Position numbers and translations under genes: made by a program. The notes below the pieces were generated by a model. It was not told where the DNA came from, did not search any database, and worked only from the letters and a program-made list of their open reading frames with translations. Positions 1 to 34,335 of a DNA stretch of 34,335 nucleotides are shown here, one piece after another. This DNA is from Candidatus Peribacteria bacterium. Its GTDB lineage: Bacteria > Patescibacteriota > Gracilibacteria > UBA1369 > LOWO2-01-FULL-3. Position 1 is the first letter of the stretch. Each line of letters begins with the position of its first letter. The DNA is taken from assembly GCA_943357285.1 (NCBI GenBank), contig CALRGJ010000012.1:1-34335 (forward strand). The letters are read 5' to 3'.

Positions 1-3000
1 CTTAGCACAAAGTGCAATAAGTTTTGTTGAATTAAGAATGTCTAAGTTACGAATATTTTTGAATCCAACTTTTAGAAGTTTAGCGCTTAATTCAGGTTTT
101 AAATTGAGTTTGCTTAGAGCTCCTTCGCATCTGTAGGCTGTAGTAAACCAAAGATCTCTGAGCATATTTTCTGCTAGAGCACTTTCCTTTGGTGTTAGAT
201 TTTGTAATCCAAATTCTGGATTTTTGTCTGTATATCTTTGTACTCCTCCCGTAAGGTAGCCGTAGTCTGCGTCAGAGCCTGTTGTATCAAAAGCTTTTCC
301 ATATGCTTCATGGAATTCAGGATCAAGAAATAATGCTTGAATTTTTTCATTAAATCCAGCTCTTGGTTGTTCTTTTTCAAAAGCTTCCTTAGTGATAGCT
401 CCCAAGGCTTTATGCATTTCTTTTACGTCAGCCTGCATTGCTTCTACTTTTGATTTATCTATGATTTTACCTTCGTTTCCTACCTTCATTTCTTCAGGTC
501 TAAATCTGTGGAAGTGTTTTGCGAAATCTTTTTCTGAGTCTCCGCCTTTTTCCCAACCTTTTGATTCGGCAAAGCCTTTTATTTCTCTTATATTATCTTG
601 TAATAGTCCAATATTTCCGCCACCTTTTTCCATCTTAAATTTATTTTTACCCATCAAGATTTCTAGATAACTTTGTTCGTTTTCTTGTAACCAAGCTCTG
701 TCTATTTTCTTCTTTCCTGATAGAGAGCTATTTTGTCTAATTGTAACAACATCTCTGATTGAAGATCTTCCTTCAGCTTGAAGGCTGGAGAATCTGAATC
801 TTTCTCTAGTGATGATCAAATCATCAATTTTACCTTCCAAGAATATTTTTCCTCCATCTTGAATTACTCCAAGAGTTAGAAGATTTGGATCAATGTGAAC
901 TTCTAAATCTTTATCAGCTTCTTTATCCTTGTTGAATAAATTATCGATAGCTAATTCTATTTTGCCATCAGCTTTTTTATCGAGTCTGATTTCGGTTCCA
1001 CCTTTTTCTAAAGCGTCATTATAAGTTCCGATGTCATTGCGTAGTCTTGAGAAATCAATTTCTTTATTATCAATTCTGATACCTTTTCCTAGTTTGCTTC
1101 CAGGTCTATAGTAAACATCAGCTGTTTTTTCTTCGAAAATTACTTTTTCTTCTCCAGATTTCATCTTGGAGAATGCTTCAGCAATTTTTGCTCTTACGTT
1201 TGCATCAGTAGCTAATTCAAGAATTCTTTGTTCTTCTTTTGGATGTGGAATAAATATTTCTACAGTTCCAAGTCTGAATTTTAGTCCGGCAATTAAAGCA
1301 ATTGCGGTACCTAGTCCTGGATTGCCTGCTGCTAAAGCTATTAATGCTGGAGCCATAGCACCAAATCCAATACCAACTGGTATTAGAGAAGGGAATGGTT
1401 TTTCAGCATTTCTATCTGCAGATGCTTTTAATTCAGAAATTTGACTATCGTAAGCTCTGACTAAATTTTCTTTGCTTAAATATTGAGGAAGAGCCTCTTG
1501 AACTGCTTTAATAGAAGCCCATTCTGGTGATTTCTCAAGTAATGCTAATTTTTCTTCAGTAGACATTTTTGGCCATTTTTCTAAGTCTTCTTTAGTCCAT
1601 CCTGTACCTTGTGTGACTTTTTCTTTAGCACCTTCTCTTTCGGATTTTAATTGTGCTTTATCCCAGCTGACACTAACTCCTAGTCCCACTCCTAGATCAA
1701 CTATATTCCACCAAGAAGCGCTTACTCCAGCCATCCAGTCTACGTCAACTCCACTCTCTGATTCGTGGTGACCAGAAACTCCGGCAAAAGCTCCACTTAC
1801 TGTAACTACGGTGTTGAAATTTACATTCCATCCTTCACCACCAGCAATCTTTAAGCTGAATCCTAATGCACCAATTGGTACAATTTGACCTGGAGTTAAT
1901 TCTCCAGCTCCAAGTGCAACAGTCATTGTGGCCCCATCTTTTAATTTGATTGGAACTGCAATTCCGCCGCCAAGGACATTACCATTTTGGTCGAATTGGA
2001 GATGACCGTGCATGATGTTGGTAGATTTTCCGCCAGCTTTCATGCTTTCTGCTTCTTTCTTTAAAATGTCTTTTACTTCGGCGAATTTAGCTCTAACATC
2101 TTTAAGTTTCTCGGCATCTCTTGGACCACCTTGTTTTAATATTTCTTTAAAAATTTTGAGTTCACCTGCGCCAAGTGGTTTTTCTGCAAAAATAGAATTT
2201 AGATAATTATCTAATCCTTTTTCAACAGTATTTTCACTCTCTTCGATTTCTTTGTTTATGAAACCTAATTGAAATGCTTTAGTTTGATCTTCCGTAAAAT
2301 TAGCATTTTTCAAATCAGTAATTACATATTTTTTAGATCCATCTTGGATAGCTTTAATCTGTTCAGGAGTTAAAGTGCCTTTTGATGCTTTTGCTTTTTG
2401 TATCTCTTTAATTGCATAACCTCTTTGCATTAGTTCATTTACTTCCGCTAAAAGTGCAGGTTCATTAATTTCTTTTTTACCATCTTTGATAGTATAGAGA
2501 TTTGGTTTTTCTAATAGGATAGAGAGAGCAGCTTTTGGATCAAAGTGTCTCTTGAACATTCCTTCATCTACATCAAAGGTTGTACCGTCCATGTTAGCCA
2601 TGGTGATTTTTTCGGCACCACTAATCCATCCGAGGAATTTTTCCCATCCTCCAGCTGGATCTTCAGAATAATTAAGTAATTTCTGTAATGACTCAACGAT
2701 AGCTTTTTGGCTTTCTGGAAGGCTTTTTAGTGCTACTTCAAGAGAGTCTTTTTCTTTTACTTCTCCTTCTCTCTTTTCGTCAAATCTTAGTCTAGAAATA
2801 GCATCAACAAGTTTTAAGCTAGGAGCTATGACTTTTTCAAAGATATAGTTTGCTTCGTCAGTTTTGCCAAGTGCTAATAGCTTTTCATATTCTCCAAGAA
2901 CTTTATCTCCATCCTGAAGTAATTCTGCAGAAATTTTTCCTTCGCTATCAATTGCTTTAAACCCTGGTAATTCTTTTGCAAATTTGAAAACATCAGAGAA

Positions 3001-5814
3001 ATAGACTCTTTCATTTCTTCCTTCGGTGAGGATTTTAGTTGCAATTGTTCCGGCTAACATCGAAGAAACATCAAATGGAGGTTTACCCATAATTGTTTCC
3101 ACTGAACGATGATTTTCAAAGTTGCCCCAGTTTTTCACTATGTCTCCTTCGGACATGTCACCAATAGCGTAATCTACGGTATAAGTTTGAGATGTTAGTT
3201 CTTTGTATTTTGCATAATATTCTTTTGTTTTTTTACTTTCAGCATCAGCTCTTTGTGTTTCTGTTCTTGCTATGCGTGATTGATTGAAAAATTCTTCGTA
3301 TTTTTCATTAGTTCTTCCTCCTAGTTCAACGCTCTTAATTTCTAAAATCTTATCGAGTAGAGGATTTGTTTCTTCGAATCCATTATTTGGTGTGTTATTT
3401 GAAGCAGACCAAGTAAGTGTTACTTTTGATTTGGAATCTATTAATTTAATTTCAGTTGGTTTTTCAAAATTTTTGCTAAAGTTTCTACCAATTGTTTTTA
3501 GTGCAGAGATTACTTCAAAAGCATCATTTGCATTTTTTAGAATGTCAGCGAATGATTTGAGGGATTCTTCTAATGTAGAGGATTGATCTTTTGTTAAAGT
3601 TTCTGGTGCACCAGTTATTTCTAGTCCTTTTGTTTTAAGTTCATCTAGTTTTGTTTTTGTTTGATCTTTTGATAGTGATTCTTTTACTGCTTCCACTGGT
3701 CTTCTTGTCTCAACTGCTGAAGATTCAGCAGGGCTTACAACTTTTGCAGCTTTCGCAGGTTCAGGAGTTTCGGCAGGTCTTGCAGGTTCAGCAGCACCAG
3801 TTTTCGCAGGTTCAGCAGTTTCAGCTTTTGCTGGTTCAGTAGATTCAGCTTTCGCAGGTTCTACTCTTATTCCAAGATTTTTTGTAAGGATTGTTTTTGC
3901 TTCCTCGCTTATTCCATCACGAATGGCTTGATATATATCTAGTATTTTAGCTACTTTTTCTAATAAATCTTTTTGTCCATCTAGAGCCTTTATTAATTTA
4001 TCGGCATTTGGAATAGTGGATGTTAAAGCTTTAATTAATTTGTCTTTATTGGAAGTGTCTTTCGATTCAATTGCAAATTTAGCGAGCTTATTTACGTCAT
4101 TTTGAGTCAAATTCACAAGGTTTAACGCAGTGTCGAATTTTGCTTGATCAAGAGATTCTTTTATTAGATCTTTTTCTTCTACTTTTGCCTCTACTTTCGC
4201 AGGCAATTTGTCATTGGCTGGTTTTCCAGTTTCGGCAGTTGCGGGTGTAGCTGTTTCAGCTTTAATTTTTTCTTTTAATGTTTTAATTTGGTCAACTAAA
4301 TACGCTTGAGATTCTTTGAAGGATTTTACTTTACCTTTCATTTTTGCGTTCACGTCACCTTTATAAATGTGCTCAAAGAGCCATTGGTAAGCGCAAAGTT
4401 TCACTTTGTCTTTTGTATTGTGCACACGACCATTTTCGTCAGTCTCGTTTAATTCTTTGAGAAATTTCTTACTTACGCGGAAGCTACGTTCACTATCAAC
4501 TTTTTCCCCTTCGATTGTGATTGGCAATGTCCAAGAAATATTTTTTCCATCAAATCGGAGATCCTCTCCCATTTTTTTGATAATTTCTTTCCAATCTTCT
4601 TCTTTCGAGAATTCAGCTGGGATTGAAGCAGGGGATGATGCGCTTGTTCCTTCTGCAGGAACTGCGGCTCCTTCTTTGTCTTTTTTATCTATTCTAACTG
4701 GTGTTGTAGGTTCTTGGTCTCTTCTTCCTTCTGCAGGTTGTTCTACATTTTTTGCAGCTTCCTCACCTGGTTTGACATCTTTCGCTGCTTCCTCGGGTTT
4801 TACTGGTTTAGGAATACCATCCAACTTAGATGATATAGCACCATTGTATAATTTCTCTCTTATTTCAAATTGTACTTCGTTGTCCTGAATTAATTTCCCT
4901 AAAAGTTCTTTGCTGGAATTGTTTAATATGCCAAGGAAAATACTTTGACTTTGTTGTTCTTCGAATTTTGGAAATGTTATTTCTAGCAAAGCCTTTGTAG
5001 AGGCATAGCTTAGTTTTTCAAATTTTTCTTTTGCACCAGTTCCTGTGAATTCTTGGAATATTGTGGTGTTTATCATTCCAGGATTTTCTTTGCAAACATA
5101 GAAAATTATTTTTTCTATAGTTGCGGAATCTCCGTTTGTGAAAATTTTGGCTCTAACAAGGTTGTCGAAAATTTCCTGCTTTTTAGTGCCATCAATTTTA
5201 GCGCTTAGAAGCTCGCTTTTTTGTGCATCATTAAGTCTTGTAAGTAGCTCAGCAAAGTCTGCATCAGCGGTTGCTTCTATCAAAATAGTTGCAGTTGCTG
5301 TGGTTTTAATTAATTCATCTATTAGGATTTTTTTATCTTCTGCTTTTAATGTTTTAATAAAAAGCTTTGTTGTCTCTACGCTTAATTGATTTGTGTTTAA
5401 GCGTTTTACTTTAAATTCTTCAAACAGAGCTTTTACATTTTTTTCAGGTTCATTTGTAGCAGCAAAAACTGCGAGTGCATCAATTTTTGATTTTTCTAGA
5501 TCTCCTTTGGATCCTTTTTCAGCAATGCGTTCTTTGATGATTTTGTCGAATTTTTTTTGATCCAAGCTCTTTAAGTCTTCATCTAATTTTTTATTTTCTT
5601 CTGCTAAGATTTGTGCAGCTTTTTCGGCTTCAGGGCTTCTTTCGGCCTCTTTTGCTTTTTCGGCTTCAGCTCGCTCATTTAATAATCTTGCTTCTTTGGC
5701 TTTTGGGTCTTCTGCCTCTGGAGTCGATGGTGTTTCAATTGACACGAAACGACTCTCTTTAAAGAGGTTCTTCTTTACTTTATCAAACAGAAATAAAAAT
5801 TTGTGTGTACTCAT
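1..5814 (-). CDS. giant protein of unknown function, C-terminus outside window
   Basis: An uninterrupted minus-strand frame runs from an ATG at 5814 to the left edge: 1,938 codons without a stop, so the full protein is larger. I do not recognise a family. There is no clear signal peptide; the N-terminus is lysine- and phenylalanine-rich and then turns into a charged Ala/Glu/Lys helix (about residues 35-90). Two low-complexity linkers follow: a Pro/Glu/Ala-rich stretch at about residues 334-392 and a Pro-Ala-Lys-Glu repeat (EPAKAE-like units) at about 650-700. Residues about 1270-1380 are glycine-rich with alternating polar and hydrophobic residues, as in beta-strands. A hydrophobic segment, probably membrane-embedded, lies at about 1470-1515. 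The rest looks alpha-helical. A consensus promoter lies upstream and the leader is A-rich without a Shine-Dalgarno. A cell-surface or structural role is a guess; the reading frame itself is certain. Confidence 0.9.
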   Translation of the reverse strand, partial: MSTHKFLFLFDKVKKNLFKESRFVSIETPSTPEAEDPKAKEARLLNERAEAEKAKEAERSPEAEKAAQILAEENKKLDEDLKSLDQKKFDKIIKERIAEKGSKGDLEKSKIDALAVFAATNEPEKNVKALFEEFKVKRLNTNQLSVETTKLFIKTLKAEDKKILIDELIKTTATATILIEATADADFAELLTRLNDAQKSELLSAKIDGTKKQEIFDNLVRAKIFTNGDSATIEKIIFYVCKENPGMINTTIFQEFTGTGAKEKFEKLSYASTKALLEITFPKFEEQQSQSIFLGILNNSSKELLGKLIQDNEVQFEIREKLYNGAISSKLDGIPKPVKPEEAAKDVKPGEEAAKNVEQPAEGRRDQEPTTPVRIDKKDKEGAAVPAEGTSASSPASIPAEFSKEEDWKEIIKKMGEDLRFDGKNISWTLPITIEGEKVDSERSFRVSKKFLKELNETDENGRVHNTKDKVKLCAYQWLFEHIYKGDVNAKMKGKVKSFKESQAYLVDQIKTLKEKIKAETATPATAETGKPANDKLPAKVEAKVEEKDLIKESLDQAKFDTALNLVNLTQNDVNKLAKFAIESKDTSNKDKLIKALTSTIPNADKLIKALDGQKDLLEKVAKILDIYQAIRDGISEEAKTILTKNLGIRVEPAKAESTEPAKAETAEPAKTGAAEPARPAETPEPAKAAKVVSPAESSAVETRRPVEAVKESLSKDQTKTKLDELKTKGLEITGAPETLTKDQSSTLEESLKSFADILKNANDAFEVISALKTIGRNFSKNFEKPTEIKLIDSKSKVTLTWSASNNTPNNGFEETNPLLDKILEIKSVELGGRTNEKYEEFFNQSRIARTETQRADAESKKTKEYYAKYKELTSQTYTVDYAIGDMSEGDIVKNWGNFENHRSVETIMGKPPFDVSSMLAGTIATKILTEGRNERVYFSDVFKFAKELPGFKAIDSEGKISAELLQDGDKVLGEYEKLLALGKTDEANYIFEKVIAPSLKLVDAISRLRFDEKREGEVKEKDSLEVALKSLPESQKAIVESLQKLLNYSEDPAGGWEKFLGWISGAEKITMANMDGTTFDVDEGMFKRHFDPKAALSILLEKPNLYTIKDGKKEINEPALLAEVNELMQRGYAIKEIQKAKASKGTLTPEQIKAIQDGSKKYVITDLKNANFTEDQTKAFQLGFINKEIEESENTVEKGLDNYLNSIFAEKPLGAGELKIFKEILKQGGPRDAEKLKDVRAKFAEVKDILKKEAESMKAGGKSTNIMHGHLQFDQNGNVLGGGIAVPIKLKDGATMTVALGAGELTPGQIVPIGALGFSLKIAGGEGWNVNFNTVVTVSGAFAGVSGHHESESGVDVDWMAGVSASWWNIVDLGVGLGVSVSWDKAQLKSEREGAKEKVTQGTGWTKEDLEKWPKMSTEEKLALLEKSPEWASIKAVQEALPQYLSKENLVRAYDSQISELKASADRNAEKPFPSLIPVGIGFGAMAPALIALAAGNPGLGTAIALIAGLKFRLGTVEIFIPHPKEEQRILELATDANVRAKIAEAFSKMKSGEEKVIFEEKTADVYYRPGSKLGKGIRIDNKEIDFSRLRNDIGTYNDALEKGGTEIRLDKKADGKIELAIDNLFNKDKEADKDLEVHIDPNLLTLGVIQDGGKIFLEGKIDDLIITRERFRFSSLQAEGRSSIRDVVTIRQNSSLSGKKKIDRAWLQENEQSYLEILMGKNKFKMEKGGGNIGLLQDNIREIKGFAESKGWEKGGDSEKDFAKHFHRFRPEEMKVGNEGKIIDKSKVEAMQADVKEMHKALGAITKEAFEKEQPRAGFNEKIQALFLDPEFHEAYGKAFDTTGSDADYGYLTGGVQRYTDKNPEFGLQNLTPKESALAENMLRDLWFTTAYRCEGALSKLNLKPELSAKLLKVGFKNIRNLDILNSTKLIALCAK

Positions 5815-5866
5815 TTTGTTTTTTGTTTTGGCGGGAGATCCCCGTTTTTTTAAATTAAATCTTGTT

Positions 5867-5895
5867 ATTATATCAAATTTTGGGACTTGGGTCAA
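5867..5895 (-). promoter_or_regulatory. sigma-70 promoter of the giant gene
   Basis: On the minus strand, TTGACC (5890-5895), a 17-nt spacer and TATAAT (5867-5872), with the extended -10 dinucleotide TG one base before the -10. Transcription should start near 5860, giving a leader of about 45 nt that is A-rich, carries a small CGGG/CCCG hairpin and has no Shine-Dalgarno sequence. Confidence 0.75.
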
Positions 5896-5924
5896 TTCAT
5901 TTAAAGCTGTAACTTGGCTATATT
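5896..5924 (+). promoter_or_regulatory. tpiA promoter, leaderless type
   Basis: TATATT (5919-5924) ends exactly 6 nt before the tpiA ATG, so the transcript would start at or next to the start codon. At the usual 17-nt spacing there is only a weak -35 (TTCATT, 5896-5901), which directly abuts the -35 of the divergent giant-gene promoter. Confidence 0.5.
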
Positions 5925-5930
5925 GATTTC

Positions 5931-6596
5931 ATGAAATTACCAATAATCATTGTAAACTTTAAACTTTACGAGCAGGCAACAGGCGATAACGCTATCGAAT
6001 TGGCAAAAATCCATGAGAGAGTTGCAAAGGAAACAGGTGCCGATTTGGCCATTGCCGTGAATCCTATAGATTTGGCTAGGGTGTGTGATGCTGTGAGTAT
6101 TCCTGTTTTTGCCCAACATATAGATCCAATCAAGTTTGGTGGTCATACAGGACATATATCTCCGGATTTGGTTAAAGAGGTTGGGGCTTATGGCACTCTT
6201 CTTAATCATGCTGAGTATCCAATGGGTCATGAAACTATCATGAAATCTATAGAAAGATGTAGAGATGTGGGACTTTTCACTGTTTTATGTGCTGATACTC
6301 CTGAAACGGCAAAAGAGTTTGTAAAATATAATCCGGATTTGATTGCCGTTGAACCTCCGGAGTTAATTGGTGGAGATATCTCTGTTTCGAAAGCCGGTCC
6401 TCATATTATAGAGAACGCTGTAAAAATGGTGGGTGAGAATAGAATTCTTGTTGGGGCTGGAATACGCGACCCTGAAGATGTAACTATTGCACTTTCTCTT
6501 GGTGCTGTCGGAGTACTATTGGCTTCGGGTGTGACAAAGGCGGCTGATCCTTATTTAGTCCTTCAAGGTCTTGTCGCTGGCCTTAAGAAGGGATGA
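5931..6596 (+). CDS. tpiA: triosephosphate isomerase, archaeal type
   Basis: Interconverts dihydroxyacetone phosphate and glyceraldehyde 3-phosphate in glycolysis, in the cytoplasm. The 221-residue length and the motifs match the short archaeal form rather than the roughly 250-residue bacterial form. Asn9 and Lys11 lie in the first strand (NFKLY), the electrophilic histidine is His93 in LLNHAEYPM, and the catalytic base is Glu141 in VEPPELIGGD. Phosphate-binding loops appear as VGAGI (174-178) and GVLLASG (194-200). The start is fixed by the ATG right after a -10 box; there is no Shine-Dalgarno. The gene stands alone on the plus strand. Its last 42 bases overlap the 3' end of the convergent membrane-protein gene. 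It complements gpmA and pyk further along the window. Function is well supported; bacterial use of this type suggests an old transfer or a lineage trait. Confidence 0.93.
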   Translation: MKLPIIIVNFKLYEQATGDNAIELAKIHERVAKETGADLAIAVNPIDLARVCDAVSIPVFAQHIDPIKFGGHTGHISPDLVKEVGAYGTLLNHAEYPMGHETIMKSIERCRDVGLFTVLCADTPETAKEFVKYNPDLIAVEPPELIGGDISVSKAGPHIIENAVKMVGENRILVGAGIRDPEDVTIALSLGAVGVLLASGVTKAADPYLVLQGLVAGLKKG

Positions 6597-7760
6597 TTCC
6601 ATTAGTAGTACTAAGATTATTAGAAGGTCATTTTTGAAGAATGGCGTGTCTATTAGTCCGTGTATGAAAAAGTATAATAGAAGGAGATTTGCTAGTATGT
6701 GAAAATCAAACGGTTGATTCTTTTTCCAGTTGAAAATGTTTTGTATATTTTTCTTCATGCAGAAAAGTAGGAGTATTAATCCCAGTATTCCAAATTGGAA
6801 AATAAAGAGTAGAAAAATATTGTGAGGTTGAAGTACATAATAATCCAGTGGTTCATGTCCAAGGGCAATTTTTACATTTTTGGCATATTGTTCTTGGAAT
6901 TGTCCCAGTCCAACCCCTAGTAATAAGTTTTTAGGTGTTTTGATTATATGGCTGGCAGTACTCCATATCTGTTCACGCTCGCTTAGGCTGGAGTAGTTTG
7001 TTTGGATGGTTGGTAGAATTTTGAGATAAAAAACAGCACTAGCTACAAGGAGACAAATTGTGGCAATTATTATTCTTGCTGTTTTGCTTTTGAAAGTTTT
7101 GTTGTCGTTTCTTTTGAAGAGGTAGAGAAGAATTATGATCAAACTTCCGGCCAGTGAGCCCATGGAGACTGTTGCGAGCATTAGAATTCCTAGAGCCATT
7201 GCATATAGAAGATTTGATTTTATCTTTGTGTCTTTGAAAAATTCTATTGTGAAAAAAATGAAAAACGGCGTCAAGTAGAATCCTAGATAAACGGCAGCAT
7301 CTAGCGGTCCAAGCAGCCTGTAGTCGTGAGCTACGTTGTAGCCTAGAAGGTTGTAAAAAGCACAGAAAAAACCAAAGAGCATTGCGCCGATTCCTGCGAC
7401 TTTGAAAGCTTTGAATCTTTCGTCACTTGTTTTAAATGTTTCGATGAAGATGAAGGTAAGAATGCCGGCTAATACTAAAAATTTTCCGTGGCGAATAAAG
7501 TCGAGTTTGTTTTCAATAGGCACTAATAGTGTGGAAAATATAGTGAGACCAAAAAGACTTAAAATAATCCAATGTTTGCTTATATTCTTTATTGTTTGAA
7601 TGAAGGTCTTGTTTTTGATGATGGCAAAAAGAAAAACCAAGCATTGTAATCCTATTAAAATTTCTTGTAAGTTTGTTGGAAAACCACCAATTTTGAATCT
7701 GATTAGGTAGGATTGGAGGAAGAATAGGTTTAGGTAAAGAAGCAGTTTGTTTATTTTCAT
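6555..7760 (-). CDS. O-antigen ligase / polymerase family membrane protein (Wzy_C-like)
   Basis: A 401-residue integral membrane protein with about 10-12 hydrophobic segments. Its largest extracytoplasmic loop, about residues 250-310, carries the two hallmarks of the Wzy_C/O-antigen ligase family: an Arg-containing EREQIW motif (261-266) and the downstream HN pair in QPHNIFLL (311-318), with LLGVGLGQF between them. Such proteins join or polymerise lipid-linked glycans outside the cytoplasmic membrane. Whether this one is a ligase, a polymerase or a protein glycosyltransferase cannot be told from sequence. It may act on glycans started by TagO (10712-11764) and built with GDP-mannose from ManC; that link is inference. 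The start ATG lies 6 nt after a TAAACT -10 box. The 3' end overlaps tpiA by 42 bp, and the 5' end faces ribF. Confidence 0.82.
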   Translation of the reverse strand: MKINKLLLYLNLFFLQSYLIRFKIGGFPTNLQEILIGLQCLVFLFAIIKNKTFIQTIKNISKHWIILSLFGLTIFSTLLVPIENKLDFIRHGKFLVLAGILTFIFIETFKTSDERFKAFKVAGIGAMLFGFFCAFYNLLGYNVAHDYRLLGPLDAAVYLGFYLTPFFIFFTIEFFKDTKIKSNLLYAMALGILMLATVSMGSLAGSLIIILLYLFKRNDNKTFKSKTARIIIATICLLVASAVFYLKILPTIQTNYSSLSEREQIWSTASHIIKTPKNLLLGVGLGQFQEQYAKNVKIALGHEPLDYYVLQPHNIFLLFIFQFGILGLILLLFCMKKNIQNIFNWKKNQPFDFHILANLLLLYFFIHGLIDTPFFKNDLLIILVLLMESSLLKASDKTLKD

Positions 7761-7766
7761 GTTTCG

Positions 7767-7795
7767 AGTTTAAGCTGATTATTTTGTTTTGGCAA
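7767..7795 (-). promoter_or_regulatory. leaderless promoter of the O-antigen-ligase-like gene
   Basis: On the minus strand: TTGCCA (7790-7795), 17-nt spacer, TAAACT (7767-7772), then 6 nt and the ATG at 7760. It interleaves with the divergent ribF promoter, each -35 lying inside the other promoter's spacer. Confidence 0.6.
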
Positions 7796-7812
7796 AATTT
7801 TTAGCGTATATT
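7784..7812 (+). promoter_or_regulatory. leaderless promoter of ribF
   Basis: TTGTTT (7784-7789), 17-nt spacer, TATATT (7807-7812), then 6 nt and the ATG at 7819. The predicted transcription start coincides with the start codon. This geometry also decides the start of ribF against the upstream TTG at 7789, which lies inside the promoter. Confidence 0.6.
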
Positions 7813-7818
7813 TTCGTT

Positions 7819-8178
7819 ATGGAAAATATTAGAGGAAAAATTTTAGCGGGCAATAATCTTGGGTATCAGTTTGGATTTCCGACAGTTAATGTCTTTTACT
7901 ATGGTGAAGAAAAAGGGGTTTTTGTTGGAAGAGTTTTTGTGCAAGGGTCTTGGCATCCGGCAGCAATTAATTTGGGAGTGCGTCCTACAGTAGATAATGA
8001 AGCTCATTTATGTGAGGCTCATATTATAAATTGGAATAAAAATTTAGCTGTTGGGACAGAGATTGAGGTTGAGTTTAAGCAGAAGATAAGGGATACCAAG
8101 AAGTTTGCTAATTTTGATGAACTTAAATCCCAAATTGCTAAAGATGTGGAATTTGTGAAAACTTGCTATAATCTTTAA
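7819..8178 (+). CDS. ribF: riboflavin kinase, stand-alone domain
   Basis: Phosphorylates riboflavin to FMN. The 119-residue protein matches only the C-terminal kinase half of bacterial RibF. The substrate-binding GFPTVN is at residues 19-24, followed by AAINLGVRPTV (48-58), the acidic EAHII (67-71) and the RDTKKFANFDEL motif (91-102) near the C-terminus. The N-terminal FAD synthetase half (roughly 180 residues in the usual bifunctional enzyme) is absent, and the sequence upstream is promoter and a divergent gene, so this is not a local truncation. FAD would need a separate adenylyltransferase or uptake. An in-frame TTG at 7789 would add 10 residues but falls within the promoter; ATG at 7819 begins directly with the conserved domain. 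murE follows after 16 nt, so the two are probably co-transcribed. Confidence 0.85.
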   Translation: MENIRGKILAGNNLGYQFGFPTVNVFYYGEEKGVFVGRVFVQGSWHPAAINLGVRPTVDNEAHLCEAHIINWNKNLAVGTEIEVEFKQKIRDTKKFANFDELKSQIAKDVEFVKTCYNL

Positions 8179-8194
8179 AGAAATAAAACTTTTC

Positions 8195-9544
8195 ATGAAA
8201 CGATTACTTGCAAAACTTTTTCCAGAGAGACATCCCTTAAGGCTTTTGTATCACAAAATAATGGGTGTAACGGCAGCTGTCATTAATGGTTTTCCCGGAA
8301 ATAAGATGATTGTGATTGGAGTGACCGGAACCAAGGGGAAGTCCACGACAGTTAATTTTATTACCAATATTTTGAATACGGCTGGTTGTAGAGTGGGTAT
8401 GACTTCTACTATCAATTTTCAAATTTTGAATCGACGTTGGGTGAATGATACTAAGAAGAGTACTCAGAGTCCTTTTGTTTTGCAGAAATTATTAAAGGAG
8501 ATGGTTAGGGCTGGTTGTAAGTATGCTGTACTTGAAGTTACTTCCCATGCAATAGATCAGTCTAGAATTTTTGGAATTAATTTTGATGTGGCTGTGGTTA
8601 CCAATATTGCCCCTGAACATATTGAGTATCATGGTAATTTTAATAGTTACGTAGCTACTAAGGCTGAGTTGTTTAAGAAGGTTTCTCGAGGTCGCAAGAA
8701 ATTTGGAGTGCCAAAAGTTTTGATTGCTAATGCTGATGATGAATACTTTAGCTATTTTGATCAGTTTGTGGCTGATAGAAAGATTACGTATGGTTTGAAG
8801 ACGGCGACTGTTTATGCGGAGAATGTTGAAAAACATCCTGAGGGATCACATTATATTATGCATGTTCCAAACAATTCCATGCCTATTGATTTGAAGATTC
8901 CAGGTTCGTTTAATGTATATAATTCATTGGCTGCTACGGCAGTATGTATGTCTTTGCAGATTCCTTTGTCAGTAATAAAGAGGGGATTGGATGAGAGCTC
9001 TTCTATTGCTGGTAGATTTGAACATGTACGTTGTGGTCAGAAATATAGTGTAATTGTAGATTATGCTCATACTCCTGAATCTTTGGAAGGTTTGCTGAAG
9101 TTATATAAATCGCTTACGTCAGGTAAGCTAATTTTGGTTTTTGGTGCGACTGGAGGTGGTAGAGATAAATCGAAAAGACCGAAGATGGGGGCTATTGCTC
9201 ATGAGATTGCAGATTATGTAATAGTTACTGATGATGATCCATACGAGGAAGATGAGTGGCAAATTATTGATCAAGTTTCTCAATCAATTCCTAGGAAGGA
9301 GGGGAAAAATTTTTGGAAGATACCAGATAGAAGAGAGGCCATCCGTTTGGCTTTAACTATGGCTGATGACAATGATTGCGTGGTGGTTGCTGGTAAGGGG
9401 TCTGAAGAGGTGATTAAGCTTAGAGGAAAAACAATTAAATGGAATGATAAGAAAGTTATTACTGAGCTTTTGGAGAGGGAAGTGGAGGTGAAATTGGATA
9501 GTGGCGCATGGGAGAAGCGTGAAAATGTTTGTAAAGTATCTTAA
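8195..9544 (+). CDS. murE: MurE-like UDP-MurNAc-tripeptide ligase lacking the usual N-terminal domain
   Basis: An ATP-dependent Mur ligase that should add the third residue of the peptidoglycan stem peptide in the cytoplasm. The P-loop is GVTGTKGKST (42-51). Mur-family signatures follow: EVTSHAIDQ (114-122), NIAPEHIEYHG (137-147), DYAHTP (289-294) and FGATGGGRDKSKRP (316-329). The P-loop starts near residue 42 instead of about 110 as in E. coli MurE, so the uridine-binding N-terminal domain is replaced by about 40 residues containing a hydrophobic helix. The position that discriminates the amino acid (DNPR in diaminopimelate-adding enzymes) reads DDPY at 347-350, so the amino acid added is uncertain. 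truB starts 2 nt after the stop, which indicates an operon. No Shine-Dalgarno is present. The Mur ligase assignment is firm; MurE rather than another Mur ligase is likely. Confidence 0.85.
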   Translation: MKRLLAKLFPERHPLRLLYHKIMGVTAAVINGFPGNKMIVIGVTGTKGKSTTVNFITNILNTAGCRVGMTSTINFQILNRRWVNDTKKSTQSPFVLQKLLKEMVRAGCKYAVLEVTSHAIDQSRIFGINFDVAVVTNIAPEHIEYHGNFNSYVATKAELFKKVSRGRKKFGVPKVLIANADDEYFSYFDQFVADRKITYGLKTATVYAENVEKHPEGSHYIMHVPNNSMPIDLKIPGSFNVYNSLAATAVCMSLQIPLSVIKRGLDESSSIAGRFEHVRCGQKYSVIVDYAHTPESLEGLLKLYKSLTSGKLILVFGATGGGRDKSKRPKMGAIAHEIADYVIVTDDDPYEEDEWQIIDQVSQSIPRKEGKNFWKIPDRREAIRLALTMADDNDCVVVAGKGSEEVIKLRGKTIKWNDKKVITELLEREVEVKLDSGAWEKRENVCKVS

Positions 9545-9546
9545 AT

Positions 9547-10440
9547 ATGAGAGGTTTTCTTTTAGTTGATAAAGGTAAGGGGATTACTTCTTTTGATGTG
9601 GTTTTTAAGGTGAGAAAATGGGCGCAGGAGAGAGGAGTGGGTCACGCTGGCACTTTGGATCCATTGGCAACTGGTCTTCTTATTGTGGCTATTGGTGAGG
9701 CTACGAAGGTTTTGGAATATTTGATTGGTTTTGATAAAGAATATGAGGTTCGAGGTTGTTTTGGTGCAGTGACCGATACCTATGATGCTGAGGGAAAGAT
9801 TGATAATTTGAGTGAGGAAGAGATGGAAAAATATAAAGATATGACTAGGGAGGATTTTGAAAAAATAATTTTGCCTAAGTTCCTAGGAGAAATAGATCAG
9901 GTGCCACCAAAATATTCTGCTCTTAAGATTGCTGGAAGAAAAGCGATGGATATGGCCAGAAGTGGGAAGGAATTTGAAATGAAGTCGAGAAAAGTAATGA
10001 TTTATGACTTGAAGGTTTTGAAATTTGAATGGCCTGAAGTGGTAATGAAAGTGAAATGTGGATCGGGAACTTATATTCGTTCTTTGATTAATGACATGGG
10101 TGAGGTGATTGGTTGCGGTGCTTATGTGAAGGAATTGAGGAGGGTGAGTGTTGATAGGTATAATGTGGCTGATTCTATTGAGATAAGCCGTGATTTCGAT
10201 TTTGTGAATAAAAATATTGAACAATATCTATTGCCTTTGGAAAAAATGTTGAGCCATTGGCCTAAAATAGAGCTTATTGATGAGGAATTTAGGCTTTTGA
10301 AAGACGGAGGCTCGATCTTGTATAAAAAAAGTGAACTCAATGGCGTGACATTGGCTTATTATAAAGATAAAGTAATAGGACTTTTGGAGGCTGGATCGGC
10401 TCCAGGTACTATTAAATTTAGGAAGCAGATCTTTGATTAG
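9547..10440 (+). CDS. truB: tRNA pseudouridine-55 synthase
   Basis: Converts uridine 55 in the T-loop of tRNAs to pseudouridine. The 297-residue protein opens with the family's LLVDKGKGITSFDVV (5-19), and the catalytic aspartate is Asp38 within HAGTLDPLATG (33-43). KEYEVRGCFGAVTDTYDAEG (57-76) and CGSGTYIRSLINDMG follow as expected. A C-terminal extension of about 60-70 residues past the catalytic core corresponds to the PUA-like end seen in longer TruB proteins, though it is divergent. It starts 2 nt after murE, in the ribF-murE-truB run. Its TAG stop overlaps the TAA stop of the convergent small gene by sharing the bases TTAG. Confidence 0.95.
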   Translation: MRGFLLVDKGKGITSFDVVFKVRKWAQERGVGHAGTLDPLATGLLIVAIGEATKVLEYLIGFDKEYEVRGCFGAVTDTYDAEGKIDNLSEEEMEKYKDMTREDFEKIILPKFLGEIDQVPPKYSALKIAGRKAMDMARSGKEFEMKSRKVMIYDLKVLKFEWPEVVMKVKCGSGTYIRSLINDMGEVIGCGAYVKELRRVSVDRYNVADSIEISRDFDFVNKNIEQYLLPLEKMLSHWPKIELIDEEFRLLKDGGSILYKKSELNGVTLAYYKDKVIGLLEAGSAPGTIKFRKQIFD

Positions 10441-10625
10441 CGATCTAGGTAATCTGCAGCTCTTGCTTGTCTTCTTGCATCGTCTAGAACTTTTGCAACT
10501 ACATCGCTATTTTGTGTGTCTAATTCAGAAGCATCATCGATTTGCTTTAAAGCGTGTCCAAATGGATCTAGATTTTCGCTATCTGGAAATCTTGGGTCTG
10601 TATCATGTGAATTTTCAAAATCCAT
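10437..10625 (-). CDS. small acidic hypothetical protein (62 aa)
   Basis: I do not recognise this 62-residue protein. It is acidic (many Asp/Glu), with a disordered-looking first third (FENSHDTDPRFPDSENLDPF) and a probable C-terminal helix (VVAKVLDDARRQARAADYL). Evidence that it is real: a TTGACA/TAAACT promoter lies upstream, its stop dovetails with the truB stop, and the composition is protein-like, unlike the Leu/His-rich plus-strand frame over the same bases. There are no cysteines and no membrane segment. It resembles in size and character the other orphan at 23562-23756, but the sequences are not clearly related. Confidence 0.55.
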   Translation of the reverse strand: MDFENSHDTDPRFPDSENLDPFGHALKQIDDASELDTQNSDVVAKVLDDARRQARAADYLDR

Positions 10626-10655
10626 AGTGTTTTTCTTTAAAATTATTTGGTCGCC

Positions 10656-10683
10656 AGTTTATAGTTTTTGTTTTTTTTGTCAA
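10656..10683 (-). promoter_or_regulatory. promoter of the 62-aa gene
   Basis: On the minus strand: consensus TTGACA (10678-10683), 16-nt A-rich spacer, TAAACT (10656-10661). The predicted start near 10649 gives a leader of about 24 nt without a Shine-Dalgarno. Confidence 0.55.
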
Positions 10684-10711
10684 ACTGTGCGAAAATATTT
10701 TTTGCAAACCT

Positions 10712-11764
10712 ATGAATTTACAAAATATTTTTTTACAGTTCTGGCAGCCCGCTATTTTTTCTTTTGTTTTAGCGGTTGCTTTGATTGTCGTGGCTTTGAA
10801 ACTTTTTCCGAAGCTTAAGCTGATGGATAGGCCTCATAAGTACGGACTCGATAGAGCTCCTATTCCTTACTATGGAGGGCTTACTATTTATTTTGCTTTT
10901 TTGATTTCCTTGTTTGTTTTTGTTCCACTTGAAAAACACGTAATTGGCTTATTGATTGGTTCTTCAATGATTATGGTACTTGGTTTTTTTGATGACCTTT
11001 TTAGTTTAAGTCCATGGTTTAGATTAGGTGTCCAATTTTTGGCAGCAATTGTTTTGGTGATTTTTGGAATTGGTATTCTTTCTATTAAGTTGCCTTTTAT
11101 TGGGGCGATTAATTTTGATCAAATTTTATTAGGTGGAGTTTATTTGGGATCTGCTTTATTTACAGTTTTGTGGGTGATGACCATTTTGAATACTATGAAT
11201 TTTGTTGATGGTGTTAGTGGTTTAGTGAGTGGTGTTACTTTTGTGGCTGGTTTAACTATTTTTCTTTTAAGTGTTCATCCAAGCTTGCATGAAAATCCTC
11301 AGGCTCAATTGCCAGTGGCATTAATTGCGTTGATTATTTCCATGGTGAGTTTGGCTTTTCTCTTATTTGATTTTCCGGCTGCGAAGATTTTGATGGGGGA
11401 TACTGGTAGTACCTTTCTTGGCTTTATGCTCGCAAGTTTGGCAATTTTTTCAGGTGGGAAGGTGGCGACGGCTTTTTTGGTTCTTGGTATTCCTATTCTC
11501 GATATGATTTGGGTGATACTAAGAAGGACGATGTCTGGAAAAAAGTTTTGGCAGGGTGATCTGATGCATCTGCATCATCGCCTGTTGAATTTGGGATTTT
11601 CTCGTAAGAAAGTTGTTTTGATTTATCTTTTTGTGACAGCGCTTTTTGGATTTTCTGCAGTGGCGCTGGTGAGTACTCAGCAGAAATTTTTTATGATAAT
11701 AGCTTTGGGCGTGTTGATGCTGCTTTTGGCTGTGGCTTTGGTTGTGGTTCCGAATAAGAAGTGA
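10712..11764 (+). CDS. tagO: undecaprenyl-phosphate GlcNAc-1-phosphate transferase family (TagO/WecA)
   Basis: A 350-residue polytopic membrane enzyme that transfers a sugar-1-phosphate (typically GlcNAc-1-P from its UDP form) to undecaprenyl phosphate, the first step of wall teichoic acid, O-antigen or related surface glycan synthesis. Motifs: the Asp-Asp pair in GFFDDLFSLSP (91-101), NFVDGVSGL (163-171), ILMGDTGSTFLGF (226-238) and the HLHHR signature (286-290) that distinguishes WecA/TagO from MraY. About 10-11 hydrophobic segments are visible. dnaG begins 15 nt after its TGA stop. The start has no Shine-Dalgarno. TagO and WecA cannot be separated here; the family is certain. Confidence 0.92.
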   Translation: MNLQNIFLQFWQPAIFSFVLAVALIVVALKLFPKLKLMDRPHKYGLDRAPIPYYGGLTIYFAFLISLFVFVPLEKHVIGLLIGSSMIMVLGFFDDLFSLSPWFRLGVQFLAAIVLVIFGIGILSIKLPFIGAINFDQILLGGVYLGSALFTVLWVMTILNTMNFVDGVSGLVSGVTFVAGLTIFLLSVHPSLHENPQAQLPVALIALIISMVSLAFLLFDFPAAKILMGDTGSTFLGFMLASLAIFSGGKVATAFLVLGIPILDMIWVILRRTMSGKKFWQGDLMHLHHRLLNLGFSRKKVVLIYLFVTALFGFSAVALVSTQQKFFMIIALGVLMLLLAVALVVVPNKK

Positions 11765-11779
11765 TATAACTCCGGTACT

Positions 11780-13546
11780 ATGGCAGATGTAGTCGATGAT
11801 ATTAAAAGTAGGCTAGGTATTGAAGAGGTGGTTTCTCAGTACGTTCAGCTGAAGAAATTTGGCAGGAACCTAAAAGGGCTTTGTCCTTTTCATGGAGAAA
11901 AGACTCCTAGTTTCGTGGTGAGTCCTGAAAAGCAAATTTGTCATTGTTTTGGATGCAATAAAGGCGGAGATATTTTCGCATTTATTCAAGAGGTTGAAGG
12001 AGTTAGTTTTGTCGAATCAATGCATATTTTGGCCGATAGATGTGGAATTAAAATTGATGAAGATAAATTAGAGAAGAAGGCTGCTAAGTCTGAAAAAGAT
12101 ATTTACTTTAAAGCTCATGATTTGGCGTGTGACTTTTTTGAACAACAATTGTATACAACGAGTGATGGAAAGAAGGTACTGGACTACTTATATCGACGTG
12201 GACTGAAGGATGAAACTATCAAAGAATTTAGACTTGGTTTTGCGCCAGATAAATATGATGAATTGTATCCGGTTCTTTTGAATAAAGGCATTTCTAAAGA
12301 AGTTTTGCTTAAATCGGGTTTTGTTTCTTCGAAAAATATTGGTACCGATAATGTTTATGATAAATATCGTGCGAGATTGATGTTTCCAATTTTAGATGCT
12401 GTCGGTAGGGTTTGTGGATTTGGTGGGCGTGCTTTGAAGCATGATCAAGCCCCTAAGTATTTAAATTCACCGGAAAATCCTGTTTATAACAAGAGTCGTG
12501 TGCTTTATGGTCTTCACCATAGTAAAAAATATATTAAGGAACAGAATCAAATTGTTTTGGTTGAGGGTTATTTCGATGTTATTTTGCCATATCAGGCTGG
12601 TATTAAGAATTTAGTGGCCAGTTCAGGTACGGCTCTTTCGAATGAGCAGGTTAGAATTATAAAGAGACTCACTACCAATGTCGTAACTTCTTTCGACACC
12701 GATAGTGCTGGTATAGAAGCGACAAAACGAGCTTATGTACTTTTTCAAAATGAAGATATTCAAGTGAAGACGGTTACTGGTATTGATAAAAAAGATCCGG
12801 CAGATTTTGTGCTTGAACATGGAGATAAATTTAAGGAGTTAGTAGACAAGGCTGGAGATTTTCTTAGCTTTATGATTTCAAAGGTAATTGGCGATAATGA
12901 TATTACGTCATTAACTGGTCGTAGGAAGGTAGTGAAGGAGCTTTTGCCTTATTATCATGGAATGTCACCGACGACTCGTGATTTCTGTGTGAAAGAACTT
13001 TCTCAGCGTCTGGGTATGAATGAGCAGCATTTGTATGAAGAAATCGAGAGCTATAAGTTGCCTTCAGGTCATCCAATGAGGCAGGCTGCGGAAATGAGTG
13101 AGGTAAAAGCAGTTGCTAATAAACTTACCACTGAAGAGTTGGTTGTCGCTTTAATTTTGGAAAATCCTACTTTGTTTGAAAATGCTAAAAAAACGATAGA
13201 TTTGGGAATCGTGACAGAATGGACGAAAAATGTTTACAATGATCTATTAGAACAGTATAATTCGGCCCGAGAAAATTTCAAAAACTGGAATTTCGAAATT
13301 GGCTTTTTGTCTCAAGACAAAGAGAAAATCGACGTCTTACGTCTTTATGCCGAAGAATTATATAATGGATTTTCCCACGAAGCTTTAAGCGCAGAGGTGG
13401 AAAAACTAATTGACAGGTATAAAAAAGATCGTAAAACAAAAGTTCTAAGTGAGTTGCAAATTAGTATCGCAGAAGCTGAAAAAGCTGATAATAGAGATCA
13501 ATTAAAGACATTATTATTGGAGCAGCAAAGGCTTTTAAAAAGTTAG
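11780..13546 (+). CDS. dnaG: DNA primase
   Basis: Synthesises RNA primers for DNA replication. The 588-residue protein has the standard order. An N-terminal zinc-binding domain has Cys35, His38, Cys56 and Cys59 (CPFHGEKTPSF and CFGCNKGGD). A TOPRIM core follows, with the conserved Glu in VEGYFDVI (about 262-269), SSGTALSNEQ and the metal-binding DTDSAG (about 306). DPADFV comes next, and a divergent C-terminal region about 150 residues long presumably binds the replicative helicase. The DxDxAG motif reads Asp-Thr-Asp rather than Asp-Gly-Asp, which keeps both acids. A TATAAC box lies 9 nt before the ATG, so a secondary promoter is possible. The neighbourhood dnaG-rpoD is the classic macromolecular-synthesis arrangement, here with greA added. 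Confidence 0.96.
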   Translation: MADVVDDIKSRLGIEEVVSQYVQLKKFGRNLKGLCPFHGEKTPSFVVSPEKQICHCFGCNKGGDIFAFIQEVEGVSFVESMHILADRCGIKIDEDKLEKKAAKSEKDIYFKAHDLACDFFEQQLYTTSDGKKVLDYLYRRGLKDETIKEFRLGFAPDKYDELYPVLLNKGISKEVLLKSGFVSSKNIGTDNVYDKYRARLMFPILDAVGRVCGFGGRALKHDQAPKYLNSPENPVYNKSRVLYGLHHSKKYIKEQNQIVLVEGYFDVILPYQAGIKNLVASSGTALSNEQVRIIKRLTTNVVTSFDTDSAGIEATKRAYVLFQNEDIQVKTVTGIDKKDPADFVLEHGDKFKELVDKAGDFLSFMISKVIGDNDITSLTGRRKVVKELLPYYHGMSPTTRDFCVKELSQRLGMNEQHLYEEIESYKLPSGHPMRQAAEMSEVKAVANKLTTEELVVALILENPTLFENAKKTIDLGIVTEWTKNVYNDLLEQYNSARENFKNWNFEIGFLSQDKEKIDVLRLYAEELYNGFSHEALSAEVEKLIDRYKKDRKTKVLSELQISIAEAEKADNRDQLKTLLLEQQRLLKS

Positions 13547-13571
13547 TTTTACTCCATTATCCAAAAACTAA

Positions 13572-14753
13572 ATGGCTAGGACAAGTAAATTTATTGCACA
13601 TCCTTCTGATGAGCAAATGGATAGGTTTCCCAAGGAAGTTCAGCACCTCATTAAAAAAGGTAAAGAGCAGGGTTTTGTGACTCATCAGGAGTTGCTTAAG
13701 GCCATGCCTCATATCGAGGATGATCTTATTTTGTTGGATGAGATTTATAGTCTCTTCATGGAAATTGGTGTTGAGGTTCTAGATACGAAAGACGCAATGG
13801 TTCCTGATGATGAAGAATGGAAGAAAACTGAAGCTTTAGCTAAGGTAGAAGATATTACTGAGCCGGAAGAAGACCTTACTCTAAGAGAAAAGAAAGCAAA
13901 AAAAGTTAAAAAAGAGGCTGAGTTTAAAGAAATTGCTAATGACTCTATCAGATTGTATTTGTGTGAAATTGGTCGTGTAGATCTTTTGACAGGTAAAGAA
14001 GAGGTGGAATTAGCTCGTCGTATTGCAAAAGGTGATCAAGCTGCGAAAGGTAAATTGGCTGAGGCTAACTTACGTTTGGTAGTGAGTATCGCTAAAAAAT
14101 ACATTGGAAGAGGTTTGTCTTTCTTGGATCTTATTCAAGAAGGAAATATTGGTTTGTTCCGTGCTGTAGAAAAGTTCGATCCGAATAGAGGTTTTAAGTT
14201 TTCAACTTATGCTACTTGGTGGATTCGTCAGGCTATCACACGTGCTATTGCTGATCAGGCTAGAACAATTCGTATTCCGGTTCATATGGTTGAGACAATC
14301 AATAAATTGACTCATGCTCAACGTAGATTGGTTCAAGAGCTTGGTCGTGAGCCTTTGGTTGAAGAGTTGGCGGCTGAAATGGATATGGATGTGAAGAAGG
14401 TTCGTCATATTATGAAAATTTCTCAGGATATCGTTTCTTTGGAGGCTCCGGTTGGTACTGAAGAAGACAGTAAATTGGGAGACTTTATTGAGGATGATGA
14501 AGCTCTTTCACCTGCAGAATCTACAAATAGACAGCTTATTCGTGAGAACATTCATGAGATGTTGCAGTATCTTTCACCACGTGAGAGAAAAATCATTGAA
14601 ATGAGATTTGGTTTGAAAGATGGAGTAGGTCATACTTTGGAAGAAGTAGGTCAGGAATTCCATGTTACTCGTGAACGTATTCGTCAGATTGAGGCTAAGG
14701 TCTTACAAAAGTTGAAAGAACATCCAACTTCTGTTAAGATCCGTCCACACTGA
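13572..14753 (+). CDS. rpoD: primary sigma factor (sigma-70, RpoD)
   Basis: Directs RNA polymerase to housekeeping promoters. Region 1.1 is present at the N-terminus (about 15-75), followed by an acidic/lysine-rich linker and then region 1.2 ([17 protein letters not shown]). Region 2 contains [20 protein letters not shown] and [15 protein letters not shown] (-10 recognition). Region 3 starts at [15 protein letters not shown]. Region 4 has [14 protein letters not shown] and the helix-turn-helix [18 protein letters not shown] (-35 recognition). At 393 residues it is a compact RpoD without the large non-conserved insert of proteobacteria. Intact regions 2.4 and 4.2 agree with the TTGACA/TATAAT promoters seen in this window. 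It starts 25 nt after dnaG, and greA follows after 36 nt. Confidence 0.97.
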
Positions 14754-14789
14754 ACTGATTATAACTAATATATTTTAACCTAAAATATT

Positions 14790-15365
14790 ATGATGATGGA
14801 TGATGATGAAGATTTTGATCCGGAAAATATTATTCCAGATGATGCTACTGATGAAGATGCTCATATGGGTGATGATTCTGCTCAAAGCTCAAATACAAAG
14901 GTAACTTTGGTTACTAAGGAGGGTTTTGATAAGCTTAAAGAGGAGTTGGAGCAATTGAAATCTGTTAGAAGAAGAGAAGTTGCTGAGAGAATTAAGGAAG
15001 CTATCTCTTATGGAGATCTTTCTGAGAACTCTGAGTACGAAGAAGCTAAAAATGAGCAGGCTTTTGTGGAAGGTCGTATTATGGAATTGGAGGACAAAGT
15101 AAAGCACGCTAAGATTATTGCTGAAAACCATAAGACAAAATCTGTACAGATGGGTAGCACAGTACATTTGAAAAATGTTACTAAGGGTAAAGACGATTTA
15201 GAAATTTATACAATTGTTGGTTCTACTGAGGCTGATCCTTTCACCAACAAGATTTCTAATGAATCACCAGTTGGAAGCGCTGTTCTTGATAAGCAGAAGG
15301 GAGATAAAGTTAAAGTAATAGTGCCTGCTGGTACTATTGAGTACGTTATTATGAAGATTGATTAA
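14790..15365 (+). CDS. greA: transcription elongation factor GreA with acidic N-terminal extension
   Basis: Rescues backtracked RNA polymerase by stimulating transcript cleavage. The core begins at about residue 36 (TKVTLVTKEGFDKLKEEL). The coiled-coil tip carries the two catalytic acids in GDLSENSEY: Asp76 and Glu79, corresponding to Asp41 and Glu44 of E. coli GreA. The C-terminal FKBP-like domain ends normally (GTIEYVIMKI). At 191 residues it is about 33 longer than usual because of an Asp/Glu-rich N-terminal tail. Three in-frame ATGs start the gene (14790, 14793, 14796), and a further Met at residue 26 is still upstream of the core, so the real start could be shorter. A hairpin terminator follows 25 nt after the stop. 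Confidence 0.95.
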   Translation: MMMDDDEDFDPENIIPDDATDEDAHMGDDSAQSSNTKVTLVTKEGFDKLKEELEQLKSVRRREVAERIKEAISYGDLSENSEYEEAKNEQAFVEGRIMELEDKVKHAKIIAENHKTKSVQMGSTVHLKNVTKGKDDLEIYTIVGSTEADPFTNKISNESPVGSAVLDKQKGDKVKVIVPAGTIEYVIMKID

Positions 15366-15390
15366 TAAGTGTAGTAAGTGTTTACAAAAT

Positions 15391-15416
15391 AAAAGCCCCG
15401 TAAAACGGGGCTTTTT
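15391..15416. terminator. bidirectional intrinsic terminator between greA and the minus-strand run
   Basis: AAAAGCCCCG and CGGGGCTTTT form a perfect 10-bp stem around a TAAAA loop, with T-runs on both strands. It lies between the convergent greA and 15431-15850 genes and should end both transcripts. Confidence 0.93.
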
Positions 15417-15430
15417 CTATATTCTGCGTT

Positions 15431-15850
15431 TTAGTGTTTTCTCTTATTAGGAAGATATTTGTGAACTTTCTTTGTTTGATTGTTTATTGTTATATTTTTT
15501 ACATTTTCTTTTTCACGGGGATAATCTTTTCTGATTATCATAACCATTTTGTAGATGTAGTATCCAAGCCATGCGAAGCCTGCAAAAAGTAATATTCTTG
15601 CTGAGAAGTATGGAATACCTTCATAGCGTACGGCTAGAAGGAATAAGAATAAAATTCCAAATAGTGATAAGTGTAGGGATGTTTTGCGGAATAAGCGTTT
15701 GAAAGCAAAATCATAATGTTTTTTGCGATCATAAATTATCGATACGGCTACCGCTCCTACGAATAGTAGTATTACTAGTATAACTAGTGGAATGTAAAAC
15801 CTGAAGTCTACGCCTGGATTTGGAGAGAGAAAGTATTTTATGTATTTCAT
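15431..15850 (-). CDS. small membrane protein of unknown function (139 aa)
   Basis: I do not recognise the family. The protein has three clear hydrophobic segments, at about residues 18-40, 59-78 and 85-105, separated by a very basic loop (YDRKKHYDFAFKRLFRKT). It ends in a basic tail of about 35 residues (RKDYPREKENVKN, KKVHKYLPNKRKH). Positive charges suggest the loop after segment one and the C-terminal tail are cytoplasmic. It is the last gene of the minus-strand run, 20 nt after the Lgt-like gene and just before the terminator, so it is probably co-expressed with pyrG, the GspF-like gene and lgt. Confidence 0.75.
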   Translation of the reverse strand: MKYIKYFLSPNPGVDFRFYIPLVILVILLFVGAVAVSIIYDRKKHYDFAFKRLFRKTSLHLSLFGILFLFLLAVRYEGIPYFSARILLFAGFAWLGYYIYKMVMIIRKDYPREKENVKNITINNQTKKVHKYLPNKRKH

Positions 15851-15870
15851 GGCCAGAAGATAGGTTAAAT

Positions 15871-16668
15871 TTATTTAGAATGCAAGCGAGATCTCTTTTT
15901 GCGGAATCTGCGATATATTACTATTAATGCGCCCATTGTTGCAATAAAAGCTGCAATTTGTGGGATTCTTATGTCAAATATTGTTAATGCATCGTCTCCA
16001 CGCACAAATTCTTCTAAAAAGTGTAAAAAACAAAAGCTGGCGATACCTATTAGTCCTACTAATCCTGATTTTTCCATCTGTTTCACTTTAGGATTTTGGC
16101 CTATAAAGAGTAGAGCAGTGAATATAATTGAAGAGTATAGGAAGGTATATATTTGGGTAGGATGAATAGGTACAGAAAACTTAATAGCAGAGTTGTCGAA
16201 ATTTACAGCCCAAGGTAGGGAAGAAGGTGTTCCGTAATTTGTACCGTCAAAAAAGGTTCCAATACCCCCGATTGCTAATCCTAGAATAGTGGCAGGAACG
16301 AGTACATCAAGCCATTTCCAGAAATTCTGTTCATTTTTTTTGCACAAGATTGTGAAGTAGATTGTGGCGGCTATTATTGCCCCCCATAATTCCAATCCTT
16401 TGTCCCAGAAATAGAATAAGCGGAGAAAACTTGAAAAACTAATTTCGCTGAAGTAACTGCTATAATTATTGATAATTGACCATATTCTTGCTCCTATTAG
16501 GCCCCAAAAAATAATTTTCCAGGCATTTGTGCTGATAAATTGTACTTTTAGTCCATTTGCTAGAGATAGTCTAATTAGGGCTATGGTCGCAACAATGAGT
16601 GCGATAGCAAAAAACACCCAGAGAGTATGAAGTTCAAAGAAATTTGTTGAGAATATTACTGGGAACAT
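15871..16668 (-). CDS. lgt: Lgt-like prolipoprotein diacylglyceryl transferase homologue, divergent active site
   Basis: Lgt transfers diacylglycerol from phosphatidylglycerol to the lipobox cysteine of prolipoproteins. This 265-residue polytopic membrane protein has the Lgt layout: about seven hydrophobic segments, NYGTPSSLPWAVNF (144-157), HPTQIY (169-174) and LEEFVRGDD (218-226). Several residues that are conserved and required in E. coli are replaced, however. By motif alignment from memory, His103 becomes Trp95, Arg143 becomes Gly135, Asn146 becomes Thr138 and Glu151 becomes Thr143. The gene has an intact frame and sits 3 nt after the upstream gene, so it is not an obvious pseudogene. 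It may be a catalytically altered paralogue. The gene symbol reflects family membership only. Confidence 0.8.
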   Translation of the reverse strand: MFPVIFSTNFFELHTLWVFFAIALIVATIALIRLSLANGLKVQFISTNAWKIIFWGLIGARIWSIINNYSSYFSEISFSSFLRLFYFWDKGLELWGAIIAATIYFTILCKKNEQNFWKWLDVLVPATILGLAIGGIGTFFDGTNYGTPSSLPWAVNFDNSAIKFSVPIHPTQIYTFLYSSIIFTALLFIGQNPKVKQMEKSGLVGLIGIASFCFLHFLEEFVRGDDALTIFDIRIPQIAAFIATMGALIVIYRRFRKKRSRLHSK

Positions 16669-16671
16669 TGT

Positions 16672-18075
16672 TTAGAAGTTAAGTATGGTTATTATACTGC
16701 CAAAAATGAATAGAGGAGGAAGTACTATGTTTGCTGTTGAGCTGTTACGGAAAAAGTTTACCTTTAGGGCACTTGTAGCATGAAGGAGGAAAGTAATTAC
16801 CAAAATATACTTGAAAAGATGCGTGTCATAGACGTGGAAGGAAGTTGGAATAGAACTAAGGCCGAAATCTTTTGTGTTTAAGTAAAGAGACACAAAGTAG
16901 TAGATAACATAAAATCCTAAAAGCCATCCGGTGAAAGCGTTAACTTCTTCAATGAAAGAGAATATAACTTTTTCATCTGATTTTTCCACTGTTTCTGTGC
17001 CTTTGATCTGTTTTTTTAGTATTTCAAGGTTTTCTACTGCTCTTTTTCTGGCTTGCCAGATGCTTTTGAGAGTATTTTTTACTTTTGTTTTATATTCAGG
17101 TGTAGGTTCTTTAAAATATAATTTTGCAAATTCCCATAGTTGTTTATTGTAAGTGGAAATTTGCATTTTCATTGCTACTACTTCTGGAGGAGTGATGAAT
17201 AGTTTCTGAATTTTTACTAAAAAGCTGTTAATTATTTTAGCTCCGGTTGAAGCTTTTTCAGGGTTATCGAGATGTGTTTTTTGCCAGTTCTCAATTTTTT
17301 CTGTGATATCTTCGCTTAAGCTTTTTTGGTGAGCTTGCTGATTGAGTGTTTGGAGCATTTTCTGAGTCTGAACCTGGAATTCAAAGCGTTTTTCTTGATG
17401 TACGGTTTCTTTTAAATATTTTTCTTGGTCTTCGAGAAATAGAAGTAATTCGTTTGCACTCTCAAGAATGTAGTCTACATTTGTGCTGTTTTTAATGCGT
17501 AGCAGTTTGTCTATTTTTTTGTTTATTTCTACTTTTTTATCCGGAGAAAGGTCTTGGTCAAATTTGTGAATTAATTCATTTACTGCTTTAAGAGTGAGTT
17601 CAATTTTTTCTTTTATAAATTGAGTTTTTTTCTCTTGTTCTAGATTTAGGACTTTGTTTTCAGGTTCGTTATTTGTAGTTTGAGTTGGTGTAGTTTGAGT
17701 ATTATTTTGAAGTTGAGTCTGAAGTCTTTGCTGACCTTCTTTTCTTGCTTCTTCAATTTGCTCTTTTGTTGATCCTTCATTCCAAATTGCACTTATGTTT
17801 AATTCATATTCGGTTTGTAGTTTGGAAATAGCTTCTTCCTTTGTTTTGGAAGGAATTGTTCCACTAACTAATCTGGAATTTTTATCAATTGCTTCAAATG
17901 CAAATTTGCTTAAAGTTGAATCTGCTTGAGGAGAGTCTTTAGTTTCCTGTAATAGAAGGATTGAAAAGCCTAGGTTTTCTAATTCAAGACGCGCGGTATT
18001 TTCATCAGGAGCTTCAACACTACCGCTGAGTTTTTTGCCGTCCTTATTGGCGATTGTATATTTGAAAATTGCCAT
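16672..18075 (-). CDS. membrane protein with two GspF/PilC-type N-terminal modules and coiled coil
   Basis: A 467-residue protein of unknown function with a composite structure. Residues 1-45 (starting MAIFKYTIANKDGKKLSGSV) match the short module found at the start of type II secretion GspF and type IV pilus PilC platform proteins: aromatic-x-Tyr-x-Ala/Ile, then DGK, G-x-hydrophobic, then an Ala/Leu helix ending in a Leu-Gly turn. Residues about 57-104 repeat the module (KFAFEAIDKNSRLVSGTI). A Gln/Thr-rich linker (about 115-140) and a long charged, probably coiled-coil region (about 145-365) follow. The C-terminus holds three or four hydrophobic segments (about 373-395, 420-440 and 447-467). 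The actual GspF membrane domains are missing. It lies 7 nt after pyrG and 3 nt before the Lgt-like gene. A pilus- or secretion-related role is plausible given the prepilin peptidase at 29609-30466. Confidence 0.75.
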   Translation of the reverse strand: MAIFKYTIANKDGKKLSGSVEAPDENTARLELENLGFSILLLQETKDSPQADSTLSKFAFEAIDKNSRLVSGTIPSKTKEEAISKLQTEYELNISAIWNEGSTKEQIEEARKEGQQRLQTQLQNNTQTTPTQTTNNEPENKVLNLEQEKKTQFIKEKIELTLKAVNELIHKFDQDLSPDKKVEINKKIDKLLRIKNSTNVDYILESANELLLFLEDQEKYLKETVHQEKRFEFQVQTQKMLQTLNQQAHQKSLSEDITEKIENWQKTHLDNPEKASTGAKIINSFLVKIQKLFITPPEVVAMKMQISTYNKQLWEFAKLYFKEPTPEYKTKVKNTLKSIWQARKRAVENLEILKKQIKGTETVEKSDEKVIFSFIEEVNAFTGWLLGFYVIYYFVSLYLNTKDFGLSSIPTSFHVYDTHLFKYILVITFLLHATSALKVNFFRNSSTANIVLPPLFIFGSIITILNF

Positions 18076-18082
18076 AGCATTT

Positions 18083-19702
18083 TTAGGCTTTTTGTTTTTT
18101 TGCAGCCTCTATGAATCCTCTGAAGAGTGGGTGAGCTTTTGTCGGACGAGATTTGAATTCAGGATGGAACTGACAACCAATCATGAATGGATGATCTTTT
18201 AACTCTGCTATTTCTACAAGATCGCCTTTTTCATAAATTCCTGAAAATACCATTCCGTCTTTTTCTAGTTTTTCTTTGAATTCATTATTGAATTCATAAC
18301 GGTGGCGATGTCTTTCTTCTATGTCTGTTGTTTTATAGAGATCGTAGGTTTTTGTTCCTTTGATTACTGTACATGGATATTTGCCAAGTCTTAATGTTCC
18401 GCCTTTATCTCTATCTTTGTGTTGTCCTGGAAGAAAATGAATTGCATACTTCGATGCATCTAATTTTCCATCTTCGTCGAATTCTTCAGAAGTAATTTGA
18501 TTATCCTTAAGAGCTAAACGTGCAAATTCAATGCTCATAATTTGCATTCCTAAGCATAGTCCTAAATATGGAATTTTATTTTCGCGTGCATATTTTGCCG
18601 CCATAATTTTTCCTTCAATTCCACGTTTACCAAAACCTCCTGGAACTAATATTCCATCTGCTGTGCGAAGATTTGCCCAAGTCTCTTTATCGTCTTCTTC
18701 TAATTTCTCTGAAGATACCCACATAATTTTTGTGTCGGTACCTGTATGGTAACCTGCTATTTTTAGTGATTCAATAACGCTGAGATATGCATCGTCTAAA
18801 CCTGTATATTTACCAACGATGGCTATATTAAGAGGGGTTCTTTTTGCATTAATTTTTTTCTCTAGGTCTTCCCACTCTTTAAGATTTGGCTTTAACTTGC
18901 CAAGATTTAATCTGTCGGCAATTAATTGAACAATGTTGTTTTTCTGAAAGTTTAATGGTACTTCGTAAATTGATTTTAGTGTTTGAGCTGGAATTACATA
19001 TTCTTCTTGAACATCACAGAAGAGAGAGATTTTCTTTAGAAGTTCTTTTTCAATGTGGTAATCGGCTCTAGCTAAAATGAAATCTGGTTGAATACCAATT
19101 GAGCGTAGTTCTCTAACTGAGGCTTGAGTCGGTTTAGTTTTTAATTCTTTAGAGCCTCCTAAATAGGGAAGCAAAGTACAGTGAACAAATAATGTGTTCT
19201 CTGAGCCGAGTTTATATCTTAATTGTCTGATAGATTCGAGATAAGGAAGACCTTCTATGTCTCCAACAGTTCCTCCAATTTCTATCATCATAATGTCGCA
19301 TCCAGATGATTTAGCTGCTTCAGTAATTTTATTCTGAATGGCGTCAGTAATGTGAGGAATAATTTGAATTGTACGTCCAAGAAATGCTCCTTTGCGTTCT
19401 TTTTCCAATACTTCACTATAAACTCTTCCAGTTGTTACAGAAGAAAGTTTGCTTAAACTTGTATCAATAAATCTCTCGTAGTGTCCAAGGTCTAGATCAG
19501 TTTCGCCACCATCGTCGGTAACGAAAACTTCACCATGTTGAAAAGGGCTCATTGTTCCGGGGTCGACATTGAGGTAAGGATCAAGCTTCTGAGTGAACAC
19601 TTTAAGGCCTGAGGCTTTAAGAAGTGCTCCGATAGAGGCTGAGGCTATTCCCTTACCTAACGAACTACATACACCACCAGTGACAAAGATATATTTACAC
19701 AT
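18083..19702 (-). CDS. pyrG: CTP synthase
   Basis: Makes CTP from UTP, ATP and glutamine. The 539-residue protein has the two expected domains. The N-terminal synthetase domain has the P-loop GGVCSSLGKGI (9-19), KLDPYLNVDPGTMSPFQHGE (40-59) and DDGGETDLDLGHYERF. The C-terminal class I glutamine amidotransferase domain has the nucleophile Cys in YLGLCLGMQ and the His-Glu pair in QFHPEF near the end. Length and motifs are normal. It follows trpS after 114 nt that contain inverted repeats and the leader motif AAATCCTC; the start has no Shine-Dalgarno. The GspF-like gene begins 7 nt downstream. Confidence 0.97.
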   Translation of the reverse strand: MCKYIFVTGGVCSSLGKGIASASIGALLKASGLKVFTQKLDPYLNVDPGTMSPFQHGEVFVTDDGGETDLDLGHYERFIDTSLSKLSSVTTGRVYSEVLEKERKGAFLGRTIQIIPHITDAIQNKITEAAKSSGCDIMMIEIGGTVGDIEGLPYLESIRQLRYKLGSENTLFVHCTLLPYLGGSKELKTKPTQASVRELRSIGIQPDFILARADYHIEKELLKKISLFCDVQEEYVIPAQTLKSIYEVPLNFQKNNIVQLIADRLNLGKLKPNLKEWEDLEKKINAKRTPLNIAIVGKYTGLDDAYLSVIESLKIAGYHTGTDTKIMWVSSEKLEEDDKETWANLRTADGILVPGGFGKRGIEGKIMAAKYARENKIPYLGLCLGMQIMSIEFARLALKDNQITSEEFDEDGKLDASKYAIHFLPGQHKDRDKGGTLRLGKYPCTVIKGTKTYDLYKTTDIEERHRHRYEFNNEFKEKLEKDGMVFSGIYEKGDLVEIAELKDHPFMIGCQFHPEFKSRPTKAHPLFRGFIEAAKKQKA

Positions 19703-19751
19703 GCAAATTTTTAAATGAGCGAGGATTTAAGGAAGGACTGATTGTTGAAAT

Positions 19752-19803
19752 TTGCCCTTGTTCTAACTCTAGTTAATTTAAACCAGTGAACTGAAAAGGG
19801 CAA
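19752..19803. repeat. inverted repeat in the trpS-pyrG intergenic region
   Basis: TTGCCCTT (19752-19759) and AAGGGCAA (19796-19803) are perfect 8-bp inverted repeats separated by 36 nt. No T-run follows on either strand, so it is not a standard terminator. It could fold in the pyrG leader RNA or be a protein-binding site. Confidence 0.45.
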
Positions 19804-19812
19804 TAGCTAAAT

Positions 19813-19830
19813 TTGGCTAAATATAGCCAA
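19813..19830 (-). repeat. hairpin across the trpS stop codon
   Basis: TTGGCTA, a 4-nt loop and TAGCCAA form a perfect 7-bp hairpin whose right arm on the minus strand contains the TAG stop of trpS. It could stabilise the trpS 3' end or attenuate transcription into pyrG. The lack of a U-run makes intrinsic termination weak. Confidence 0.45.
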
Positions 19831-20785
19831 TCTTCTTTTTCGCTGTTTCTAAAGTGTTAGCGGCAACTTTTTTTGCTCGTTTTGCACCGTCTTCTAGTAT
19901 GCCATAAACGTAGTCTTTTTTTGGAAGAAGTTCGTTGTATTTTGTGCGAGCGTCAGCAAAGTATTCCATTAGTTTTGAAAGTAGAGTTTTCTTTGCGTCG
20001 CCGTAACCCATGCCACCAGCTTTGTATTTTGCTGCTAATTCTTGAATTTCTTTTTTGTCGGCAAAAAGTTTGTAGAGTTTAAAGACATTACATGTTTCAG
20101 GATTTTTTGGTTCTTCCAATGGAGTTGAATCTGTAATAATGCCCATCACTTGTTTTTTTAGTTCAGCATCTGTTCCAAAGAGGTCGATAGTGTTTCCGTA
20201 TGACTTACTCATTTTCTGTCCGTCTGTTCCCGGTACTACAGCTACGTCTTCCTTAATGAATGCGTCAGGTAGCTTGAATGTTTCTCCAAAAGTTTGATTG
20301 AAGTTGGTAGCAATGTCTCTAGCTATTTCTACATGTTGTTTTTGATCTTTACCTACTGGGACTAAATCTGGTTGATAAAGTAGGATGTCAGCGGACATCA
20401 ATACCGGATAGTTGAAAAGACCTACGGTAACTTCTTTTTTACCTTTGGCCTGAGCGTCTTTCCAAGCATGTGCTCTTTCTATAAATGGCATTTTTGTGAT
20501 GCAATCAAAAATCCAGCATAGCTCTGCGTGTTCTGGAAGAGATGATTGTTTGAAAAATGCAGTCTTTTTTGGATCTAATCCGAGGGCTAAATAGGCGACA
20601 GCTAGTTCATAGCTTTGTTTTCTCATTAATTCCGCATCGCGAACGGTGGTGAGAGCGTGTAGGTCAGCAATAAAAAGAAAGCACTCATAATCTTTTTGCA
20701 TTTCAATATGTTGACGAATTGCGCCGAGATAATTGCCAACATGAGGTTTTCCACTTGGTTGAACGCCTGATAAGATTCTTTTCAT
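19817..20785 (-). CDS. trpS: tryptophanyl-tRNA synthetase
   Basis: Charges tRNA-Trp with tryptophan (class Ic synthetase). The 322-residue protein starts with SGVQPSGKPHVGNYLGA (6-22), which holds the HIGH-type motif HVGN, and has the KMSKS loop at residues 191-195 (GQKMSKSYGN). Other family motifs are FIADLHALT (38-46) and NYPVLMSADIL (125-135). Length is normal for bacterial TrpRS. It begins 18 nt after priA; that gap contains AAATCCTC and no Shine-Dalgarno. Its TAG stop lies within a hairpin. Confidence 0.97.
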   Translation of the reverse strand: MKRILSGVQPSGKPHVGNYLGAIRQHIEMQKDYECFLFIADLHALTTVRDAELMRKQSYELAVAYLALGLDPKKTAFFKQSSLPEHAELCWIFDCITKMPFIERAHAWKDAQAKGKKEVTVGLFNYPVLMSADILLYQPDLVPVGKDQKQHVEIARDIATNFNQTFGETFKLPDAFIKEDVAVVPGTDGQKMSKSYGNTIDLFGTDAELKKQVMGIITDSTPLEEPKNPETCNVFKLYKLFADKKEIQELAAKYKAGGMGYGDAKKTLLSKLMEYFADARTKYNELLPKKDYVYGILEDGAKRAKKVAANTLETAKKKIGYI

Positions 20786-20803
20786 AGAATTGAGGATTTG
20801 ATG

Positions 20804-22816
20804 TTATGTCGTGCTAATCGGATCGATATCAATTTTGATATTTGAATCCATTATATATTCTTTTGGTAGTTTTTCTAATAATTTGTGGATTAGTTCATAG
20901 TCTATATGCGTTTTAATTAAGATGACATATCTGTATTTTCCGCGGAGGCGAGCCAGATATGCCGGATAGGATCTAATTTCTAAGTCGTTTATTGTTTCTA
21001 CTTTTTCTACTGTTTTTTCTTCTTCTCTGTAGTACTTCCAAAGTAAATTTTCAATCTTTTCTGTGAGCCTTTGGCATTCTTGGAGAGATTTATTTTCTAT
21101 AACTAGTTTTCCTAGACGCCCAAAAGGGGGATTGCGAAGGAGTTTTCTCTGAGTTCTTTCATAGTTGAAAAATTTTTCATAATTATTCTCTTTGGTGCAA
21201 ATGAGAGAGAAATGTCCAGGGTTATATGTTTGGATTATTACTTTTCCTTCGTTGCTGGTACGGCCTGCGCGACCTGATACTTGAGTCATTAATTGAAAAT
21301 TGCGCTCTTCTGTACGGAAGTCCGGAATATTTAAGCCAATATCGGCAACTATAACTCCTACAAGATTTACGTTAGGTAGATGAAGTCCTTTGGCTATCAT
21401 TTGTGTTCCAATGAGAATGTCTGCTTCTTGATTTCTAAATTTTTTATATATTTCTTTGAAGCCATGTTTTGTGTTTGTAGTGTCTTTATCAGCTCTTAGC
21501 ACCCTGGCTTGAGGAAAAGCTTTATGAACCTCTTCTTCAATTTTTTGTGTTCCAATTCCTAGGAAGCGAATATTTGTTCCTTTGCAGGTGGGGCAAGTAG
21601 AAACTGGTTTACTTATTTGGCCACAGTGATGGCAAATTAGAGTTGGCGTTTGTAGGGTCTTGCTGTGATAGGTGAGTGGCGTCTCGCACTTTAGGCATTT
21701 GGCTGCGTAGCCGCAATCGCGGCATACTATTGAAGAAGCTGAACCGCGGCGATTGAGAAACAGGATAGCTTGTTCTTTCTTGTCTAAGGTGTTTCTGATT
21801 TCTTCTGCGAGTCTTTCACTGAAAATCGAATAATTGTGTTTTTTGAATTCATCTCTTAGGTCTACTATTTCTATTTTAGGGAGAAGGGTTTGAGAGAATC
21901 TTTCTTTTAGGAAGATTGTGGAGTCTTTTAATTCTTCAGCTGTTTCTATAGAAGGTGTGGCGCTGCCTAGTATTACTTTTAGAGTTGGATCTAGTTCTTG
22001 GAATTTTTTGCTGATTTGATGAATGCTGTATCGTGGGGATTTATCTTGCTTGTAGGAGTTGTCGTGTTCCTCATCGATAATAATCATTCCTAGGTTTTGG
22101 AATGGAGCAAAAATTGCAGAGCGTGACCCTATGACTAGTTTGCTTTTGTTGTTCCAAATGTTTTCCCAAGCGAGCTGTCTTTCTCCTTCGGAAATCTTGC
22201 TATTAATTACGGTGGCGGCAATGCCTAGGGATTTTTCAAAATATTCGATTATTTGGGGCGTAAGAGAGATTTCTGGGACTAAAATAAGCACTTGCTTGTC
22301 TAAAATATTTATACAATGCTTTGAGAGGTGAGAATATATCTCAGTTTTGCCTGATCCCGTGACTCCGTGTATTAAAAATTTGTTCTTATTTTCTGTTGTT
22401 ATGGTGCTGAAAGCTGCTTGTTGTTCGCTGTTTAATTTTTGTGTACTAAAATTTTCCAATTTTATGGCCTTTTCCTTTAGTCTTTTTGGCAGTTCTTTGT
22501 TTAGGAATACTCTTTTTGGTATAAAATATTTGATCAACTTGTGAATAGGGCAGAAATAGTACTTACTTATCCAGTTGATTAGCTCTATTTGTTTTTTTGA
22601 AATTAGAGGTTTTTTGTCTGGAATTTCGCTTATTTCTAGGGTTTTGAAGCTCGGTTCTGTGTTATTTGTGTTCCAAGTTATGCCAAATACACTTTTTTTG
22701 CGTAAATTTACCTTAACTATTTGGCCAACTTCCAGAGTGGTGTTTTCCGGTATTTTATAGGTTAGGGTTTCTTTCTCGTTGCCTACTTTTTGAGGGATAA
22801 GTATTTCTGCGTACAT
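20804..22816 (-). CDS. priA: primosomal replication-restart helicase PriA
   Basis: A 3'-5' superfamily 2 helicase that reloads the replisome at stalled forks. The 670-residue protein has an N-terminal DNA-binding region (about 1-105), a P-loop GVTGSGKTE (151-159) and the Walker B motif IIIDEEHD. Further helicase motifs are GSATPSIET and GTQMIAKGLHLPNV, with QVSGRAGR as motif VI. Between the helicase lobes lie eight zinc-binding cysteines in four CxxC pairs (CRDC, CLKC, CHHC, CPTC). It is slightly shorter than the E. coli enzyme (about 730 residues). It is the first gene of the minus-strand run priA-trpS-pyrG-GspF-like-lgt-small membrane protein. Confidence 0.96.
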   Translation of the reverse strand: MYAEILIPQKVGNEKETLTYKIPENTTLEVGQIVKVNLRKKSVFGITWNTNNTEPSFKTLEISEIPDKKPLISKKQIELINWISKYYFCPIHKLIKYFIPKRVFLNKELPKRLKEKAIKLENFSTQKLNSEQQAAFSTITTENKNKFLIHGVTGSGKTEIYSHLSKHCINILDKQVLILVPEISLTPQIIEYFEKSLGIAATVINSKISEGERQLAWENIWNNKSKLVIGSRSAIFAPFQNLGMIIIDEEHDNSYKQDKSPRYSIHQISKKFQELDPTLKVILGSATPSIETAEELKDSTIFLKERFSQTLLPKIEIVDLRDEFKKHNYSIFSERLAEEIRNTLDKKEQAILFLNRRGSASSIVCRDCGYAAKCLKCETPLTYHSKTLQTPTLICHHCGQISKPVSTCPTCKGTNIRFLGIGTQKIEEEVHKAFPQARVLRADKDTTNTKHGFKEIYKKFRNQEADILIGTQMIAKGLHLPNVNLVGVIVADIGLNIPDFRTEERNFQLMTQVSGRAGRTSNEGKVIIQTYNPGHFSLICTKENNYEKFFNYERTQRKLLRNPPFGRLGKLVIENKSLQECQRLTEKIENLLWKYYREEEKTVEKVETINDLEIRSYPAYLARLRGKYRYVILIKTHIDYELIHKLLEKLPKEYIMDSNIKIDIDPISTT

Positions 22817-22835
22817 GGTTGTTTTTGTTGCTCAG

Positions 22836-22865
22836 ATATTATCATTATTTAAAGGTGAGTGTAGA
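22836..22865 (-). promoter_or_regulatory. possible priA promoter (extended -10)
   Basis: On the minus strand TGATAATAT (-10 at 22836-22841 with the extended TG) and a weak -35 TCTACA (22860-22865) at 18-nt spacing. The predicted leader is about 12 nt. Confidence 0.4.
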
Positions 22866-22873
22866 CCTGGCCC

Positions 22874-22901
22874 TTGACAAACTCTGTGTTTAGTATATAA
22901 T
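22874..22901 (+). promoter_or_regulatory. full-consensus sigma-70 promoter of the 197-aa orphan gene
   Basis: TTGACA (22874-22879), 16-nt spacer, TATAAT (22896-22901). Both hexamers match the consensus exactly, the only promoter in the window that does. The start near 22908 leaves a leader of about 16 nt without a Shine-Dalgarno. Confidence 0.85.
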
Positions 22902-22923
22902 CTTGGGCTTTTAAGATTTAATT

Positions 22924-23517
22924 ATGAATTTGTCAGACCACAACATGTTAATAGAGAGATATGTCAGAGGCCGTGAGGCTAAGCTGATAGATCGCTATAT
23001 TACTGATGGGCCAACGGCTTTAAAAGAGGAGATGGAGCTCTCTGATGAAGAGTGGAAGGTTCTTTTTGATCATTTAGTGTTTGAGCACAATCTACTATAC
23101 AAGACTGTGGTTCAGGCTAAGGAGTTTTTTCTTGATAACTATGTAAAGCATGGGATGGCTCATGTGAGAGAGCTAATGAATACCGTAGATGATTCATATA
23201 ATTTACCTTTAGAGATAGTGTTTGATTACTTGGCTATTTCTAATGATGGTTTGTATTATCATGTTTTACAAAATAGGGATCGTTATATGATTGCTTTTAA
23301 GGCTCGTGGAGGTGATTTTGTGAGAAAGGTTTTGGGTATTTGGAAGGCTAAGTATGAAGAAAATTGGGCGAGAATTTTGGATTTATTATTGCGTTCCGTA
23401 TGTGAGGATATTTTTGATGAAAGAAACTTTGATTATGGTTTGAAAGCTTTTTCGTCCATGATGAATGTGAATAGGGTACATAGACCTATAGAGAAGTCGG
23501 AGATGTTTAGAAAATAA
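22924..23517 (+). CDS. hypothetical protein, helical, 197 aa
   Basis: I do not recognise this protein. It is 197 residues, apparently all-helical and rich in Asp, Glu, Arg, Tyr and Phe, with no signal peptide or membrane segment. A possible internal duplication is hinted at by repeated spacing: a long helix followed by a Leu-Pro-x-Glu or Ser-Asp-Glu turn (LSDEEWKVLFDHLVFEHN near 39-56, and YNLPLEIVFDYLAISND near 92-108). The gene is monocistronic: it has its own perfect-consensus promoter and an intrinsic terminator that begins at the stop codon. This implies strong expression, so the product may be an abundant cytoplasmic or nucleic-acid-associated protein; that is inference. Confidence 0.8.
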   Translation: MNLSDHNMLIERYVRGREAKLIDRYITDGPTALKEEMELSDEEWKVLFDHLVFEHNLLYKTVVQAKEFFLDNYVKHGMAHVRELMNTVDDSYNLPLEIVFDYLAISNDGLYYHVLQNRDRYMIAFKARGGDFVRKVLGIWKAKYEENWARILDLLLRSVCEDIFDERNFDYGLKAFSSMMNVNRVHRPIEKSEMFRK

Positions 23518-23546
23518 AAAAGACCAGGCTGTGAGTCCGGTCTTTT
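23518..23546. terminator. bidirectional terminator between the two orphan genes
   Basis: AAAAGACC (23518-23525) pairs with GGTCTTTT (23539-23546); after a bulged A, an inner GG/CC extends the stem. A-run and T-run flanks allow termination from both sides. It starts directly at the stop of the 197-aa gene and ends 16 nt before the stop of the convergent 64-aa gene. Confidence 0.85.
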
Positions 23547-23561
23547 AAGTTTTAATTTAGA

Positions 23562-23756
23562 TTAGGATTCGTGATGTAGGTTTAAAGCATCCCAGTCTTC
23601 TATTTTTGTTGCTGCTCCTGCTTGATGAATTTCTGTTGCTGTTAAATTTCTTTGTGCTGAGAGAGCTCTGTCAACAGTAGCATCAACTGCTAAATGATGT
23701 TCTTTGCCTAATTTCGGTGCTTCTACCTCTGAGTCTTCTCTTTGTGTCTCTGCCAT
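23562..23756 (-). CDS. small hypothetical protein (64 aa)
   Basis: Not recognised. A 64-residue soluble protein, Ala/Glu/His-rich (7 His or close to it), with a charged N-terminus (MAETQREDSEVEAPK) and a probably helical body (DATVDRALSAQRNLTATEIHQAG). There is no membrane segment and no cysteine. Evidence that it is real: a good promoter upstream with correct spacing, a terminator downstream and protein-like composition. It resembles the 62-aa gene at 10437-10625 in size and in being an isolated, promoter-bearing unit, but not clearly in sequence. Confidence 0.65.
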   Translation of the reverse strand: MAETQREDSEVEAPKLGKEHHLAVDATVDRALSAQRNLTATEIHQAGAATKIEDWDALNLHHES

Positions 23757-23789
23757 ATATAGATGTTTAGAAAAATATTTACGAGCTGA

Positions 23790-23817
23790 ATTTTAACAAA
23801 AAATCTTCTTAGGTCAA
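23790..23817 (-). promoter_or_regulatory. promoter of the 64-aa gene
   Basis: On the minus strand: TTGACC (23812-23817), 16-nt spacer, TAAAAT (23790-23795) with extended TG (TGTTAAAAT). It starts just 12 nt after the tRNA-Arg CCA end. The predicted leader is about 27-30 nt, AT-rich, without a Shine-Dalgarno. Confidence 0.7.
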
Positions 23818-23829
23818 GAGGATGTAAGA

Positions 23830-23906
23830 TGGTGCACCCGACAGGGGTCGAACCTGTAACCCTCAGTTCCGAAGACTGATGCTCTATCCAGTTGAGCTAC
23901 GGGTGC
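23830..23906 (-). tRNA. tRNA-Arg (anticodon TCG)
   Basis: A complete cloverleaf on the minus strand. The acceptor stem is GCACCCG/CGGGTGC, the D-arm is GCTC...GAGC, and the anticodon stem is TCAGT/ACTGA with loop CTTCGGA, placing TCG at positions 34-36. The T-arm is ACAGG-TTCGACC-CCTGT. Discriminator A is at 23833, and CCA is encoded (23830-23832). It should read CGA and other CGN codons by wobble. It lies 17 nt downstream of the secDF terminator. Confidence 0.97.
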
Positions 23907-23922
23907 AAATTAATTTCAATTT

Positions 23923-23951
23923 AAAAGGCGACACTTGTGGTGTCGCCTTTT
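23923..23951 (-). terminator. intrinsic terminator after secDF
   Basis: AAAAGGCGACAC and GTGTCGCCTTTT form a perfect 12-bp stem with a 5-nt loop and a T-run on the minus strand. It begins 6 nt after the secDF stop codon. Confidence 0.93.
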
Positions 23952-23957
23952 ATCAAT

Positions 23958-26900
23958 CTATTTCTTTAGCTTTTTATCACTCCAATAAACGATAAGTGGA
24001 GCAGCGATGAAAATTGATGTATAAGCTGCGATAACTACGCCGAGCATAAGAGCCAATACGAAGTAGAATATTGAAGCATGTCCGAAGATCAAAATTGCTA
24101 ACATTGTTAAGGCGATTGAGATAGATGTGTTGATTGATCTAGCTAAAGTCTCATTAAGAGCTTTGTTGGCTATTTCCTTTATATTATCTAGAGAATTATT
24201 TGTAAGTGTTTCTCTGAGACGATCGAAGATTACGATTCTGTCATTCACTGAGTAACCGAATAATGTAAGCATAGCTGTCGCAAAGAGAGCATCGATTTCC
24301 ACATCAAAGAATTTACCAAGGATAGCGAAGATACCCATAATTATTACTACATCGTGGATAAGAGTAACGATAGCACTTGCACCAAAACGCCATGGATTAA
24401 CTTCTTTTGGAATTTTGCGGAAAGCGAAGTAGAGATAAATAACGATCATTACGATAGAAATAAATCCTGCAAGCATTGCCTTACTAAGTAATGTTGCTCC
24501 AATTGTTGCTCCAATAGTAGTAAAACGAGTTTCACTAAATGCTGGAACTTTTGATTTAAGTGTTGCTATTAATTGATCGTGATTGCTTGGGGATAGATAG
24601 TTTGTTTTAATGATGAATTCGTCTTTGCCTGAAGTGATAATATTCACTGAGGTAAGGCTAAATTTCTCCTCATCTGGGGACTGAATTACTTTGTCTTTTG
24701 TTGTGCTTGCAGGAACGCTTTCAACAGGTTTTTCTTCTGTGATTGCTGGTTTGTTGTTAATTTCAACACTGCTTTCATCTAGGGCTTTAGCAAGCTGCTC
24801 TTTATTAACAGTTTCATTGAATTTAAGAGCTAGTAATGAACCACCCTTGAAATCAATACCAAGATTTAGTCCAAAAACAAAGATTGCTAGAATCGCTGCT
24901 GTAAATGTAGCAGCAGAAGCTGTGAACCAGATTTTGCTCTTGCCGATAAAGTCGAAAGATAGTTCTTTTTTCTTTTCAGAAACTCCGAGTAATTTTAGGT
25001 TTTCTGCGTATTTTGTACGTGCAATACCTTGTAAAAGAATCTTTGTAATAGTGATAGCTGTGAACATTGATACTAGGATACCTGCAGCAAGATTGAATGC
25101 GAATCCTCTAATGATTGAGCTACCAAAGTAAAATAAGATTCCAGCTGTAATCAATGATGAGAAGTTTGAATCTCTAATAGCGCTCCATGCTCTATTGAAT
25201 CCAATTTCAATGGCTGTATTGAGTTTATTTCCTGCTCTTAATTCTTCCTTAATTCTTTCGAAAATAAGAACGTTTGCATCTACTGCCATACCGAAGGAAA
25301 TGATCATACCGGCAATACCAGCGAGAGTTAGAACTACTCCACTGTTCAAGAGGAAGGTAATGAAGAAGAATCCTAAACAGCTTAATACAAATGAAAGTAG
25401 TTTTTCCCAACCAGGTTCGCTACCATTAATGATTTTCCAAATAATGAATCCAAAAACTCCGAGAGAAATTAATAGTGCTAATCCTAAGCTTAGGTGAGCT
25501 TTAATTAAGAATAATAGAAGTGCTCCGTAAAGAATCAAACTTCCGCTAGCCGCCAAACCTGGTAGGCGATAGTAAGCAACCATAAAAATCATAACTAAGA
25601 GTACACCAATGAAACCAGCCATAAGACTTTGGTTCAATGCACCTTGTCCTAATGATGCACCAAGAGTGTATTCACCTGTGAGAACGATTGGTGCTGGAAT
25701 TGCTCCTGTGTTTAGATCTCTTGCTAGATTCTTAGCTTCTTCACTGCTGAAGTTGCCAGAGATTTGAGCTTTACCTCCTGAGATTTTCTCATTTACTCTT
25801 GGGCTAGAAATCATTTCTCCACCTACGAAAATTGCAATAGGTTTACCAACATTTTTTGATGTAAGTTCTTCAAACATTTTTGCTCCTTCGTCGTCGAATT
25901 GAATGTTTACGTATGGTTGGAAGAAGTTGTCTACCTGTACGTCAGCGTGCATAAAATGTTTACCGTTCAACCCTGTATCAGCCCATTCATTTGGTTTTGT
26001 TGAATAGCTCAAAGTTTCGTATTTGTACTTCTGTTGTTTTACGTTGCTTTGAACTGAATTTGCTTTGATAAGGTTGTAACCGTTCTGAGTCTTTACGATG
26101 TCGCTGATGTCTCCGTCTTTTGCGAGTCCAAGAGCAGCTTTTTCAAAATCATATGGGTATGATCCATTTCCTGTAATTGCGCTTTCAAGTTTTCCTCCAT
26201 TTGCAGCGCTGTCTGAATCGTCAGAATATTTCTTTGCTAGGTCTTCAAACTTTTCTCCGTTGTTTAATTTTTCTTTAACTTCTTTTGCTAATTTGTAAGC
26301 TTCGTCTTCGTTTCTAGTTACAGTAGCATTTGCTTTATCAGCACCTTTGTAAGCGATAACGATACGGCTTACCTCTACTTGTTTTTGGTCTTTAACTTCT
26401 TCTTTTATATCTACTAACTTAATGATGTTTAAGCTTGTGTCTTGTACTGCTTGACCTGTTGAGTCTAGAGCAAAAGTGCCACTTGATTCGATAAGGTCTT
26501 TTGTAACTTCTCCTACCTTCATCTTGCTAAGAGCGTCTTTTAGGTAAGCTGGAAGGTCTGAAGCAAAAGCATAGTCAGGTTTTGCATATTTGATCTTGTC
26601 AGCAGCTGATTGAGATTCTTCTTGAGCTATAACTGAGAAATCTGCACCTTTGTTTATTTTCTCTTGAGCGGATTGAGCACCTGCTGTTATTTTTTCTTTT
26701 TCTTGAGGATCGAGCTGAGTTTTCTGTTCTTTGAATTCAAGCTGAATAGTTTTACCTACAGCTTCTTTAGCTTTTTCAATACTAACTTCTTTCTTTTCGT
26801 CGTCTGTAATGTCAGCTAATAGCTTATCTTTACCAATATATTTAGTTACATCAGATTGTTCTATAGTGGCATTGTTTGCCAATTCTACTATAATATGTGC

Positions 26901-27212
26901 TTCTTCGCTGATAGTAGAATTATAGATATTTGGTTCTTCTACTCCCAATCCATTTACACGTTTTGTAATAACTTCTTGAACACCCTCTACGATGCTTTCG
27001 CGATCTTTTTCAGGAACATCACGTAGATCTATTTTGTAGTCCAATTGTGAGCCTCCTTGAAGATCAAGTCCTAAGTTAATCTTTGCTTTTAGAATAGCCT
27101 CAGGAGTGAAAGGCACGATTTTTTGTTGGATGTTACTTGGTAAATCAAAAAAGCCAAGGAACAATGTGACTATTAGGATTGCCAGCAATTTTCTTGTGAG
27201 ATGTTTTTTCAT
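23958..27212 (-). CDS. secDF: SecD-SecF fusion with tandem parvulin-like domains inserted in SecD
   Basis: A membrane protein of 1,084 residues that uses the ion gradient to help pull exported proteins through SecYEG. SecD part: N-terminal TM (about 8-24), LGLDLQGGSQLDY (47-59), P1 start (to about 162), P1 end (about 410-515) and a TM block from about 520 (AGFIGVLLVMIFMVAYY), including GMAVDANVLIFERIKEE. SecF part: TM near 760, LGIDFKGGSLLALKF, then a TM block with GYSVNDRIVIFDRLRE. Between about 163 and 395 a foreign segment interrupts P1. Residues about 278-388 read as a parvulin rotamase (FEDLAKKYSDDSDSAANGGKL, DFEKAALGLAKDGDIS, VKTQNGYNLIKA), and about 172-270 as a degenerate copy (KINKGADFSVIAQE, LSKMKVGEVTK). 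The usual active-site histidines are Arg283 (VSRIVI) and Asn380 (GYNLIK), so isomerase activity is doubtful. TATAAC lies 6 nt before the ATG. The gene follows the cupin after 23 nt. Confidence 0.93.
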   Translation of the reverse strand: MKKHLTRKLLAILIVTLFLGFFDLPSNIQQKIVPFTPEAILKAKINLGLDLQGGSQLDYKIDLRDVPEKDRESIVEGVQEVITKRVNGLGVEEPNIYNSTISEEAHIIVELANNATIEQSDVTKYIGKDKLLADITDDEKKEVSIEKAKEAVGKTIQLEFKEQKTQLDPQEKEKITAGAQSAQEKINKGADFSVIAQEESQSAADKIKYAKPDYAFASDLPAYLKDALSKMKVGEVTKDLIESSGTFALDSTGQAVQDTSLNIIKLVDIKEEVKDQKQVEVSRIVIAYKGADKANATVTRNEDEAYKLAKEVKEKLNNGEKFEDLAKKYSDDSDSAANGGKLESAITGNGSYPYDFEKAALGLAKDGDISDIVKTQNGYNLIKANSVQSNVKQQKYKYETLSYSTKPNEWADTGLNGKHFMHADVQVDNFFQPYVNIQFDDEGAKMFEELTSKNVGKPIAIFVGGEMISSPRVNEKISGGKAQISGNFSSEEAKNLARDLNTGAIPAPIVLTGEYTLGASLGQGALNQSLMAGFIGVLLVMIFMVAYYRLPGLAASGSLILYGALLLFLIKAHLSLGLALLISLGVFGFIIWKIINGSEPGWEKLLSFVLSCLGFFFITFLLNSGVVLTLAGIAGMIISFGMAVDANVLIFERIKEELRAGNKLNTAIEIGFNRAWSAIRDSNFSSLITAGILFYFGSSIIRGFAFNLAAGILVSMFTAITITKILLQGIARTKYAENLKLLGVSEKKKELSFDFIGKSKIWFTASAATFTAAILAIFVFGLNLGIDFKGGSLLALKFNETVNKEQLAKALDESSVEINNKPAITEEKPVESVPASTTKDKVIQSPDEEKFSLTSVNIITSGKDEFIIKTNYLSPSNHDQLIATLKSKVPAFSETRFTTIGATIGATLLSKAMLAGFISIVMIVIYLYFAFRKIPKEVNPWRFGASAIVTLIHDVVIIMGIFAILGKFFDVEIDALFATAMLTLFGYSVNDRIVIFDRLRETLTNNSLDNIKEIANKALNETLARSINTSISIALTMLAILIFGHASIFYFVLALMLGVVIAAYTSIFIAAPLIVYWSDKKLKK

Positions 27213-27218
27213 AATAGA

Positions 27219-27224
27219 GTTATA
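27219..27224 (-). promoter_or_regulatory. possible leaderless -10 box of secDF
   Basis: TATAAC on the minus strand ends exactly 6 nt before the secDF ATG. No convincing -35 is visible 16-18 nt upstream; an overlapping TATAAT lies 5 nt further upstream. secDF may also be read through from the cupin gene. Confidence 0.35.
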
Positions 27225-27235
27225 TTATAGATATT

Positions 27236-27649
27236 TTAGGATATGTTATTTCTTTTATTCAGTTCTTGATCTAAGGCTTCATTGTTGCCTTTACCACTTC
27301 TTCCGTAGTCGTCGTGCAATTTTACGACATCTTCTAGATCCGGAGTGGATACTTCAAAGACCTCTGCATCTTCTAAGGCCTCTAAGCGGTGGATAGTATA
27401 TGGAGTCACGTCTATTTTGTCACCTTGATTTAGGATTTTCTCTTGCAGGTTCGATTGGTCTGTGCCGTAAGTGAGTTTTACACTTCCTTTATATATATAC
27501 TGTGTTTCAAGCTTTTTTTCGTGATATTGGAGGCTGTAACGATGACCCTTTTTAATCTGAAGGATTTTTCCGGCATATTTGTCGGTGTGGGCGAACCAGA
27601 TCTCTTGGCCCCATGGTTTTGGCTTAATTTCCAATTTATGTTCTTGCAT
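27236..27649 (-). CDS. mannose-6-phosphate isomerase type II-like cupin
   Basis: A 137-residue cupin of the kind that forms the C-terminal half of bifunctional ManC/AlgA enzymes. It carries PKPWGQEIWFAHTDKYAGKI (11-30), then KKGHRYSLQYHEKKLETQYI (cupin motif 1, with the metal-ligand histidines and Glu) and GDKIDVTPYTIHRLEALED (motif 2 with His). The likely reaction is fructose-6-phosphate to mannose-6-phosphate, supplying ManC through a phosphomannomutase. It lies 72 nt downstream of manC with its own possible promoter, so the two halves of the usual fusion are separate genes here. It could alternatively act on another sugar phosphate. The C-terminal tail (after about residue 115) is charged and variable. 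Confidence 0.8.
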   Translation of the reverse strand: MQEHKLEIKPKPWGQEIWFAHTDKYAGKILQIKKGHRYSLQYHEKKLETQYIYKGSVKLTYGTDQSNLQEKILNQGDKIDVTPYTIHRLEALEDAEVFEVSTPDLEDVVKLHDDYGRSGKGNNEALDQELNKRNNIS

Positions 27650-27675
27650 GATAAATGAGTAAATTTTTCTGGGGT

Positions 27676-27704
27676 ACTATAGTGGAAAAAGGTTTTTTTT
27701 GAAA
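27676..27704 (-). promoter_or_regulatory. possible promoter of the cupin gene
   Basis: On the minus strand: TTTCAA (27699-27704), 17-nt spacer, TATAGT (27676-27681). The predicted leader is about 20 nt. It would allow cupin-secDF transcription independent of manC. Confidence 0.5.
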
Positions 27705-27721
27705 GAGCTAAACAGATTCGG

Positions 27722-28759
27722 TTATTTGTTGAGGTCTTTTACGCGTTTGCTGTCCTCTTTGTTGCAGACCAATAAGCCATTTGGGCTATCAATGATTACG
27801 GTGTCAGTGAGGCTGATGCCTGCCACTGCTTCATTGTTGTCGGCATAGATGAGACAGCCCGAGCAGCCGATGAGGTTGGTTTGGCCGCGAGTGATGTTTT
27901 CTTCTTTGGATTTAGCTAGTTCTTCCCAGATTGCTTTGAAGCTACCTATATCGGACCAGCCTAGGTCTCCTTTGATAATTCTTACAATGGAGGGGTCAAT
28001 TTTCTCCATGATAGCGTAATCTAGAGAGTTTTTTTCAAGGGTTTCGTATAATGTCTTGGTTGATTCCGAAATTTCTCCTGTAGAAGTTACCATTTCTTGA
28101 AGCTTTGAGTATGTTTCCGGTTGGTATTTCTGGTAATATTCCAGAATTGTATCTGCTTTCCAGACATAAAGACCTGTATTCCATAGGTAATTACCGGCTT
28201 CCAGAAATTTCTTAGCAGTCTCGAGGTCTGGTTTTTCCTTGAAGCAGTCTAATTGAAAAATTTCCGTGTCGTCTATGTTTTCAACAACAGGGCCTAGCTT
28301 AACGTAGCCATAATTGATGTTTGGTTCGGTGGCTTCAACTTCGATAATATTGAGCGTATTTTTTTCTAAAGCGAGTTTTTCAGCAAGTTTTAATTTTGAT
28401 TGGAATTCAGCTTTGTTTTTAATTAAGTGATCAGCATAAATAATAGCCATGACTTCTCCGGGATGCCTTTTTGCTATGATTGTTGAGGCGAAACCGATGC
28501 ATGGAGCTGTGTCTCGTAGAGCTGGTTCAATGATGAGATTTTTTTCCGGAATGGTAGGGCAAAGGTCTTTTACTAATCCTAAATGTTTTTCATTGATTGC
28601 AATGTATATATCTTCGGGCTTTAGAAAATCCAGTCTTTCAACTGTTTCTTCGATCATAGTTTTTTCAGAAACCAATTTCTGAAATTGCTTTGGTCTTTCT
28701 GGTGTGGATAGAGGCCAAAGTCTCGTTCCACCACCGCCTGCGAGTATTACTGCTTTCAT
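27722..28759 (-). CDS. manC: mannose-1-phosphate guanylyltransferase
   Basis: Makes GDP-mannose from mannose-1-phosphate and GTP, the donor for mannose or derived sugars in surface glycans. The 345-residue protein begins with the nucleotidyltransferase signature VILAGGGGTRLWPLS (4-18) followed by RPKQFQKL. It continues with EPALRDTAPCIG, IYADHLI (metal-binding Asp), FKEKPD, YLWNTGLYVW and DLGWSDIGSF. The C-terminal isomerase cupin of bifunctional ManC is absent and is encoded by the next gene. An extended -10 (TGTTACAAT) lies 8 nt before the ATG. It is divergent from gpmA. Confidence 0.93.
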   Translation of the reverse strand: MKAVILAGGGGTRLWPLSTPERPKQFQKLVSEKTMIEETVERLDFLKPEDIYIAINEKHLGLVKDLCPTIPEKNLIIEPALRDTAPCIGFASTIIAKRHPGEVMAIIYADHLIKNKAEFQSKLKLAEKLALEKNTLNIIEVEATEPNINYGYVKLGPVVENIDDTEIFQLDCFKEKPDLETAKKFLEAGNYLWNTGLYVWKADTILEYYQKYQPETYSKLQEMVTSTGEISESTKTLYETLEKNSLDYAIMEKIDPSIVRIIKGDLGWSDIGSFKAIWEELAKSKEENITRGQTNLIGCSGCLIYADNNEAVAGISLTDTVIIDSPNGLLVCNKEDSKRVKDLNK

Positions 28760-28767
28760 ATGATGGG

Positions 28768-28776
28768 ATTGTAACA
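28768..28776 (-). promoter_or_regulatory. manC extended -10 promoter
   Basis: TGTTACAAT on the minus strand (TACAAT at 28768-28773) ends 8 nt before the manC ATG. The -35 region is weak (TGGTTT at 17 nt). The transcript would have almost no leader. Confidence 0.45.
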
Positions 28777-28861
28777 GGAGTTTTTTTGAAAAACCAGACT
28801 AAGATTTTACTTTTTGTATTATTGAGAATATTTGCTATTTTTAAACAAATAATCAAAATCT

Positions 28862-29608
28862 ATGTATAAAATTGTTTTGCTGCGTCATGGAGAGAGTACT
28901 TGGAACAAGGAGAATCGTTTTACTGGATGGACGGACGTAGAGTTATCGGAGAAAGGTGTAAGTGAAGCTCATGAAGCTGGAAAACTTTTAAAAAAGGATG
29001 GTTATAATTTTGAATTGGTTTTTACGTCTGTATTAAAAAGAGCAATTGGTACTATGGAGATTGTACTTGATGAAATGGGTTTGCAAAATTTACCTGTGGT
29101 TAAATCTTGGCGTTTAAATGAAAGGCATTATGGTGCTTTGCAGGGTTTAAATAAAGCTGAGACTGCTGAGAAATATGGTGAGGAGCAGGTAAAGCTTTGG
29201 CGAAGAAGTTATGATACTCAGCCTCCTGCACTTACTAAGGATGATGAAAGATATCCAGGAAACGATCCTATGTATAAGGATTTAAGTGAAAAAGAATTAC
29301 CTTTGACTGAATGTTTAAAGGATACAGTTGAGAGATTTTTGCCTTATTGGGAAGAGGAAATTGCTCCTGAGGTAAAGAATGGAAAGAATGTCTTGGTTGT
29401 GGCTCATGGGAATAGTCTTAGGGCTTTAGTGAAATATTTGGACAATGTTTCGGACGAAGAAATTACCGGATTAAATATTCCGACTGGCATTCCTTTAGTC
29501 TATGAATTGGATGAGAATTTGAAACCAATTCGTCACTATTATTTAGGAGATCAAGAAAAGATTGCAGCTGCAGCTGTAGCTGTGGCAAATCAAAGTGCTA
29601 AGAAATAA
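28862..29608 (+). CDS. gpmA: 2,3-bisphosphoglycerate-dependent phosphoglycerate mutase
   Basis: Interconverts 3- and 2-phosphoglycerate in glycolysis. The 248-residue protein starts with [20 protein letters not shown] (6-25); His9 is the phosphorylated catalytic histidine. It continues with [31 protein letters not shown] (catalytic Glu) and the second histidine in [15 protein letters not shown]. Its length is that of the dimeric or tetrameric dPGM family. It is monocistronic, flanked by divergent manC and convergent prepilin peptidase. Its TAA stop directly abuts the opposite stop, with no space for a terminator. A possible promoter TTGTAT-16-TATTTT lies about 20 nt upstream. Confidence 0.96.
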
Positions 29609-30466
29609 TTACATCAATAGGGTATTGAAGTACCAATTGAGAATTTCTTGTCCAAAGAAGATGGCCGTGATTGCTCCGATTACTAAGAATGGCCCAAATG
29701 GAATTGTGCTTTTGTGATGCAGTTTTTTTGCAATGATAAGTATCACACTTACTAGTCCACCTATTAGGTAGGCAATTACTAATCCAAGTATGCCTACTAG
29801 CCAGCCTGAAAAGCTTCCCGTGGTCCAGCTTAGTAATATACCCATAAGTGCTCCGAGTCTTAAGTCTCCTCCTCCAATCCAAGTTCCTTTAGAAATTATG
29901 TATTGTAGAAAAAAGAAAAGAAAAATTATACCTCCTCCTATGAGCATATCGACTCCTGTTTGCATTATTGGACTGAAGGAAATGATGCCGGCGATTGCGA
30001 TGAAAATTGCAGGAATTGATAATTGGTCCGGAATTTCTTTATGCATTAAGTCAAAGAAGAATATGGCAATTAAGAAGCTAAATTCGACTAAGTAGAAAGA
30101 TAGTGTTGCTAGTATCGTCAAATCAATGCTGTAATTTAAAAATTCCGGATTGATAATTGAAGGTGTTGCAATTAAGAAGTTCCAGTGAAGGAAGCTGACT
30201 AAGAAAAGTGCTCCTGTTAAAATTTCTAATAGAAAATAATGAACGGAGATTCTTTTATTACAATATGCACATTTTCCACGAAGGAAAATCCAGCTAAAAA
30301 TAGGAACAAGGTGTCTCCATTTTAATTTTTTCTTGCAAGCTGGGCACATAGAATGACCGTTGATTATGCCTTTCTTTTTGGCTTGTAAGCGATAAATTAC
30401 AACACTGATAAAGCTTCCTATAGCAGAGCCGAGGATGAATATTATTGCTGAAACAAGGAGTTGCAT
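29609..30466 (-). CDS. pilD: type IV prepilin peptidase / N-methyltransferase (PilD-like)
   Basis: An inner-membrane aspartic protease that cleaves type IV pilin-like leader peptides and methylates the new N-terminus. The 285-residue protein has the complete bifunctional layout. After a first TM (about 3-25) comes the N-terminal methylase domain with four zinc cysteines (CPAC 41-44 and CAYC 66-69). The two catalytic aspartates are Asp139 in FFFDLMHKEIPDQLS and Asp201 in IGGGDLRLGALMG. About eight hydrophobic segments are visible. It is the last gene in pyk-ruvC-TPR-pilD, 21 nt after the TPR gene. It implies type IV pili or related pseudopili in this organism; the structural genes are not in the window. 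Confidence 0.93.
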   Translation of the reverse strand: MQLLVSAIIFILGSAIGSFISVVIYRLQAKKKGIINGHSMCPACKKKLKWRHLVPIFSWIFLRGKCAYCNKRISVHYFLLEILTGALFLVSFLHWNFLIATPSIINPEFLNYSIDLTILATLSFYLVEFSFLIAIFFFDLMHKEIPDQLSIPAIFIAIAGIISFSPIMQTGVDMLIGGGIIFLFFFLQYIISKGTWIGGGDLRLGALMGILLSWTTGSFSGWLVGILGLVIAYLIGGLVSVILIIAKKLHHKSTIPFGPFLVIGAITAIFFGQEILNWYFNTLLM

Positions 30467-30487
30467 AGGTTGAGGGTTAATATTTTA

Positions 30488-31909
30488 TTAACGGGTTATT
30501 AGGCCGTTTTGATTTAGAGAGTTGTAGCGAGTTGCTGCGAGCTTACTGATAGAATTTCCGCGACCAAGTGTGTAGGCTTTTTTATAATAGGTTTTTGCTT
30601 GACTGCTGTCTCCGGATTTTTCTGAGAGCCAACCGTAGTTTAAATTTGCAGCATCCAGAGTTGGTTGCATGGAAAGAGCAATATCTAGGTTCTTTTTTGC
30701 ATCGTCAAAGTTGCCAAGAGCGGTATATGACCATCCAAGTAAATTGTAGCTCATGGCTTCGTTTGGATGTGTTTCAAACGCTTTCTGGCTTAGCATTAAA
30801 GCTGTATCTGGTTTGTCGAGATGTTCTATGTTTATCCAAACTGTACGGACAAAAATGTCTAAATTTTTTGGATTTTGACTTACAACTTTTTCATATCTGT
30901 CAGAAGATTTTTGATAATCTTTTTTGAGTAAGTATAGGTCTCCGAGCTTGAGGTTTATCTGGTCTTTTGGCTCGTAGCCTTGTTTGTCAGCTTTTTCGAT
31001 ATAGTAAATTGCTTTATCTAAATCATCTTTTGCAAAGTATGCAAGTCCTAGATAAAAGAGTGTTTCAGGTTTTTCTGGTGTAAGATCTTTTGCTTGAAGA
31101 AGAGCATCTACGGCATCGTTAGGTTTGTTGATGTTGAGGTAAGCATAGCCGAGGACTATCCAGGCATCTCGATAATTATTTTTAGTATTAAGAATGTCAT
31201 ATAGAAGTGGAATGGCAGCCTGATATTCATTTGTACTAGTCATAGCTTTGGCTAAAAGAAGTTCGAGATAGGTATTTTCCGATCCTTTATAGTATGAGAA
31301 ATTTTGATATGCATCGAGAAATTTCTGGTTATTTTCTAGAAGTGATTGTTCGGGTTTTGGTTCTAGCTTTGCGATGTCTTGGAATATTGTTTTTGCTCCA
31401 TCAAAGTTTTTATAGAGAATTGCGATGATGCCTTTGTAGTATTGGGCGCGAGGGTTTTTGTCATCAAGATTCCAGATGATTTTTTTAGCATTCTCTATTT
31501 GTCGCATGCTTAGGTAGGTGCGCGCCAGGGCTACGTTTACATCTATGGAATTTGGGGCCAATTTAATTGCTTGAGTGAAAATATCACGGGCTTCGTCTGT
31601 TTGATTGTTTTTTAAATAGGTGTCGCCAAGTTTTAGAATTAAATCTATTGCTTCCGGTTTTGCCTCGAGTGCTTTTTGATAATTGGCTATAGCGTTTTCC
31701 AGATCATCTTTGTTTAAAAAGTCATCTCCGGTTTTTTCATAATTTCCATTTGAAGAGATAGCTTTTCCGCGTGAAATTTTTGTGTCTAAAGTTGTTGTTA
31801 CCGGTAATTGATTTTCAAGCTGATAGGATTCAGGTTTTGTGAAATGGAAAGTAATTAAAACAATTGAGGTGATAATAACTATCCATAATGTAGCCAGAAA
31901 TTTTCTCAT
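30488..31909 (-). CDS. membrane-anchored TPR protein
   Basis: A 473-residue protein with one N-terminal membrane segment (about 5-24) and an extracytoplasmic or cytoplasmic array of tetratricopeptide repeats. About ten TPR units are visible from residue 60 to the C-terminus: for example ENAIANYQKALEAKPEAIDL, DIFTQAIKLAPNSIDV, DAWIVLGYAYLNINKPNDAV, KPETLFYLGLAYFAKDDLDK and AMSYNLLGWSYTALGNFDDA. TPR arrays are protein-binding scaffolds. No enzymatic domain is present. It lies between ruvC (6 nt) and pilD (21 nt); its partner could be the pilus system, by analogy with pilus-assembly TPR proteins such as PilF, but that is inference. Confidence 0.85.
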   Translation of the reverse strand: MRKFLATLWIVIITSIVLITFHFTKPESYQLENQLPVTTTLDTKISRGKAISSNGNYEKTGDDFLNKDDLENAIANYQKALEAKPEAIDLILKLGDTYLKNNQTDEARDIFTQAIKLAPNSIDVNVALARTYLSMRQIENAKKIIWNLDDKNPRAQYYKGIIAILYKNFDGAKTIFQDIAKLEPKPEQSLLENNQKFLDAYQNFSYYKGSENTYLELLLAKAMTSTNEYQAAIPLLYDILNTKNNYRDAWIVLGYAYLNINKPNDAVDALLQAKDLTPEKPETLFYLGLAYFAKDDLDKAIYYIEKADKQGYEPKDQINLKLGDLYLLKKDYQKSSDRYEKVVSQNPKNLDIFVRTVWINIEHLDKPDTALMLSQKAFETHPNEAMSYNLLGWSYTALGNFDDAKKNLDIALSMQPTLDAANLNYGWLSEKSGDSSQAKTYYKKAYTLGRGNSISKLAATRYNSLNQNGLITR

Positions 31910-31915
31910 ATTTTT

Positions 31916-32407
31916 TTAAGCGAAAGTAGCTTGTTTTAGGGCTAAAGAGTTGGCAAGGCAGATGGCTCCTGCAATAGCGTCGGCAGCATCATCTGGTTTT
32001 GGTGTGACTTTAAGCCCAAGAATTATTTTAACCATTTGTTGGACCATTTTTTTATCTGCTTTACCATAGCCGCATACGGCGCATTTTATTTCCATTGGTG
32101 TGAATTCTGTGATTTGTAAGCCGTAATTAGTAAAAGTGTGAAGAATTACTCCGCGGGCTTCAGATACAGACATAGCAGTTTTAACGTTCTTTTGAAAAAA
32201 TAATTTTTCTATAGAGGCAAATTGTGGACGCCATTTTTCTATAAGGGTGGAGAGGTCAGTGGCGATTTGTTGAAGTCTTACATTAGGAGGAAGACCGGCC
32301 TGAGTTTTTATGCAGCCGTAATCACGCAGGATAAATTTTCCCTTTTCGTGGTCGAGGATGGAGAATCCTGTTGTTGCTGTGCCTGGATCTATTCCAATAA
32401 TACGCAT
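31916..32407 (-). CDS. ruvC: Holliday junction resolvase RuvC
   Basis: Cuts Holliday junctions during recombination, with RuvAB. The 163-residue protein matches the standard length. The four catalytic acids are present: Asp7 in GIDPGTATTGFS, Glu67 in SIEKLFFQKN, and Asp140 and Asp143 in PDDAADAIAGAIC. I start it at the ATG at 32407, which opens with MRIIGIDPG. A longer open frame reaches 32575, but that extension lies wholly over the pyk coding sequence and carries only charged, non-conserved residues. It begins 2 nt after the pyk stop. Confidence 0.95.
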   Translation of the reverse strand: MRIIGIDPGTATTGFSILDHEKGKFILRDYGCIKTQAGLPPNVRLQQIATDLSTLIEKWRPQFASIEKLFFQKNVKTAMSVSEARGVILHTFTNYGLQITEFTPMEIKCAVCGYGKADKKMVQQMVKIILGLKVTPKPDDAADAIAGAICLANSLALKQATFA

Positions 32408-32409
32408 TT

Positions 32410-33828
32410 TTATATCGTGATGTTTGAAATTATTTTTTCTTTTTTGCTGGCGTTGGCTAAAATGACAATTTTTTGTTTGGCTTTTACTATTTTTTCCTTT
32501 TTTAGAATTTGAACTATCTGTTCTATCTTGTTTTCTTTCTTCAAAGTCTGTGCAAAAATATTGTTCAAGCCCCACACGAGAGTGAGTTCACGCGCAGTTT
32601 CTTCTTTCTCACAAATAGTTATTATTGGCGTGTTTGGGCGGTGGCGTGCTAACTCTCTTGCTGTATACCCATCAGATGTGTAGACAACTAAATAGTCTGC
32701 CTTTGTCTCTGATGCAAGGTCTGAGGCATTGGAGCAATGAGGGTTCGCTACTTCACGACTGTGTATAAAAAAGTTGTTCTCTAATTCGCTGTATTTTCTA
32801 AGCTCTTTTTCCACTGTGCTGGCGACTCTGCTTAGTGTAGCTGCGGCTTGTGATGGAAACTTTCCTACGGCAGATTCATTAGATAACATGATGGCGTCGG
32901 TGCGATCGTAGACTGCATTGGCGGCGTCAGAAATTTCCGCACGAGTAGCGCGAGGATTGGTGACCATAGAAAGAAGTACTTCAGTGGCTGTAATTACTGG
33001 TTTAGCATATTTATTCGCAAGAGCAATGATACGTTTTTGGACTATTGGCACTTGTTCAGCGGGAATGTCGATGCCGAGATCTCCACGTGCTACCATGATT
33101 CCATCGACTGCTTTCGTAATTGCCTCGAGATCGTCTACGGCGCATTTTAATTCGATTTTGGCGATAATTTTTGTAGATTTTTTATGCTTTGTAATTAATT
33201 TGCGAAGATTTTTAATGTCGTTGGCAGATTTTACAAAGGAAAGAGCCACGTAATCTACATTATTTTTAAGACCGAACACTAGATCCTTCTTATCTTTCGC
33301 GGTAATAGTTTCAATGCTTTCAGTAATGGCTGGAAGGTGTACTCCTGCGTGATTTTTTAGTAGTCCTCCACATTTAACGAGACATTTTACGTTTTCTTTA
33401 TCAATGACTTGGAGAACCTGGGTTTCAATCATTCCATCATTAATGAGAATTGGATTATTTTTTTTCAATCCTTTGGTAAAAAGTTTGAATTGAATTGGGA
33501 TTTGAAGAATTTTTGTCTTAATTGCGAAGTTAACTTTTTTTCCGGTGAGGATGAAAGTATCTCCCTTTTTTACAGGAATTCCTTCTGGTGGCAAATCTCC
33601 GAGACGAATTTTTGGTCCTTGTAGGTCTTGAAGAATACCAATGCGTTTACCGGTATTTTTTTCTACAGTATGGATATTTGTAATTAATTCCTCGTGACTT
33701 TTATAATCTCCATGCGAAAAGTTTAGACGGGCTACATTCATGCCGGCTTGTACCAATTTTGTGATTTCTGTAACTGAATTACTCGCAGGTCCAAGCGTAC
33801 AAACAACTTTCGTATTTTTGATATGCAT
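32410..33828 (-). CDS. pyk: pyruvate kinase
   Basis: Converts phosphoenolpyruvate and ADP to pyruvate and ATP. The 472-residue protein has the usual start KVVCTLGPASNSVTEI (8-23), ARLNFSHGDYKSHEE, DLQGPKIRLGDLP and KIELKCAVDDLE (catalytic Lys). The signature VARGDLGIDIPAEQVP and TATEVLLSMVTNPRATRAE follow (the Met of the usual EMLxSM is Val here). The C-terminal domain is present (YTSDGYTARELARHRPNTPI). It is the first gene of pyk-ruvC-TPR-pilD and has a near-consensus promoter. The leader is pyrimidine-rich with CCTC repeats and no Shine-Dalgarno. Confidence 0.96.
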   Translation of the reverse strand: MHIKNTKVVCTLGPASNSVTEITKLVQAGMNVARLNFSHGDYKSHEELITNIHTVEKNTGKRIGILQDLQGPKIRLGDLPPEGIPVKKGDTFILTGKKVNFAIKTKILQIPIQFKLFTKGLKKNNPILINDGMIETQVLQVIDKENVKCLVKCGGLLKNHAGVHLPAITESIETITAKDKKDLVFGLKNNVDYVALSFVKSANDIKNLRKLITKHKKSTKIIAKIELKCAVDDLEAITKAVDGIMVARGDLGIDIPAEQVPIVQKRIIALANKYAKPVITATEVLLSMVTNPRATRAEISDAANAVYDRTDAIMLSNESAVGKFPSQAAATLSRVASTVEKELRKYSELENNFFIHSREVANPHCSNASDLASETKADYLVVYTSDGYTARELARHRPNTPIITICEKEETARELTLVWGLNNIFAQTLKKENKIEQIVQILKKEKIVKAKQKIVILANASKKEKIISNITI

Positions 33829-33862
33829 GAGGATTGAGGAATGTGAGGAAGTTTTCAGAAGG

Positions 33863-33892
33863 ATTATATCAGAAAGGTGGTGCTTTTTTCAA
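33863..33892 (-). promoter_or_regulatory. pyk promoter
   Basis: On the minus strand: TTGAAA (33887-33892), 18-nt spacer, TATAAT (33863-33868) with extended TG (TGATATAAT). The leader of about 28 nt is C/T-rich and contains CCTCAATCCTC immediately before the ATG. Confidence 0.75.
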
Positions 33893-33938
33893 TTGGCCTT
33901 TTTTGATCTGTTCTACTAGAATGCTTGAGAAATATGAT

Positions 33939-33944
33939 TAACAT
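33939..33944 (+). promoter_or_regulatory. possible short-leader -10 box of asnS
   Basis: TAACAT ends 8 nt before the asnS ATG. No clear -35 was found at the right spacing, so this is a weak call. Confidence 0.3.
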
Positions 33945-33952
33945 TTAGTTTT

Positions 33953-34335
33953 ATGGCACAGAAAATTTTTCTCAAGGATTTGCGCGATCATGTAGGTCAG
34001 GAAATTATGATGGAAGGTTGGATGTTTAATAAGCGTGGGGCAGGTAAAATTTACTTTTTGGAACTTCGTGATGGTAGCGGAATTGTGCAGGGAATTGTGT
34101 TTGTGAAAGCTGTAAGTCCAGAAGTTTTTAAGATTGCTGAGGAGTTAACAATGGAATCTTCAGTGCGTGTGACTGGTGAAGTGACCAAGCATCCAAAACA
34201 TGAGGATGAATATGAATTGCAGGTAAAAGATATTGAAGTTATTCAGCTTGTGAAGGAAGATTATCCTATTTCAAAGAAGGAACATGGTCCGGATTTTTTA
34301 CTTCAGAATCGTCATTTGTGGCTTCGTACTCCAAC
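33953..34335 (+). CDS. asnS: asparaginyl-tRNA synthetase, 5' part
   Basis: The first 127 codons of a class IIb aminoacyl-tRNA synthetase; the rest lies outside the window. The N-terminal OB-fold anticodon-binding domain is visible (VGQEIMMEGWMFNKRGAGKI, YFLELRDGSGIVQGIVF, SSVRVTGEVTKHP). The linker YPISKKEHGPDFLLQNRHLW is typical of AsnRS (AspRS and LysRS differ here). It is divergent from pyk, with 124 nt between the start codons. No Shine-Dalgarno is present. AspRS is the main alternative, but the KEHGPDFLL motif favours AsnRS. Confidence 0.88.
   Translation, partial: MAQKIFLKDLRDHVGQEIMMEGWMFNKRGAGKIYFLELRDGSGIVQGIVFVKAVSPEVFKIAEELTMESSVRVTGEVTKHPKHEDEYELQVKDIEVIQLVKEDYPISKKEHGPDFLLQNRHLWLRTP

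Follow-up and report, generated by a model that had tools for sequence, protein, structure and literature searches.

SecD, alone or as part of a SecDF fusion, works with SecYEG in proton-driven protein export, and what happens to the exported chain as it leaves SecYEG is an open question. The E. coli chaperone SurA attaches to the extracytoplasmic side of the holo-translocon, and in five of the five top AlphaFold models its two parvulin domains lie on the P1 head of SecDF, a part credited with binding polypeptide and with moving as protons flow (PMC9987972). The evidence for this SurA-SecDF contact consists of low-resolution EM and modelling (PMC9987972).

The locus analyzed here bears on that question. 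It lies on a stretch of 34,335 nucleotides from a Candidatus Peribacteria genome (contig CALRGJ010000012.1; the whole stretch is called the window) and encodes a SecD-SecF fusion protein. Both SecD and the parvulins are known families; what appears to be new is a parvulin tandem inside the P1 head of SecD, and we found no earlier report of parvulin domains in SecD in the open-licence literature. The P1 base and head, Sec_GG and SecD_SecF_C are common to this protein and to the known SecDF proteins (Thermus thermophilus, PDB ID: 3AQP; E. coli SecD/SecF), but those are without a parvulin insert, whereas the SecD of the window carries about 233 residues after the first strand of its P1 head. SurA (PDB ID: 1M5Y) resembles the insert in being an extracytoplasmic parvulin tandem with a less canonical copy followed by a more canonical one, and its modelled position on the P1 head (PMC9987972) is the site of the insert; it differs in being a free-standing soluble protein that has N- and C-terminal chaperone parts of its own. 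PpiD (PDB ID: 2KGJ), with which a first-pass annotation of this DNA had compared the insert, is an apt comparison in that it too places a parvulin fold at the translocon, one described as inactive in the title of a reference cited in PMC9643414, as appears to be the case in the window's genus; PpiD is, however, a separate membrane-anchored protein and not part of SecD. SurA, whose parvulin domains have been modelled on the P1 head, is the closer analogue of the two.

A parvulin tandem interrupts the P1 head of SecD

The protein belongs to SecDF by its profile matches, with 329.6 bits against TIGR01129 (cut-off 244.4) and 269.4 bits against TIGR00966 (cut-off 160), and it also matches PF22599, PF07549 (Sec_GG) and PF02355 (SecD_SecF_C). 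In the Pfam matches, SecD_1st covers residues 76-127 and the P1 head residues 413-507, the latter corresponding to profile positions 19-114. The parts of the gene are listed in Table 1.

Table 1. Parts of the SecD-SecF gene, with positions in the window
Feature	Position	Strand	Evidence or remark
SecD-SecF fusion gene	23958..27212	-	1,084 aa; ORF and profile matches
N-terminal part of SecD P1 base, residues ~40-151	26760..27095	-	PF21760 at 76-127; alignment
First strand of SecD P1 head, VGKTIQLEFKE, residues 152-162	26727..26759	-	Alignments with relatives
Parvulin domain 1 (degenerate), residues ~163-262	26427..26726	-	PF00639, 28 bits, above cut-off
Parvulin domain 2, residues 274-390	26043..26393	-	PF00639, 76 bits; PrsA1; Pin1
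Arg283 codon, at the first catalytic-type histidine (Pin1 H59)	26364..26366	-	Alignments and structural alignment
Asn380 codon, at the second catalytic-type histidine (Pin1 H157)	26073..26075	-	Alignments and structural alignment
Remainder of SecD P1 head, residues ~408-510	25683..25991	-	PF22599, 97 bits
SecD transmembrane (RND) part, residues ~511-740	24993..25682	-	Pfam and comparison of relatives
SecF part, residues ~750-1084	23961..24965	-	TIGR00966, PF02355

The insert begins directly after the strand VGKTIQLEFKE, which aligns with the start of the P1 head in SecD proteins that have no insert and which is conserved in nearly all relatives. Because the insert follows the P1 head's own first strand, it interrupts the head itself, and when it is removed in silico an ordinary P1 head is left, with a profile score of 100 bits. 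The architecture is shared by four genomes of the genus and by many other genomes, which rules out an assembly error.

Both halves of the insert match the Rotamase profile (PF00639, cut-off 21.7) when scanned alone, the second with 76.4 bits and the first with 28.0 bits, and the matches extend over residues ~297-385 (domain 2) and ~168-247 (domain 1). This bears out the first-pass reading of two tandem parvulin domains within P1, including the degenerate state of the first copy, whose first strand is not recognisable and whose profile match in relatives begins at position ~34. A domain-2 profile built from relatives finds a weaker copy ahead of domain 2 in the window (E 9e-6) and a clear first copy in the tandem SecD proteins of other classes, with up to 62 bits; these first-copy matches, too, usually begin after the first strand. 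Against solved structures (phmmer), the insert matches Listeria PrsA1 first (E 3e-14, through domain 2), followed by other PrsA, Pin1 and SurA chains; PrsA is a foldase, and the sequence of domain 2 is no closer to SurA than to PrsA.

The AlphaFold model built for residues 150-404 reaches a mean pLDDT of 84.5, with values mostly of 90-97 in domain 2, for which the input included parvulins of known type from viral contigs, and mostly of 77-92 in domain 1, for which it consisted of three near relatives, dropping to 59-68 near the end of that domain. The model of domain 2 has the parvulin fold, aligning with Pin1 at Z 19.0 and an rmsd of 1.1 Å over 106 residues, and an interpretation of the insert as ordinary P1-head variation was rejected on the Pfam, PDB and fold matches. 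The modelled tandem aligns with residues 186-385 of the SurA chain over 185 residues with an rmsd of 14, a value that reflects a different relative placing and orientation of the two domains; it is solely through this alignment, as part of the tandem, that the fold of domain 1 was aligned. Domain 1 ends in the model with a strand that continues into the opening strand of domain 2, whose own final strand runs towards the P1 head. A first model of the whole P1 region, built from eight rows, gave pLDDT values of ~26-67 in the insert and is not the basis for the fold of the insert or for its placement relative to the P1 head; its base and head best match the SecDF structures 3aqo and 5yhf. The parvulin genes of viral contigs come from a viral collection (L219-L224), and one of them, L219, resembles a membrane protein of the PpiD type and might be DNA of bacterial origin.

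The fusion is widespread among Patescibacteria

The homologue survey that the first-pass annotation had proposed finds the insertion throughout the window's class and in other classes of Patescibacteria, so it is no oddity of a single genome. Within the class, 160 of the 288 sampled genomes have a Rotamase match and 274 of the 288 a P1 head; among the 150 Rotamase matches listed, at least 117 share an open frame with a P1 head, the two being 60-210 bases apart. For comparison, 96 stretches were fetched from this and other classes. In the window's own order, SecDF fusions have 1,013-1,145 aa; elsewhere in the class, SecD is mostly a separate protein of 681-947 aa; and in other classes, SecD has 669-721 aa with a tandem or 555-630 aa with a single domain. 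A profile that joins domain 2 to the P1 head matches over both parts in 61 of the 362 genomes searched across the phylum. About half of these 61 (~30) lie outside the window's class, two further genomes have partial matches, and many Patescibacteria in the same search have no insert. The same profile found no fusion among the matches listed, best first, from 198 genomes of another phylum, and none at E 1e-30 in 115 and 120 genomes of two further phyla, an outside sample of 433 genomes in three phyla other than those thought nearest to Patescibacteria.

In a tree of the parvulin cores, the second domains of the window's own and other classes group together (support 0.88), and the first domains form another group (support 0.81). 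This grouping across classes suggests that the tandem was present before these classes parted, a tentative reading given the shortness of the sequences. The single-domain SecD proteins (L201-L208, L191) have no recognisable first parvulin strand, and the SecD strand that precedes the insert may complete the sheet in these forms.

Catalytic-type histidines are lost in one genus and kept in most relatives

Alignments place Arg283 and Asn380 of the window's protein at the two catalytic-type histidine positions, as the first-pass annotation had it, and the structural alignment with Pin1 agrees (H59 and H157, counted from the ends of the aligned range, Pin1 53-163). The two active-site histidines by which an active parvulin prolyl isomerase is recognised are thus absent in the window, while the third catalytic-type residue, Asp332 (the C113/Asp position), is kept, as are L342 and F356 of the proline pocket. 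Neither histidine is present in any of the four genomes of the window's genus, which have Arg/Asn (window, L002 and L003) or Asn/Asn (L001). Of the 92 relatives outside the genus, 78 retain both; the share is 8 of 8 for the family, 28 of 30 for the order, 17 of 20 for the class, 20 of 29 for other classes and 5 of 5 for extra copies. The other-class forms that lack the first histidine are mostly single-domain proteins in which the first strand is not recognisable. As most SecD parvulins keep both residues, the ancestral or general form of the module looks like a competent prolyl isomerase, and an inactive holdase fits the window's genus only. The first-pass annotation had taken inactivity and the histidine substitutions as the nature of the module; that would fit the window's genus but not most relatives.

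Within the genus, dN/dS values, where computable, are 0.03-0.08 for domain 2 and 0.07-0.22 for domain 1, while the P1 base and head give 0.03-0.08 and the membrane parts 0.04-0.17; all are rough values, as several synonymous distances are saturated. The insert is under strong purifying selection in this genus, and with both histidines gone this means that domain 2 has lost its catalytic residues without decaying. A passive spacer or tolerated insertion with no function of its own might have been expected from the degenerate state of domain 1 and from the absence of the insert in many Patescibacteria and in the sampled genomes of three other phyla. However, the strong selection, the conservation of catalytic-type residues over distant lineages and the maintenance of the insert across many families with small genomes already largely contradict such an explanation, which we regard as highly improbable.

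What the two histidines do in parvulin catalysis is a matter of debate, and this, together with the retention of Asp332, L342 and F356, would allow domain 2 of the window's genus to be an active prolyl isomerase despite their loss. We consider this quite unlikely, since both histidines are lost in 4 of 4 genomes of the genus but kept in 8 of 8 other family members sampled, and a loss throughout the genus suggests a relaxed need for catalysis. An extracytoplasmic cyclophilin was considered as the reason for the loss and rejected: in the family, 21 of 26 genomes have cyclophilins, and some of these belong to members whose SecD histidines are intact.

Detached copies and genome context

In the window's genome, which is 99% complete, the SecD pair are the only parvulins; the genome also encodes trigger factor and a cyclophilin with a lipoprotein signal. 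Elsewhere the module is found apart from the motor. Family f5 (L211, L212, L213, L214) has a paralogue of 471-505 aa that consists of a parvulin and a P1 head with no membrane motor, lies near a glyA-like gene in all four cases and, in three of the four as read, starts with a lipoprotein signal (LTGC, LSGC, FSGC); these copies would be anchored like PrsA, itself a separate lipoprotein. In another family, L209 (3131-4057, minus strand) encodes a protein of 309 aa in which a hydrophobic, signal-like start precedes a parvulin domain, and the sequence of this domain is close to that of the second SecD domain. That the module is also employed without the motor supports an independent function for it.

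A probable foldase or holdase at the SecYEG exit

From these comparisons we infer a chaperone function: the insert is probably a tandem parvulin chaperone or foldase held at the exit of SecYEG, where it would catch the polypeptide as P1 moves. The module sits in the P1 head of SecDF, which is mobile, extracytoplasmic and thought to bind the emerging chain, and the parvulin pair may take hold of that chain there. In most lineages it would act as an isomerase on the prolines of this chain. In the window's genus it would bind without catalysing, the holdase role that the first-pass annotation had put forward. A role attributed elsewhere to a separate protein (SurA, PpiD, PrsA) would here be built into SecD.

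The module might instead be a platform for protein docking or regulation, with grooves that bind a different segment of SecDF, YidC or a cell-surface factor and not the exported chain. The window's genus, which keeps the fold under strong constraint without the histidines, is compatible with such a platform, as is the intramolecular contact made by the inactive parvulin domain of SurA (PMC9643414). Yet most relatives keep the canonical histidines and pocket residues, which pure docking would not need, and detached copies exist, and we think docking unlikely to be the function. Within the preferred reading, a chaperone pair at the exit, a more specific and tentative version is possible, in which the P1 head is a moving arm with its own foldase, whose proton-driven swings would each carry the parvulin pair to the emerging chain and couple export to prolyl isomerisation or holding, and which in the window's genus has become a non-catalytic catcher. 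If this were true, the fusion would be evolutionary evidence that the P1 head and parvulin chaperones are natural partners.

The fusion of both partners at the same place, over many families, offers independent support for the SurA-SecDF contact, and the fused SecD is a single-chain protein in which a contact between parvulin and P1 can be tested by structure determination and cross-linking. It also indicates a way in which ultra-small genomes that have no separate parvulins may deal with exported proteins. In addition, nature provides here two versions of one module, one presumably catalytic and the other presumably not.

Variation in and around the fused genes

In family f17, a small ORF of 218-231 aa adjoins the fused SecD (L162 1513-2166, L172 1483-2142, L178); it has a weak P1-head match, and genomes of this family often have two P1-head matches. 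In family f23, the P1-head matches of SecD contain an in-frame TGA, which is to be expected where TGA codes for an amino acid. The SecDF gene of the window is itself a mosaic. Its N-terminal half is mostly closest to that of L003 (up to 95%), as are the flanking genes on both sides, and its C-terminal half is closest to L001 (up to 98%), with L003 there at 28-80%, a pattern that points to recombination within the gene.
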